Shown: positions 1 through 64,000 of the stretch, in pieces
Position numbering within the stretch: the first letter of the stretch is position 1
How the letters are laid out: each line of letters starts with the position of its first letter
Source of the DNA: Haloarculaceae archaeon
GTDB lineage: Archaea > Halobacteriota > Halobacteria > Halobacteriales > Haloarculaceae
Reading direction: 5' to 3'
Assembly: GCA_007122455.1 (NCBI GenBank)
Contig: SKTU01000006.1
Span: 1 to 64,000, forward strand
DNA: 64,000 nucleotides
The notes under the pieces: generated by a model
What the model saw: the letters and a program-made list of their open reading frames with translations, nothing else
Database searches by the model: none
Told to the model about the DNA's origin: nothing
Program-made: the position numbers and the translations under genes

Positions 1-112
1 GGACGATCGTCGCCGCTCGTGTCCGATCCGGTCGTGGATCGCAACGCGACACGAGTCGGTCGACTCCGGACGCTTCGTCGTGGGGGATGCCATCCCCCGT
101 TCAGTTCGACGC

Positions 113-1003
113 TCAGAACCTTGATTCGAGCTCGACGAACAGCCGCTTCGGATCGATTCGAATCCCCGGTGTCGGGACGGGCTCCCGTTTGTGGCTTGTT
201 TGGAGGAGGCTGTCGGCGTACTGTCCCACGATGCTCGGGTCGATCCCGAGCGCGTCCGCAGTTCCTTCGATTCCGAGGTCCTCGTCGACGAGCAGTGACA
301 GGAGAACGTCCGACAGTCCGTACGGCACACTCATGTCGTCCTCGCCGGTTCGTCCCGTCCAGAAACCGGCCGTCGACGGCTTCTCGAGGATCTCGCTCGG
401 CACGTCGAGGTGGCCGGCGAGCGCCCGAACCTCCGTCGTATAAAGGTCGGCGAATAGTCTGAGGTCGGCAGCCCCGTCGCCGTATTTCGTGAAATAGCCG
501 AGGAGCAGTTCCGTTCGGTTCGTGGTTCCGCAGACGAGCCGCCGTTCGCGGTTCGCCGTGTAGTAGGCGATCACCGCCCGGAGTCGGGAGACGACATTAC
601 CGACCACAGCCCGGTCGTCGTCCTCACCGAGCGTCGGTGCGATGTCGTCCTCGAACGCCCCTAACAACGGGCGAAGTTGAACGACGGTGGTTTCTACCCC
701 CAGCGCGTCGGCGACGGATCGCGCGTCCTGGGCGTCGATGCCGTCGGTGAGGTGACACGGCAACACGAGCGCAGTCACGCGGTCGGCTCCGAGCGCATCG
801 ACGCACAGCGTCGCCGCCAGCGCCGAGTCGACCCCGCCACTCATCCGGATCACCACCCCGTCGGCGTCGGCCGACGTGAGTTCCCGTTCGAGGAACGAAC
901 ACAGCTCCGTCCGAAGCGCTTCGAGCTCCTCCCGCCCGGTTCGGAGCGACGTCTCCGGTAGCCTGTCGACCCCGACGATCGCCGGGAGTTCACGATCCGT
1001 CAT
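113..1003 (-). CDS. nadE: NAD+ synthase (NH3-dependent)
   Basis: ORF of 296 aa with the SGGVDSA PP-loop ATP-pyrophosphatase motif and NadE-like C-terminal features (KYGDGAADLRLFADLYTTEVRALA, EKPSTAGFW). Confidence 0.95.
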   Translation of the reverse strand: MTDRELPAIVGVDRLPETSLRTGREELEALRTELCSFLERELTSADADGVVIRMSGGVDSALAATLCVDALGADRVTALVLPCHLTDGIDAQDARSVADALGVETTVVQLRPLLGAFEDDIAPTLGEDDDRAVVGNVVSRLRAVIAYYTANRERRLVCGTTNRTELLLGYFTKYGDGAADLRLFADLYTTEVRALAGHLDVPSEILEKPSTAGFWTGRTGEDDMSVPYGLSDVLLSLLVDEDLGIEGTADALGIDPSIVGQYADSLLQTSHKREPVPTPGIRIDPKRLFVELESRF

Positions 1004-1062
1004 TCGCTCCCCATCCGTTCGCCGAGTCGACGACCGCCATACTCTCCATTAAATACCATTCG

Positions 1063-1200
1063 TTAGAGATCCCGCGATCGCCCGAGATGTCTGAGTTCGC
1101 CGCCGCAGCGATCGCAACCGTCGATCGCCGTGTCGGTCCGCCCACCACATTTGAAACACTCGTACAGTTCGATCACCGACTCGTCGACCGATGGTCTCAT
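1063..1200 (-). CDS. 45-aa zinc-ribbon (rubrerythrin-like domain) small protein
   Basis: Hand translation MRPSVDESVIELYECFKCGGRTDTAIDGCDRCGGELRHLGRSRDL*; two CxxC pairs; below the ORF-track cutoff; resembles haloarchaeal rubrerythrin-like small proteins. Confidence 0.75.
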   Translation of the reverse strand: MRPSVDESVIELYECFKCGGRTDTAIDGCDRCGGELRHLGRSRDL

Positions 1201-1301
1201 ACTTCCTGATTTGTGAGGGTGACCGTTGTCTTTTCCCTAAAACAGGTAATATTGTTCAATCGATATTCGGACAGCGGTGGACGATCGTTCGGTTCGCCGA
1301 C

Positions 1302-2300
1302 TCAGTCGGACAGTCGTGCGTCGACGACGCCGTGGACGACGCCCTCGCTGTGGCTCTTGACGACCCTCGATCCGAGCAGCTCGATCGGGTGGTCGGCGGC
1401 GCTCTCCAGCCGTTCGATCGGACGGTCCGGAAAGAGCGGTTCGGGCGTCGCCTCGTGGAGGTGAACCGTTCCGCCGGGCTCCAGCGCAGCGAGCCCGGCG
1501 TCGAGATATTCGTGGGCGTCGTAATACCCCATCACGACCCGGTCCGCGGCCGCCGTCACGTCGCGGCAGTCCCCCAGAACCGCGTCGATCCGGTCGGTGA
1601 CTCCGTTGCGTGCGGCGTTCTCGACGAGAAGCCGGTAGGATCGTGGATCGATCTCGACCGCGGTGACGTCGGCCCCGGCACGGGCCATCGGGAGCGCGAA
1701 ATATCCCACGCCGGCGAACATGTCGAGAACGCGCTCGCCGGGGTCGACGATCTCGCCCATCCGAACGCGCTCCGCCTTGTTCCCCGGCGAGAACATCACC
1801 TCCGCGAGGTCCAGCGCGTACTCCGTCCCGTGTTCGACGTGTACCGTCTCGGTGTCGCCGACGCCGGCGACGACCTCGACGTCCGGGTCCCGGGTCACCC
1901 CGCCGATCCCGCCGCGGGCCAGCACCGTCTCCGCCGCGCCGTGGAGTTCAAGCAGCGCGTCGCCCACCGCCCCACGCCGCTGACAGTCGCCGAACTCGAC
2001 CAGTATCACGCTTCCGAGGACGGCCCACGACCGCGGCGCCCGCTCGATTTCGGCGTCGGTGAACCCTCGGCTCTCGAGTAGATCCTCCAGCCCGCGCTCT
2101 CTGCGCGGGAGTTCGAACTCTCGGACCGCGTCGACCGGCGTCTCCGTCGGCGGCGCGTCGATCGGCAGCGCGATCCGATCGTCGTCGAACGGTGCGATCC
2201 GCCTCGAGTTGTCGTAGACGCACTCGGCCCGGAGCGCTTCGGTCGCACACTCGGTCCGCACACGTTCGACGACGGCGACGAGACCGCTAGACGTCGTCAT
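1302..2300 (-). CDS. Class I SAM-dependent enzyme, Trm5/Taw2 (wybutosine biosynthesis) family
   Basis: VLDMFAGVGYFALPMARAGADVTAVEIDP Rossmann motif, RGGIGGVTRDPDVEVV and FSPGNKAERVRM motifs; MGYYDAHEYL in place of the NPP-type motif suggests a Taw2-like enzyme. ATG at 2300 overlaps the upstream stop by 14 nt. Confidence 0.8.
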   Translation of the reverse strand: MTTSSGLVAVVERVRTECATEALRAECVYDNSRRIAPFDDDRIALPIDAPPTETPVDAVREFELPRRERGLEDLLESRGFTDAEIERAPRSWAVLGSVILVEFGDCQRRGAVGDALLELHGAAETVLARGGIGGVTRDPDVEVVAGVGDTETVHVEHGTEYALDLAEVMFSPGNKAERVRMGEIVDPGERVLDMFAGVGYFALPMARAGADVTAVEIDPRSYRLLVENAARNGVTDRIDAVLGDCRDVTAAADRVVMGYYDAHEYLDAGLAALEPGGTVHLHEATPEPLFPDRPIERLESAADHPIELLGSRVVKSHSEGVVHGVVDARLSD

Positions 2301-3411
2301 CTGGAAGGACGTGGAGGCCGGCACGGCTCTTCAGCACCGGGACGGTTTCGGCGTCCGTATCGACGTAGTCGGGGCGCGGAACGGTCTTGGACTCGAACGT
2401 CTCGGGATCGAGCACCTGTATCGCGTGGTCGTCCTCGACCGCGACGAGTGTCGTCTCGGCGGCCTCCGAGCGGTGCCCGAGCCGCCGGGCGTCGGGGTCG
2501 ATCCCCTCTTCGAACGCCGCCTCGTAGTCGTCGCCCGATCTCAGCCGTACCCCCTTCAGGTTGCCGTGGGCACTGCGAACCAGTACGGGTCCGTCCCCGT
2601 CGTCGAGATCGATGACGTCGCCCGGCGTGTACGGCGGCAGCCGGGCGGTGAACGTGACGCGGTAGACCTCGTTTCCGTCGCTATCCTCGGTGACGAGCGT
2701 CGGCGCTTCCGAGACGCTGCCACCGAGCTCACGGACGATCCTCGTGGCGATCGAGTGGCCGATCCGGTTCGTCGAGAGCTTCATGTCGACGCCGACGTCC
2801 TGCCGGGAGATCTCCGTGATGAATGCGTCGCGGTCGCCGTCGCTCTCCTTGTCGGCGACGTAGCGCTCGGCGATCTCGATCGCGCGATCCGCCTCTTCGG
2901 TCGTCGGCGTTCGATCGGTGCCCCGGAGCTGAAGGACGCTGGCGTAGTAATCGCCGGCGATCCGACCGCACCGCTCGCAGACTTCCCGGCGGATGTACAC
3001 CGGTACGGTCACCTCCTCGGTCACCGCCGTCTCCCTGATCTTTCCCGAGAAGAGACAGTGCATCCGAATCGTGTTCTGATCGACCTGTTCGGGCTCGACG
3101 CCCCACTCGACCTCCGTCGCGTCGACGTGGATCGCGAGCGATTCGGTCGTCTCCTCGACGGCGACGTCCGTGTAGTCGCGCGCACCGATATCGACCCACC
3201 GATTGCCGCGGTGGACGCCGCCGCACCGGCTGCAGACGCGCACCTCGATTCGGTCCGGTGCGTCGACCAGTTCGAACTCCCCGAAGTAGCAGGCATCACA
3301 CAGTACCGCGTCGGGGTCCCGCGGACCGCCCGGTAACGCGGCGTCCGGCGGCCGTTCGACGGCGTCGCCGCAACGCGGACAGAACTCGCCGGAGCGGGAA
3401 CCTGAACTCAT
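2287..3411 (-). CDS. nmd3: NMD3 family protein (60S export protein homolog)
   Basis: N-terminal FCPRCGD...LCDACYF, VCSRCGGVHRGNRW and EVCERCGRIAGDYYASVLQLR zinc-binding motifs; internal ATG (MSSGSRSGEF) chosen as start. Confidence 0.88.
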   Translation of the reverse strand: MSSGSRSGEFCPRCGDAVERPPDAALPGGPRDPDAVLCDACYFGEFELVDAPDRIEVRVCSRCGGVHRGNRWVDIGARDYTDVAVEETTESLAIHVDATEVEWGVEPEQVDQNTIRMHCLFSGKIRETAVTEEVTVPVYIRREVCERCGRIAGDYYASVLQLRGTDRTPTTEEADRAIEIAERYVADKESDGDRDAFITEISRQDVGVDMKLSTNRIGHSIATRIVRELGGSVSEAPTLVTEDSDGNEVYRVTFTARLPPYTPGDVIDLDDGDGPVLVRSAHGNLKGVRLRSGDDYEAAFEEGIDPDARRLGHRSEAAETTLVAVEDDHAIQVLDPETFESKTVPRPDYVDTDAETVPVLKSRAGLHVLPDDDV

Positions 3412-3495
3412 TGGCGGCTCTATCCGTCGGAGCCTTTTAAGCGACGCGCTGGCGAATCCGGACGTTCTATGTCGTCGCGGCTCACAGAGGTTCAC

Positions 3496-5118
3496 ATGGA
3501 AAACCGATCTGTCGACGAGTTCAGCTCGCGCCGCTCGACGGTGCGCGGAAAGAACGGGATCGTCGCGGCAAGCCAGCCGCTGGCCTCTCAGGCCGGCATT
3601 CGGGCGTTACAGGACGGCGGCAACGCCTTCGACGCGGCGGTCGCGACGGCGGCCGCGCTGAACGTCGTCGAACCGACCTCGACCGGGCTCGGCGGCGACG
3701 TGTTCATGCTGTATCGAAGCGCCGACGGCGACGTCGGCGCGATGCGAGCCTGCGGCGGTGCCCCCGAGGGTGCGACACGGGATCGCGTCGCCTCGGCGCT
3801 CGCCGACGAGCAGGAGACGACGCCCGAGGAGGCGGAGATGCCGTTGACCGGCGTCCACACGGTAACCGTTCCCGGAACCGCTCGAGGGTGGGAGGCGACC
3901 GTCGAGGAGTTCGGTCGGCTGTCGCTCGCCGAGGCGCTCGATCCTGCGATCGAGTACGCCACCGAGGGGTACCCGGTCACCGAGGTCATCGCCGACGCGT
4001 GGACGCAGGGCGAGGAGCTGTTCGAAACCGATCACGCCCGAGACGCGTATCTCGTCGACGGGGAGCGCGCTCCCGAACCCGGCGAGGTCGTCCGGCTGAC
4101 CGAACTCGGTGAGTCGATGCAGGCGATCGCCGAGGAGGGCGCCGACGTCGTCTACGAGGGGTACATCGCCGAGGCGATCGCGAACGAGGTCCAGGAGCAG
4201 GGCGGGTTCCTCACCGTCGAGGATCTCGCAGCGTTCGAGGTCGAGTATCCGGAGCCGGTTTCGACGACCTACGGCGACGCCGAGGTCTTCGAACTTCCGC
4301 CGAACAACCAGGGGTTGATCGCCCTCGAGGCGCTCAACATCGCCGAGGAACTCGGCGCCCGCGACTACGACGCGGATTCGCCGGCCCGGGTTCACTATCT
4401 CGCGGAGGCGATGAAGCTCGCCTTCCACGACGGACACCGCTACATCACCGATCCGGCCTTCGAGGAGATCCCGCCGCTGGGATCGAAGGAGTGGGCGAAA
4501 ACCCGCGCCGAGGAGGTCGGCGAGAAAGCCGGCGACGTGAGTTTCGGCGTACCGGACGCCAACGCCGAGGACGCCGACACCGTGTTGCTCTGTGTCGCCG
4601 ACGACGAGGGCAACGTCGTCTCGTACATCAACTCCCGCTTCGCCGGCTTCGGCTCGGGACTCGTCGCCGGTAACACCGGTATCGCGCTGCAGAACCGCGG
4701 CGCGTCGTTCTCGCTCGACGACGATCACCCGAACCGACTGGAGCCGAAGAAGAAGCCGTTCCACACCCTCATCCCGGGGATCGTCAAGCACGACGAGAAC
4801 GACTGGTCGGCGTTCGGCGTGATGGGCGGTTACATGCAGCCGCAGGGACACCTCCAGACGCTCGTCCACATCCTCGACGACGACCGGACGCTCCAGCAGG
4901 CGCTCGACGCCCTGCGGTGGCGATACCGGGAGAGCGGGCGGCTCGCGATCGAAGCCGGAGTATCCACGCGCGTCCAGAACGGACTCCTCCGCCGGGGCCA
5001 CGACCTCGAAGTGCTGCTCCCTGGCGAGTTCGGCGGTGCCCAGATCGTCCGCAACACCGACGGCGCGCTGTCGGGGGCGACGGAGCCGCGGAAGGACGGT
5101 ACGGTGACGACGTTCTGA
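3496..5118 (+). CDS. ggt: Gamma-glutamyltransferase
   Basis: GIVAASQPLASQAGIRALQDGGNAFDAAVATAAALNVVEPTSTGLGGD and the catalytic Thr region DTVLLCVADDEGNVVSYINS; start MENRSVDEF. Confidence 0.93.
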   Translation: MENRSVDEFSSRRSTVRGKNGIVAASQPLASQAGIRALQDGGNAFDAAVATAAALNVVEPTSTGLGGDVFMLYRSADGDVGAMRACGGAPEGATRDRVASALADEQETTPEEAEMPLTGVHTVTVPGTARGWEATVEEFGRLSLAEALDPAIEYATEGYPVTEVIADAWTQGEELFETDHARDAYLVDGERAPEPGEVVRLTELGESMQAIAEEGADVVYEGYIAEAIANEVQEQGGFLTVEDLAAFEVEYPEPVSTTYGDAEVFELPPNNQGLIALEALNIAEELGARDYDADSPARVHYLAEAMKLAFHDGHRYITDPAFEEIPPLGSKEWAKTRAEEVGEKAGDVSFGVPDANAEDADTVLLCVADDEGNVVSYINSRFAGFGSGLVAGNTGIALQNRGASFSLDDDHPNRLEPKKKPFHTLIPGIVKHDENDWSAFGVMGGYMQPQGHLQTLVHILDDDRTLQQALDALRWRYRESGRLAIEAGVSTRVQNGLLRRGHDLEVLLPGEFGGAQIVRNTDGALSGATEPRKDGTVTTF

Positions 5119-5132
5119 GACGCGTCCGCCGA

Positions 5133-6029
5133 TCACGACGAGTCGACGTCGACGACGTCGAGATCGGCATCCACCGTGAGCGTAAGCCGATCGTCGCCGC
5201 AGTCGAACGTCACGCTCGCCCGAAACGGGTCCGTGCTGCGAACGCGCTCACGGTCGGGATCGAGCGACGGGAGCGTCCAGACGAGTCGCTCCCGGACGTC
5301 CTCCCCTCGGTCCCGATAGAACCCGATGACTGTGGGATGTTGGTGAAACGCGATTCCCAACCCGGCGGTGTAGGTCGCCCCACACCGCCGACAGTCGTAC
5401 CGGGCGAGCGGGAGGTCCCGTACGTCTGCGATCTCCTCGGGAACGGCTTCGGCTGCCGCTTCTTTCGAGTCCGCCACCGTCTCGACCGTCGACTGCAGGC
5501 TCCCGTCGCAGTACGGGCAGAAGCCGGCGTCGATCCGGTGAAACGTCGCCTGCAGGTATCGGCTCGCGACTCGCGGAATCGCCTCGCGGGTGCAGTTCGA
5601 GAAGGCGCTCGGCGGGACGGCGAACTGTGCGGTGGTCGGACAGTCTCCACAGCCGACGGTGACTGTCTCGTCCTCGTAGCTGAGTGACAGCTCCCCACCA
5701 CAGGTTCGACAGGGGTGCTCCAGTCGGACCGGTTCGAGCTGCACGCCGGTGGTGTACGATCCCGCCTCGATGGCGCCGTTGATCCGTTTTCCCGCCTGCG
5801 TGAGCTCGTATCCGTCGTCGGTTTTCGTCACGAACTGATCGAGAAGCACGTCGAGGTGGTAGTTGAACCGACCGGAGTCCGGCGAGCCCACCGCCTCCCG
5901 AAGCGCGGAGAACGTCGCCGGACCGTCAGTCGTCCACAGCGCTCGGAGGATCGCGATGCGGATCTCCTCGGAGAGGGCGGCGAACACCTCCTCCGGTTCG
6001 GCCCGCTCGACGAATCGGGGATCGATCAT
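5133..6029 (-). CDS. Winged-helix (ArsR-like) transcriptional regulator with zinc-ribbon C-terminal domains
   Basis: MIDPRFVERAEPEEVFAALSEEIRIAILRALW...GRFNYHLDVLLDQFVTKTDDGYELTQAG wHTH plus multiple CxxC pairs. Confidence 0.82.
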   Translation of the reverse strand: MIDPRFVERAEPEEVFAALSEEIRIAILRALWTTDGPATFSALREAVGSPDSGRFNYHLDVLLDQFVTKTDDGYELTQAGKRINGAIEAGSYTTGVQLEPVRLEHPCRTCGGELSLSYEDETVTVGCGDCPTTAQFAVPPSAFSNCTREAIPRVASRYLQATFHRIDAGFCPYCDGSLQSTVETVADSKEAAAEAVPEEIADVRDLPLARYDCRRCGATYTAGLGIAFHQHPTVIGFYRDRGEDVRERLVWTLPSLDPDRERVRSTDPFRASVTFDCGDDRLTLTVDADLDVVDVDSS

Positions 6030-6061
6030 ACCGTTGACGTACGGCCGGTTACGTAAATCGC

Positions 6062-6331
6062 TCACGCCCGGCGGGAGCCGTCGATTGGCGATCGGTGCTC
6101 CATCTCCACTTCCATCGTTCGAGTGAATCGGTCCGCGAACCGTCCGTTCCGGCGGTGTAGCTCCGAACCGGCGGCGCCGACTGCCGCCGCCGCCACGAGT
6201 TCCGGCGCCGACGCGAGCGCGAAGATCGCGCCGAAGAACGCGAGGAACCCGGCGATCCCGCGACCCGTCCACGCTTCGGGGGTCGACCGACGACCCCGTC
6301 CGAACTCGAGCGGATGTGGTCTCGCTCTCAT
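6062..6331 (-). CDS. Small hypothetical membrane protein
   Basis: ORF with one hydrophobic segment (GIAGFLAFFGAIFALASAPELVAAAAVGAA); start chosen at MRARPHPLEF. Confidence 0.5.
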   Translation of the reverse strand: MRARPHPLEFGRGRRSTPEAWTGRGIAGFLAFFGAIFALASAPELVAAAAVGAAGSELHRRNGRFADRFTRTMEVEMEHRSPIDGSRRA

Positions 6332-6457
6332 GTGCCGTCGAACGACGTGGATCGTCATAAATATAATCTGAACTACATTTCTGTAACGTCGGTTACCGAA
6401 ATTCGCTTCGGTAGCGACGACGACGGCTTTTATACGTCCGCGAGCAAACCACCACGC

Positions 6458-7324
6458 ATGGAGTGGAAAACGGATTGGGGGCTCCGCGCACGGATGGGTC
6501 TCACCATGTTCCTGCTGTTCGCGCTCTATCTGATATTCATCGCCGTTCTGACCGCGTACTTCGGGAACCTGCTATTCGCCGCGGTCATGCTCGGCGCGTT
6601 CTCGATCGTCCAGTTCTTCTTCAGCGACAAGCTCGCGCTGCGGTCGATGGGTGCCAAGACGGTTTCGGAGGCGGAGTATCCGAAACTCCACGCGCAGGTG
6701 GCTCGGCTCTCCCAGCAGGCGGATCTCCCGAAGCCGACGGTCGCCGTCGCGGACAACCGGACGCCGAACGCCTTCGCGACCGGCCGCTCGAAGGGCAGTT
6801 CGGCGGTCTGTGTCACGACGGGACTGTTGGGAACGCTCGACGACGACGAACTGGAGGGGGTTCTCGCCCACGAGCTCGCTCACATCAAGAACCGCGACGT
6901 CGCCGTGATGACGGTCGCGTCGTTTCTCTCGACGATCGCCTTCCTCATCGTCCGGTGGGGGTGGCTTTTCGGCGGTCGCGGCCGGAACCAGGCGCCGCTG
7001 ATCGTCGCAATCGTGGTCTCGCTTCTGGTGTGGGTCGTCTCGTTTCTCCTTATCAGGGCCCTCTCGCGGTATCGCGAGTACGCCGCCGACCGGGGGGCCG
7101 CAGCGATCACCGGGAACCCGGCGGCCCTGGCGACGGCGCTGATGAAGATCTCCGGCCGAATGGATCAGATCCCGACGGAGGATCTCCGCGAGCAGGCGGA
7201 GATGAACGCGTTCTTCATCATCCCGATCTCGAAAGGGTTCATCGGTAAACTCGCCTCGACGCACCCGCCGACCGAATCGCGGATCGAGGCGCTCCGGGAG
7301 CTCCAGCGGGAGATGGAGCAGTAA
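6458..7324 (+). CDS. htpX: Zinc metalloprotease HtpX
   Basis: HELAHIKNRD metalloprotease motif, N-terminal TM segments; TTTTATAC about 31 nt upstream of ATG (leaderless spacing). Confidence 0.95.
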   Translation: MEWKTDWGLRARMGLTMFLLFALYLIFIAVLTAYFGNLLFAAVMLGAFSIVQFFFSDKLALRSMGAKTVSEAEYPKLHAQVARLSQQADLPKPTVAVADNRTPNAFATGRSKGSSAVCVTTGLLGTLDDDELEGVLAHELAHIKNRDVAVMTVASFLSTIAFLIVRWGWLFGGRGRNQAPLIVAIVVSLLVWVVSFLLIRALSRYREYAADRGAAAITGNPAALATALMKISGRMDQIPTEDLREQAEMNAFFIIPISKGFIGKLASTHPPTESRIEALRELQREMEQ

Positions 7325-7421
7325 TAGTTGTTGGCAATGCGATTTCCGTTGTTCGAGCCAGAACGCTGGCGTTGTAGCGTCCGCTGATGCAGAGCCGTAT
7401 GGGCATACTATGGGTTGAACA

Positions 7422-7459
7422 GGCGCAAAGTCCACGAGTTCAGTCGTGGGATACGCGCC
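7422..7459 (+). repeat. Extended imperfect hairpin GGCGC-caaagt-CCACGA-gttcag-TCGTGG-gatac-GCGCC
   Basis: Read from sequence; resembles subterminal palindromes of haloarchaeal IS200/IS605-type elements. Confidence 0.6.
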
Positions 7460-7479
7460 GTCAGTTTGATTGTTTTGTG

Positions 7480-7722
7480 ATGTTTTGCCACGATGACGAG
7501 CGCGACACGACGGCCTGCGTTCAGCGGCGATAACATGTCGATGCAGTCGTCGTCCCGTCGCAGTGTGTCCGTTGGACCGATAGGCAGGCGACGGGTTGAA
7601 TCCAACGCCTGCGGAGATTGGGACCGCTGTCGGAACGTCGAATGCAGTCGACTGTTCCTGCAAGTCCCGTCGTGGAAGCAGGAAACCTACGACGTTACTC
7701 GTGGGTAGTTCACCAACTACTG
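7480..7722 (+). pseudogene. Decayed TnpB (IS200/IS605 group) C-terminal remnant and right-end-like sequence
   Basis: Frame-shifted fragments VESNACGD and VPASPVVEAGNLRRYS resemble the C-terminal tail of haloarchaeal TnpB proteins; followed by degenerate CCTACGACGTTACTCGTGGGTAGTTCACC. Confidence 0.5.
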
Positions 7723-7836
7723 TAGCGTGTCATAGAACGGTTCGAGGGGATTCATTTCAATCTCTCATGAGCAGATCGTTCGCTATTAATACAAGATGCG
7801 TATCGATCAGGTTCCGATACCGGATCGTGGTCGTAC

Positions 7837-8453
7837 TCAGGCAGTTGCAGTCCGTTCACCGAGTCCTCCACGGGTGGTCAGCAGAGCGACAACGACCGCG
7901 ACCACGACGCTCACGCCGATATGAACGGGGAAGGTGAATACGTCATCGGCATACGGCACCTTGACGTATCGTGTCCCCGCGATTGCGACGACCGCGACGC
8001 CGAACATCGCGTAGGCGACGAGAGCCGAAGCGGCGATTCCGGAGAGCCGGTCAGCGTACACGCTGACAATCCCGCCTGCCTGCAATCCCGTGATGATGCC
8101 GACGAAGACGCCGATGATACCGATTGCAGGGGCCTCCCCAGCTCCCAGTAGTTCGATTGTCGCGGCACCAGCCAACAAGAACGTAGTAACGGAGGGCTCT
8201 GTAGTTTCGCTATACCGCGCCGCAATTGGAACAAAATGGGCTCGAACCAATCAACAAACACTCACATCGGTGAATCGGCCACAGTCTATCGATCTGATCA
8301 AGTTGACGATCAAAGGGAGGTGTAAGAGCGATTAAAATCATATCGTAATCAGTGAGAATAGCATGCGCATTTTACCCAAATCGACTGCCGTCTAGTGAAA
8401 CTACAGAGCCTAACGGAGCTACCCGCTCCAAGGGCGGTTGTACGAGCGGTCAT
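7837..8453 (-). pseudogene. Small integral membrane protein gene interrupted by a MITE
   Basis: Removing 224 nt (216-bp element plus one 8-bp TSD) leaves 393 nt = 131 codons in frame, from ATG at 8453: MTARTTALGAGSSVTTFLLAGAATIELLGAG...; the remaining intact ORF (7837..8250) only starts with TTG inside the element. Confidence 0.8.
8195..8410. mobile_element. 216-bp MITE (non-autonomous DDE-type element)
   Basis: Terminal inverted repeats GGCTCTGTAGTTTCgCTA / GGCTCTGTAGTTTCaCTA (17/18), flanked by perfect 8-bp direct repeats TAACGGAG (8187-8194 and 8411-8418); no transposase inside. Confidence 0.9.
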
Positions 8454-8845
8454 AGGTGAAATATCGCGTTCAGAGAGGATATCGCCACTGCTGATTCTCT
8501 GAAGCCGAGAACCCGCTCGCGAGTGTGACGAGAGATAAACGGCTCCCGTTGGGATTTACTGTTTCATTGAAAGCGTCATCGGTCGAGCGGTCAATTCACT
8601 GGTGAAGGTGAGTACAACAGTTCCGTCATGTTGCATCCATCCTCTCCATCTTAACCACGTTTTCTACCGGCTACTGGATAGACTGAGTGAGGCGTGCAAG
8701 ATACAGATCGCGTATATCGCACAGTGCCGGTTCAAAATCGAATATACCGTGCGGTTAGTACCGGAGATATACATACGGTCGAGACCTTGAACATTCATTT
8801 GAATCTGAAGAAAGAGGTATTAGGATTGATATCAAAGAACACACA

Positions 8846-9649
8846 ATGCTAGAAAGACAGACATATGTACGTTCTTCAGGATTTCAGCAGTATGATGCAC
8901 CTGTCTGGTTCTTGACCATTCTTGGCACTCTACTAGGGATCGCTAGTATCGTGCACGTGTACACCAATCCCGAGCCGATGAATGCGTGGGTCACTGAATT
9001 CATCCTTGTTGGTGTGTTGATCGCCTTGGTCCTATACGGTGGGTACTGGATGGCAACGCGCCCGCTAAACCATTCAGATCGCTGGAATATTGCCATATGG
9101 AGTCTCTTCGGTGGAGGATTCGTTGGGTTACTCGTAACTGGATACATCGTAACCGAACAAATAGATAGCGAGGTAATCGTTGAGCCAGGTGAATTATTAC
9201 TTTTTGGCGTATTTGGTGGTGTAGTTGTTTCATTGTACGCGTCACTGTTAAACGAACGTCGCCACTTGATCAAAGACCTTGAGATGAGCAAGGAGACTCA
9301 GTTAACCGAAAGAGCGAATGAACACCTCTCGAACGATGCGCGGGTTTTGGCAGAACTCACTCTGGATACCCGTTCGCGAAACATACTTCAGGTTCTCATT
9401 CTAGCTGAAACGTCACTTGATGTCGAGACGATTGTCAGCCGAATCGCGGCAATAGAAAACACAGATCCGCGAACAGTATCTCTGGATATAACTCGCGTAC
9501 GACTCCCCAAGCTCGAAAACTGGGGTTTCATTCATTACGAATCCGATACTGAGGTCGTTCATTCTCCTGACCGGATTGCACAAGTCGCAAATGCGAGAGA
9601 TGAACTCGGGGCGTCTGGCCAGCAACTCGCTTCGATGGTAGATCGGTAA
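8846..9649 (+). CDS. Membrane protein with cytoplasmic winged-helix (DUF7344-like) domain
   Basis: Four predicted TM segments in the N-terminal half, then NDARVLAELTLDTRSRNILQVLILAETSLDVETIVSRIA...VSLDITRVRLPKLENWGFIHYE. Confidence 0.7.
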   Translation: MLERQTYVRSSGFQQYDAPVWFLTILGTLLGIASIVHVYTNPEPMNAWVTEFILVGVLIALVLYGGYWMATRPLNHSDRWNIAIWSLFGGGFVGLLVTGYIVTEQIDSEVIVEPGELLLFGVFGGVVVSLYASLLNERRHLIKDLEMSKETQLTERANEHLSNDARVLAELTLDTRSRNILQVLILAETSLDVETIVSRIAAIENTDPRTVSLDITRVRLPKLENWGFIHYESDTEVVHSPDRIAQVANARDELGASGQQLASMVDR

Positions 9650-9973
9650 CCGATCATTCAGTACACATGGTTTTGTGAGTAATTCAGATATAGTTTCTTC
9701 TAAGATACACGTTGTGAAAATTGATTCATATGATTATCCCAGAAACGAATGGCTGTAGTGTACTGCATACACTCCCTACATGTTGCACGCTGTTTTTACC
9801 AGTTGGCGTATGTGCCAGACTCCATTGTGATACATCGTCCACCTGTACCAACCACCGACCGAATCCACGAGAAGCATTCTATGACAGGCTCAGCTACTGG
9901 TAAGCCGAGCCGGCGGAAAACGCACGCGAACCAACACCTCCGATACGTTTCGGCGCTTCTCGAACCGCCCGCT

Positions 9974-10837
9974 TCAGTCGTCGGCGTCGCCCGTCTCGAT
10001 CGGCGCACCGACGAGGTTCCCCCACTCGGTCCAGGAGCCGTCGTAGTTGACGGCGTCCTCGTAGCCGAGCAGTTCGTGGAGTGCGAACCACGCCACCGAC
10101 GACCGCTCGCCGATCCGGCAGTAGGCGACGGTCGTTTCGTCGCCGTCGACGCCCTCGGCGGCGTACAGCTCGCGGATCTCGTCGGCGGTCTTGAACGTCC
10201 CGTCGTCGTTCGTGACGGCCGCCCACGAGATGTTCTTCGCACCGGGGATGTGACCGCCGCGCTGGGCCGTCTCGTTGAGACCCGGCGGGGCGAGCACCTC
10301 GCCGCGGAACTCCTCGGGACTGCGGACGTCGACCAGCGGCAGGCCGCGCTCGATCGCGTTCTCGACGTCCTCGCGGTAGGCGCGGATCGACTCCCGCGGC
10401 CCAGAGGCGTCGTACTCGACCGCGGAGAACTCCGGAACGTCGGTCGTCGTCGGATAGTCGTTCGCCAGCCAGTATTCCCGGCCGCCGTCGAGCAGTTTCA
10501 CGTCGTCGTGGCCGTAGTATTTGAACTGCCAGTAGGTGTAGGCCGCGAACCAGTTGGCGTTGTCACCGTAGAGGACGACCGTCGATTCCTCCGTGATGCC
10601 GTGCTCGCCGAGCAGCGATTCGAACGCCTCCTTCTCGAGGATGTCGCGGGTCGTCTGGTCCTGCAGATCCGTCTCCCAGTTGAAGCCGATCGCACCGGGT
10701 GCGTGTTCCTCTTCGTACGCTTCCGTGTCGACGTCGACCTCCACCAGACGGAGATCGGGGTCGTCGCTCTGGAACGCTTCGAGTCGGTCCTCGACCCAGT
10801 CGGCCGAGACGAGAACGTCTTTTGCGTAGTCGCTCAT
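9974..10837 (-). CDS. Sulfurtransferase (tandem rhodanese domains)
   Basis: GAIGFNWETDLQD, LYGDNANWFAAYTYWQFKYYGHDDVKLLDGGREYW, active-site loop AYCRIGERSS. Confidence 0.92.
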   Translation of the reverse strand: MSDYAKDVLVSADWVEDRLEAFQSDDPDLRLVEVDVDTEAYEEEHAPGAIGFNWETDLQDQTTRDILEKEAFESLLGEHGITEESTVVLYGDNANWFAAYTYWQFKYYGHDDVKLLDGGREYWLANDYPTTTDVPEFSAVEYDASGPRESIRAYREDVENAIERGLPLVDVRSPEEFRGEVLAPPGLNETAQRGGHIPGAKNISWAAVTNDDGTFKTADEIRELYAAEGVDGDETTVAYCRIGERSSVAWFALHELLGYEDAVNYDGSWTEWGNLVGAPIETGDADD

Positions 10838-11084
10838 TGCGGCTCCCGCTTGGGACGGTGTGCGTAAAGCCCCGACCGTAACGGCACGTTCGGCCCCTCC
10901 TCGCCGGTGACGGCAAGGATCCGCGGACCGCGGTGACATCGGATCCGCGATCGGCCGTCGCGCCCGTGTCGGCTTTCGACCCGATACGTCCCGAACGCCC
11001 GACGCAGATAGGGGTGTATATTGCCGTTTCCGTGCTCGGCGGACAACGCGGAACGGTCAAACATCGCCGCGTCCAACGGCGGGT

Positions 11085-11876
11085 ATGAACGAACGCGTCG
11101 TTTCGGTGTCGTGGGTGAACCAGCGGCTCGGCGATCCGTCGGTTCGGGTCGTCGACGTTCGTGATCCGTGGGAGTTCGAGGGAATCGGCCACGTTCCCGG
11201 AGCGGTCAACATCCCGTTCGAGGAGTTCCGTGCACCCTCGGCCGGCGCCGCCGAGGCCGGAATGCTCCCCGGCGCTGCGGTGTTCGCCGACCTCGTCGGT
11301 GCCGCCGGCATCGACGCCGACGACGAGCTCGTCGCCTACGACGACGACCACGGCGTCTTCGCGGCCCGATTTCTCGTTACTGCGGAGCTGTACGGTCACG
11401 ATCCGGAGAAGCTCCACCTGCTCGACGGCGATTTCAGCACGTGGCAGCGGGAGGGTACGGGAAGCGACGTCTCCACCGACGCGGCGCCGACGACGTATCC
11501 GGCCGCGTTCAACTCGGAGGGCCCGCTGGTCGAGATCGACACCGTCCGGGCGGCGATCGACGATCCCGAAACGGTCGTCGTCGACGTTCGCGAACCTCAC
11601 GAGTACGACGCGGGACACCTCCCGAACGCGGTGCAACTCGACTGGCGGACGCTCGTCGACGAGGAGACGCGCGGACTGCGTCCGGAGGACGAACTGCGAA
11701 CGGTGCTGGCAGCGCACGGCATCACGCCGGATCGCCGCGTGTTGCTCTACTGTAACACCGCCCGACGGATCAGCCACACCTACGTCGTGCTCCGCGCGCT
11801 CGGCTACGAACACGTCGACTTTTACGAGGGGTCGCTCACCGAGTGGGAAGCGGTCGGCGAGGAACTGACCGAGTGA
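11085..11876 (+). CDS. Sulfurtransferase (tandem rhodanese domains)
   Basis: VRVVDVRDPWEFEGIGHVPGAVNIPFEEF, VVVDVREPHEYDAGHLPNA, active-site loop YCNTARRIS. Confidence 0.92.
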   Translation: MNERVVSVSWVNQRLGDPSVRVVDVRDPWEFEGIGHVPGAVNIPFEEFRAPSAGAAEAGMLPGAAVFADLVGAAGIDADDELVAYDDDHGVFAARFLVTAELYGHDPEKLHLLDGDFSTWQREGTGSDVSTDAAPTTYPAAFNSEGPLVEIDTVRAAIDDPETVVVDVREPHEYDAGHLPNAVQLDWRTLVDEETRGLRPEDELRTVLAAHGITPDRRVLLYCNTARRISHTYVVLRALGYEHVDFYEGSLTEWEAVGEELTE

Positions 11877-11920
11877 ACTGTCACCCGCTCGCGGCTGAGA
11901 TCGTGCACGCCTCTCTCGAA

Positions 11921-12949
11921 TTAATCCTCGAAGGAGGGGTTCCGCCGATCGCTGAGCAGCTCGACGATCTCGACGAGCAGCGCGACGACGAGCGGTCCGG
12001 CGATGATTCCCACGACGCCGATCGTGAGCACGCCGCCGACGAAGCCGACGAAGTAGAGACTCGCCGGCAGTTTCGCGTGGGTCGAGGCCATCCTGGGGCG
12101 GATGATCACGTCCGGAAGCAGCCCGATGAGTAGCGGTCCGAGCACGATGATGCCGACGGCGCGCTCCGGCATCCCGATCAGCAGATCGTAGCCGGCGAGT
12201 AGGGCCGCGAGCATCCCCGGACCGACGATCGGGATGAACTGGAGAATCGCCGAGAGCACTGCCAGGACGAACACCGACTCGTAGCCCAGCGCGTAAAAGA
12301 CGACGAGTGCGATCGGGAACGTGAGTACAGCGGTCGCGGCCTGGACGACGTAGAGCGCGTACAGCGTCCCGCCGACGCGCTCGTGGAGCGCACGAATGAT
12401 GTCGTGGTACGCCGGCGGCGTGATCTCGAAGGCGGCCCGCCCGACGGCTTCCGGCCGGAGCTGGAGGCCGTAGAGGACGAGAACGAACATCGCCAGTTGT
12501 AGTATAATAAAGATCGAATCGGCCGCCAGCGAAAACGCCAGCGATCTGAGACTCTCCGTGGCGAGTTCGGCGAGTGAGGCGACGTCGATGACGACCTCGA
12601 ACCCGAACACCGCGACCGGGAGCGTCTCGGGAAGATCCTGCAGGAGTTCGACGATCGAGTCCCGCCGCCGAAACAGCGTCCACGCGATCGGCGCCAACAG
12701 GAGCGTGACGGCCAGAAACGCCGCCGTCGTGACGAGCGCGCTCGCGACCCGTCTGGAGGCGCCATGGGCGACCAGCCACTGTCGCAGCGGATAGAGCACG
12801 TAGGCGACGGTGATCGCGAAGAACACCACGTCCACCACCTCGAAGAGAAGCACGGTCGCCACCGCGCCGACCGCGATGAGCAACCCGGCGAGCACGTACC
12901 GGCGACGACGAAGCGTTGACACGGATCGGGGTTCACCGTCGACACGCAA
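11921..12949 (-). CDS. AI-2E family transporter (PerM-like)
   Basis: Multiple TM segments, VFVLAVLSAILQFIPIVGPGMLA motif typical of the AI-2E exporter family. Confidence 0.88.
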   Translation of the reverse strand: MRVDGEPRSVSTLRRRRYVLAGLLIAVGAVATVLLFEVVDVVFFAITVAYVLYPLRQWLVAHGASRRVASALVTTAAFLAVTLLLAPIAWTLFRRRDSIVELLQDLPETLPVAVFGFEVVIDVASLAELATESLRSLAFSLAADSIFIILQLAMFVLVLYGLQLRPEAVGRAAFEITPPAYHDIIRALHERVGGTLYALYVVQAATAVLTFPIALVVFYALGYESVFVLAVLSAILQFIPIVGPGMLAALLAGYDLLIGMPERAVGIIVLGPLLIGLLPDVIIRPRMASTHAKLPASLYFVGFVGGVLTIGVVGIIAGPLVVALLVEIVELLSDRRNPSFED

Positions 12950-13182
12950 AACCGTTTCCCGGCCAGTTCCCCGTTGGTGCGCTTCGAAACGGGAGCCGTC
13001 GATAGAGCGTGTGCCTCAGGGCCGTTCGAGACGTCGCTTCAATGGGGTGGTCTACAGCTCCATGAGGTGTGATAGCTCGCGAGCTCCAGATGAAATCGAG
13101 GGGTTTACGGTTCGGGCTACTGCTGTCGGTTTTCTCCCTCCGCAGGTGGAGAACGCGTCAGACGATCGGCTGACGCTCCGCA

Positions 13183-15525
13183 CTACGATCGGAACCGCTC
13201 GAGCCCCAGCTCGAGCATGTCCGGGCTGACCGGCTGGAACTCCTCGCGCTCGACGTCGCCGAGCAGATCGCGAACGCTATCCCACGAGTCGCGGGCGTAT
13301 CGCTCGTCGCAGAGCACCCGGACGCCGCACTCGTCGGGTCCCCGGATGACGCGGCCGATCGCCTGCCGGGCTTTCCGGACTGCCGGCACCGCCAGGGCCG
13401 ATCGGAAGCCGTCGCCGAACGCCCGCTCGTAGGCGGTGCGGACCGCTCGAGTCCGCGGACTGGCGGTGTTGATGATCGGGACGCCGCAGACGATCGCCGC
13501 CGAGAGCCGGTCTCCCCGGTAGTCGACGCCCTCCGTCAGCGTTCCTCGGAGGCTCGTGACGAGTACTTTCGGGGCTCCGTCGAAGAACCGCTGCTTCAGC
13601 CGTTCGGTCGCGACGTCGTCGCTCGCCTCGTCGAGCAACACCGTCTTCTCGTGATCCTCCAGCACCGACGCCGCCCACTCGGCTTCCCCGTATGATGGCA
13701 TCCCCACGAGGACGTTCCCCGGAACGTCGGCGATTTCTCGAAGCGCGTGAGCGTACGCTCGACGGGTCGGGCGCTCCTCGTCCGGATCGCCGCGATTCGC
13801 GTAGGTGAACTTCGGCGTCGCGACGGCGAAGGAGGCCCGGTTCTCCTCGGGGAACTCGAGCCCGTAGGTCCGCGTGACGATCGGACGCCCCCGCTCCGAC
13901 TCGAGATGCTCGAGACCGGTCACCTCGGCGAACATCTCGATCGGCTCGAGCGTCGCACTCATCAGCACGCCCCCGCCGAACGCGGCGAGCCGCTCGCCGA
14001 TCGCGTCCGCCGGGAGGCAGTTGTGCAGCGAGAGCCGCGCGTTGTACGCGCGCTGCCAATCGTCCTCGGGGTACGTTCCGTCGAAGGTGCGTTCGAGTTC
14101 GATCTCCCGGAAGAAGTGTTCGTGATCGGCACGTCCCCACGCCGCCAGCGACCGGCCGACGCCCTGGATCGTCCGTCGGCTGTCTTCGTCCTCGACGGTG
14201 TCGAGCACTCGAGCGACGACGGCGCCGACGCTCTCGGCCCGCGCCCACGTGCCGGCGTCGTACCCCTGCCGTTCGGCCCATCGCGTTAACTCGTCGATCG
14301 CCGGCGTCTCCGGCTCTCGAAGCGGGATCTCCTCGTCTTCTAGCGCGTCGATGTTTCGCCGCCAGCCGGGATGTTCCTCGTCGAGATGGGCAGTGACGCG
14401 TCGATCGAGCTCCGACCGAAGATCCCGAACGAACTGTCGCGTCCTGCGCAACTCATCGAGCGTCACGTCGGTCTCGCTCAACTCCGTCCGGATCGTCTCC
14501 GCCGTCGCCCGTGCGCTCGCACCGTGGCGGGCGTCCGAGCCGGCTTCCTCGATCGCCACCAGCGGCTCGATCACCCGGGAGAGCTCGCCTTCCGTGTCCC
14601 GAAGCGCCGCGTCGGAGACGCCGTCGCCGACGAGATCGCGAACTCTCGGTTCGAGCATGTGGGCCTCGTCACAGACGACGAACGTCGATTCGTCGAGGAC
14701 GGCGCCGGTGAACGTCTCGGTCGTCACCGGATCGAAGGCGTGGTAGTAGTTCCCGACGAGAATCTCGGTTCGCTCGACGAGCGCACCCATCACCGAGTGC
14801 GGACAGGACCCCCGAGAGGCGGCGAGTCTGACGAGATCCTCGCTCTCCAGCAGTCCCATCCCCGTCGGATCGAACGGCACCGCCTCGGACGGATCGCCGT
14901 CGTCGGGGAGATCCGCGAGGAACTGCGCGTAGAACGGGCAGTATTCGGTTTCGCCGCCGTCCTCGGGCGTTTCGGGCGGATACGGTGTCGTCTCCCCGGC
15001 GACCTCGAGATACGTCGCGCCGCCGTCGGCGCCGGAGTCCGCGAGCCCGACTTGCTGACTGCGGGCCGACGCCGCGAGCGCGTCGGCGGTCGTCTCCTCG
15101 GTGAGTCCACGGGTTCGGTCCCGAAGTCCTTCACAGCGCTCGTAGACGTTCGTCCCGTCGATTCCGCCCGTTCCGGCGAGATTGTACGGGCAGACGTCGG
15201 CCTTCCCGACGAGTGTCATCGCCGACACCGGCTGGAACTCCTCCGGGAGGTTCGCGTTTATCGTTCGGATGTCCGATTCGAACTGTCGGAGCTGCTGTTT
15301 GACGCTCGTCAGCACGAGGACGCGCTCGAACTGACTCTCCGGATCCCGGACGAGGTGGATCCCCGCGGTGAGTGCGAGCATCGTCTTTCCGGTTCCGCAG
15401 GCGCCCTCGAGCGCGAGAAAGCCCGATCGCTCCGCGGTTTCGATCGCGGTCTCGATTCCGTCGATCTGCTCGTCGTACGGTTCGGGATGGCCGAAGATCG
15501 GCCGCCACGCGGCGTCGGAAGACAC
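13183..15525 (-). CDS. ATP-dependent DNA helicase, Rad3/XPD/DinG-like
   Basis: LALEGACGTGKTMLAL Walker A, VVCDEAHMLEPRVRDLV DEAH box, Cys residues between motifs, QAIGRVIRGPDECGVRVLCDERY; GTG start at 15525 with TTTATT about 28 nt upstream. Confidence 0.9.
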   Translation of the reverse strand: MSSDAAWRPIFGHPEPYDEQIDGIETAIETAERSGFLALEGACGTGKTMLALTAGIHLVRDPESQFERVLVLTSVKQQLRQFESDIRTINANLPEEFQPVSAMTLVGKADVCPYNLAGTGGIDGTNVYERCEGLRDRTRGLTEETTADALAASARSQQVGLADSGADGGATYLEVAGETTPYPPETPEDGGETEYCPFYAQFLADLPDDGDPSEAVPFDPTGMGLLESEDLVRLAASRGSCPHSVMGALVERTEILVGNYYHAFDPVTTETFTGAVLDESTFVVCDEAHMLEPRVRDLVGDGVSDAALRDTEGELSRVIEPLVAIEEAGSDARHGASARATAETIRTELSETDVTLDELRRTRQFVRDLRSELDRRVTAHLDEEHPGWRRNIDALEDEEIPLREPETPAIDELTRWAERQGYDAGTWARAESVGAVVARVLDTVEDEDSRRTIQGVGRSLAAWGRADHEHFFREIELERTFDGTYPEDDWQRAYNARLSLHNCLPADAIGERLAAFGGGVLMSATLEPIEMFAEVTGLEHLESERGRPIVTRTYGLEFPEENRASFAVATPKFTYANRGDPDEERPTRRAYAHALREIADVPGNVLVGMPSYGEAEWAASVLEDHEKTVLLDEASDDVATERLKQRFFDGAPKVLVTSLRGTLTEGVDYRGDRLSAAIVCGVPIINTASPRTRAVRTAYERAFGDGFRSALAVPAVRKARQAIGRVIRGPDECGVRVLCDERYARDSWDSVRDLLGDVEREEFQPVSPDMLELGLERFRS

Positions 15526-15607
15526 AGCCGTGGTTGACGCCCGATCGAATAAAGGCGTTCGGACGCGCCGCGACGGTTCTTTATTGCGGGCTCCCCTCGG
15601 CGTACCC

Positions 15608-16153
15608 ATGGACGTCGATGCGTGGCGCGAGGAGCTCGAATCCTACCGCGCCCGAAAGGACGAACAGTTCCGCGGGCGACAGTCGCCGCTCCCGCCGGAG
15701 GAACGCGAGGAGTTCGACGGACTGGCGTATTTCGATCCGGATCCCGCGTACCGAGTCGAGGCGACCGTCGAACCGATCGACAGCGACGAAACCGTTCGCA
15801 TGGAGACGACTGCCGGCGGCGAACAGCTCTACGAGCGGGCCGCGCGCCTGCGCTTCGAACTCGGTGACGACGAGCGGACGCTCGTCGCCTACCAGCGGGT
15901 CGACCACGAGGAGGGATCGCTCTTCGTCCCGTTCCGCGACAAGACGACCGGCCAGCAGACGTATCCGGCCGGTCGGTACATGGAACTGCATTACGAGGGA
16001 TCGCTCGACGACCTGGACGAGGAAACGACCGTTCCGGTCGATTTCAACCTCGCGTACAGCCCGTTCTGTGCGTACAGCGACGCCTACGACTGCCCGCTTC
16101 CGCCGGCCGAGAACTGGCTCGAGACCGAGATTCGGGCCGGCGAGCGGTACTAG
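15608..16153 (+). CDS. DUF1684 family protein
   Basis: MDVDAWREELESYRARKDEQFRGRQSPLPPEEREEFDGLAYFDPDPAYR and DFNLAYSPFCAYSDAYDCPLPPAENWL; TTTATT 28 nt upstream of ATG. Confidence 0.88.
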   Translation: MDVDAWREELESYRARKDEQFRGRQSPLPPEEREEFDGLAYFDPDPAYRVEATVEPIDSDETVRMETTAGGEQLYERAARLRFELGDDERTLVAYQRVDHEEGSLFVPFRDKTTGQQTYPAGRYMELHYEGSLDDLDEETTVPVDFNLAYSPFCAYSDAYDCPLPPAENWLETEIRAGERY

Positions 16154-16926
16154 CTCCGGTCCTCGGGAACGATCGTCGGGATCGGGTAGGTGCCGCCGTT
16201 GGCGTGAACCACCTGACCGGTGACGAACGACGCCCGCTCGGAGGCGAGGAAGCTCACGACGTCGGCAATCTCCTCCGGATCGCCGAGCCGTCCCAGCGGG
16301 GTCGCATCGACGATCGACCGCTTTTTCCGCTCGAACGACTCGCTCGGCTCCCGATCGGTGTCGATCAGGCCGGGCGAGACGGCGTTGACGCGGATGTCGT
16401 CCTTCCCCAGCTCGGTTGCGAGCTGTCGCGTGATCCCCTCGATCGAGAACTTCGTTCCGTAGGAGTGGACGTGGCCGGGATCTCCGAGATAGACCAGCGC
16501 GCCGATGGTGTTGACGATGGAGCCGCCGCCGCGCTCGAGCATGTCGGGGACGACGTGTTGGGCCGTCAGGATCTGCCCCCGGAAATTCACGTTCGCGACG
16601 CGCTCTATGTCGTCGATGTCGATGTCGAGGAACGGCTTCACCGGGCGGTACGTCGCGTTGTTGACCAGAGCGTCGATCGGTCCGAGCTCGTCGCGGATCT
16701 CGGTGACCATCGACTCGACCTCATCGGGAGAGCCAAGGTCCGCGGTCGCCGCGGCGGCGTTCCCGCCCGCGGCCTCGACGCGTCGCGCGGTTTCCGCACA
16801 TCCCTCGGCGTCGGTTCGGGAGGTGACGCCCACGTCGGCGCCCTCCTCGGCCAGTTTCACCGCGACGGCTCGCCCGATGTTTCGACTCGCACCGGTCACC
16901 AGTGCAGTTCTGCCTTCGAGTTCCAT
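16150..16926 (-). CDS. SDR family oxidoreductase
   Basis: TALVTGASRNIGRAVAVKLAEEGADV, SYGTKFSIEGITRQLATELGKDDIRVNAVSPGLIDT. Confidence 0.92.
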   Translation of the reverse strand: MELEGRTALVTGASRNIGRAVAVKLAEEGADVGVTSRTDAEGCAETARRVEAAGGNAAAATADLGSPDEVESMVTEIRDELGPIDALVNNATYRPVKPFLDIDIDDIERVANVNFRGQILTAQHVVPDMLERGGGSIVNTIGALVYLGDPGHVHSYGTKFSIEGITRQLATELGKDDIRVNAVSPGLIDTDREPSESFERKKRSIVDATPLGRLGDPEEIADVVSFLASERASFVTGQVVHANGGTYPIPTIVPEDRS

Positions 16927-17084
16927 ACGTAACGCACCTCAGCGGTGACCACAGTGTTATGGGTATCGGAAACGAGTTCGTCGATCGGCACTCCCCGCGC
17001 TTTCTCTTGGTTTTTGACAGTAACTCCATCAGAAATATACATCACCTAATATTAGATAAATTATTAATATGAAAGTAATATCGG

Positions 17085-17098
17085 TGCATATATGCACG
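17085..17098. promoter_or_regulatory. 14-bp perfect palindrome GTGCATATATGCAC overlapping the putative tctC TATA box
   Basis: Perfect palindrome; its TATATG core lies about 32 nt upstream of the tctC ATG. Confidence 0.6.
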
Positions 17099-17121
17099 TC
17101 TACTACTTCGCTGTCGTCACC

Positions 17122-18171
17122 ATGCAACGACGAACGTTCGTGAAAGTAGCAGGCGGCGCGTCGATGATCGGTCTCGCTGGTTGTACCGGTGACGACGACG
17201 ACGGCAACGAAAACGGGAACGGCGGTAACGGCAACGGGAACGGTGGTAACGGCAATGGAAACGGTAACGGCGGTGACTCGTTCCCGTCCGAAGACCTCCG
17301 TTTCGTCGTGCCGTACTCCGCTGGCGGCGGCAGCGACACCTACGCGCGCCAGATCGCGAGCGTTCTTCAGGAGGTCCGGGACGTGACGATCACGGTCGAA
17401 AACCACGAGGGGTCCGGCGGAATGATCGGAACCAACGAGCTGGTCGGCGCCGGCCGTAACGGTCACGACATCCTCACGCACAACCTCCCGACGATCGCAC
17501 TGGAGTATCTCCAGCAGGACATCGACATCTTCGACATTGACGACCTTCGCGGTGCCGCCATCGCCACCTACGCGACGACGCCACGGATGACGGTCAAGAA
17601 CCCGGATCTCGATATCGACACCTACGAGGAGCTCATCGAGCGACAGGACGAGATCGCCTACGGAACGCCCGGCGGTACCGAACTGGGAATCCTCCAGATA
17701 GCCCGGGAACTTCACGGATTCGAACCCGCTACGCACGTCCAGTACGACGGCGGAAACCCCGCGGGACAGGCGGCCGCCTCCGGCGAGGTCGACGTCGCCT
17801 CGGCCCCCGAGGGGAGCTTCCAGGGCGCGGTCGGATCCGGCGACATCGAACCGCTCTTCACCTGGTCCAGCCAGGGATCGAACATCTTCGACGGCGTTCC
17901 GACGATCGCCGACGAGGAGCAGGGCGGCTTCGAACCGTTCGACTGGCTCTCGGAAACCGGCCGTGCGCTCTGGACGAACCCCGAGGCGTCCGAGGAGGCG
18001 CTCGAGTGGTGGGAGTCGGCCATCGAAGACGTGATGACTTCCGACCAGATGCAGGAGTGGTCCGACGAGACCGGTCAGAACATCCAGTTCGACGGACGAG
18101 AGACGACGAACGCGTCGTTCGTCGATGCCCTTGAGGGGCTCGAAGAGGATCTCGACCTCGAGGACCTGTAA
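17122..18171 (+). CDS. tctC: Tripartite tricarboxylate transporter substrate-binding protein
   Basis: Tat/lipobox N-terminus MQRRTFVKVAGGASMIGLAGCTG, VVPYSAGGGSDTYARQIA; followed by TctB and TctA. Confidence 0.93.
   Translation: MQRRTFVKVAGGASMIGLAGCTGDDDDGNENGNGGNGNGNGGNGNGNGNGGDSFPSEDLRFVVPYSAGGGSDTYARQIASVLQEVRDVTITVENHEGSGGMIGTNELVGAGRNGHDILTHNLPTIALEYLQQDIDIFDIDDLRGAAIATYATTPRMTVKNPDLDIDTYEELIERQDEIAYGTPGGTELGILQIARELHGFEPATHVQYDGGNPAGQAAASGEVDVASAPEGSFQGAVGSGDIEPLFTWSSQGSNIFDGVPTIADEEQGGFEPFDWLSETGRALWTNPEASEEALEWWESAIEDVMTSDQMQEWSDETGQNIQFDGRETTNASFVDALEGLEEDLDLEDL
17203..17275 (+). repeat. Degenerate GGNAAC hexamer repeat encoding a Gly/Asn-rich linker
   Basis: DGNENGNGGNGNGNGGNGNGNGNGGDSF directly after the lipobox. 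Confidence 0.8.
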
Positions 18172-18188
18172 ACGCCCCTTCGACCATC

Positions 18189-18698
18189 ATGGTCCGAGAA
18201 TACAGTAACGACGATCTGATCGCCCTCGTCTTCCTCGTCGTGGGGGCTCTCGCGTTTTACGAGGCGTACACGGAGTTCCCCTACGAAGAGGGGGTCTTTC
18301 CGATGATCGCGTCGGGGATCATGGTGTTCGCCGCGGCTATCTGGCTCCTGCGATCGTTCCTCCCGGGCGTTATTTATTCGGCACTTATCGAGTTCGAAGA
18401 ATCCCGCGAGATCGACGAACTCGTCGACGATGCGTCCGACGGGACGGAGGCGGAGACCGAAGAGCAGCCGGCGATGTACAAGCTGATCCTGCTCTCCGGC
18501 GGATACGTGGGTGTTGCCTATCTCATCGGATTTCTCTGGGCGACACCGGTGTTCGTGACCGCCTACGGCCTCTTCAGGAAGTTCGATCTGAAGAACCACG
18601 TCGTCATCAACGCCATCGCGTTCCTCGTCGTCTTTAGCTTCGCCTTCTTCACCACCGTTCCGATCGACCAGGGCGCTCTCTGGGGGTACCGTGTATGA
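18189..18698 (+). CDS. tctB: Tripartite tricarboxylate transporter TctB family protein
   Basis: Small four-TM protein between TctC and TctA; overlaps tctA start by 4 nt. Confidence 0.88.
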   Translation: MVREYSNDDLIALVFLVVGALAFYEAYTEFPYEEGVFPMIASGIMVFAAAIWLLRSFLPGVIYSALIEFEESREIDELVDDASDGTEAETEEQPAMYKLILLSGGYVGVAYLIGFLWATPVFVTAYGLFRKFDLKNHVVINAIAFLVVFSFAFFTTVPIDQGALWGYRV

Positions 18699-20176
18699 TC
18701 GGTGCGCTCAACGAGGGGATCTCGATCATCCTCGCAGGCGACACGCTTCTGTGGCTCGCTCTCGGTATCATGATCGGGATCGTCCTCGGCGCGATTCCCG
18801 GCGTCGGAACGTCGCTCGGGATGGCCATCCTGCTCCCGCTGACCGCCCCGCTGGAAGGACAGGACGCGATCATCCTCCTCGCGGCGATCTATCTCGGCGG
18901 CAACTACGGGGGGAGCGTCGCGGCGATCCTGATAAACGCCCCGGGAACGGCCGCAGCGGCGGCGACGACGCTCGACGGCTACCCGATGTCGCGGAAGGGC
19001 GAAGCGTCGCGCGCACTGGCGATCTCGGCGGTCGCTTCGACACTGGGCGGCTTCATCGGGATCGGTTTTCTCATCCTGATCTCCCCGATCGTCACGCGGA
19101 TCGTCCTGCAGTTCCGCTCGCAGGACTACTTCCTCGTCGCCCTGGTCGGAATCCTGATGATCACGCTGATCGCGAGAGGGCCGCTGATCAAGGGGGTGGC
19201 CGTTGGCGGGTTGGGGCTTCTCCTCACGACCGTCGGCACCTCCCCGCTCGGATTAGAGCAGCGGTACACGTTCGGTACGGTGTATCTGTTCGACGGGCTG
19301 AACTTCGTCGCGATCCTGATCGGGCTGTTCGCAGTCTCGGAGATGTACAAGCTGATGACCGAATCCGGTGGGATCTCGAAGGGCGAGTTCGAACTCGGCA
19401 ACGAGATCGTTCCGGGCATTCGCGACGCGCTGAGTCGCCCGAAAACCATCGTCAAGTCGTCGCTGATCGGTATCGGCGTCGGTGCGATCCCGGGTGCGGG
19501 CGCGTCGATCTCGACGTTCATCGCCTACGGCGAAGCCGTCAGGAGCTCCGGCGAGGAGTTCGGCGGCGGTAATCCGACCGGCGTCGCCGCCGTCGAGGCG
19601 TGCAACAACAGCACCGTCGGTGGCTCGATGATACCGACGTTCTCGTTCGGAATCCCCGGCGGTGCGGCGACCGCGGTACTCCTCGGCGGGATGCTCATGC
19701 ACGGGCTCGTTCCCGGACCGCAGCTGTTCGACGCGGACCTACACGTCACGTACTCGATCTTCTTCGCGCTCTTTCTGGGTAACTTCCTCATCCTCGCGGT
19801 CGGGCTTCTCGCGATCACGAGGGTCGGAATCGTCACCCAGATCGACACGAAGTACATTATCCCCGTCGTGCTCGTCGTCGCCCTGAGCGGCTCGTACATG
19901 CTCCGCACCAACTGGGTCGACGTGGCAACGGTGCTGTTCATGGGGATCTTCGGCTACTATCTGCGGGAGAACGACTGGTCGGTCATCGCACTCGTTCTCG
20001 GCGCCGTTCTCGGTGGACTGATGGAGTCGAACCTCAACCGGGCGCTACAGCTCTCGGACGGTTCCTTCGACATCTTCGTCTCGAGACCGCTGTCGATCGC
20101 GCTGACGCTGATGTGCTTTTTGATCCTCTTCGGCGGACCGATAAAGCGGAAGATCAGCGAAACCGTCGGCGGCTGA
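18695..20176 (+). CDS. tctA: Tripartite tricarboxylate transporter permease TctA
   Basis: GAIPGVGTSLGMAILLPLT and IPGAGASISTFIAYGEA motifs, many TM segments. Confidence 0.95.
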   Translation: MIGALNEGISIILAGDTLLWLALGIMIGIVLGAIPGVGTSLGMAILLPLTAPLEGQDAIILLAAIYLGGNYGGSVAAILINAPGTAAAAATTLDGYPMSRKGEASRALAISAVASTLGGFIGIGFLILISPIVTRIVLQFRSQDYFLVALVGILMITLIARGPLIKGVAVGGLGLLLTTVGTSPLGLEQRYTFGTVYLFDGLNFVAILIGLFAVSEMYKLMTESGGISKGEFELGNEIVPGIRDALSRPKTIVKSSLIGIGVGAIPGAGASISTFIAYGEAVRSSGEEFGGGNPTGVAAVEACNNSTVGGSMIPTFSFGIPGGAATAVLLGGMLMHGLVPGPQLFDADLHVTYSIFFALFLGNFLILAVGLLAITRVGIVTQIDTKYIIPVVLVVALSGSYMLRTNWVDVATVLFMGIFGYYLRENDWSVIALVLGAVLGGLMESNLNRALQLSDGSFDIFVSRPLSIALTLMCFLILFGGPIKRKISETVGG

Positions 20177-20202
20177 CCGCACCCACCCTCCGTTCGTCTC
20201 GC

Positions 20203-20454
20203 TCACTCGTTTCGCCACCAGGACGTGATCCGTTCCTCGTACCGCATGTAGAGGATCGCGACGAGTACCGTCGCGAGCACGCTCACGCGAAACTCCGCAC
20301 CCAGGACGCTCACGGTCGCGAACTCCTCCCCGAGAACGTCTCGCATCATGATCTCGACGCCGAGCCACGTCGTCAGCATCAACACGACGCCGATCAGCAC
20401 GACCTTCGTGTCCGGTCGGGTTGGTCCCTCGGCGTCGTCGCTGTCGTTACTCAT
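20203..20454 (-). CDS. Small hypothetical membrane protein (83 aa)
   Basis: Two hydrophobic segments; MSNDSDDAEGPTRPDTKVVLIGVVLMLTTWLGVEIMM... Confidence 0.65.
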   Translation of the reverse strand: MSNDSDDAEGPTRPDTKVVLIGVVLMLTTWLGVEIMMRDVLGEEFATVSVLGAEFRVSVLATVLVAILYMRYEERITSWWRNE

Positions 20455-20516
20455 CGGTCGCGATTCGGGGGGCTGGAAAAATACCCTGCCGGTTCTTCCG
20501 GGGCGAGACCCGACGG

Positions 20517-20524
20517 TTTATAAT
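20517..20524 (+). promoter_or_regulatory. Haloarchaeal TATA box TTTATAAT
   Basis: Located 30 nt upstream of the ATG at 20547 (leaderless spacing). Confidence 0.6.
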
Positions 20525-20546
20525 CCCGAATCGATAATTATCGCGT

Positions 20547-20630
20547 ATGAACCGTCAGCAGATCTTCGCGCTGTTCTTCGCGCTCCTCATGATGACGTCG
20601 ATGATCGCGTACGCGGCCAGCCTCTTTTAA
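20547..20630 (+). CDS. 27-aa hydrophobic micropeptide
   Basis: MNRQQIFALFFALLMMTSMIAYAASLF*; one TM-like segment; own TTTATAAT promoter at -30; below ORF-track cutoff. Confidence 0.6.
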   Translation: MNRQQIFALFFALLMMTSMIAYAASLF

Positions 20631-20675
20631 ATCTCTCGCCGCGAGCCGCACGTTCGGTTCCCTCGATCTTCGAGA

Positions 20676-22406
20676 TCAACCGTCTCCCCAGACGTCCGAG
20701 AGCGGGTGGTCGTCGATCGATCCCGAGCGACGAGCCCGCGTCGTCGACCTGGAGCGGCGTCCCGATCCCGTCGTCGCGCGTTCGGGATCCGCCGCCGGGA
20801 GTTCCGGCCGCTCCATCCGATCGACCTGCGCTTCGAACCACGGTGGCATATCCGGTCGAGCTCGCTCGAACAGGTCGACGAGCGACGAGTCGGCGAGATA
20901 CGTCGCGCCGTAGTCGTCGGGCGCCCGGACGACGCGGCCGGCCGCCTGAATAACGGTCCGCAGAGCAGTCCGGTAGTACCAGCTCCACTGTCCGTCCTCG
21001 AGGCGCTGTGCGACCCGCGAATCGCGGGTGTTGGGATACGGCGCCTTGCAGAGCACCTGCCACCGACAGAGGTCGCCACGGAGGTCGAGTGCCTCCTCCA
21101 TCTTCACCGAAACGAAGACGTCCGGTTCGTCGTCGCGCTTCCACCCCGCGAGCGCGGCGTCCCTGTTTTCGGTGTCGTGGCCGCGAATCCGCCCCTCGAC
21201 GCCGAGCGATCGCAGTCGCTCGTAGAGATCCTCGGCGATCGCGTAGGAGTGAGCGTGTATCAACCCCTTCTCGTCGGGGTGGTGGGCCATCAGCCGGACG
21301 ATCGTCTCGGCGACCTTCGGGAGCGTCTCCTCGCGCCGCTCGTAGGTCATCTTCCCGCAGGTGACGTCGTAGAGCGGTCGGTTCTCGAGCGGGAACGTGT
21401 GCGGAACGTCGACGAGTGCGACCCGGTCGGGATCCAGCCCGGCACCGCGGCAGAAGGCGTCCTTGTTCAGGATCGTCGCCGACAGCAGCGCGAACTTGTT
21501 CCCCCGATCCCAGACGGTGTGGTGGAGATACCGAGCGGGATCGAGCGGTTTGATCGAGATCGTCGTTTCGGCACCGTCCGGCTGGTCGGCGACCCACGTG
21601 GTCGGGCTCTCCGGATTCCGGAGATCGTCGAGGAACCAGCCGATGTCCCGGACGAGCTCCGCCAACCGGTCCCGCTCCTCGGCCTCCGGCGGCGTGAGCT
21701 CGGTTTTTCCGCGCAGTTCTTCCTGGCGGCGTCCACAGACCGTCCGAAGCCGCTCGGCGTACCCCTCGGCGTCGCTCAACCTCTCGATCGCCGGGGGCCG
21801 ACAGGCGTCCCACACCGGTACGGAGGACGGTGAGAGCTCGAGCGTCGCGTACATCTCCGCCCACTCCGAGAGGCCGTGCGCCTCGTCGATCACCACGACG
21901 TCGCGCAGCCCGAAGACGTCGCTACCGGCCGTCTGCATGAAGTACGCCAGCGTCATCGCGGCGATCTCGCGGTTCGCCGCGATCGAGCGATCGGAGAAGT
22001 ACGGACAGCGGTGTTTCACCGGGCAGTCGAACCCCCGTTCGCGGGCACACGGTGCCCGGTTGACCTGCGTCGACGTTTCGCCGGGGAGGATGCAGGTGTA
22101 GTTCGATTTCCCGCGGATGATACTCAGATCCTCGAGCAGATCGTCACCGGCGACGTCGTCGAGCTGTGAGACCTGCGGCGTCGTGTAGTACGCACCGACC
22201 GCTCGACTCGGATCGCCCTCGCCGGGGCGACGCGCACAGCCGGCGATCGCCCGCGCGAGCAGCGATTTTCCGCTGCCGGTCGGCGCTCGAACCAGCACGA
22301 CGTCGTTGCCCGCCTCGAACGCCGTCCGGATCTCTCGGAGGGCAGTCTCTTGGGTGCCCCTGAACGATGGCGCTGGGAACTCCTCGAGGATACGCGACGG
22401 GTCCAC
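20676..22406 (-). CDS. ATP-dependent DNA helicase, Rad3/XPD-like
   Basis: VRAPTGSGKSLLARAIAG Walker A, VVVIDEAHGLSEWAE DEAH, Cys-rich APCARERGFDCPVKHRCPYF, QAAGRVVRAPDDYGATYL. Confidence 0.9.
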   Translation of the reverse strand: MDPSRILEEFPAPSFRGTQETALREIRTAFEAGNDVVLVRAPTGSGKSLLARAIAGCARRPGEGDPSRAVGAYYTTPQVSQLDDVAGDDLLEDLSIIRGKSNYTCILPGETSTQVNRAPCARERGFDCPVKHRCPYFSDRSIAANREIAAMTLAYFMQTAGSDVFGLRDVVVIDEAHGLSEWAEMYATLELSPSSVPVWDACRPPAIERLSDAEGYAERLRTVCGRRQEELRGKTELTPPEAEERDRLAELVRDIGWFLDDLRNPESPTTWVADQPDGAETTISIKPLDPARYLHHTVWDRGNKFALLSATILNKDAFCRGAGLDPDRVALVDVPHTFPLENRPLYDVTCGKMTYERREETLPKVAETIVRLMAHHPDEKGLIHAHSYAIAEDLYERLRSLGVEGRIRGHDTENRDAALAGWKRDDEPDVFVSVKMEEALDLRGDLCRWQVLCKAPYPNTRDSRVAQRLEDGQWSWYYRTALRTVIQAAGRVVRAPDDYGATYLADSSLVDLFERARPDMPPWFEAQVDRMERPELPAADPERATTGSGRRSRSTTRARRSGSIDDHPLSDVWGDG

Positions 22407-22430
22407 ACCGAAGCGAGCGCCGCGGCGTTC

Positions 22431-22643
22431 CTAAATCTCTCGGTCTCTGTGGGAGTCGACGTCGGCGGCCGTCGGTTCCGCCGGAAGCGTTTCGATACAG
22501 TCGAAGCAGACGAACCGCTCGCTACCGTCCTCGAATTCGAGCGTCATGCCGCCGGTTCCCTCGTGCGTCGTCGACCAGATGCCGGAGATACCGCCGGCGA
22601 TTCGGACGTCGCCGCCGCAGGCGTCGCACGTTTCGGTAGCCAT
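22431..22643 (-). CDS. Small zinc-finger hypothetical protein (70 aa)
   Basis: MATETCDACGGDVRIAGGISGIWSTTHEGTGGMTLEFEDGSERFVCFDCIETLP; CxxC...CxxC. Confidence 0.75.
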   Translation of the reverse strand: MATETCDACGGDVRIAGGISGIWSTTHEGTGGMTLEFEDGSERFVCFDCIETLPAEPTAADVDSHRDREI

Positions 22644-22734
22644 GCCCTCGCTACGACCGGCGTCGATAAAAAGCGACGGGAGCCCATCGAGAAGCGAACG
22701 AACCCTTTTGCTACTCGGTAGCATACCCTTTCGT

Positions 22735-23592
22735 ATGGAGGTCGACTGCCGGGAATGTGCGGGTTGCTGCATCGACTGGCGGTCGATCGCGCCCGACGGC
22801 GTCGAGCTCGACCACGAGCGCCGTGGTGCGTTCGTCCCGATCGACGGGACGTACAACCTGGTTCCGCTCTCCGGCGACGAGATTCGTCGATTCATCCGTG
22901 AGGGGCTGGGTGACGCGCTGACGCCGCGGCTCTTCGTCGCGGACGACGACGAGCGGTCCGTTCGCATCGGCGGCCGACGGCTCGCCGCTCTTGACGACCG
23001 CCCGGTCTTTCTGATCGGGCTCCGAAAGCCCCCGAAACCCGTCGCTCCGTTCGGGACCGAACCGCGGTGGCTGCCGAGCTGTGTCTTTCTCGATCCGACG
23101 ACACTCCAGTGTCGGATTCACGGGTCGGAGACGTTTCCCGACGCGTGTCGCACGTATCCCGCGGACAACCTGGCGCTCGGCACCGACACCGAGTGCGAAC
23201 GGGTGGAGGCGGCGTTCGGCGGCGAACGGCTGCTCGACCGCGACCCGGACGGTGCCACTCCGCGTTTCGGTCCCGGTGCGCTCGGCGGAACGGTGTTCGT
23301 CCACCCTGAGCCGAGTCGGATCCGCGACAGCGTCGAGCAGATCGCGGCCGGCGAGTTGACCGCCGACGACCGTGCGGAGTTCGCCGCGATCGCTGCGGCC
23401 ACCAGTCCCGGCACGCTCGACGTCGACGACACCCGATACGACCGTGCCCGACAGCGGATCCTCGGGACGTCGTCGTGGGTCGGCGCGGCGATCGAACTGT
23501 GGGAGGCGCGGCTCGAGGAGACGCCCGACCCGTCGCTCGCGGTCGACGTCGAAGAGTCCCGGGGGGCGTCCCCGACCGACGGCTGGGATTAA
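22735..23592 (+). CDS. YkgJ family cysteine-cluster protein
   Basis: DCRECAGCCIDWRSI...CVFLDPTTLQCRIHGSETFPDACRTYPADN. Confidence 0.9.
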   Translation: MEVDCRECAGCCIDWRSIAPDGVELDHERRGAFVPIDGTYNLVPLSGDEIRRFIREGLGDALTPRLFVADDDERSVRIGGRRLAALDDRPVFLIGLRKPPKPVAPFGTEPRWLPSCVFLDPTTLQCRIHGSETFPDACRTYPADNLALGTDTECERVEAAFGGERLLDRDPDGATPRFGPGALGGTVFVHPEPSRIRDSVEQIAAGELTADDRAEFAAIAAATSPGTLDVDDTRYDRARQRILGTSSWVGAAIELWEARLEETPDPSLAVDVEESRGASPTDGWD

Positions 23593-23617
23593 GGCGACCG
23601 AGGTCGACTGTGTCCGT

Positions 23618-24508
23618 ATGCGCGTGCTGGTAACTGGGGCGTCGGGGTTCGTCGGGAGACATTTGATCGCCGCGCTCCTTGAGGCGGGTCACGACGTGAT
23701 CGCGCTCGTTCGGGACCCTTCGTCGTACGATCCCCCTGAGGGCGTCGACGTCGTCGAGGGCGACTTCCTCGACTCCAGCGTGGAGCTACCGACGGCCGAC
23801 GCCGCCTATTACCTCATTCACTCGATGCGCGCCGACGGCGACTTCGCCGAGCGTGACCGGACCGCAGCCCGGACGTTCGCCGACGCCGCGAGCGCGGCGG
23901 GAATCGAGCGAGTGATCTATCTCGGCGGGCTGGGCGGGGACGACGACGGACTCTCGGAGCACCTCCGCTCGCGCCGGGAAATCGAGCACGTCCTGCAAAG
24001 CGGTGACTACGAACTGACGACCCTCCGGGCGGCAATCGTCATCGGCGAGGGGTCTGCGAGCTGGCAGATCGTCCGTGACCTGGCGCGGCGGCTTCCGGTG
24101 ATGGTGACGCCCCGGTGGGTTCGTAACCCGTGTCAACCCATATATATCGACGACGCCGTCGCGTATCTCGTCGGCGTGCTCGAGGTCCCCGAAACTGCCG
24201 GCGAAACGTTCGAAATCGGCGGTCCGGACGTGCTGAGCTACCAGACGATCGTCACTCGGACGGCGGAGCTCCTCGGAAAGCGTCGACCGATCGTCATCCC
24301 TGTCCCTGTGCTGTCGCCGGGGCTCTCCTCGCGGTGGCTCGGACTGGTGACCGACGTTCCGACGAGCGTCGCTCGCCCGCTCGTCGAGGGGCTCCGGTCT
24401 CCCGTCGTCGTCACTGACGACCGGATCGGCGAGTACGTCGAGATCGATCGGACGCCGTTCGACGAGGCGGTTCGGGCGACCCTCGACGCCGAACGGAACG
24501 CACGATGA
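23618..24508 (+). CDS. NAD(P)H-binding / atypical SDR (NDUFA9-like) protein
   Basis: MRVLVTGASGFVGRHLIAALLEAGHDVIALVRDP; AYYLIHSM motif. Confidence 0.9.
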   Translation: MRVLVTGASGFVGRHLIAALLEAGHDVIALVRDPSSYDPPEGVDVVEGDFLDSSVELPTADAAYYLIHSMRADGDFAERDRTAARTFADAASAAGIERVIYLGGLGGDDDGLSEHLRSRREIEHVLQSGDYELTTLRAAIVIGEGSASWQIVRDLARRLPVMVTPRWVRNPCQPIYIDDAVAYLVGVLEVPETAGETFEIGGPDVLSYQTIVTRTAELLGKRRPIVIPVPVLSPGLSSRWLGLVTDVPTSVARPLVEGLRSPVVVTDDRIGEYVEIDRTPFDEAVRATLDAERNAR

Positions 24509-25233
24509 GGCGGAACTACGGCGAGACGTGGGTTTACGAGAGTATCATCGGTGCGGTTCCCGGCATCGACATCTCCGAACGCGCGGCGGTCCTCATCCAG
24601 TTCGTCGTCTTCGAGACGGCCGTACTTCTGTTGGCGTGGTATTACGGGCTCTGGACGGCCGCCGTCGCGGGCACTGCAGCAGTCGCCGTCGCGGCAGTCG
24701 GTAGCGTCGGGATGTTACGCATATCGACGCTCGTTCGGAGCGTCGCGACGCCAGAGCCGTACCGTCGGCTCCTCTTCGGCTCCAGTATCGAGGTCGTACT
24801 GTCGGTGTTCGCGTTCGTCGCTCTCGTCACGCATCTGTTCGTCTTCGATCCGCGAACGGGCGGAACTCTCCTCAGTTCTCTCTTCGGTCCCGATCCACCC
24901 GTTCTGGCGGTCTACCTGACGCTCCTCGTCCTGTGGGATCTCTGCTACCGGATCGGTACCGGCTGGTGGGCGTCGGTCGTGGCGCTGTGGCGGTCACTCC
25001 GGTATCGGTTCGACGCCGAAACGGCGCTCCGACTCCGACGCGCCGACGCCGAGACGCTCGGATTCGGGTTCCTGCAGCTCCTTTTAATTCCGTTCGTGCT
25101 GGATCAGCCCGTACTCCTCGTGGCGGTCGTCGGTCACGTCCTCGCGGTGACGGTGGTCGCCGGGCTCTCGATTATCGTCCTGACCGTGCGGGAGCCGGAG
25201 TCGGACTACTGGGATTTCATTCGCTTGAACTGA
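24505..25233 (+). CDS. Haloarchaeal integral membrane protein
   Basis: Multiple TM segments; start overlaps the preceding stop (ATGA). Confidence 0.75.
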   Translation: MRRNYGETWVYESIIGAVPGIDISERAAVLIQFVVFETAVLLLAWYYGLWTAAVAGTAAVAVAAVGSVGMLRISTLVRSVATPEPYRRLLFGSSIEVVLSVFAFVALVTHLFVFDPRTGGTLLSSLFGPDPPVLAVYLTLLVLWDLCYRIGTGWWASVVALWRSLRYRFDAETALRLRRADAETLGFGFLQLLLIPFVLDQPVLLVAVVGHVLAVTVVAGLSIIVLTVREPESDYWDFIRLN

Positions 25234-25379
25234 TCGAGAAGCGCTTCCGCGGAGTCGCCCGAGTCGTACTCGAGTGTTCCTTTGTAATTCGTCCGCTCGT
25301 CGTCGAACGACGCATCGACGCTGCTGTTTTTCTGTTCCCGGCGCTCGTGCTCGTCCTCGTCATAGGCACCCATTGACAT
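25206..25379 (-). CDS. DUF5786 family small protein (57 aa)
   Basis: MSMGAYDEDEHERREQKNSSVDASFDDERTNYKGTLEYDSGDSAEALLDQFKRMKSQ*; recognised haloarchaeal family; below ORF cutoff. Confidence 0.88.
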   Translation of the reverse strand: MSMGAYDEDEHERREQKNSSVDASFDDERTNYKGTLEYDSGDSAEALLDQFKRMKSQ

Positions 25380-25497
25380 GGTATCTATACTCTCTGTTTC
25401 TAGTTAATCATTATCAATGTAACGGAGCCGGAACTCGGCACTCCCCGTGATGACTCCGTACCGCGAAAGCTAAACGAGCCGGTATCGTACTACACCT

Positions 25498-26490
25498 GTG
25501 GCTGGCCCGCTCCGTTTTCGACGATCGAACGAGACGTGGACGCGCGATCGCGTCCGAGACGCCCTCCTTTCGCCTCTCAGAGACCGCTTCGGCGCCCGGA
25601 TCGAGGCGCCGTGGTTCTCCGTCGGCGACGACCGCTACGACGCCGTCCGACTGGAGATGGACAACGGCGACTTCGCGCTGTTTTGCTTCCGCGAGGGTCG
25701 GGCCTACTGGCTCGGCAACACCGAAACGCCCGAGTCGCTGTGGCGAACTGAGAAGGAAACGTTCACCGAGGCACCGTACGCAGTCTCCCGGTGGGCCCAG
25801 CGGGAGCTCACCGCTCGAATCGAGCTCACCGATCCGTGGCTTGCCGATTACGAGTACGTGACGTGGTTCTTCCTTCCCGTCTTCTGCTCGAAGGACGGCC
25901 GCAACACGACCCGGCGGTTCTTCGAGGACGACGCGGCCGGGTTCCCCGATGCGACTCCCGAAGAGGGGCTGGATTTCTTCGAGCGGTTTCTCAGCACCGG
26001 CGTTCTCGACGCACACCGCTACACGATGGCGTCGAAGCTCGGCACTAGCCCCGGATACGACGTGGGCCGGATGCGCGCGACGATGGCGGAGTTCAACGTC
26101 GCGAAGATTCTCGCGGACGCCGGTCTCGACTTCGAACCCGAGGTCGAACAGGACAGCGGCCACGCGCTGGATTTCGTCGTCGACGGAAAGCTCGTCGAAG
26201 TGACGCGACCGGAACCGCCGCACCGCCGCTCCCGCGCCGACACGCCGTCAGCAGCGGTCCGGGAGACCGGCGGCGCAAAGCGCACAGACCAGCTTGCAGC
26301 CCATCCCGACGCGACGCTCTTCGTCGACTGTACGTCGTTCGTCGACGACGAGTGGCGGGCCGTCGCGGGCGAGCAGCCGGGCGTCGGTCACGAACCGACC
26401 GTCGTCTTCCGCGCCCGCCCCGATGGCCGGATCGAGGGATACCGGTACGGAACGCTCCCGTTCGATCTGGGCGACGCTATCGAGTGGTAG
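25498..26490 (+). CDS. DUF5784 family protein
   Basis: 330-aa ORF from GTG, MAGPLRFRRSNETWTRDRVRDALLSPLRDRFGARIEAPWFS... Confidence 0.82.
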   Translation: MAGPLRFRRSNETWTRDRVRDALLSPLRDRFGARIEAPWFSVGDDRYDAVRLEMDNGDFALFCFREGRAYWLGNTETPESLWRTEKETFTEAPYAVSRWAQRELTARIELTDPWLADYEYVTWFFLPVFCSKDGRNTTRRFFEDDAAGFPDATPEEGLDFFERFLSTGVLDAHRYTMASKLGTSPGYDVGRMRATMAEFNVAKILADAGLDFEPEVEQDSGHALDFVVDGKLVEVTRPEPPHRRSRADTPSAAVRETGGAKRTDQLAAHPDATLFVDCTSFVDDEWRAVAGEQPGVGHEPTVVFRARPDGRIEGYRYGTLPFDLGDAIEW

Positions 26491-26563
26491 TCGTCGGCTC
26501 TCGGTCCTGGAACGCGAACGGAAACAGAAACGGAAACGGATAACCGAATTTCGTCTCGAAACG

Positions 26564-27598
26564 CTACTCCGGCTTTAGACCGGCACCCTCGACGCGCATG
26601 ACTCCTTCCCCGTCGGGAAGGTTCGGGGCGTCGACGAGTTTGACGATGCGCTTGTTCCCCTTCGACTTCCGGAGGTAGAGTCGGAACGTCGACTTGTGTC
26701 CGAGAATGTTTCCGCCGATCGGCTTGGTCGGATCGCCGAAGAACGCGTCGGGGTTCGACTGGACCTGGTTGGTGACGACGACGGCAGCGTTGTAGAGGTT
26801 CCCCACTCGATCGATGTCGTGGAGGTGCTTGTTGAGCTTCTGCTGTCGGTTTGCGAGCTCGCCGCGGCCGACGTACTCCGCACGGAAGTGGGCGGTGAGC
26901 GAGTCGATACAGAGGAGACGGACGGGGAATTCGTCGTCCTCGTACTCCTTGGCGATCTCCTTGGCCTTCTCGGCCAGCAAGATCTGGTGGTTGGAGTTGA
27001 ACGCCTTCGCGACGTGGATCTTGTCGAGGAACGACTGGACGAGCTCTTCCATCGCCGCCTCGTCACCGGCCGACCCCTCGATCTCCCGCTGTTCGAGCGC
27101 AGCCTCGATGGCGTCCTCCGGGAGGCCGCGGACCATCTCGTCGATCCGCTCCGGGCGGAACGTGTCCTCACTGTCGACGAAGATCGCTCGTCCCTCCAGT
27201 CCGCCGTGGTCGGACGGGAGCTGGACGTTGATCACCAGCTGGTGGGTGATCTGAGACTTGCCGGCACCGAACTCGCCGTACACTTCGGTGATGGATTGGG
27301 TTTCGACGCCGCCGCCGAGCATCTCGTCGATCTCGGGGACGAGCCACTCGAGTTTGCCGATCCTCTCGCGACGTTCGAGCACGTCCGTGCCGGTCTCGAA
27401 ACCACCGATATCCGCCGCTTCGCGGGCAGCCTGGATGATGTCGTGAGCGCTGGATTCGCCGACGTCGGCAGTGTTGGAGAGCTCGCCCGGACTGGCGACG
27501 GCGATACTCTGATAGGAGTCGTAGCCGTTCTCCTGTAGCTTCTCTGCCGTCGCCGGTCCGATACCTGGTAGATCCTCGAGGTCTGGAGTCGCAGCCAT
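26564..27598 (-). CDS. radA: DNA repair and recombination protein RadA
   Basis: [13 protein letters not shown] Hh[22 protein letters not shown] Walker [33 protein letters not shown]; no intein; TATA TTTATG about 30 nt upstream. Confidence 0.97.
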
Positions 27599-27760
27599 GG
27601 TTCGACGTGCGGCCCCCCGATACATAAAGCCTCGTTAACAGCTTACTGAAAGTGAAAACGGTGGACGGGAGAGTGCTCGATATGCCACTCTTCCGAAGGT
27701 TCATGCGTCGAGACGGGATTCCCGCTGTTCGCTGTCCGACCAGACTCGCCTATCGACCTC

Positions 27761-28363
27761 TCAGCCCCAGGGGTGGGCGTCACCTTCCGGCCACATCGGA
27801 TACCAGTAGCTCGTGTCGTCTTCGACCCCCAGCTCACCGTCGAGCACGCTCTCGAGTTTGAACTCGAGCTTCTGGTCGCGCTCGTGACCGCCCGTCGGGA
27901 CGAACGGGTAGTAGGCGCCGCGACGGAAGGAGTACACCCAGTAGGCCGTTCGGTCGTCGCGCTCGAAGGCGAAGAGGGCGGCGAGCAGTCGCGAGCCGAA
28001 CCCCTCTTCGACGAGCGTATCGGACGCGAAGTGGATCGACGTAACGAGGTTCTCGAAGTCGGTGTCGTGGAGAACGATCCAGTGATATCCGTGGTGATCC
28101 TCGTGGAAATCCGCCGTCGTTCCCGACTCGGCTTCGCCCAACTCCAGTATCGCTTCGACCTGCTCACGCGCGTTACGGAACGCGGTGCTGTCGACGTTTC
28201 CGAAGCAGAGGGCTGCATCGCCCGTCGGCGCGAAGTCCAGATCCGCCTCCATGGTCAGATACGCCGTCGACATCCCGAAGAGGTCCTCCGGGTCGGCTTC
28301 CCGCGATGCGCCGGCCTCGGCGTTGACCCCCAGCAGTTGTCGAATCGTCTCGAAGAGCCCCAT
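27761..28363 (-). CDS. PspA-associated protein PspAB-like
   Basis: MGLFETIRQLLGVNAEAGASREADPEDLFGMSTAYLTMEADLDFAPTGDAALCF... Confidence 0.75.
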   Translation of the reverse strand: MGLFETIRQLLGVNAEAGASREADPEDLFGMSTAYLTMEADLDFAPTGDAALCFGNVDSTAFRNAREQVEAILELGEAESGTTADFHEDHHGYHWIVLHDTDFENLVTSIHFASDTLVEEGFGSRLLAALFAFERDDRTAYWVYSFRRGAYYPFVPTGGHERDQKLEFKLESVLDGELGVEDDTSYWYPMWPEGDAHPWG

Positions 28364-28477
28364 CGTACGTCGTTCAGGGTGGACGGGGCTTATACCGTTT
28401 GCAGGCGAGTCGTCCGTTCCGGGGTCACGTTCGATCGGTGGCGCAGGCTACAAGACGACTGACGTCGAACCCGGTGT

Positions 28478-29089
28478 ATGGACGTAATCGACGCCGTTCG
28501 TGACGACAACGCGACCGCGCTCTCGCGGCTCGGATCCTCCCGATCGCTGTACGCCGACACCGGCGGAGAGATGGAACGCGACGTGATTCTCGCGGCTGCC
28601 GCAGACGCCGAGGTTGCCGCCGCGGAGACGTTCGCGGCGTGGGCCGACGACGAGTCGAATCCGGACGCCGCCGCCGCATTCACCGCGACAGCCGACGAGG
28701 AGCAAAACCACTACGAGACCGTTCTCGCCGAACTCGACGATCACGATCCTGACTACGTGCCTGCGATCCAGGAGTATCTCCGAACTCTCGAGGCGACGCC
28801 CGAGCGCGTCGGCGCGCTCGTCGGCCGAACGCTGGCCGCGGAAAAGTCCAAAGAGCAACTCATCGGCTTCTTCGTCGGCCAGGCCGACACCGACGCGGCC
28901 GACCTCTTCCGGAGCATGGGCGACGATCTCGACGCGCAGTTGAGCCGCGCCGCCGAACTGCTCGAGGCGTTCGATGACGACGAACGACAGCGCGCGAAAG
29001 CAGCGGCGGACGAGGCGATCCAGACCGCCTACGACGAGTACGCCTCGCGGCTCGAGGAGCTGGGCGTGAACCCGAAGCCGATCTGCTAA
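28478..29089 (+). CDS. Rubrerythrin/ferritin-like family protein
   Basis: AAADAEVAAAETFAAWADDE, TADEEQNHYETVLAEL helical-bundle pattern. Confidence 0.82.
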   Translation: MDVIDAVRDDNATALSRLGSSRSLYADTGGEMERDVILAAAADAEVAAAETFAAWADDESNPDAAAAFTATADEEQNHYETVLAELDDHDPDYVPAIQEYLRTLEATPERVGALVGRTLAAEKSKEQLIGFFVGQADTDAADLFRSMGDDLDAQLSRAAELLEAFDDDERQRAKAAADEAIQTAYDEYASRLEELGVNPKPIC

Positions 29090-29211
29090 CGCCCCCTCCG
29101 TTTTATATACGAATCCGCGACCAGACTGCCCGTGCGCTGAGTAGTGCCGACGGTTGGTCGAGGACGGAGCGCGGACAACCGCCGTCGGATCGTCTCGTGT
29201 CCGCCTGTTCG

Positions 29212-31311
<2,100 letters not shown>

Positions 31312-31388
31312 TCAAAAACCAGCCGTCTTCGCGGTAACGTTCACGGCGAACGACGACGCTTATGTCCGTTGCGCCGCGACTCGTATAC

Positions 31389-32561
31389 ATGAGCGACGAG
31401 TTCCTTCTGCTTAACCCCGGACCGGTGCCGTTGTCGGATGCGGTCCGTCGGGCGATGGATCGACCGATGGTTTCACACCGATCGGCCGAGTTCGAGTCGA
31501 CCTACGAGCGGGCCCAGGACGGTCTGGAGTACGTCTTCACGCGATCGACGCTGGACGACTCCGTGACGGCTTCGGACGGCGAGGCGCTGATCCTCAACGG
31601 TACGGCGACGATGGGAATGGAGGCTGCGGTAGCGAACACGGTCGACGACGACAGCGAGGTCGTGGCGCTCGTCAACGGGAAGTTCGGTCGCCGATTCAAG
31701 CGGATCGCCGATCGGCACGCGACCGTCACGCCGGTCGCGGTCGAGTGGGGTGCGTCGTTCGATCTCGACGACGTCGCCGCCGCGATCGACGATTCGACGG
31801 ACGTCGTGACGATGGTGCACAACGAGACCTCGACGGGGATTTTGAATCCGGTCGAAGCTGTCGGTAAAATCGCCCGCGCACACGACGCCCTGTTCGTCGT
31901 CGACGGCGTCACGTCGATCGGCGGTGACGTCTTCCGCGTCGACGACTGGAACGTCGACATCGCGATCACCGACTCCCAGAAAGCGCTCGCTGCGCCGCCA
32001 GGAATCAGCGCGATGTACGTCACCGATCGCGCCACCGAACGGATCGACGGCGACTCGGCACCGTTTTACGAGGACCTCGACTGGCACCTCCGGAAGGCCG
32101 AGGTCAATCAGACGCCGTTCACGTCGGCCGTGCCGCTGTTTCGGGCGATGGCCGAGGCTGTCGAGGAGATCCGCGAGGAGGGGATGTCGACGCGGATCCG
32201 CCGACATCGACGTCAGGCCCGTGCGTTCCGCGAGGGGTTCGCCGCGCTCGGTCTCGCTCCGTTCCCGGAGATCGAGGGCGAGACGACGCTGTCGAACACG
32301 CTCACTGCGATCGAACTGCCCGAATCGGTGAAAGCCGACCCGGACGCGTTCTTCGATGCGGTTGCGGAGCGAAACGTCTCGATTTCGGGTGGACAGGCGC
32401 ACCTCGGGGGAGAGATCTTCCGCGTCTCGAACATGGGTCGACTCGATTCTGAGCAGCTGCTCCGCGGAGTTCGAACCGTCGGGGAGGCGCTCACAGACGT
32501 CGGCGTCGAGGTCGACGTCGACGCCGGCGCCGCGGCGGCAGCGGCGGTTCTCGAGCAGTAA
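31389..32561 (+). CDS. Class V aminotransferase (alanine-glyoxylate/serine-pyruvate type)
   Basis: LLLNPGPVPLSDAVRRAMDRPMVSHRSAEF, VDGVTSIGGD, SQKALAAPPGIS PLP-Lys motif. Confidence 0.92.
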   Translation: MSDEFLLLNPGPVPLSDAVRRAMDRPMVSHRSAEFESTYERAQDGLEYVFTRSTLDDSVTASDGEALILNGTATMGMEAAVANTVDDDSEVVALVNGKFGRRFKRIADRHATVTPVAVEWGASFDLDDVAAAIDDSTDVVTMVHNETSTGILNPVEAVGKIARAHDALFVVDGVTSIGGDVFRVDDWNVDIAITDSQKALAAPPGISAMYVTDRATERIDGDSAPFYEDLDWHLRKAEVNQTPFTSAVPLFRAMAEAVEEIREEGMSTRIRRHRRQARAFREGFAALGLAPFPEIEGETTLSNTLTAIELPESVKADPDAFFDAVAERNVSISGGQAHLGGEIFRVSNMGRLDSEQLLRGVRTVGEALTDVGVEVDVDAGAAAAAAVLEQ

Positions 32562-33752
32562 CTACGCCGCTCGACCGAACGTCGCTGTCGGGTCTGGAAC
32601 GACGCGGAGCAACACCGGAAGGGCGGCGAGGACGACGAGGATCTCGATACCGGCTGCAGCGACGAACGCCGCGAAGAAGCCGTAGCGTGCGGCGATCCAC
32701 CCGCCGATCACGATCCCGCCGAGGAAGCCGAGGCTCCCGAAGATGTTGAACCCGCCCATCGCAGCGCCACGGTCGCCGTCCGCGGCCATGTCCGTGACCA
32801 GGGCCATCGTCGCCGGCGCCACCAGTGCGCCGAGCACGCCGACGCCGCCCATCCCGATCGTGACCGTTCTGACCGTCGGCGCCGCACCGACGGCGAGAAT
32901 GCCGATCCCGTAGCCGATCGATCCAGCAACGATCGGAACGACGCGACCGATTCGATCCGAGAGAATCCCGAACGGATACTGCAGCAGCGCGAACGGGACG
33001 AAGAAAAACGCCAGTACGAAGCCGGTCTCTACCGGGGTCAGCTGAAACGCGGCCTGAAAGTAGAGCGTCCCGACGAGTCCGAAAAAGCCCGCGGTGAACC
33101 GATCGGCGAAGCCGAACGCGTACGGGATGAGGAGTTCGGGGGTTCGTCCGAGACTCTCCAGCACGTCGTGGACCCTGTCACGATCCGACGGTGCTCGGTC
33201 CGGAACCGTGAGCACGACTGCGGCGGCGACAAGAAGCAACGCTGCGCTCGCGACGAGCGGCGTCAGCGCCCCGTAGCTGTAGAGGACGCCGCCGATCGGT
33301 GCCCCGAGGGCTGCGCCGGCGCCGATCGCGATCCCTGCCGCACCCATGTTGCGGCCGTGGCCGCCGTCGAGATCCATGAGCATCGTCATCGCGAGCGAGA
33401 AGGCTCCGATCGTCATCGTGCCCTCGAGAAACCGAAGCGCGAGCGCAGTTCGGAACGAGCCGACTCCGGTAACGACGACCCCGACGAGAAGCAGGTACGC
33501 GATCGTTCCACCGATCGCGCCGGCGACGATGAGCGGCACGCGTCGGTTGAGACGGTCGGAGACGATCCCCCACGGTGCCGCGAACAGCACGAACGCCGCG
33601 AGCTGTACCCCGAGGAAGGCCGCTCCCGCGTCGATCGACGGGCTCCCGCCGACCGCGTCGACGAGTTCGCTCACCCCCGGATAGACCAGCAGCTGTGTGA
33701 ACAGAACCACGAAGACGACGGTCGCGAGTCGGAGGCGTTCGGTGCGACTCAC
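32562..33752 (-). CDS. MFS transporter
   Basis: About 12 TM segments, GIVSDRLNRRVPL and GILSDRIGRVVPI MFS loop motifs. Confidence 0.92.
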   Translation of the reverse strand: MSRTERLRLATVVFVVLFTQLLVYPGVSELVDAVGGSPSIDAGAAFLGVQLAAFVLFAAPWGIVSDRLNRRVPLIVAGAIGGTIAYLLLVGVVVTGVGSFRTALALRFLEGTMTIGAFSLAMTMLMDLDGGHGRNMGAAGIAIGAGAALGAPIGGVLYSYGALTPLVASAALLLVAAAVVLTVPDRAPSDRDRVHDVLESLGRTPELLIPYAFGFADRFTAGFFGLVGTLYFQAAFQLTPVETGFVLAFFFVPFALLQYPFGILSDRIGRVVPIVAGSIGYGIGILAVGAAPTVRTVTIGMGGVGVLGALVAPATMALVTDMAADGDRGAAMGGFNIFGSLGFLGGIVIGGWIAARYGFFAAFVAAAGIEILVVLAALPVLLRVVPDPTATFGRAA

Positions 33753-33894
33753 GGACGCGGGTACGAGGCCACGGTATTAATGGGGGAGGTCTTTCGGCGT
33801 GCCGTTGGCAGGTTCTTTGATATGGATTCACGTATCTGTCAAAAATTGCCGTAACTGGTGGTTATAGAAATCTGGAGCGATATGCGTGACATAC

Positions 33895-35175
33895 ATGAGT
33901 AACGAGGAGCTGCTGGGCTTCGGGACGCGGTGTCTCCACGTCGGTCAGGGCCCCGACGTGGAAACCGGAGCCGCTTCGCCGCCCATCTACCAGACGTCTT
34001 CCTACGAATTTCCCGACGCGGATACCGCCGCCGCCCGCTACGCGCTGGAGGACGACGGAAACGTCTACTCGCGCATCGCGAACCCGACCGTCCGTGCTCT
34101 CGAGGAACGCCTCGCGTCGTTGGAAGGTGGAACCGACGCGCTGGCGACCGCTTCGGGCATGGGCGCGTTCGACGCCGCGACACTCGTCCTCGCCTCGGTC
34201 GGCGACAACGTCGTCTCGGCGTCGTCGATCTACGGGGGAACCCACGCGTATCTCTCCCACACGGCTTCGCGACGCGGTATCGAGGCTCGGTTCGTCGACA
34301 CGCTCGATCCGAGCGCCTACGCCGACGCGATCGACGAGAACACCGCCTTCGTCCACTGTGAAACGGTCGGGAACCCGTCGCTCGTCACGCCGCCGATCGA
34401 GACGATCGCCGAGGTCGCCCACGAGCACAACGCTCCGCTCGTCGTCGACAACACGTTCGCGACGCCGGCGCTGTGTCGCCCGCTCGAGCACGGCGCGGAC
34501 GTCGTCTGGGAGTCGACGACGAAGTGGATCCACGGCTCCGGAACGACGCTCGGCGGCATCCTCGTCTCTGACGGCTCGTTCCCGTTCGAGGAGTACCCGG
34601 AGAAGTATCCGGAGATCGGCGGTCCGAACCCCGCCTTCGACGGGATCCGTTTCACCGAGCGGTTCGGCGATCGGGCGTTCACGATGGCCGCTCGCCAGCG
34701 GGCGACCCGAAGCCTCGGCGACCAGCAGTCGCCGTTCGACGCGTGGGTGACGCTTCAGGGGATCGAAACGCTCCCGCTGCGGATGGAGCGCCACTGCGAG
34801 AACGCCCAGGCTGTCGCGGAGTTCCTCGCGGGTCACCCCGAGGTTTCGTGGGTCACCTACCCCGGCCTGCCGGACCACGAGACCCACGGGACGGCGTCGG
34901 AGTATCTCGACGGCGGCTACGGCGGGATGATCGCCTTCGGGCCGAAGGGCGGTTACGAGGCCGGAAAGCGGGTCTGTGAGGAGACCTCGGTCGCGAAGTT
35001 TCTCGCCAATATCGGCGACGCTCGAACGCTCGTCATCCACCCGGCCTCGACCACCCACGCCCAGCTGACCGAGTCCGAACAGCGGGCAAGCGGCGTGACG
35101 CCGGACCTGATTCGGCTCTCCGTCGGTATCGAGAACGTCGAGGACATCGTTGCGGATCTGGAGGCAGTTCTATGA
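33895..35175 (+). CDS. metY: O-acetylhomoserine aminocarboxypropyltransferase (copy 1)
   Basis: [53 protein letters not shown] about 33 nt upstream of ATG. Confidence 0.93.
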
Positions 35176-36362
35176 GCGGCGTCGTCTCCCTCGGGGAGTT
35201 TCGCTTCGAGTGCGGCGAGACGGTCGACGATCTGGAGATCGCCTACGAGAGCTACGGGGAGTTCGAGGGCGACAACGCGGTGCTGGTCTGTCACGCCCTG
35301 ACGGGCAGCGCCCACGTCGCCGGCGGGCGACGACGGAACGACACGGCCGGCCAGGCGCGGGCGTGGTGGGACGACATCGTCGGTCCCGGAAAGGCGATCG
35401 ACACGACCGAGTACTTCGTCGTCTGTGCGAACGTTCCCGGCTCCTGTTACGGCTCGTCCGGGCCGGCTTCCGAACACCCCGAGACCGGCGAACCGTGGGG
35501 AACGGCGTTCCCTGCGGTGACGCTCACCGACTGGACGCGCGCCCAGCGGCGACTCCTCGATCACCTCGGCGTGCCGCACCTCCACGCGGTCGTCGGTGGC
35601 AGCGTCGGGGGGATGAACGCCCTCGACTGGGCGAAACAGCACCCGGACCACGTCGATCGCGTGATCTCGATCGCCGCAGCGGCCCGCCTCGATCCGCAGT
35701 GTCTGGCGCTCGATGCGATCGCCCGACGGGCGATCACGACCGACCCGGAGTGGCAGGGTGGCGACTACTACGGCGACGGCGGCCCCACCGACGGTCTTGC
35801 GGTCGCCCGCCAGATCGGTCACGTCATGTATCTCTCGAAGGCGTCGATGGAGCGGAAGTTCGGCCGACTGGCCGCCAGCCGGGACGTGAGCCAAGACGCG
35901 TTTCCGGCGGATCCCGCGGCCGGCTTCTTCCCGTACCGGGAGGTCGAGTCGTATCTCGACTACCAGGGCGAGAAGTTCGCCGAGCGTTTCGACGCCAACT
36001 CCTATCTGTACATGACGCGAGCGATGGACAACTACGATCTGGCTGCCGGTTACGACTCGGACGCCGACGCGCTCGCGGCGTTCGACGGCGAGGCGCTGCT
36101 CGTCTCCTTCACCGGCGACTGGCACTTCACGACCGAACAGTCGGAGCTGCTCGCCGACGCCTTTCGATCGACGGACGCCAGCGTCGTCCACCACGTCATC
36201 GACTCCGACTACGGCCACGACGCCTTCCTCGTCGAACCGGACCGCGTCGGACCGCCGCTCGAGGATTTCCTGTTCGAGGGTGTCCGAGGTCGGTCGCTCT
36301 CCGACACCGTCGACGACGGCGACGACTTCGCGCCGGTACACACGAGTCTCTTTTCGGACTGA
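35172..36362 (+). CDS. metX: Homoserine O-acetyltransferase
   Basis: [27 protein letters not shown] nucleophile elbow; overlaps metY stop by 4 nt. Confidence 0.95.
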
Positions 36363-36404
36363 TCGGGACCGGTTTTATACGGGTTCGGGGTGCCCTATTA
36401 ACCG

Positions 36405-37688
36405 ATGTTCAGACGAGAGAATCTCTACACCGATTCGCTGCACGCCGGACAGAGTGCGGACCCGACGACGGGCGCGCGCGCACCGCCGATCTACCAGACC
36501 ACCTCCTACGAGTTCGAAGACGCCGAGCACGCGGCGTCACTGTTCGCCCTGCAGGAGGCCGGAAACATCTATTCGCGGATCATGAACCCGACCAACGCCG
36601 TCCTCGAGCAACGGATCGCGACGCTCGAGGGCGGGGTTGCGGCGCTGGCGACGTCGTCGGGCATGGCGTCGTTCGACCTCGCGACGTTCATCCTCGCCTC
36701 GGCCGGCGACAACATCGTCTCGGCGTCGTCGCTGTACGGCGGGACGTACACGTACCTCACCCACACCGTCGAGCGTCGCGGTGTCGAGACGCGGTTCGTC
36801 GACACGCTGGATTACGAGGCCTACGCCGACGCGATCGACGAGAACACCGCCTTCGTCCACTGCGAGACGATCGGAAATCCCGCCCTCGTCACGCCGGACT
36901 TCGAGCGGCTGGCCGACATCGCTCACGAACACGGCGTTCCGCTGTTCGTCGACAACACGTTCGCGACGCCGGCGCTGTGCCGCCCGCTCGAGCACGGCGC
37001 GGATCTGATCTGGAACTCCACGACGAAGTGGATCCACGGCGCCGGAACGACGATCGGCGGCGTTCTCGTCGACGGCGGATCGTTCCCCTGGACCGACCAC
37101 CCAGACCGGTTCCCGGAGGTCGCGAAACCGAACCCGGCGTACCACGGCGTCAACTTTTCGGAGGCGTTCGGCGACGCCGCCTTCGCCTATGCGGCCCGGA
37201 CCCGCGGGCTGCGGGATCTCGGCAATCAGCAGGCGCCGTTCGACGCCTGGACGACGATTCAGGGGTTAGAGACGCTCCCGATGCGGATGGAGCGCCACTG
37301 CGAGAACGCCCAGGCTGTCGCGGAGTTCCTCGCGGGTCACCCCGAGGTTTCGTGGGTCACCTACCCCGGCCTGCCGGACCACGAGACCCACGAGATGGCG
37401 TCGAAATATCTCGACGGCTACGGTGGCATGATCACGTTCGGGCTCGAGGACGGCTACGAGGCGGCCCGCGGCACCGTCGAATCGACCGAGCTCGCTAGCC
37501 TGCTGGCGAACGTCGGCGACGCGAAGACGCTCATCATCCATCCCGCCTCGACGACCCACCAGCAGCTCACCGAGGAAGAGCAGCAGGCGAGCGGCGTGAC
37601 GTCGGATCTCGTCCGTCTGTCGGTCGGTCTGGAGGACACCGATCGGATCGTCGAGGACCTCGACGAAGCGATCGAGGCGGCGACCTAA
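36405..37688 (+). CDS. metY: O-acetylhomoserine aminocarboxypropyltransferase (copy 2)
   Basis: Paralog of 33895..35175; [16 protein letters not shown]; own TTTTATAC promoter about 32 nt upstream of ATG. Confidence 0.93.
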   Translation: MFRRENLYTDSLHAGQSADPTTGARAPPIYQTTSYEFEDAEHAASLFALQEAGNIYSRIMNPTNAVLEQRIATLEGGVAALATSSGMASFDLATFILASAGDNIVSASSLYGGTYTYLTHTVERRGVETRFVDTLDYEAYADAIDENTAFVHCETIGNPALVTPDFERLADIAHEHGVPLFVDNTFATPALCRPLEHGADLIWNSTTKWIHGAGTTIGGVLVDGGSFPWTDHPDRFPEVAKPNPAYHGVNFSEAFGDAAFAYAARTRGLRDLGNQQAPFDAWTTIQGLETLPMRMERHCENAQAVAEFLAGHPEVSWVTYPGLPDHETHEMASKYLDGYGGMITFGLEDGYEAARGTVESTELASLLANVGDAKTLIIHPASTTHQQLTEEEQQASGVTSDLVRLSVGLEDTDRIVEDLDEAIEAAT

Positions 37689-37987
37689 CCGTCGAAGAAG
37701 AGCGCGACCGCGATTCCGACGACGAATGCGGTGACGTAGGCCGGTCGTTCGACGACCAACCCCGCGAGTACCGGCGCAGTAATCGCGTTCGTCGGCTCCT
37801 CGGCGGTGACGCCCAGCGACGCGGTCAGGACGACGAGCGCCGCCACTGCCGCGATCGCGCCCGCCGTCCGAAGCGGGTAGTCGCCGACCACTCCCCCGAG
37901 CCAATATATTGGCCACAGCAACACGCGCCAAACACCCATACGCGACTGCACGTGCTGGGGGGAAATAAAGTAATCTCTGACTGTCAC
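37685..37987 (-). CDS. Small membrane protein
   Basis: GVWRVLLWPIYWLGGVVGDYPLRTAGAIAAVAALVVL plus second hydrophobic region. Confidence 0.65.
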   Translation of the reverse strand: MTVRDYFISPQHVQSRMGVWRVLLWPIYWLGGVVGDYPLRTAGAIAAVAALVVLTASLGVTAEEPTNAITAPVLAGLVVERPAYVTAFVVGIAVALFFDG

Positions 37988-38011
37988 GTCGTTACGGGTG
38001 TTTCGGGGCGC

Positions 38012-38644
38012 TCACACTACGTCGCGTGACCGGAGCAGCGCCTCGAGATCGGCCATCGATCCGACGACGACGTCACAGTGCGGCTCGACTGCCGGTTTCG
38101 GCTCGTAGCCGATCGCGAGCCCGGCGATCTCGAGCATCGGGAGGTCGTTGGCGCCGTCGCCGACGGCGACCGTCTCGTCGATTTCGAACCCGTGCTCGTC
38201 GGCGAGCGCTTCGAGGGCGTCGTCCTTCGTCCCCTCGATGAGCGGTCCCTCGGCGTCGCCGGTGAGCTTCCCGTTCCGGATCGGGAGGCGGTTGGCGACG
38301 ATCGTGTCGACGCCGACCCCGGCTCGGTCGAGGGCGTCGGCGACGCCCGCCTCGAAGCCGCCCGTGAGGATCGCAACGTGGTGGCCCGCGTCCCGAAGCG
38401 ATCGGATGACGTCGGCGGCGCCGTCGCGGAGCTCCACGCGGCCGAACGCGGCGGCGACGTCGGCTTCCGGAAGCCCGTCGAGCAACTCCGCGCGGGCGTA
38501 GAGGCTCTCGGCGTAGCTGATCTCGTCGTTCATGGCCCGTTCGGTGATCTCGTCGATCTCGTCGGCGATCCCGGCTTCCTCGCCGAGCAGGACCGTCATC
38601 TCCGAGTCCGAGAGCGTCCCGTCGAAGTCGAACGCGATGAGCAT
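38012..38644 (-). CDS. serB: Phosphoserine phosphatase
   Basis: IAFDFDGTLSDSEMT HAD motif, ILTGGFEAGVADAL, VAVGDGANDLPML. Confidence 0.93.
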   Translation of the reverse strand: MLIAFDFDGTLSDSEMTVLLGEEAGIADEIDEITERAMNDEISYAESLYARAELLDGLPEADVAAAFGRVELRDGAADVIRSLRDAGHHVAILTGGFEAGVADALDRAGVGVDTIVANRLPIRNGKLTGDAEGPLIEGTKDDALEALADEHGFEIDETVAVGDGANDLPMLEIAGLAIGYEPKPAVEPHCDVVVGSMADLEALLRSRDVV

Positions 38645-38683
38645 ACGCCCGATTCGATGCCGAGCGTGTAAACCCCGACGGTC

Positions 38684-39934
38684 TCACTTCTCGCGAAGCC
38701 GCTCCACTCTGACTCGACGGATTCGGGTCGGCGTCGCGTCGGTGACCGTCAGGGCGACGTCGGCGATCTCGACGCGGTCGTCCGTCCGCGGATGTCGCCC
38801 CGTGTTGGCGTGGATGAGCCCCGCGACGGTCTCGAAGCCGTCGTCGGATGGTAGCTCCGTGTCGAGCGCCTCGTTGACGTAGTCGATCGTCGCCCAGCCG
38901 CGAACGAGCGCGGTCGTCTCGTCGACGACGTTGACCGGGTCGACCTCGCCGCGGTCGAAGATCTCGCCGACGACCTCCTCGACGACGTCCTCGAGCGTCG
39001 CGATCCCGACGACGGTCCCGAACTCGTCGACGACGATCACCATCCGCTGGCTCGTGGCCTGCATCTCCGCGAGCAGTTCGTCGATCGGCTTCGTCGTCGG
39101 AACGAACTGCGGCTCCCGGAGCGCGTCGGCGAGCGTGCGTCCCTCCTCGTGAGCGACGATCGCCTCTCGGAGATCGACGATGCCGCGGATGTCGTCGCGA
39201 GTCTCACCGTGGATCGGTATCCGAGTGACGTGGTTTCGGGCACACGTCCCGATCAGTTCCTCGAGAGTGGTGGTCGACGGGGCCGAGATCATGTCGACGC
39301 GGGGGACCATGACGGCGCGAACGGTCGTCCGCTCGAGATCGAGGACGCCGCGGATCATCGCCCCCTCGTCGGCGGCCAGCGCCCCGACCTCCTCGCCGCT
39401 GACGACGATCGTCTCGATGTCCTCCCGAGTGAGATACGATTCGAACTCCGAACTCCCGCCGGTGAACCGATTGACCGCGGCCGTCGCCACCTCGAAGACG
39501 TAGACGACGGGACTCATCAGCCGCTGTGCGACGGCGAGCGGACGTGCGATCCGGAGCGCCCACGGCTCGGCGTTGCTCACCGCGTACGATTTCGGTGCGA
39601 TCTCGCCGATGACGAGAACGAAACAGCTCGTAAAGATCGTCGCACCGGTGACCGCCTCCCCCGGCGGTAGCACCTGGATGAGAAGCGCCGTCGCGACGCT
39701 CGCCGCGGCGATGTTGGCGACGTTGTTGCCGACCAGTACGGTAACCAGCAGCCGATGCGGATCCTCCCGGAGCTTCGAGAGCGTCCGCCCGGCGGCGGTT
39801 CCGTTGGCGCTCAATGCGTCGATTCGGTGAGTCGCCAGCGAGAAGATCGCCAGTTCGCTGCTCGAGAAGAACGCGCTGACGCCGATGAGACAGAGGATGA
39901 CGCCGATTCCGGCGAGCGTGAGCGTGAGATCCAT
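38684..39934 (-). CDS. Hemolysin/CNNM-type transporter (DUF21 + CBS + CorC_HlyC)
   Basis: SAFFSSSELAIFSLATHRIDALS, MVPRVDMISAPSTTTLEELI, VVDEFGTVVGIATLEDVVEEVVGEIFD. Confidence 0.94.
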   Translation of the reverse strand: MDLTLTLAGIGVILCLIGVSAFFSSSELAIFSLATHRIDALSANGTAAGRTLSKLREDPHRLLVTVLVGNNVANIAAASVATALLIQVLPPGEAVTGATIFTSCFVLVIGEIAPKSYAVSNAEPWALRIARPLAVAQRLMSPVVYVFEVATAAVNRFTGGSSEFESYLTREDIETIVVSGEEVGALAADEGAMIRGVLDLERTTVRAVMVPRVDMISAPSTTTLEELIGTCARNHVTRIPIHGETRDDIRGIVDLREAIVAHEEGRTLADALREPQFVPTTKPIDELLAEMQATSQRMVIVVDEFGTVVGIATLEDVVEEVVGEIFDRGEVDPVNVVDETTALVRGWATIDYVNEALDTELPSDDGFETVAGLIHANTGRHPRTDDRVEIADVALTVTDATPTRIRRVRVERLREK

Positions 39935-40125
39935 ACGGACAGTACCGACGCGTTGCTTAAAACGCTCCCTCCGGGGCGCGTGGTCGAAACCCCACCACGT
40001 TCCTGAGTATGCCCGTTTCTGTCTGCGAATTAATGTGCATGTATGTGTATAAAATTCCGGTTTCGTCCCCGCCAGAGCGGGGCGATGAAGAAAGCGTTAT
40101 CCCTGCCGAACCGATCGATACAGCC

Positions 40126-41706
40126 ATGAAAGTGCTCATCACGGATCCCATCGCCGACGCGGGGTTCGAGCGAATCCGCGAAGCCGGTCACGAAGTCGTC
40201 ACGGCGTACGACGTCGAAGGGGAGGCGCTCTTCGAGGCAGTGTCCGACGCCGGCGCGCTCGTCGTCCGCTCCGGAACCGAGGTAACTCGCGAACTCTTCG
40301 AGGCGGCCTCCGAACTGGTGATCGTCGGACGCGCCGGGATCGGCGTGGACAACATCGATCTCGAGGCGGCGACCGATCACGGCGTCATCGTCGCGAACGC
40401 CCCCGAGGGGAACGTCCGCGCGGCGGCCGAACACACCGTCGCGATGACGTTCGCGGCCGCCCGCTCGATCCCGCAGGCCCACATCCGTCTCAAGGACGGC
40501 GCGTGGGCGAAGGGGGAGTTCCTCGGCACCGAAGTCAACAACAAGACGCTCGGTATCGTCGGCCTCGGTCGGGTCGGCCAGGAGGTCGCAAAGCGGCTGA
40601 GCGCGCTCGGCATGGATCTCGTCGCCTACGACCCCTACATAAGTGAGGAGCGGGCCTCACAGCTCGGCGCCGAACTCGCCGAACTCGACGCCGTCCTCGA
40701 GACGGCCGACTTCCTCACGATCCACACGCCGCTGACACCGGAAACCGAGAACCTCATCGGCGAGGCCGAACTCGCCCAGCTGGAGGGCGGATACGTGATC
40801 AACTGCGCCCGCGGCGGGATCGTCGACGAGGCCGCGCTCGCGGAGGCGGTCGACGACGGGATCCTCGCCGGCGCCGCCCTCGACGTCTTCGCCGAGGAGC
40901 CGCTCTCCCCGAACAGCCCGCTGCTCGACGTCGACGACATCGTCGTCACGCCACACCTCGGTGCCTCGACCGAGGCCGCTCAGGAGAACGTCGCCACGAG
41001 TATCGCCGAGCAGGTGCTCGCGGCGTTCGCCGGCGAGCCGGTGACGAACGCGCTGAACGCGCCGTCGGTCGACGAGGCGGCGTTCCCCCGCATCGAGCCG
41101 TACATCGAACTCGCCGAAACCGCCGGCAAGATCGCGATTCAGCTCTTCGACGGCCGTATCGAGTTCGTCGATGTCACCTACGAGGGCGACATCGCCGAGG
41201 AGGAGATCGATCTGGTGACCGCCTCGGCACTGAAGGGGGTGTTCGAGCCGCTGGAATGGCAGGTCAACGCGGTCAACGCGCCGGGAATCGCCGACGAGCG
41301 CGGTATCGACGTCAGCGAAACCAAGCGCCGACAGGCCGAGGACTTCCAGTCGCTCGTCACCGTCACCGTCGGTGACGAGGACGAGTCGGTGTCGGTCTGT
41401 GGCACGCTGTTTGCCGACAACGACGCACGTATCGTTCGCATCGACGGCTACCGCGTCGACGCGATCCCCAGCGGGAAGATGATGGTCACGCGGAACACGG
41501 ACGAACCCGGTGTCATCGGACTCATCGGGACGGTGATGGGCGAGTACGGGGTCAACATCGCGGGGATGTTCAACGCTCGCGAGGCCCACGGCGGCGAGGC
41601 GCTCACCGTCTACAACGTCGACCAGGAGGTTCCGGAAGCCGCCCGCGAGACGCTCGAATCCGACGAGCGGATCATCGAAACGCGCTACATCAGCCTCAAC
41701 GGATAG
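40126..41706 (+). CDS. serA: D-3-phosphoglycerate dehydrogenase
   Basis: VGRAGIGVDNIDLEAATDHGVIVANAPEGN, GLGRVGQEVAKRL, C-terminal ACT domain. Confidence 0.96.
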   Translation: MKVLITDPIADAGFERIREAGHEVVTAYDVEGEALFEAVSDAGALVVRSGTEVTRELFEAASELVIVGRAGIGVDNIDLEAATDHGVIVANAPEGNVRAAAEHTVAMTFAAARSIPQAHIRLKDGAWAKGEFLGTEVNNKTLGIVGLGRVGQEVAKRLSALGMDLVAYDPYISEERASQLGAELAELDAVLETADFLTIHTPLTPETENLIGEAELAQLEGGYVINCARGGIVDEAALAEAVDDGILAGAALDVFAEEPLSPNSPLLDVDDIVVTPHLGASTEAAQENVATSIAEQVLAAFAGEPVTNALNAPSVDEAAFPRIEPYIELAETAGKIAIQLFDGRIEFVDVTYEGDIAEEEIDLVTASALKGVFEPLEWQVNAVNAPGIADERGIDVSETKRRQAEDFQSLVTVTVGDEDESVSVCGTLFADNDARIVRIDGYRVDAIPSGKMMVTRNTDEPGVIGLIGTVMGEYGVNIAGMFNAREAHGGEALTVYNVDQEVPEAARETLESDERIIETRYISLNG

Positions 41707-41725
41707 CGGGGCCGCGCTTTTCTTT

Positions 41726-42985
41726 TCAATCGTGCAGGTGCGAGAGCACCGCGTCGGTGCCGTTCGCGACCGACTCCGGAGCGCTGCCCGCCGCCGCTGC
41801 CGCGTCGGGATCCTTCAGCAGATGGCCGGTCGTGAGGCAGACGACGTCCTCGTCGGCCCCGACGACGCCGCGCTCGCGTAGCGCTCGGAGTCCGGCGACC
41901 GACGCCGCCGAGGCCGGTTCGACGCCGATCCCCTCGCCGGCGAGGGCGCGCTGGGCGTCCGTGATCGCGGCGTCGCTCACCGAGACGGCGGTGCCGCCGG
42001 TCTGCCGAATGCCGGGGAGTGCCTTCGGCGCGTTGACCGGATTGCCGATCCGGATGGCGGTCGCGATCGTCTCGACGTCACTCCACCGTTCGGTGTTCTC
42101 GGCGCCCGTCTCGATCGCTTCGACCATCGGCGCGGCACCTTCCGCCTGTACGCCGGTGAGCTTCGGCACGTCGGAGTCGGCGAGCTCGCCGGCTGCGAGG
42201 AGTTCGCGGAAGCATTTGTACAGCGCTGCAGTGTTGCCGGCGTTACCGACCGGGAGGACGATCCGGTCGGGGAATCGTCCCTCGTCGTCGCGGAACTCCT
42301 CTAGGATCTCGAGGCCGATCGTCTTCTGTCCCTCCAACCGGAAGGGGTTCAGCGAGTTCAGGAGATACGCCTCGCCGCGGTCGGCGAGTTCCTGGACGAT
42401 GTCGAGACAGTCGTCGAAGTTGCCGTCGACCTCGAGGATGCGAGCCCCGTGGAGGCTCGCCTGGGCGATCTTTCCGGCGGCGACCTTTCCGGCGGGGAGC
42501 AGAACGAGTGTCTCGAGTCCGGCCCGGGTGCCGTACGCCGCCAGCGCTGCAGAGGTGTTTCCCGTCGACGCGCACGCCAACCGATCGACGCCGAGTTCCT
42601 GTGCGACGCGGACGCCGACGGTCATCCCCCGATCCTTGAACGAGCCCGTCGGGTTCATCCCTTCGTGTTTGATCCGGAGGCTCCTGAGGTCGATCTCCTC
42701 GCGAAGCCGCGGTGCCTCGTGGAGCGGTGTCGCACCCTCCGGTAGGGAGACGCCCTCTTCGAACGGGAGCGCGGCCCGGTAGCGCCAGACGCCGCGCCCC
42801 GTGAACTCGTCGAACGTCGGATAGTGGTCGTAACGGGCTTCCAGCAGGCTACCGCACTCCGTACAGGTGTAGATGATCTCCTCGAAGGGCGCATGTTCGT
42901 GGCCGCAGTCGATACAGCGGAGCCAGACGCCGCCGTCGGCGACGTCCGGCGCTGTCGGCTCCTCGGGAAGCGAGAGATCGGTCAT
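41726..42985 (-). CDS. thrC: Threonine synthase
   Basis: N-terminal zinc ribbon LRCIDCGHEHAPFEEIIYTCTECGSLLEARYD, KHEGMNPTGSFKDRGM PLP-Lys motif. Confidence 0.93.
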   Translation of the reverse strand: MTDLSLPEEPTAPDVADGGVWLRCIDCGHEHAPFEEIIYTCTECGSLLEARYDHYPTFDEFTGRGVWRYRAALPFEEGVSLPEGATPLHEAPRLREEIDLRSLRIKHEGMNPTGSFKDRGMTVGVRVAQELGVDRLACASTGNTSAALAAYGTRAGLETLVLLPAGKVAAGKIAQASLHGARILEVDGNFDDCLDIVQELADRGEAYLLNSLNPFRLEGQKTIGLEILEEFRDDEGRFPDRIVLPVGNAGNTAALYKCFRELLAAGELADSDVPKLTGVQAEGAAPMVEAIETGAENTERWSDVETIATAIRIGNPVNAPKALPGIRQTGGTAVSVSDAAITDAQRALAGEGIGVEPASAASVAGLRALRERGVVGADEDVVCLTTGHLLKDPDAAAAAGSAPESVANGTDAVLSHLHD

Positions 42986-43081
42986 CGTCGGTGTATCGGC
43001 GTCATCGAGCAAAAAGGGGCCGATCCGGAGCAACGCCACTGGATCCGCCGTTTCGTTCGAGGCTACGTGGTCTGAGGTGTC

Positions 43082-43327
43082 GCCGAGAAGTCACCGAAGC
43101 AGGTCGAACGCCTCTACAGGAAACGCTCAGCCATTGAAATGACCTGCCGGTTACTGCGGCAAGCACGCAGGATCACGACGACATGTGATCCCGTCGTGCC
43201 GTTTGCGATCATGCTTACGTTCAAGACGTTCTGCGACTGGATTCGGAAGGAACTGGAGGATGAGTTAGAACGACGCTGGTACGTCGAGATGAGTGGTGTT
43301 GGGGGTCCGAAATATATGGCCCGGTGA
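43082..43327 (+). pseudogene. Transposase C-terminal remnant (ISH-type DDE transposase)
   Basis: SPKQVERLYRKRSAIEMTCRLLRQARRITTTCDPVVPFAIMLTFKTFCDWIRKELEDELERRW resembles the C-terminal YRKRxxIE...TT.DP...F segment of haloarchaeal DDE transposases; no N-terminus. Confidence 0.6.
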
Positions 43328-43328
43328 C

Positions 43329-43349
43329 GGCCGCGGTCAGCCCGCGGCC
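43329..43349 (+). terminator. Terminator-like hairpin GGCCGCGG-tcagc-CCGCGGCC followed by TGTTTTC
   Basis: Perfect 8-bp stem, 5-nt loop, short T tract. Confidence 0.5.
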
Positions 43350-43582
43350 TGTTTTCGTGGAATCGTCAGCGACAGCTCTCTGCTAAATCTACTCGCAACG
43401 GGCTGGTCTCGTTCTGTTGGGGCTGTCGCTCATTTCTGGCGTCAGTTCTTTCAAAATAGTTGTCGGAATCTACTCCAAACCATACAGAACGTGACTATTT
43501 TGCGACGTTCAGACCACGTTGTACCGACTCGTTCCAGAAGTACCGAGATTAGCCTTTTGTAAGTGGTTGTTGTATCGCTGGT

Positions 43583-44443
43583 ATGCAATTCGTTCGATAC
43601 CGGCACGGCAGCGGTTCATCTCAGTGGGGATACAAAACCGACGATACGGTTTACGTGTTGGCCGATGTGCCTGGCGAGGAGTCGACACTGTCAGCGATTG
43701 CAAACCCAAGCTATCGGCAACGCGTCCGTCGGCTCGCGGCGACTGGCGAACTTTCGGCACTCGAGGCGTCGGCGATCACGATTCTCGCACCAGTTGGCCA
43801 GCCAGGGAAGTTGATTGCACTCGGGCTCAACTACCGCGATCACGCCGAAGAGCAGGATGCCGACATCCCGGAACGGCCGCTGCTCTTCGGGAAAGCGCCG
43901 ACAAGCGTGACCCATCCCGATCGTCCGATCGTATATCCGGGTGCCATCGACCGTCTCGATTACGAGGTCGAACTCGGCATCGTGATCGGACGGACGGCAC
44001 GAAGGGTCGACGCCGATGAAGCAACCGACTACGTCGCTGGCTACACTGTTCTCAACGACGTGAGCGCTCGTGACGCACAGTTCGAGGACAAACAATGGTT
44101 CCGGGGCAAAAGCTACGATACATTTGCGCCGATGGGACCGACCTTAGCGACGGGACCGGAGTTCGAACCGAACGATCGGGCGGTTCGGCTCCGGGTCAAC
44201 GGCGAGACGAAACAGGAATCCAACACCGACCAGTTGATCTTCGGTCCAGGAGACGTGATCGAGTATACAAGCCGCGTGATGACGCTGCAGCCGGGTGACG
44301 TAATCTCGACGGGTACCCCTGGCGGTGTCGGGATCTTTCGGGATCCACCGGAACTACTGGAACCGGGCGACACTGTCGAGGCGGAAATCGAAGGAATCGG
44401 GACGCTTCGGAACTCGGTCGTCGACGAGTCGACACTGCAGTGA
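43583..44443 (+). CDS. Fumarylacetoacetate hydrolase family protein
   Basis: ALGLNYRDHAEEQDADIPERPLLFGKAPTSV, DYEVELGIVIGRTAR, GYTVLNDVSARDAQ. Confidence 0.94.
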   Translation: MQFVRYRHGSGSSQWGYKTDDTVYVLADVPGEESTLSAIANPSYRQRVRRLAATGELSALEASAITILAPVGQPGKLIALGLNYRDHAEEQDADIPERPLLFGKAPTSVTHPDRPIVYPGAIDRLDYEVELGIVIGRTARRVDADEATDYVAGYTVLNDVSARDAQFEDKQWFRGKSYDTFAPMGPTLATGPEFEPNDRAVRLRVNGETKQESNTDQLIFGPGDVIEYTSRVMTLQPGDVISTGTPGGVGIFRDPPELLEPGDTVEAEIEGIGTLRNSVVDESTLQ

Positions 44444-44527
44444 GAAACGGGACGATCGGAAGATTGCCGTAGGCTTTTGATATTTAGTCCCACCCTCCGA
44501 GTCCATGAGCGGTAGGATCGAAAGCTG

Positions 44528-45739
44528 ATGGAGCAATCAGGAGAATCGACCGATCGACACGGAACGACCGACGGCGACGAGCGACTGGTTACCGGATATG
44601 GGGGCAGGCTGTTTCTACTCATCTCTATCGGCTGGTTCGGGGTGACGATCGGTCGACAGATCCTCCCACCGGTGCTCCCTGTCGTCATCTCCGATCTGGG
44701 TATTACGCCGTTTCAGGCTGGCGCGGCGCTGACTGTTCTGTGGGCGATGCGCGCGCTCAACAACTACCCCGGCGGACGACTCGCTGATCAACTTTCACGG
44801 AAAACCGTTCTCGTGGGGGCAATGATCGTGTTGACGCTCGGGTTCGCCCTGTTGAGTGCTGCGATCGTGTATCCGCTGTTCATTTTTGCTGTGGCTGTCA
44901 TCGGCGTCGGTGCCGGACTCTACTCGGTTTCGATTCGTGCGGCGACGGCAGATCTCTACGTGGAAAAACGGGCACAGGCATTCGGCCTCCAGAACGCCAT
45001 CAGTATGATCGGGAGTGCAAGCGCTGCGGGTGTGGCCGTTTTCATCTTGGCTATCGGGACCTGGCGAAGCGCGTTTCTTCCAACGGCATTTTTCTTCATT
45101 CTCATCGTCTTCCTGCTCCATCGGCGGATGCGTGAACCGTACGTTCTCGATACTGTCGACCTCGCCGTCACTGAGACTACCCAGCGAATCCTCGGAACCA
45201 CTACCGTCAGGCGGGCACTGATTGCGTATGTGCTTTGGTTTTTCGCCTGGCAGGGAATGATCGGCTTCCTCCCGACGTTTCTCCAAGTGGAGAAAGAATT
45301 CTCTCCGGCACTGGCGAGTGCGGGGTTCGCCGCGGTATACGTGATCGGAATCGGCGTTGGGCCACTCTCGGGCGCTATCGGCGATCGATATACGAAACTC
45401 CCCGTCGTGATCGGATCGCTCCTGATATCGGCGCTCGGTTTGGCTAGTTTGCTGGTGTCGGATTCACTGGTTGTAATCGCGGCTGCCATTTTCACCGTCG
45501 CTGTCGGGTTCATCAGCTTCCCACCGGCCATGCAGGCGTATTTGATGGATACGTTTGACGACGCGAGCATGGGCGGTGACCTGGGCGCGGTAAAAACAAC
45601 CTACGGTGTCGTCGGGAGCCTCGGCCCAACTTACGTTGGGTTGGTTGCCGTCCAGTGGAACTACTCGATTGCCTTTGGTGGGATTGTTGTCTGCTTGCTT
45701 GCCGGACTCCTCGTTGTCATCAGTAGCTGGCACAGTTGA
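44528..45739 (+). CDS. MFS transporter
   Basis: About 12 TM segments, GGRLADQLSRKTVLVGAM loop motif. Confidence 0.92.
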   Translation: MEQSGESTDRHGTTDGDERLVTGYGGRLFLLISIGWFGVTIGRQILPPVLPVVISDLGITPFQAGAALTVLWAMRALNNYPGGRLADQLSRKTVLVGAMIVLTLGFALLSAAIVYPLFIFAVAVIGVGAGLYSVSIRAATADLYVEKRAQAFGLQNAISMIGSASAAGVAVFILAIGTWRSAFLPTAFFFILIVFLLHRRMREPYVLDTVDLAVTETTQRILGTTTVRRALIAYVLWFFAWQGMIGFLPTFLQVEKEFSPALASAGFAAVYVIGIGVGPLSGAIGDRYTKLPVVIGSLLISALGLASLLVSDSLVVIAAAIFTVAVGFISFPPAMQAYLMDTFDDASMGGDLGAVKTTYGVVGSLGPTYVGLVAVQWNYSIAFGGIVVCLLAGLLVVISSWHS

Positions 45740-45829
45740 AATTTCAGCCAGTTTAGTTCCGGAATAGAGACGTTGTTCCTGACGAAGCTCATCGATCGAC
45801 CGACAGTGGACATCGCCCCGTGCCGTCGA

Positions 45830-46492
45830 TTAGGAGAAATCCAAAATGAGTTTCTCGATCTCGGCGGCGCCGCCGTCAGTGACGCTTGCTCCGTGGCTGA
45901 CGAGTACGGCGTCGAAGTCGTACTCGGTTACGTTTGAGACGCTCTCGCGAGTTTGTTCGTCATCGACGTTCGACCCCGACACGGCAAAGCTTCCACTCCA
46001 GTCGCTCTCGACAGCGAATCGGGAGTCGACACCCAGGACCGTATCCCCTGCGATCAGGACATCCTCGTAGAGATATGCCATGTTATCGGGCGTATGCCCC
46101 GGAGCCGGGATCGTTTCGATTCCCCAGTAGGTTTTTCGCGCTTCGAGCTGATGGTCGACGTCAATTCCGGCTTCTTCAAGAAATTCAGCGTCGCCGGCAG
46201 GAACTGCTACTTCGAGGTCATCGATTGCGTCACGTAGAGCCGGAACGCCGCCGTAGTGATCGAGGTCTCCGTGTTCGACGATCACGATGCCGACATCGTG
46301 GTCGGATGCAATCGTCGTGACCTCGTCGGCCGACTGCTCGACTCCGGTACCGATAAGCACCGATGCCTCGTCGGTTTCGACCACGTGTATCCACAGGGGT
46401 TCGTCGTATCCCCATTCTACGCCGTAACTATAAATATCTGAATGGTTTTCCATGGTTTTGGTGGCCTGTCTAAACCATTCGTGGAACTCCAC
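45830..46492 (-). CDS. MBL-fold metallo-hydrolase
   Basis: EHGDLDHYGGVPALRDAI, PAPGHTPDNMAYLYEDVLIAGDTVLG; variant HxDxDH motif. Confidence 0.88.
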   Translation of the reverse strand: MEFHEWFRQATKTMENHSDIYSYGVEWGYDEPLWIHVVETDEASVLIGTGVEQSADEVTTIASDHDVGIVIVEHGDLDHYGGVPALRDAIDDLEVAVPAGDAEFLEEAGIDVDHQLEARKTYWGIETIPAPGHTPDNMAYLYEDVLIAGDTVLGVDSRFAVESDWSGSFAVSGSNVDDEQTRESVSNVTEYDFDAVLVSHGASVTDGGAAEIEKLILDFS

Positions 46493-46544
46493 TGTGAATA
46501 TTTCCCCAACGTGGACGTTGCATAGCGTGATTTCAATTCTCGTC

Positions 46545-47336
46545 CACCCAGCACTGCTTGCAACTGTTCTGGCGGATCAAGTCCACGCCGCTGTCAAGTG
46601 GCGAACACCGTCGTGATTGTTTCATGAATCCGGACGTCCTCGTCTGATCTGTGGCTGCGGAAAATCTTCCTCATCACCACCTGTTCGCGCAGAGCGGGCT
46701 CTGGGCGATTGTTCGTCTAGTCTACCTCTGGCGCTGTCACGAACGTCAACCAGTGCCCTAACCACCTGGTCTGGGGGCAGTCAGGATGTTCAGCGATAAT
46801 CTCGTTTCCACAGGAACACTCGTGCTGACCGAGCTTGTACTTGACAACGGTTGTTGGAATCGGGAGCGGAATGTCGATGACGATCTGGAAAACGTAGTCG
46901 CCCGGATCGGTGAGAACGTGATCACAGTTGGGACAGTAGCCTCTTCGTCAACGTGGAGGGTTTCCTCCGGCTCTGACGGTGTTCTGGTCGTTCCTTCGTG
47001 GCCTTCATCGCGTCCAGGCGAAGAGTCGCTGGCGGCGTCGTCGCCGCCAGCTGGCTCTTCTTGATCACTGTTGCTGTCTTCGCCGTCACCGCCTGAGGAG
47101 TTGTTTCTTCCTGACCTACCAGCACCGCCCCGTTTGCTGGATGACGTATGCGCGTTTTTGTACCGCTTGAGTTCTGATTCAAGCTCTTCGATCCGCTTCT
47201 GTTGTGCAGCAAGTTGCTGGCGAAGCCACTGATTCTCGGCACGGAATGGTATGACTTCCTGACGAAGAGGAGTCTTGCTGTCGGTACGGATCGCCGAATC
47301 TATCGATTTCGGCGATCCATCGGCCCCGAGCGACAC
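46545..47336 (-). pseudogene. IS66-family transposase relic with frameshift and internal deletion
   Basis: N-terminal coiled-coil AENQWLRQQLAAQQKRIEELESELKRYKNAHTSSSKRGG; out-of-frame zinc-finger YCPNCDHVLTDPGDYVFQIVIDIPLPIPTTVVKYKLGQHECSCGNEIIAEHPDCPQT; directly followed by C-terminal TAPEVD*TNNRPEPALREQVVMRKIFRSHRSDEDVRIHETITTVFAT*QRRGLDPPEQLQ; catalytic core missing. Confidence 0.78.
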
Positions 47337-47489
47337 GCTTGGTTCGACCCGTGTGCGCCAGCAATGAGTTAGCTACGAATTCCTGCAAGTCGCTATCCAA
47401 CTTCGAGGTGCTTTACGTGTGGTATGACAATTCTTATCAAGGTCGGATGCCAACGTACGTCTGTCGGGCGATTTAGCCCCGGATTACCA

Positions 47490-47654
47490 ATGGCGTCGAC
47501 ACAGGACGACCCCGAACGCAGTGCCGTACCGGCCCGAACAGACCGGTGTGTGGAGATCGAACTCGAGGACGGCGGAGTCGTCCTGTATGACGCTGACGTT
47601 CACACCGCGTGGATTCAGTCGGACGCGGCGATTCCGCTCGCGGAGGCCGTTTAG
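47490..47654 (+). CDS. DUF7331-like small protein (54 aa)
   Basis: MASTQDDPERSAVPARTDRCVEIELEDGGVVLYDADVHTAWIQSDAAIPLAEAV. Confidence 0.75.
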   Translation: MASTQDDPERSAVPARTDRCVEIELEDGGVVLYDADVHTAWIQSDAAIPLAEAV

Positions 47655-48028
47655 TTCGGAAACTCGTCGATCCGCTCGTGGACGTACGCCGCCCACTCGT
47701 CGAGCGTCTCGTGCATCAGTTCGCGGGCCTCTTCGGGTGACGTCGCACGATACTGATACACGTGGCCGCCGCCGTCGAGCAACCGCCGTCGTCGCGTCGC
47801 GAGACCCTTCTCGAGGAGCGTCGAGAGTCCGCGGTTGACGTTGCTTCGGTCGCGGTCGACTACCTCGGCGAGCTCGGCGACGGTCGTATCCGGCGCGTCC
47901 AGTAGCTCGAGGTAGAGATCCGCCTCGTGCCGCTGGATGCCGAACACGCAACGCAGCACTTCCTCGAACCCCGGTTCTGAGTCGAGCATCAGGTCACGGA
48001 ACCGTGCGGGATCCGGGTCGGCTTCCAT
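47651..48028 (-). CDS. TrmB/winged-helix transcriptional regulator
   Basis: FGIQRHEADLYLELLDAPDTTVAELAEVVDRDRSNVNRGLSTLLEKGLATRRRR. Confidence 0.88.
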   Translation of the reverse strand: MEADPDPARFRDLMLDSEPGFEEVLRCVFGIQRHEADLYLELLDAPDTTVAELAEVVDRDRSNVNRGLSTLLEKGLATRRRRLLDGGGHVYQYRATSPEEARELMHETLDEWAAYVHERIDEFPN

Positions 48029-48164
48029 ACCGCCAGATCGAACGGAGCGGCGATAAATCCCCGCCCTCGAGGAGCGATCGTGATAAAAAACGTTAGTGTG
48101 GTAGTGTATCACTTACGCACTCACGGGGTAGCTGTTTTGACCACCTCGGCGACCAGTAGCCCGC

Positions 48165-48644
48165 ATGTCGTCGGAAACTGCCACCTCAACGAACGTAGAG
48201 ACCGAATCGTCTCCCGGAAACTGGAAGGCCGGCGTCGTCGGCGGCCTCGCCGGCGGTCTCGTCTTCGGCGCGATGATGTCGATGATGATGCCGATGATCA
48301 TGGAGATGGCCATTCCCGTCATGTACGGGATCGAAGGGCCGGCCGGTGCCGTCGGCTGGAGTATTCACATGGTCCACGCCGCGATCCTGGGCGTCGTCTT
48401 CGCTGCAATCGTCGGCTTCGGCGGGCTCGCGGGAGCGTCCGCACAGAAACTGGTCGGTGTCGGTATCGGCTACGGGCTCGTCGTGTGGATCGTCCTCGCG
48501 ACGTTCGTGATGCCCGCGTGGGTCGGCGCGATGAGTCCGGAAATGACCCCTCCAGTTCCCGACGTCAACCCGATGAGTGCTATCGGATACGCCGTCTACG
48601 GGGCGATCCTCGGCGCGGTCTACTACGCGCTCGAGGGAATCTAG
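48165..48644 (+). CDS. Haloarchaeal integral membrane protein (159 aa)
   Basis: Several TM segments; AGVVGGLAGGLVFGAMMSMMMPMIMEMAIPVMYGIEG. Confidence 0.75.
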   Translation: MSSETATSTNVETESSPGNWKAGVVGGLAGGLVFGAMMSMMMPMIMEMAIPVMYGIEGPAGAVGWSIHMVHAAILGVVFAAIVGFGGLAGASAQKLVGVGIGYGLVVWIVLATFVMPAWVGAMSPEMTPPVPDVNPMSAIGYAVYGAILGAVYYALEGI

Positions 48645-49531
48645 AGCAGGTAGGTGAGCAGTCCTTTTTGAGCGTGCAGCCTGTTTTCGGCCTGATCCCA
48701 GACGATCGCCCGGTCGCTCTCCAGGACGGCGTCCGTGATCTCCTCGCCGCGGTGGGCGGGCAGACAGTGCATCACGAGCTGATCGTCGAGCAGCGTCTCG
48801 TTGAGCTGGAAGCCGGCGTTCGAGAACGCGCTCAGCTTCTCGGCGCGCTCGGACTCCTCGCCCATGCTCACCCAGACGTCGGTGTAGACGACGTCGGCGC
48901 CGTCGACAGCCGTCTCCGGGTCCGTCGTCGTCTCCGGTGCCGTTCCGAGTTCTGCCGCCCGATCGAGCACCGCGTCGCTGACGCCGTACCCCTCGGGGGT
49001 CGCGACCGTCAGCTCTAGTCCGACGAGTGCCGCCCCGAGTACGAACGACTGACAGACGTTGTTGCCGTCGCCGACCCACGCGACCTCGGCGTCGAAGCCG
49101 CCGAACCGCTCGCGAATCGTCAGTAGATCCGCGAGCGTCTGACACGGGTGGGCGTCGTCGGTCAACCCGTTGATGACGGGAACCGTCGCGTACTCGCCGA
49201 GTTCGACCACGTCCTCGTGGTCGAAGACGCGAGCCATAATCACGTCGACGTATCGTGAGAGCGCCCTCGCGGTGTCTTTCACGGGCTCGCCGTGGCCCAG
49301 ATGGATGTCGTCGGGGCCGAGAAAGACGGCGTGGCCGCCGAGCTGGGTCATCCCGGTCTCGAAGGAGACGCGGGTTCGCGTCGAGGGCTTCTCGAAGATC
49401 ATGCCCAGGCTCCGTCCGTCCAACCCGTCGCTCGTCTTTCCTCGGGCGTGCTGTTCCTTGAGATTCGTCGCCTGCGTCAGCAGCTCCTCCAGCTGTCGGT
49501 GGGTTACGTCGTCGATGTTCAGGAAGTTCAT
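48641..49531 (-). CDS. argF: Ornithine carbamoyltransferase
   Basis: FEKPSTRTRVSFETGMTQLGGHAVFLGPDDIHLG, HPCQTLADLLTI, MHCLPAHRGEEI. Confidence 0.96.
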   Translation of the reverse strand: MNFLNIDDVTHRQLEELLTQATNLKEQHARGKTSDGLDGRSLGMIFEKPSTRTRVSFETGMTQLGGHAVFLGPDDIHLGHGEPVKDTARALSRYVDVIMARVFDHEDVVELGEYATVPVINGLTDDAHPCQTLADLLTIRERFGGFDAEVAWVGDGNNVCQSFVLGAALVGLELTVATPEGYGVSDAVLDRAAELGTAPETTTDPETAVDGADVVYTDVWVSMGEESERAEKLSAFSNAGFQLNETLLDDQLVMHCLPAHRGEEITDAVLESDRAIVWDQAENRLHAQKGLLTYLL

Positions 49532-50580
49532 TGTAGCTCCTCCGCGACGCGCTCCAGCACCGCGACGGCGCGATCGAGCTCGCGGAGCTCGATGTGCTCG
49601 TTCGGCGCGTGATCCAGATCCGAATCGCCCGGGCCGTACGTCGCCATCGGGCAGTCCCAGGCGTCGGCGTAGATGTTCATGTCGGCCGTGCCGGTCTTCC
49701 GAAGCAATCTCGGCGTCCCGCCCGCTCCGCGGATCGCGACCCGGAACGCGCGGGCGACCGGCGTTCGCGGGCTCTGCATCGTCGGCTCGACGGCGTCGTA
49801 CCAGTTCACCGTCCCCGCCCGAAGCTCGGCGTCGGCGATCTCGCGGACCTCGTCGGCGGCGTATCGCGGCGGGACGCGCAGTTGAACCTCCATCGTCGCT
49901 TCGACCGCCAACCCGTCCTCGGACGTTCCGCCCTCCACGGCGACCGGTTTCGGCGTGACGCGCTCGAAGACGGGGTCGTAGTCGTCGGTGTCGAACCGCT
50001 CCTCGACGGCCGACCACCACGCGATGGCGTCCTGAATCGCGTTGTTCTCCGGTCGGGAGGTGTGGCCCGATTCGGAGGTCGCGACGTAGGTCCCCTGCAG
50101 GATTCCTCGGTACCCGAGGGTGATCCCGTCCCACCCGGACGGTTCGCCGTTGACGACGGCCTCGGGCGCCGATCGATCCTCGACGAGGTGGCGGGCGCCC
50201 CGGGAGCCGGACTCCTCGCCGACGACGCCGACGAAGGAGACGCCGCTCCGAACGGCCGCGACCGCCATCGCCGCGAGCGGTCCCTTCGCGTCGACGGAGC
50301 CGCGACCCCACAGCTCCGGTCCGTTTTCGCCCGTCTCGATCCGAACCGGGATCTCGCCGGGCACCGTGTCGACGTGTGAGGTGTACAGTACCGACTCGTC
50401 GGCGGGTGCTCGAACGTTACCGACGTCGTCGATCCGGACCTCTCGCCCGCGTTCCTCGAAGAACGCCGCGAGCGCCTCGGCGCATCGGGACTCCTCGGGC
50501 GTCGGCGACGGGATCGAGACGAGTTCCTCGAGTAGCGACCGCGCCTCGTCGTCGGCCCCGATCGCCTCGGCGTCGCTCAT
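49528..50580 (-). CDS. [LysW]-lysine/ornithine hydrolase (M20 family)
   Basis: LYTSHVDTVPG, GRGSVDAKGPLAAM, GEESGSRGARHL; located in a lysW/arg cluster. Confidence 0.92.
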   Translation of the reverse strand: MSDAEAIGADDEARSLLEELVSIPSPTPEESRCAEALAAFFEERGREVRIDDVGNVRAPADESVLYTSHVDTVPGEIPVRIETGENGPELWGRGSVDAKGPLAAMAVAAVRSGVSFVGVVGEESGSRGARHLVEDRSAPEAVVNGEPSGWDGITLGYRGILQGTYVATSESGHTSRPENNAIQDAIAWWSAVEERFDTDDYDPVFERVTPKPVAVEGGTSEDGLAVEATMEVQLRVPPRYAADEVREIADAELRAGTVNWYDAVEPTMQSPRTPVARAFRVAIRGAGGTPRLLRKTGTADMNIYADAWDCPMATYGPGDSDLDHAPNEHIELRELDRAVAVLERVAEELQ

Positions 50581-51704
50581 CCGATCACGGCCTCCAGTGC
50601 GTCGAGGACGTCGTCGGCGTGCTCGTGAGTGACTGTCAGCGGCGGCAGGAGACGCAGCACCGTTCGTCCGGCGGGGAGCGCCAGGACGCCGTGCTGAAGC
50701 GCTAGCTCGGGAAGCAGCGCGTTCGCTCCGCGCTTTACCTCGATGCCGACCATCAGCCCGTTGCCGCGAACGTCCCGAACCTCCTCGCCGAGCAACTCGT
50801 CGACTCCCTCGTGGAGATACGCGCCGACGTCGGTCGCGTTCTCGGCGAGTTTCTCCGACTCGATGACGTCCAGCGTCGCGTTGGCGGCCGCAGAGACGAC
50901 CGGGCCGCCGGAGAACGTCGAGCCGTGGTTGCCGGCGTCCTCGGCGATCCACTCTCTGACGAGCGTCGCGCCGATCGGCAGCCCGCTCGCGAGCCCCTTG
51001 GCGGTCGTCACGACGTCCGGAACGACGTCGTGGTCCTCGACGGCCCACGTCGTCCCGGTGCGACCGAGTCCGGTCTGGATCTCGTCGGCGATCATGGCAG
51101 CGCCCGCCTCCTCGGTGATCTCCCGAACCGAACGGAGATACTCCGTCGAGGCCGGATTGATCCCGCCCTCCCCCTGCAGCGGTTCGAGGATGACTGCGGC
51201 CGTCTCCTCGTCGACGGCTTCCGCGAGGGGTTCGCGCTCGCCGTACGGGACGAACTCGAACTCGGCCGGAAGCGGTCCGAACCCGTCCTTGTACTCGTTC
51301 TTCCACGTCGCAGCGAGTGATCCCATCGTGCGTCCGTGGAACGCCTGCATCGTCGCGACGATTTTCGAGCGGCCGGTCGCGTGTCGGGCGAACTTCAGTG
51401 CGGCTTCGTTCGCCTCCGTTCCGGAGTTACAGAGCCACACCTTCTCGACGTCCCCCGGTGCGATCTCGGCGAGCCGGTCGTAGAGTCGCGTTCGCTCTGC
51501 GTGCGGATACGACGCCTGCACGTAGAACAGCTCCTCGAGCTGGTCGGTCGCGGCGTCGACCACCGTCGGATGGCAGTGGCCGACCGGCGTGCAGGCGTAG
51601 CTGGCGCCGAAGTCGAGGTAGTCGTTTCCGTTCGTGTCGTAGAGATAAACTCCCTCGCCACGTTCGATGCCGATCGGTTTCTCGGAGAAGACGAAGCTGC
51701 TCAT
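50577..51704 (-). CDS. argD: Acetylornithine / [LysW]-aminoadipate semialdehyde aminotransferase
   Basis: LDFGASYACTPVGHCHPTVVDA, NSGTEANEAALKFARHATGRSKI, ADEIQTGLGRTG. Confidence 0.94.
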   Translation of the reverse strand: MSSFVFSEKPIGIERGEGVYLYDTNGNDYLDFGASYACTPVGHCHPTVVDAATDQLEELFYVQASYPHAERTRLYDRLAEIAPGDVEKVWLCNSGTEANEAALKFARHATGRSKIVATMQAFHGRTMGSLAATWKNEYKDGFGPLPAEFEFVPYGEREPLAEAVDEETAAVILEPLQGEGGINPASTEYLRSVREITEEAGAAMIADEIQTGLGRTGTTWAVEDHDVVPDVVTTAKGLASGLPIGATLVREWIAEDAGNHGSTFSGGPVVSAAANATLDVIESEKLAENATDVGAYLHEGVDELLGEEVRDVRGNGLMVGIEVKRGANALLPELALQHGVLALPAGRTVLRLLPPLTVTHEHADDVLDALEAVIG

Positions 51705-52525
51705 TGTTTCAGTGCGCTCGGAAGGACGTGGGTTCCGCCGCCGGCGAGCGCCGACCGGATCGGTCGGTCCGCGTTGGCGCCGGCGACGACGACCTCGTTC
51801 GCGCCGCCCTCGAGGGCTTCGGTCGCGGCCATCACCTTCCGCGCCATGAACCCTTCGGCGGCCGTTTTCAGTTCCTCGTATCCGTCGAACGTCTCGACGC
51901 GTTCGATCAGCGTCGACGGGTCGTCGGGGTCCCGGTAGACGCCGTCGACGTCAGTCAGCGAGACGAGCGTCCCGCCGAGCGCTGCCGCGACGGCCGCCGA
52001 CGCCCGGTCGGCGTCGGTGTTGACCGCGACCCCGTCGTCCGCCAACATCGGCGGCGACGCGACCGGCGTGTACCCGTCGGCGAGAAGTGCCTCGAGCAAC
52101 TCGGCGTTGACCGACTCGATCGTCCCGGAGTGGTCGCCGCGTCTGATCTTCTTCTTGCCGTCCTCGACGATCCGGACGGCCGACTTGCGCGCCCCCGTCA
52201 GAAGCGCGCCGTCGACCCCCGAGAGGCCGACGGCGTCGACGCCCTGGTTCTGCAGGCCGGTGACGAGGTCGGTGTTGACGAGCCCGGCCATCGCCATCTT
52301 GAAGACGTCCATCGTCTCGGCGTCGGTAAAGCGGCCGACGACGCCGGACGGCGTCTCGACGTATTCCGGTTCGATCCCCATCCGCTCGAGCGCGTCGTCG
52401 ACGGCGGTCGAGCCGCCGTGGACGACCGCGACGTCCTCGCCCTCCTCGCGGAGTGCGGCGACGTCGGCGAGGGCCCCTTCCGGTTCGACGGCGCGAGCGC
52501 CGCCGATCTTGACGACCACCGTCAT
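51701..52525 (-). CDS. argB: Acetylglutamate / [LysW]-aminoadipate kinase
   Basis: VVVKIGGARAVE...VVHGGSTAVDDALERMG, amino-acid-kinase fold, NTDADRASAAVAAALGG. Confidence 0.93.
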   Translation of the reverse strand: MTVVVKIGGARAVEPEGALADVAALREEGEDVAVVHGGSTAVDDALERMGIEPEYVETPSGVVGRFTDAETMDVFKMAMAGLVNTDLVTGLQNQGVDAVGLSGVDGALLTGARKSAVRIVEDGKKKIRRGDHSGTIESVNAELLEALLADGYTPVASPPMLADDGVAVNTDADRASAAVAAALGGTLVSLTDVDGVYRDPDDPSTLIERVETFDGYEELKTAAEGFMARKVMAATEALEGGANEVVVAGANADRPIRSALAGGGTHVLPSALKQ

Positions 52526-53559
52526 GGGGCACCAACGGGGTGAAGCCCCGTGAACTCGAGCCCGGCCCGTTCGTCGATCCCCAACGCGATGTTCGCGGCG
52601 TGGACCGCCTGTCCGGCCGATCCCTTCATCATGTTGTCGATCGCCGAGAAGACGACGATTCGCTCGTTCGTCGGGTCGAGTTCGAAGCCGACCTCGGCGA
52701 AGTTGGAGGCGGCGACAGATTTCGGTTCGGGGTAGCGGTAGACGCCGGAGCCGCCGGCGACGAGCCGAACGAACGGTTCTTCCTCGTAGCTGCCGCGGTA
52801 GGCCTTCCAGAGGTCGCTCTTCGAGACCGGTGGCTCGGGGTAGACGTGACAGGTCGCCGCGGCACCGCGAGTCATGTCGACCGCGTGGGCCGTGAAGGAG
52901 ACCGACAGCCCGAGATACTCCTCGATCTCGGCCTCGTGACGGTGCCCGGTCGGCGCGTACGGTCGAACGACACCGGAGCGCTCCGGGTGCGAGGAAGCCG
53001 CCCCGCCGCCGGCGCCGCCCTCCGAGGAGCCGACCTTCACGTCGACGACGACCCGCTCGTCGCCGTGCAGGATCTCGGCGTCGAACAGCGGCTTCAGTCC
53101 GAGTATCGCCGCCGTGGCGTTACAGCCGCCGGAGGCGATCAGCTTCGCGCCGGGGAGGTTCTCGCGGTTGAGTTCCGGCAGCGCGTATTCGGCCGTCTCG
53201 AGTAGTTCCGGCCGCGCGTGGCCGTCGTACCACTCGTCGTACTGTGCCTCCGTCGGAAGCCTGAAGTCCGCACTCAGATCGACGACGGTGTCTGCCACCT
53301 CCCTGAACGCGTCGATCCGCTCCATCGAGACGCCGTGGGGCGTACACGCGAAGAGCACGTCGACGCTCTCGAGGTCGTCGGGGTTCGAGAACCGAAGCTC
53401 CGTGCCGCGGAGGTTCGGATGGATCGATCCGATCGTCTTGTTCGCCTGGCTCCGGCTCGTCGCCTGGACGACGTCGAACTCGGGGTGGCCTTCGAGCAGT
53501 CGCAGCAGCTCACCGCCCGTGAAGCCGGTGCCGCCGACGACGCTCGCGGCGTAGCTCAC
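52522..53559 (-). CDS. argC: N-acetyl-gamma-glutamyl-phosphate / [LysW]-aminoadipate-6-phosphate reductase
   Basis: GTG start; VSYAASVVGGTGFTGGELLRLLEGHPEF, ASGGCNATAAILGLKPL active-site Cys. Confidence 0.93.
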   Translation of the reverse strand: MSYAASVVGGTGFTGGELLRLLEGHPEFDVVQATSRSQANKTIGSIHPNLRGTELRFSNPDDLESVDVLFACTPHGVSMERIDAFREVADTVVDLSADFRLPTEAQYDEWYDGHARPELLETAEYALPELNRENLPGAKLIASGGCNATAAILGLKPLFDAEILHGDERVVVDVKVGSSEGGAGGGAASSHPERSGVVRPYAPTGHRHEAEIEEYLGLSVSFTAHAVDMTRGAAATCHVYPEPPVSKSDLWKAYRGSYEEEPFVRLVAGGSGVYRYPEPKSVAASNFAEVGFELDPTNERIVVFSAIDNMMKGSAGQAVHAANIALGIDERAGLEFTGLHPVGAP

Positions 53560-54428
53560 GCCGTTACCTCCACCGCGCTCCGCGCCTCCAGCCAGTCGAC
53601 GACTGCGGCGGGGACGTCGACGTCGCTGACCTCGTTGAGCGCCTTGAACTCGACGGTGTGGTTCACCTCGTGAACGGTGTACTCCCCGGAGTTCGGTCCG
53701 CCGACCTCCATGAGGTCGATCCCGAGCAGTCCCCCGCCGACGGCCTCGGATGCGCGCTCGACGAGATCGAGCATCGCGGGCGTCACGTCGATCTCCTCGG
53801 TCGTGGCACCCTTGGCGGCGTTCGTCAACCAGTGATCGGACGAGCGGGCCATCGCCGCGACCGGCTCGCCGTCGGTAGCGACGACGCGTATGTCGCGACC
53901 GGGCTTGTCGACGAACTCCTGAATGTAGAACACCTTGTGTTCGTAGTGCCCCAGCGTCTCCTTGTGCTCGAGGATCGCCTCGGCGGCGTCCCTGGAGTCG
54001 ATCTTCGCCATCAGCCGCCCCCACGAACCGACGACCGGCTTCAGAACGCACGGGTAGCCGAACGACTCGATCGCTCCGAGCGCCGACTCCTTCGTGAACG
54101 CGACCTTCGTCCGGGGGGTGGGGATGTCGGCGTCAGCCAACACGAGGCTGTTCCGTGCCTTGTCGGCGCAGATCGCGGCCGTCTCCGGATCGTTGATCAC
54201 CGGGACGTCGTAGCTGTCGACGAACCGGGTCACGTACCGCGATCGGCTGGTCGCCAGACACCGATCGAGCACGATGTCGACGCCGTCGAACGACGCCGGC
54301 GGTTCGTGGATGTCGAACTGCTCCTTGCGGACGTCGATCTTCGTCACGTCGTGGCCGCGCTCGCGGAGTTCGCTGAGTAGCAGCTTCTCGTCGCGGCGGA
54401 TCCGCGAGTAGAGCACGCCGACGTTCAT
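53556..54428 (-). CDS. argX: Glutamate/aminoadipate-LysW ligase (ATP-grasp, ArgX/LysX)
   Basis: PCVLKPVVGSWGRLMAKIDSRDAAEAI, EFVDKPGRDIRVVATDGEPVAAM, HEVNHTVEFK. Confidence 0.93.
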   Translation of the reverse strand: MNVGVLYSRIRRDEKLLLSELRERGHDVTKIDVRKEQFDIHEPPASFDGVDIVLDRCLATSRSRYVTRFVDSYDVPVINDPETAAICADKARNSLVLADADIPTPRTKVAFTKESALGAIESFGYPCVLKPVVGSWGRLMAKIDSRDAAEAILEHKETLGHYEHKVFYIQEFVDKPGRDIRVVATDGEPVAAMARSSDHWLTNAAKGATTEEIDVTPAMLDLVERASEAVGGGLLGIDLMEVGGPNSGEYTVHEVNHTVEFKALNEVSDVDVPAAVVDWLEARSAVEVTA

Positions 54429-54482
54429 CGGTGGCCTCCCGCGACGGCGTTTTCGCGGTTCACTGCGCCGACGGACATCGCC

Positions 54483-54647
54483 TTATTCCCCCCAGTCCTC
54501 TTCCAGCTCGGGCGCCGTCTCCAGCTCGACGGGGTCGTCGTTGACGACCTCGAGCTCGGCGCCACAGGTTGCACAGTCGACTATCTCTCCGGTTTCGACG
54601 TCGTCGTGTAGGTCCAGTTCGGCCCCACACTCGGGACATTCTGCCAT
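54483..54647 (-). CDS. lysW: Amino-group carrier protein LysW
   Basis: [54 protein letters not shown]; zinc ribbon and C-terminal EDWGE; TTTAAG about 33 nt upstream. Confidence 0.95.
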
Positions 54648-54788
54648 TGTACTCAGTATTCGGTCCCTGACTCACTTAAACCCTTCGAACATATCAGACA
54701 GGTTATCTAACCGTAGTGTGGACTATATGGGGTTAGAAAGGAGAATATCGAGGGTTACGAACTTACTATATCAGATATCTATTATTTT

Positions 54789-54805
54789 GTCTCCCGGAGG
54801 GAGAC
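54789..54805 (-). terminator. Hairpin GTCTCCC-3nt-GGGAGAC between argH stop and lysW promoter
   Basis: Perfect 7-bp stem downstream of argH; no clear U tract in the argH direction, so terminator assignment is tentative. Confidence 0.35.
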
Positions 54806-54823
54806 GGGTACCGTCCGGTTCGA

Positions 54824-56293
54824 TCAGACACGATCAGCCACCTCCGTCTCGAGGGCCGCTTGCGCCTCCTCGAGCGACGAGCGGCGTTCGGCGAGGTCGT
54901 TGGCGTCGTCGGCGATCCCGTCGACGACGCCAACGAGCGAGTCGCGGACGACGTCGGGGGCCGGGCCGCCGGCCGACCGACGCGACGCGACGCTCTCTGC
55001 GGGATCCAGCGCCGCGACGATCTCCTCGCGGTCGACGATCGAGGTCAGCGATCTCCCCAGCGTCTCCGCTGCGGCCTCCTCGAGCGTTTCGACGTCGACC
55101 GACCCGTCGGCGCGCTCGGCGGCCAGTGCCACCGTCTCGTGGGCCGTCCGGAACGGAAGCCCGTGCATGGCCAACAGATCCGCGACGCCGGTCGCCGTCG
55201 AGAAGCCGTCGCCGGCCGCCTCGGTCAGGGCGTCGCGGTTCCACTCGGCCGTCGTGGCAGCCCCGGCGGCGACGTCCGTCGCTTCCCGGACCGCATCGAT
55301 CGCCTCGAACGCGTGGGCGTGCGCCCGCTGGAGATCCCTGTTGTACGCCCGCGGCAGTCCCTTCAGGACGGTCAGCAGGCCGTTCAGTCCGGCCGTCGCG
55401 TCACCCGCCGTTCCTCGAACCAATTCGAGGCTGTCGGGGTTTTTCTTCTGAGGCATGATCGACGAGGTCGACGAGTAGTCGTCGGCGAGATCGACGTACC
55501 CCTTGTTCGCGAAGAGTATCAGGTCCTCGGCGATTCCCGACAGCGTCGTCGCGAGTCCGGCGATCGCCGCGGTCGTCTCGACGAGGAAGTCCCGCGCCGA
55601 GGAGGCGTCCATCGAGTTCTCGACGATCCCGTCGAAGCCGAGCAGTTCGGCGGTCCGTTCGCGGTCGATGTCGAACGGCGTCCCGGCGAAGGCAGCCCCG
55701 CCCAGCGGCGAGCGGTTGAGTCGGTCGTATGCGTCGAGTAACCGCTCGGTGTCGCGAGCCAGCGCCGACTCGTACGACAGGAGGTAATGCGCCACCGTCG
55801 TCGGCTGAGCCGGTTGAAGGTGGGTATATCCCGGCATCACGGTTTCCGTGTGCGGGTCTGCAGCCTCCGTGAGTGCCTCGCGTGCGGCGATCACGGCTTC
55901 GACGGTCGAGAGGACGTCCTCCCGGAGCCGGTAGCGGAGACAGGTCGCCACCTCGTCGTTCCGCGAACGGGCGGTGTGCATCTTCCCGCCGCGCTGGCCG
56001 ACCGCCTCGATGACTGCGGTCTCGATCGCCGCGTGGACGTCCTCCCCATCGGGGAGTTCGCCGTGTCCCGCCGCCTCGACGTCGCGTAGCGCTGCGAGGA
56101 TCGCGGCCGCGTCCTCACCGTCGATGATCCCCTGCTCGTCGAGCATCACGACGTGGGCCCGATCGACCGCGAGGTCGGCAGCGAAGATGCGACGGTCGGC
56201 CGCGAGGCTCGACAGGAACTCGCGGGCGGGGCCGCCGCTGAACCGCTCGCGGCGGACGACGTCGGACGCGTTCGTCGACTCCTCGTCGCTCAT
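54824..56293 (-). CDS. argH: Argininosuccinate lyase
   Basis: HTARSRNDEVATCLRYRL, PGYTHLQPAQPTTVAHYLLSYE, SSIMPQKKNPDSLELVRG. Confidence 0.96.
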   Translation of the reverse strand: MSDEESTNASDVVRRERFSGGPAREFLSSLAADRRIFAADLAVDRAHVVMLDEQGIIDGEDAAAILAALRDVEAAGHGELPDGEDVHAAIETAVIEAVGQRGGKMHTARSRNDEVATCLRYRLREDVLSTVEAVIAAREALTEAADPHTETVMPGYTHLQPAQPTTVAHYLLSYESALARDTERLLDAYDRLNRSPLGGAAFAGTPFDIDRERTAELLGFDGIVENSMDASSARDFLVETTAAIAGLATTLSGIAEDLILFANKGYVDLADDYSSTSSIMPQKKNPDSLELVRGTAGDATAGLNGLLTVLKGLPRAYNRDLQRAHAHAFEAIDAVREATDVAAGAATTAEWNRDALTEAAGDGFSTATGVADLLAMHGLPFRTAHETVALAAERADGSVDVETLEEAAAETLGRSLTSIVDREEIVAALDPAESVASRRSAGGPAPDVVRDSLVGVVDGIADDANDLAERRSSLEEAQAALETEVADRV

Positions 56294-56297
56294 CCGT

Positions 56298-57497
56298 TCA
56301 CTCCTTGCCGTGCTCTATAGCGCGGTTCGCCAGCCGTTCCTGGAAACCGTGGTATTTCGCGACGCCGGTCGCGTCGTTCTGCTCGATGCCGCCGAGGACG
56401 TCCTCGGTGTTGAACGAGGCCGCCTCCGCGGAGTAGACGGCGTACGGCGACTCGCGACCGACCGCGCGCGCCTGACCGCCCTCCAGACGGATCGTCACGG
56501 TTCCGGTGACGCGCTCCTGAGTCTTCGCGATGAATCCCTCGAGGGCACCGACGAGCGGCGCGTCGACGAGTCCCTGATACCCTTTCTCGGACCACTCGTG
56601 GTCGACCTGCTTTTTGAAGCTCCGCTCTTCTTTGGTGAGGACGAGCGACTCCAGCGCCTCGTGGGCCGACAGCAGCACCGTCGCGGCCGGATGCTCGTAG
56701 TTCTCGCGAACCTTCAGTCCGAGCATGCGGTCCTCCATGATGTCGGAGCGACCGACGCCGTAGTCGCCGGCGATATCGTTGAGCGTCTCGATCAGCTCGA
56801 CCGGCTCGTAGGTTTCGCCGTCCAGCGCGACCGGGTATCCCTCCTCGAACGACAGTTCGAGTTCGCGCGTTTCGCCCGTCGGCGCAGTCGTCCACATGTA
56901 GATGTCCTCCGGCGGGACGTAGCCGGGCTCTTCGAGCTCCGATCCCTCGATCGAGCGGCTCCAGAGGTTCGTGTCGATGCTGTATTTCCCCTCGTCGCCG
57001 CCCTCGACGGGCAGTTCGCGCTCTGCGGCGTACTCCTGTTCCCACTTGCGGGTGAGCCCCAGCTCGCGAACCGGTGCGATGACCTCCATGTCGCTGTCGC
57101 GCCAGACCGCTTCGAACCGGAGCTGGTCGTTGCCCTTCCCGGTACAGCCGTGAGCGAGACCGCTACAGCCCTGCTCCTCGGCGACCTCGAGGATCGCGGT
57201 GGCGATCACCGGCCGTGCCAGGGCGGTTCCGAGCGGATAGCCCTGATACGACGCGTTCGCGCGAACGGCGTCGAAACAGAGCGCGGCGAACTCCTCGGTC
57301 GCGTCGACGACGTAATGTTCGAGATCGAGCGCTTCAGCGGTCTCCTCGGCTTCGGCGAACTCGTAGTCGGGCTGGCCGACGTCGACGGTGACGCCGACGA
57401 CCTCGTCGTAGCCGTATTCCTCTTCGAGCAGCGGGACGCAGACTGTCGTGTCGAGCCCGCCGGAGAAGGCGAGTGCGACGCGTTTGGTATCTGTCAT
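56298..57497 (-). CDS. argG: Argininosuccinate synthase
   Basis: VALAFSGGLDTTVCVPLL, AHGCTGKGNDQLRFE, GVGRSDIMEDRMLGLK. Confidence 0.97.
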   Translation of the reverse strand: MTDTKRVALAFSGGLDTTVCVPLLEEEYGYDEVVGVTVDVGQPDYEFAEAEETAEALDLEHYVVDATEEFAALCFDAVRANASYQGYPLGTALARPVIATAILEVAEEQGCSGLAHGCTGKGNDQLRFEAVWRDSDMEVIAPVRELGLTRKWEQEYAAERELPVEGGDEGKYSIDTNLWSRSIEGSELEEPGYVPPEDIYMWTTAPTGETRELELSFEEGYPVALDGETYEPVELIETLNDIAGDYGVGRSDIMEDRMLGLKVRENYEHPAATVLLSAHEALESLVLTKEERSFKKQVDHEWSEKGYQGLVDAPLVGALEGFIAKTQERVTGTVTIRLEGGQARAVGRESPYAVYSAEAASFNTEDVLGGIEQNDATGVAKYHGFQERLANRAIEHGKE

Positions 57498-57583
57498 TGT
57501 ATGTGTTGATGTGGTATGGCGACCGCCAGCCGGACGGCCATCGTTGGAACCTGTGCGAACGCGACTGTGGTGTTGGTACTATT

Positions 57584-57599
57584 CGGGCCTAACGGCCCG
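57584..57599 (-). promoter_or_regulatory. Hairpin CGGGCC-GTTA-GGCCCG overlapping the stop codon of the argG upstream mini-ORF
   Basis: Perfect 6-bp stem, 4-nt loop; contains the TAG of the 27-codon ORF. Confidence 0.6.
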
Positions 57600-57672
57600 G
57601 TCGTCGCGGTCGAGCGAGAAGAGTGGACGCACCGCTGGAACCGATCGTCCCGAAGCGGCGGTGCGTCGTCAT
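57589..57672 (-). CDS. Candidate Arg-rich leader peptide upstream of argG (27 aa)
   Basis: MTTHRRFGTIGSSGASTLLARPRRPGR*; ATG falls at leaderless spacing from TTTAATA; six Arg codons of 27, four in the last seven residues. Confidence 0.5.
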   Translation of the reverse strand: MTTHRRFGTIGSSGASTLLARPRRPGR

Positions 57673-57696
57673 GTACTGAATGGTATCTACAGCCCC

Positions 57697-57710
57697 GTAT
57701 TAAACGTTTG
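57697..57710 (-). promoter_or_regulatory. BRE/TATA element CAAACGTTTAATAC for the argG transcript
   Basis: TTTAATA begins 32 nt upstream of the mini-ORF ATG; no TATA-like element seen just upstream of argG itself. Confidence 0.55.
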
Positions 57711-57817
57711 TGTGTCTGTCGCGCCGTGGTACGGTGTTTCGTGACGCTGTGAGCCGCCCCGACCGCACGCCGTCGTGCGGCCGTAGTCCTTTTGCGCCTC
57801 GGATTCGAGACGCGGAC

Positions 57818-58006
57818 ATGGACATCCCAACGCGTGCCAAAATGGACGTCGAGGACCTCCTGAAGCTGGTGCTCGTTCTGGTGATCGTCTGGATCGCCGT
57901 CCAGATCGCCCTCGACATCCTCGAGTTCGCCTTCAGTGCCCTCGGGTCCGTTCTCGGATTGCTTATCGTCGTCCTCATAATCGCGTACCTGCTCGACTAC
58001 ATATAG
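57818..58006 (+). CDS. Small hydrophobic membrane protein
   Basis: MDIPTRAKMDVEDLLKLVLVLVIVWIAVQIALDILEFAFSALGSVLGLLIVVLIIAYLLDYI. Confidence 0.7.
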   Translation: MDIPTRAKMDVEDLLKLVLVLVIVWIAVQIALDILEFAFSALGSVLGLLIVVLIIAYLLDYI

Positions 58007-58488
58007 TGTACAGTCTGAACGTCCCCGTCCCGCCAGCGGTTTCGAAACTCGCCCGCGGCCTCGCCGCCGAGACGTTCGGTTCGTCCGTTCGAGACCGACA
58101 CACGCTCGTTGTCAAGCGCCTCGGCGAGAAGTCGCCGGAACGGCTCGCTCCGGAGGTTCGAGACGTCGTCGCCGGCACCGCCCCCTTTCAGCTCCGAATC
58201 GACGGTATCGGTTCGTTCGCGGAGCCGACGACCGGGCGCAGCCCCGTCGTCTACCTCCGCGTCGACTCCCCGGCGCTGGAGGCGCTCCACCGACGACTCT
58301 GTGACCGATTCGGTGCGATCGACGGTCTGGAGGGTGACGAATACGTCCCGCACGTCACGATCGCCCGCGGTGGCAACGCCGATCGGCTGATCGGCCGCGA
58401 CGTCACGACCGAATGGACCGTCGACTGGCTCGTTCTCTGGACCGGCCGGTACGACGAACCCGTCGAGCGGATCTCGCTACCTGCCTAA
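58006..58488 (+). CDS. 2'-5' RNA ligase family protein
   Basis: GTG start; RHTLVVKRLGEK...GDEYVPHVTIARGG (HxT/HxT-type motifs). Confidence 0.85.
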   Translation: MYSLNVPVPPAVSKLARGLAAETFGSSVRDRHTLVVKRLGEKSPERLAPEVRDVVAGTAPFQLRIDGIGSFAEPTTGRSPVVYLRVDSPALEALHRRLCDRFGAIDGLEGDEYVPHVTIARGGNADRLIGRDVTTEWTVDWLVLWTGRYDEPVERISLPA

Positions 58489-60650
58489 GGTTTCGGTGGG
58501 GATCCGTCGAACGCGTCCATGTCGGCGAAGAAGTTGAGCAGTGCGAACTTCAGCTTCCCCGGTTCGACGTCGATGTGTTCGCTTCGCTCCTCCGGCGGGA
58601 ACGACGGGTAGACGCTGTACTCTCCGAGTTCGACGCGGTTCGACTGCGTGTAGCGCTCGTCGACGAGCACCCTCGCGCCGAAATCCGACGGGGATCGAAC
58701 GACCCGACCGAGCGCCTGTCTCGTCTTTCGGATCGTCGGGATCTCGACGGCGTAGCGCCACCCCTCGTCCGCCCCGTTTCCGAACGCCTCGCCGTAGGCG
58801 CGCTGGACCGCCTCCATTCGGTCGTCGAGGTGCGGGTACGGAACGCCGACGACCACCACCGAGCGGGCGGCGTCGTCGTCGAAGCTGACGCCCTCGGCGA
58901 GGGTCCCCCAGAGGGAGGTAAACAGCACCGCGCCGTCGTCGGCGATGAACTCCCGCTTGAGCTCCTCGGCGGCGACGCCGGGCTCGTCGAGATACGGCGT
59001 CGCGTCGCCACCGAAGCGGTGGTAGTACCGCTCGGCTTCGGCGTAGCTGGGGAAAAACGCCAGCGTGTTCCCCGGCGTGAACCGGACCGCGTCCTCGATG
59101 ACGCCGCCAACCGTCTCTTGAACGCCCGGATCGCCCCGTTGGCTCGCGAACAGCGCAGGGACGTCGACCGCGTACGTCCGGCGGCGGTCCTCGGGGAACT
59201 GTTGACCGTAGGTCATCGTCACCGGCTCCTCGAGACCGAGGACGTCCTCGGCGACGTCGAACGGCCGAAGCGTCGCACTCATCAGCACCGTGCCGTGCAG
59301 CTCTTCGAACAGCGGTGCGGTCACCTCCCGCGGTAGGCAGGTGTAGAGCTCGGCGCGACCGGCGATTCCCGTCTCGGTTCGCCTCACGCCGACGACCGGG
59401 TAGCGGCCGAGGTCGCTGCCGACGTCCATCCAGTGTTCGAGGAACGACGCCGCCGACAGCGTTGGACACTCCTTGCGCGTGGTCGTCTCGCCGTCCTTGT
59501 AGGCCTGTTCGTACCGTCGATCCAGCTCCTCCCCGAGTTCGATGGCCGTTTCGATGTCGACGTCGTACCCCTGGCCGGTGTAGTTGTGGAGAAACGCGAC
59601 CGTGAGATCGTCACGGCCGTCGTCGTTGTCGATCGACACGTCCGTCCACTCGTCGTCGAGGTCGTCCCGGTCGCCGAAGCCGAGTCCGTCCTCGTAGCTG
59701 TCGACGAGCGCGTCCCGGAACGCTTCGATCGCGTTGGCGGCCGGCTCGGCGCGGGCGTCCTCACACTCCGAAAGCTCCTCGAGCGCCGCCTCGAGCGTTC
59801 GCTCGGCGAGCGTTCGCGTCGCGTGATCCCGCGCGGCGTCCGCGACGTTGTGGGCCTCGTCGAAGACGACGATGACGTCCTCCGGGTCCCGACCCATCCA
59901 CCGGAAGAACTGCTCTCGGATCATCGGATCCAGCAGGTGGTGGTAGTTACAGACGACGAGGTCGATCCCCTCCATTCCCTGCTTCAACAGTTCGTAGCCA
60001 CAGAGCCCCGCCTGCTCGGCGTAGTCGTATATCTCCTCCGGGGTTCGGACGTCGTCGTAGAGCCAGCCGTAGAACTCGTCGGTGTTCGTCGTGAGGTTCC
60101 GGTAGTAGCGGTCACAGACGTTCCGTTCCTCCCGGAGCGCCTCGGCGCTGGCGTTCAGCTCCTCCAGCTCCGAGACGACGTCCCCTCGCGCGGCCGTCGC
60201 GTCGTCGTTGCCTTCCCTCGCGGCGTCTAGAAGCTCCGATTCGCGCTCGGACAGCTCGGCGATCTCCGTCTCGACGTCGACGAGTTCGCGGGCGGTGTCC
60301 CGAAGCGCCTGGCACTCCTCGTAGCCGACGTCGATGTGGCACATCGATCCCTTCCCCCGAAAGACGACCGCACGGATCGGTTCGTTTCGCGCGATCGCCT
60401 TCGCCTCCTCGATGAACTGGCGGGTCTGCTGGTGGACGCTCGTCGTGATGACGACGGTCTTGCCCGCGGCCCGCCCGTACTCGAGCGCCGGCACGAGCGC
60501 GGCGAGCGTCTTTCCCGTTCCGCAGGCGCCCTCGAAGAGGACGTCCCGTTCCTCGACGAGCGCCTCGCGAATCCGCGCCATCGCCTCCGCCTGGTTGTCG
60601 TAGGGCTCGGCGTAGGGGAAGAATCGCGACGGGCCGTCAGAGGTCGACAC
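58485..60650 (-). CDS. ATP-dependent DNA helicase, Rad3/XPD-type
   Basis: FEGACGTGKTLAALVPALEYG, VVFDEAHNVADAARD DEAH, Cys residues (MCHIDVGYEEC, NVCDRYY, LCGYE), QALGRVVRSPSDFGARVLVDERY. Confidence 0.93.
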   Translation of the reverse strand: MSTSDGPSRFFPYAEPYDNQAEAMARIREALVEERDVLFEGACGTGKTLAALVPALEYGRAAGKTVVITTSVHQQTRQFIEEAKAIARNEPIRAVVFRGKGSMCHIDVGYEECQALRDTARELVDVETEIAELSERESELLDAAREGNDDATAARGDVVSELEELNASAEALREERNVCDRYYRNLTTNTDEFYGWLYDDVRTPEEIYDYAEQAGLCGYELLKQGMEGIDLVVCNYHHLLDPMIREQFFRWMGRDPEDVIVVFDEAHNVADAARDHATRTLAERTLEAALEELSECEDARAEPAANAIEAFRDALVDSYEDGLGFGDRDDLDDEWTDVSIDNDDGRDDLTVAFLHNYTGQGYDVDIETAIELGEELDRRYEQAYKDGETTTRKECPTLSAASFLEHWMDVGSDLGRYPVVGVRRTETGIAGRAELYTCLPREVTAPLFEELHGTVLMSATLRPFDVAEDVLGLEEPVTMTYGQQFPEDRRRTYAVDVPALFASQRGDPGVQETVGGVIEDAVRFTPGNTLAFFPSYAEAERYYHRFGGDATPYLDEPGVAAEELKREFIADDGAVLFTSLWGTLAEGVSFDDDAARSVVVVGVPYPHLDDRMEAVQRAYGEAFGNGADEGWRYAVEIPTIRKTRQALGRVVRSPSDFGARVLVDERYTQSNRVELGEYSVYPSFPPEERSEHIDVEPGKLKFALLNFFADMDAFDGSPPKP

Positions 60651-60770
60651 GGGGGTGGTTTGGTCGCTCCCGGATAAAAGGGTTGGCCGACCGGAGCGAA
60701 AGTTATCGCTGGCGGCGCTATCGATCGTTGGCGCGTGCGTCGAACTGAGTGAGTTGGAGAGCCGCCGCGA

Positions 60771-60932
60771 TCAGGCCATCGCGTTCAGCATCAGTACGAA
60801 GACGCCGAGGAGGACCCCGAACGCCATCACCGTGCGGGGGTCCATCGTGGGCGCGTTTCGGTCCTCGGCGTCGAAGTATCGGACGAGTCCGGCACTGGAC
60901 ATCAGCCCGCCGGAGTTCTGGCCACTGCTCAT
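60771..60932 (-). CDS. Preprotein translocase subunit Sec61beta
   Basis: Hand translation [53 protein letters not shown]; canonical archaeal Sec61beta; below ORF cutoff. Confidence 0.95.
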
Positions 60933-61041
60933 ACTCGCTACTCCGCGCCCGGACGCCTAAGCCTTTCGGCATCCGGTTCGGCGACGGGGGCGTCCGACAG
61001 GACAATCCTTATGCGCACGGCTGGGAAACGTTGGAGTAGTC

Positions 61042-61308
61042 ATGCCGGTTACCCTGAAAGACTTCTATGCGGATTGGTGCGGCCCGTGTAAGACGCAGGA
61101 CCCGATCCTCGACGAGCTCGCGGAGGACTATCCGGGCGTCGAGTTCGAGAAGGTCAACGTCGACGAGGAGCAGGACGTCGCCAACGAGTATCAGGTCCGA
61201 TCGCTTCCCACGCTCATCGTCGAGAACGACGACGGGATCGTCGAGCGGTTCGTCGGCGTCACCCAGCGCGACGACCTCGAGAGCGCACTCGCCAGCGCCG
61301 GCGCCTGA
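61042..61308 (+). CDS. Thioredoxin family protein
   Basis: DFYADWCGPCKTQDPILDEL...VRSLPTLIVENDDG. Confidence 0.95.
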   Translation: MPVTLKDFYADWCGPCKTQDPILDELAEDYPGVEFEKVNVDEEQDVANEYQVRSLPTLIVENDDGIVERFVGVTQRDDLESALASAGA

Positions 61309-61332
61309 GCGGGGCGGCTCCAGTTGTTCACG

Positions 61333-61986
61333 TCAGTAGCGCCCCTCGAGCCACGCCGCCACGTCGGCGATCTCTCCGGGTGTCGTCCCGTGACCGACGT
61401 CGTACCGCTCGAAGCGAACGTCGGCGCCGGCCTCCGTTAGCAGCTCGGTAGCGCGTTCGGCGCGCTGTGGCGGGATCACCCGATCGCGGCTGCCACAGCC
61501 GACGAACACCGGTTTACCGCTCGCCGCGTCGGCCTGCGACTCGTGGGTGGCGGCCAGATAGCCGTTGAGCGCGACGACCCACCGGTAGGCGTCGGGCCGC
61601 TCAAGCAGCGCCGAGAGGTTCGTGATCGCGCCCTGGCTGAAGCCGAGCAGGCCGACGCGGTCGGGATCCAGGTCGTACCGCTCGACCGCGGCGGCGACGA
61701 ACTCGTGGAGGCGATCGAGGCTCCGACGGAACTGCTCGTCGTGGGGCTGGCTGGCGTGGATCCCTCCCGCCGACAGGTCCAGTTCGTACCACGTGTAGCT
61801 GTTCGGCGCACCCATCGGATCCGGCGCACGCACACTGAGAACGTGCAGCTCCTCGGGAAGGCGTGCGCCGATCGGTAGCAGATCCCTCTCGTTCGTTCCA
61901 CGACCGTGAATCAGTACGACTGCGGGCGCGTTCGACTCGACGGTTCCCGGGCGACTGACGTGGACGAGAGGAAGCGATTCGCTCAT
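61333..61986 (-). CDS. Alpha/beta hydrolase (phospholipase/carboxylesterase type)
   Basis: VVLIHGRGTNERDLLPIGARLP, GLLGFSQGAITNLSALL nucleophile elbow, YDVGHGTTP. Confidence 0.9.
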   Translation of the reverse strand: MSESLPLVHVSRPGTVESNAPAVVLIHGRGTNERDLLPIGARLPEELHVLSVRAPDPMGAPNSYTWYELDLSAGGIHASQPHDEQFRRSLDRLHEFVAAAVERYDLDPDRVGLLGFSQGAITNLSALLERPDAYRWVVALNGYLAATHESQADAASGKPVFVGCGSRDRVIPPQRAERATELLTEAGADVRFERYDVGHGTTPGEIADVAAWLEGRY

Positions 61987-62099
61987 GAACCGGATTCGCC
62001 CCAGACCGACAAAACGGCGGCGCTCCCGCGTTCATGTACGCTGGCCTATGTTACCCTGTACCACACATTTATGATGGTGGGCGCCGAAGAGCGACGCGT

Positions 62100-62267
62100 A
62101 TGGCGACCGCGAACGACGACGTTTTCGACGAGTTCCTCATGGACCGTGGCCACGAAACCGAGACCGTATCGTGGCAGCGTGACTATAACAAGAAACGGTG
62201 TCCGGACTGCGGCGGTCTTCACGGCCTCGACGCGTCGACGTGCTCCGTCTGCGGTTGGACGCCCTGA
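62100..62267 (+). CDS. HVO_0416-type small zinc-finger protein (55 aa)
   Basis: MATANDDVFDEFLMDRGHETETVSWQRDYNKKRCPDCGGLHGLDASTCSVCGWTP. Confidence 0.88.
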   Translation: MATANDDVFDEFLMDRGHETETVSWQRDYNKKRCPDCGGLHGLDASTCSVCGWTP

Positions 62268-62326
62268 CCGTTCGTCTCCCGTATCCAAACACGTCGCTTA
62301 TACGGGTGGATGCCCTTAGCCCTCCA

Positions 62327-64000
62327 ATGGCTACGTCCACCCACGTGACACGCCTGTTCGGCGGTCCCGGAAGTGGGAAGACGACGGCTCTACTCGACCG
62401 CGTCGACGAGATGCTCGACGACGGGGTCGAAGTCGAGGAGATCCTCGTCGTTTCCTACACCCGCGCCGCCGCTGCGGAGGTCCGCGAGCGACTCGCCGAG
62501 CGGCTCGACCGGAGCCCCAAATCGCTCCGCGGCAACGTCTGTACGATGCACGCGAAGGCCTACGAGCTGTTGAACCTCTCCCGGAACGACGTCGTCGGCG
62601 AGAAGGAGAAAAAGGAGTTCTGCGAGGAGTACGGCCTCGAGTTCGAGGACGAATACCAGAGTGCCCGCCGCCGGTCGGCCCGCTCGACGACGCTCGGTAA
62701 CAAGATCATCGCCACGAGCCAGTGGCTCCAGCGAACCGAGCGCGAGGTCGCCGACTGGTACGACGTACCCTTCCAGTGGAACGACGAGGAAGTGAGACTA
62801 CCACCCGAGATCGACGACAACGCCCAGACGGGGAACAAATACACCCCGACGTGGCCCTCCAGCGACGACCGCGTCGACATCCCGGAGGCGATCCGAGCGT
62901 GGCGATCGTACAAGGGCGAACACGGACTCGTCGGCTTCGCCGACATGCTCGAGCGCGTCCAGCAGCGCTCGCTCGTCCCGTCGGTCGACCACCTCGTCAT
63001 CGACGAGTTTCAGGACATCACGACACTGCAGTACCGGGTTTACGAGGAGTGGAAACCCCACGTCGACAGCGTCCTCATTGCCGGGGACGACGACCAGGTC
63101 GTCTACGCGTGGCAGGGTGCGGATCCGAACCTGCTCCTCGACGAGGCGGTCGACGAGGACGTCGTGTTGCCGAACAGCTACCGGCTCCCCTCGCGGATTC
63201 TCAACGTCGTCAACACGGAGATCCACCACATCGAGAAGCGTCAGGACAAGGACCTCAAACCCCGGAAGGAGGGCGGCCGCGTCGAGGCGGTGAAGAACCC
63301 CTCGATGTTAGATCTGGTTCGCAACGTCCGCGGAACCCTCGAGGAGGACGAGGACGGCACGGTGATGGTGCTGTTCCGCGCTCGCTATCAGATGTTCCAG
63401 TTCATGGACGAGTTCATCGACGAGGGAATCCCATTCCGTTCGCTGACCGACCAGCGGATGTGGACCGATAGGCTCCAGTCGTACGTCAGCGCGATCGAGG
63501 CACTCGACGCCGACGAGCCGATCGACGCCGCGCAGGCGCGTCGGCTCGGCGAGATGCTCGCCGACTCCGCGTTCGGAACCGGCGACCGAGACGACTACTT
63601 CGAGGCGCTCGAGGAGATCGAGGAGGCCGCCGACACCGAGCGACGCGAAGCGATCGAGGTCGATCCGTCGTTCGTCACCGAACACGCACCGTTCACGCCG
63701 GGTCCGAGATCGGCGGCCGACATGCTCACGAGAGTGTCGAACTTCCAGACGAACTCCGTCAACGCCTACTTCTCGGGCGATTACCGGGGAATGTCCCCGG
63801 ACCGGCTCCGACTCGGGACGATCCACTCGGCGAAGGGTCGGGAGGCCGACCACGTCTTCGTCGCGACCGATCTCACCGAGAAGGTCGTCGAGCAGATGGC
63901 GGCCTCGGTCGAGGATCCGACGGACGTGCCGGGCGTCGAGACGTTCACCAAGGGGACCGACCCGGTTCCGACCCTGACTGACAACGAGCGTCGGGTCTTC
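62327..64000 (+). CDS. UvrD/Rep-type ATP-dependent DNA helicase (truncated by window end)
   Basis: RLFGGPGSGKTTALLDRVD Walker A, LVIDEFQDITTLQYRVYEEW, GDDDQVVYAWQGADP, GTIHSAKGREADHVFVATD; open to position 64000. Confidence 0.93.
   Translation, partial: MATSTHVTRLFGGPGSGKTTALLDRVDEMLDDGVEVEEILVVSYTRAAAAEVRERLAERLDRSPKSLRGNVCTMHAKAYELLNLSRNDVVGEKEKKEFCEEYGLEFEDEYQSARRRSARSTTLGNKIIATSQWLQRTEREVADWYDVPFQWNDEEVRLPPEIDDNAQTGNKYTPTWPSSDDRVDIPEAIRAWRSYKGEHGLVGFADMLERVQQRSLVPSVDHLVIDEFQDITTLQYRVYEEWKPHVDSVLIAGDDDQVVYAWQGADPNLLLDEAVDEDVVLPNSYRLPSRILNVVNTEIHHIEKRQDKDLKPRKEGGRVEAVKNPSMLDLVRNVRGTLEEDEDGTVMVLFRARYQMFQFMDEFIDEGIPFRSLTDQRMWTDRLQSYVSAIEALDADEPIDAAQARRLGEMLADSAFGTGDRDDYFEALEEIEEAADTERREAIEVDPSFVTEHAPFTPGPRSAADMLTRVSNFQTNSVNAYFSGDYRGMSPDRLRLGTIHSAKGREADHVFVATDLTEKVVEQMAASVEDPTDVPGVETFTKGTDPVPTLTDNERRVF

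Follow-up and report, generated by a model that had tools for sequence, protein, structure and literature searches.

A putative arginine-sensing leader peptide precedes argG across the Halobacteria

The control of biosynthetic operons by a ribosome that senses the supply of an amino acid is a textbook mechanism of bacteria. In fungi, the arginine attenuator peptide encoded by the arg-2/CPA1 uORF is a conserved peptide that arrests the ribosome at high arginine. Leader peptides without an obvious terminator have been described in Actinobacteria, at the Mycobacterium cys operons and in the LEU element of leuA, and for the Mycobacterium cys case the authors suggested the involvement of Rho (PMC1262725). 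A search of 5.4 million openly available papers, with subscription papers lying outside its reach, returned no account of archaeal attenuation mediated by the ribosome. Rho itself is, to our knowledge, absent from archaea.

The window analysed here, a stretch of DNA of 64,000 nucleotides, is Natronomonas sequence. It carries on its minus strand an arginine operon in the order argG-argH-argX-argC-argB-argD, composed of the following genes:

56298-57497, minus strand: argG, argininosuccinate synthase, the first gene of the operon
54824-56293, minus strand: argH, argininosuccinate lyase
53556-54428, minus strand: argX, of the LysX type (ATP-grasp)
52522-54051, minus strand: argC, with semialdehyde dehydrogenase domains; the start of the listed ORF is probably too far upstream
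51701-52525, minus strand: argB, a kinase; name inferred from position and translation
50577-51704, minus strand: argD, an aminotransferase; name inferred from position and translation

The upstream neighbour, a DUF7554 gene (57842-58006), is in the opposite orientation, and the leader is therefore the start of the operon. It occupies positions 57704-57498 of the minus strand and is laid out as follows:

57698-57704, minus strand: TATA box of the leader promoter, TTTAATA; the box and its spacing are kept in ~100 argG leaders
57589-57672, minus strand: leaderless uORF encoding the leader peptide MTTHRRFGTIGSSGASTLLARPRRPGR and a stop, supported by the frame test
57658-57667, minus strand: 5' arm of the first hairpin (HP1), GACGCACCGC, supported by covariation
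57626-57635, minus strand: 3' arm of HP1, GCGGTGCGTC, supported by covariation
57601-57612, minus strand: Arg-codon tract CGA CCG CGA CGA (R-P-R-R), supported by CGA enrichment; its regulatory role is inferred
57584-57599, minus strand: second hairpin (HP2), CGGGCC-GTTA-GGCCCG, 6 bp, with the stop codon (57591-57589) at the loop
57566-57578, minus strand: G-free segment 3' of HP2, 13 nt here
57556-57565, minus strand: GTCGCGTTCG, which may pair with the Arg tract (57612-57603) as the 3' strand of an outer helix
57516-57541, minus strand: HP3, a stem-loop immediately upstream of argG

The preliminary description had read this region as a promoter followed by a leaderless, Arg-rich mini-ORF and hairpins, and the elements it named are present in the sequence. 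The ATG at 57672 lies ~29 nt from the centre of the TTTAATA box at 57704-57698, as expected of a leaderless start; six of the 27 residues are Arg, four of them within the last seven; and the second hairpin, overlapping the stop codon, was found at 57599-57584. As had also been stated, argG begins about 90 nt further on (position 57497, 91 nt past the stop) with no proximal TATA box, the best score there being 3 of 7. The 10-bp perfect repeat GACGCACCGC/GCGGTGCGTC exists as well, at 57667-57658 and 57635-57626, although the first arm had been placed two positions away. HP1, the Arg-codon run and HP2 all lie inside or overlap the 27-codon uORF, whose 3' codons read CGA CCG CGA CGA CCG GGC CGT TAG; the HP2 loop holds the TA of the stop codon, and the G of the stop opens the 3' arm. 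The leader peptide has a pI of 12. Folded as a single sequence, the leader is mildly stable for its composition (z=-1.8), which is too weak for thermodynamics alone to prove much.

For an estimate of chance, the feature counted was the combination of a TATA-spaced ATG, an Arg-rich tail and a stop codon in a hairpin. This combination occurs once in the window, at the argG leader, and was absent from 20 Markov-simulated windows and from 1.23 Mb of control haloarchaeal sequence (other genes, related genomes, both strands); among 111 non-redundant regions upstream of argG, 65 have it. The observation of a leader in the window is thereby confirmed as real and far above chance. A comparison of argG upstream regions from ~110 haloarchaea found that the TATA box, uORF, Arg tract and HP2 recur as a unit, with uORFs such as MTQTHRSGASVLTGGYSILRRPRPGR (Natronomonas), MATRSTFATFAPLRAAAVRPRRRAL (Haloferax) and MSRPVGSALIRFDTDGSVARRRRRPRPGL (Halobiforma), each followed by a stop. 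In most of the Haloferax species examined, the uORF has 25 codons and lies 137 nt before argG, which in H. volcanii is HVO_0049. Of 300 Halobacteria genomes searched with a covariance model built on the Arg tract and HP2, 244 yield a match, nearly always a single one, and these represent 68 of 78 genera. Of the 46 matches that could be placed relative to argG, 45 are found 60-132 nt before it and on its strand, and the remaining match adjoins a contig break. Judged from these sequence comparisons, the argG leader unit is class-wide in the Halobacteria. Several argG leaders carry extra in-frame inserts. In one argG upstream region the leader has been enlarged by a number of short, repeated hairpins, and no start could be assigned to its uORF.

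The N-terminal part of the leader peptide is not conserved as a peptide between clades, and the last residues vary with the frame of the hairpin (PGR, PGL, RAL, AGRPE, PGSP). This variation bears on whether the leader could be an arrest peptide of the fungal kind, in which free arginine would cause the nascent peptide to stall the ribosome at the stop codon. In its favour, the C-terminus is rich in Arg and Pro and a hairpin holds the stop codon, but no conserved arrest sequence is present, conservation falls instead on the Arg-codon run and on the use of CGA, and the ilvB and pheS leaders described below follow the same logic with other amino acids. An arrest peptide is accordingly regarded as very unlikely.

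The initial leader finder demanded Arg codons, so that no test of the reading frame was possible from its set. In an independent test, the start was assigned by distance from the TATA box alone and HP2 was picked without reference to the reading frame, although the HP2 score does use upstream GAC repeats. Among the 63 leaders in which the frame could be decided, the Arg (CGN) tract shares that of the ATG in 60 (p=2.8e-25). The reading frame is open up to the Arg tract in 68 of 68 leaders, and 62 stop within HP2 or no more than 20 nt past it. The distance between the ATG and HP2 is not fixed modulo 3, all three values occurring, indicating that the frame constraint is on the codon run and not on the hairpin. 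Failure of the frame and the Arg codons to be conserved among relatives had been named in the preliminary description as an outcome that would refute the leader; the test was run, and the prediction of conservation held strongly. Codon choice is skewed: the final 12 codons of the leaders together contain 338 Arg codons, of which 203 are CGA (60%), as against 30 of 1043 in argG (3%; p=5e-116). It is inferred that a rare codon is the choice expected of a starvation sensor.

These results also bear on two explanations in which the codons would have no sensing role. A structured RNA, whether a riboswitch or a protein-binding leader, with an incidental ORF would be in keeping with the presence of several conserved hairpins. 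The leader returned no match at E<=5 in a search of Rfam 15, however, the frame is held in the leaders despite changes in their length, and the hairpins of the argG, ilvB and pheS leaders differ in sequence while their cognate codons match; this explanation is given the least credence of those considered here. The uORF product could otherwise be a small Arg-rich protein acting in trans, or the uORF a translated small gene without regulatory function, and many small ORFs of H. volcanii are located before normal genes and may sometimes be independent units, according to one report (PMC4983044). Strict linkage to argG, a stop codon within a hairpin, a variable N-terminus and a strong choice of rare codons all speak against such a product, for which only a slim chance remains.

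Other operons were checked gene by gene only. In the same genome and across haloarchaea, a leaderless uORF stands before ilvB. Its last residues are Ile-Ile-Val-Gly-Ala or Ile-Val-Gly-Ala, and its stop codon falls in the loop of a GTAGGGGC..GCCCCTAC hairpin, with 34 matches among the loci examined, including those of Haloferax and Natrialba. The tail of this uORF uses the rare codons ATT and GTA, and the hairpin-adjacent Ile codon is ATT in 25 of 33 cases, compared to 6.8% ATT in ilvB (p=1.7e-20). Before pheS, too, there is a leaderless uORF, with GFGFFF or a similar run at its end, in the same genome, in many Natronomonas and in Haloferax, Natrialba and others, and several Natronomonas have a GACGGCGT..ACGCCGTC-type stem 3' of it. 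A conserved box, GAGTCGGAACCGCTAACAG, is located ~20-45 nt before pheS, even in Natronomonas species without a Phe-rich uORF. In Haloferax, a trpS paralogue (a second tryptophanyl-tRNA synthetase gene) has an upstream uORF of 23 codons containing Trp-Arg-Trp (MESTSSANCWRWHASREVDSVSV), which is possibly a Trp leader. No comparable leader was found before trpC, trpD, hisG or the chromosomal trpS in Natronomonas. A conserved GTGTACTnATTTGTACAT motif is located ~30-60 nt before trpD and suggests a protein-binding operator in place of a leader.

Two of these uORFs correspond to uORFs already reported in H. volcanii by Babski et al. (2016, PMC4983044), whose dRNA-seq data place a transcription start before a pheS uORF of 26 aa with a pI of 5.9 and list a 23-aa uORF at a trpS; the pheS uORF of H. 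denitrificans is likewise 26 aa with a pI of 5.9, and the Haloferax trpS-paralogue uORF has the same length as its reported counterpart. In the list of that paper, argG and ilvB are absent from the genes with uORFs, the listed uORF proteins are all of low pI as compared to the pI of 12 for the argG leader peptide, and the section concerned refers to these elements as uORFs without discussing their codon content, conservation or attenuation.

Compensatory stem changes, which the preliminary description had proposed to look for by comparative alignment, are present in HP1. Arms taken from the same leader pair better than arms exchanged between leaders (p=1.6e-9), and double changes are seen within Natronomonas, such as CCCACCGC:GCGGTGGG and CCTACCGC:GCGGTAGG. 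HP2 is nearly invariant, apart from two sequences in which a G-C pair is exchanged for C-G and a few other changes; because most of it is invariant its covariation is not strong, and the modest signal is suggestive only. The outer helix, in which a downstream GTCGCG pairs with the Arg tract and which thus overlaps it, does not vary within Natronomonas. As a covarying terminator it lacks support across the class, own and swapped pairings being equal (p=0.7), and the HP1 3' arm gave no signal as an antiterminator pairing with the Arg tract or with HP2. Among the pairings tested, no competing antiterminator fold was demonstrated. Past HP2, the G-free run in haloarchaea has a median of 18 nt versus 3 nt in background. 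There is no U-run terminator after HP2; the G-free stretch is composed of C, A and T with ~25-30% T, and has no T-run in the window.

HP3 is located ~13-30 nt before argG in most clades without a proximal promoter, and its counterpart in other clades is a pseudoknot. In the Haloarcula-like clades, the last 60 nt before argG contain a probable pseudoknot with covarying helices (GTCGGGT:ACCCGAC versus GACTGTC:GACAGTC), a partial pattern drawn from 32 of 45 sequences. The Natrialbaceae and Haloferacaceae keep the uORF, Arg tract and HP2 and have no HP3, but instead 130-150 nt with a proximal promoter; at least 51% of the long-spacer group score as having a proximal TATA box as against 5% of the short-spacer group. 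Since argG has its own proximal promoter in these two families, the leader is not its sole control there. A conserved GTTAGCnnnCGCTCTA-like motif is also found in them ~50-90 nt before argG, upstream of the proximal promoter, and is possibly a regulator site.

The uORF, its frame and codon choice, the hairpins, their position and their conservation are direct observations. From these it is inferred, with good confidence, that the region acts in cis as a ribosome-sensing leader for the arginine operon, while the response to arginine, the direction of control and the output step are inferences in turn. The observation is confirmed and the interpretation supported, with function experimentally unproven and no argG expression data at hand. 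In the proposed mechanism, transcription would start at or next to the uORF ATG, and a ribosome would load on the leaderless uORF as soon as the 5' end emerges, so that it is translated at once. With ample Arg-tRNA, the ribosome would pass the CGA-rich tract to the stop codon, where it would sit on HP2, and downstream expression would be low. With charged Arg-tRNA in short supply, chiefly that decoding CGA, it would stall within the tract and mask the 5' side of HP2 and any outer helix, the nascent leader would refold, and argG and the operon would be expressed. Based on the dimensions of the ribosome, one halted at the first CGA (57612) is predicted to cover ~57627-57597, which takes in the Arg tract and the 5' edge of HP2. 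The position of the ribosome would decide which downstream RNA folds.

The output is inferred to be continued versus aborted transcription rather than an effect on argG translation or mRNA decay, which is judged probable though by no means secure. That the uORF, the Arg tract and HP2 persist in clades with a separate argG promoter 130-150 nt further downstream favours, by inference, an output at elongation over control at the argG start. Coupling of transcription and translation in haloarchaea has been inferred from interaction-network data in H. volcanii (PMC8576121), and in an H. volcanii reporter 59% of transcripts were terminated by a hairpin (PMC7237163), leaving the possibility open for elongation control without a U-tract. 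The same sensor might have a different output, with the stalled ribosome altering the translation or stability of the long mRNA via HP3 or the pseudoknot by the argG start. The presence of HP3 near argG in most clades without a proximal promoter and of the covarying pseudoknot in the Haloarcula-like clades makes translation control a real rival, as does the absence of a U-tract; it is nonetheless considered doubtful, in that the Natrialbaceae and Haloferacaceae keep the sensing elements with a spacer and promoter at the place of HP3, and pairing of the Arg tract or HP2 with the argG start is unsupported.

It is likely that the argG leader belongs to a haloarchaeal family of amino-acid-specific, ribosome-sensing leader peptides, for Arg at argG, Ile/Val at ilvB, Phe at pheS and perhaps Trp at the Haloferax trpS paralogue, having leaderless uORFs, a stop-codon hairpin at argG and ilvB, and no U-tract terminator. 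Ribosome-mediated attenuation would then be reported for the first time in Archaea, and the finding would extend to a class of leaders across a whole archaeal class. If true, a class-wide archaeal case built on leaderless uORFs would show functional transcription-translation coupling, or another archaeal use of the stalled ribosome. With predicted cognate codons in three leaders, the proposal is testable in the tractable Haloferax.

The haloarchaeal leader shares with the bacterial attenuators of trp, his, ilv, leu and pheST a short uORF after the promoter, a run of cognate codons, hairpins inside and after the uORF, and a location before the first gene of the cognate operon, and leaders of ilvB and pheS occur in both domains. 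The argG leader differs from them in being archaeal, in its leaderless start, in a stop codon inside the second hairpin, in a G-free C/T/A stretch in the place of the U-tract, and in having no proven terminator/antiterminator switch. The earlier statement that the region resembles a bacterial attenuation leader is thus upheld by its conservation, the covariation of HP1 and the ilvB and pheS leaders, whereas the stronger statement that it is one cannot be sustained: in the absence of a U-tract terminator and with an alternative fold unproven, it is not classed as a classical attenuator. Like the fungal arg-2/CPA1 uORF it lies upstream of an arginine gene, but here the codons are conserved and the peptide is not. 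The Actinobacterial leaders belong to other genes and have other sequences, yet they are like the argG leader in their codon run near the stop, their lack of a U-tract terminator and their GC-rich genomes, and the LEU element, with a pseudoknot before its gene, has a further likeness to clades of the argG leader.
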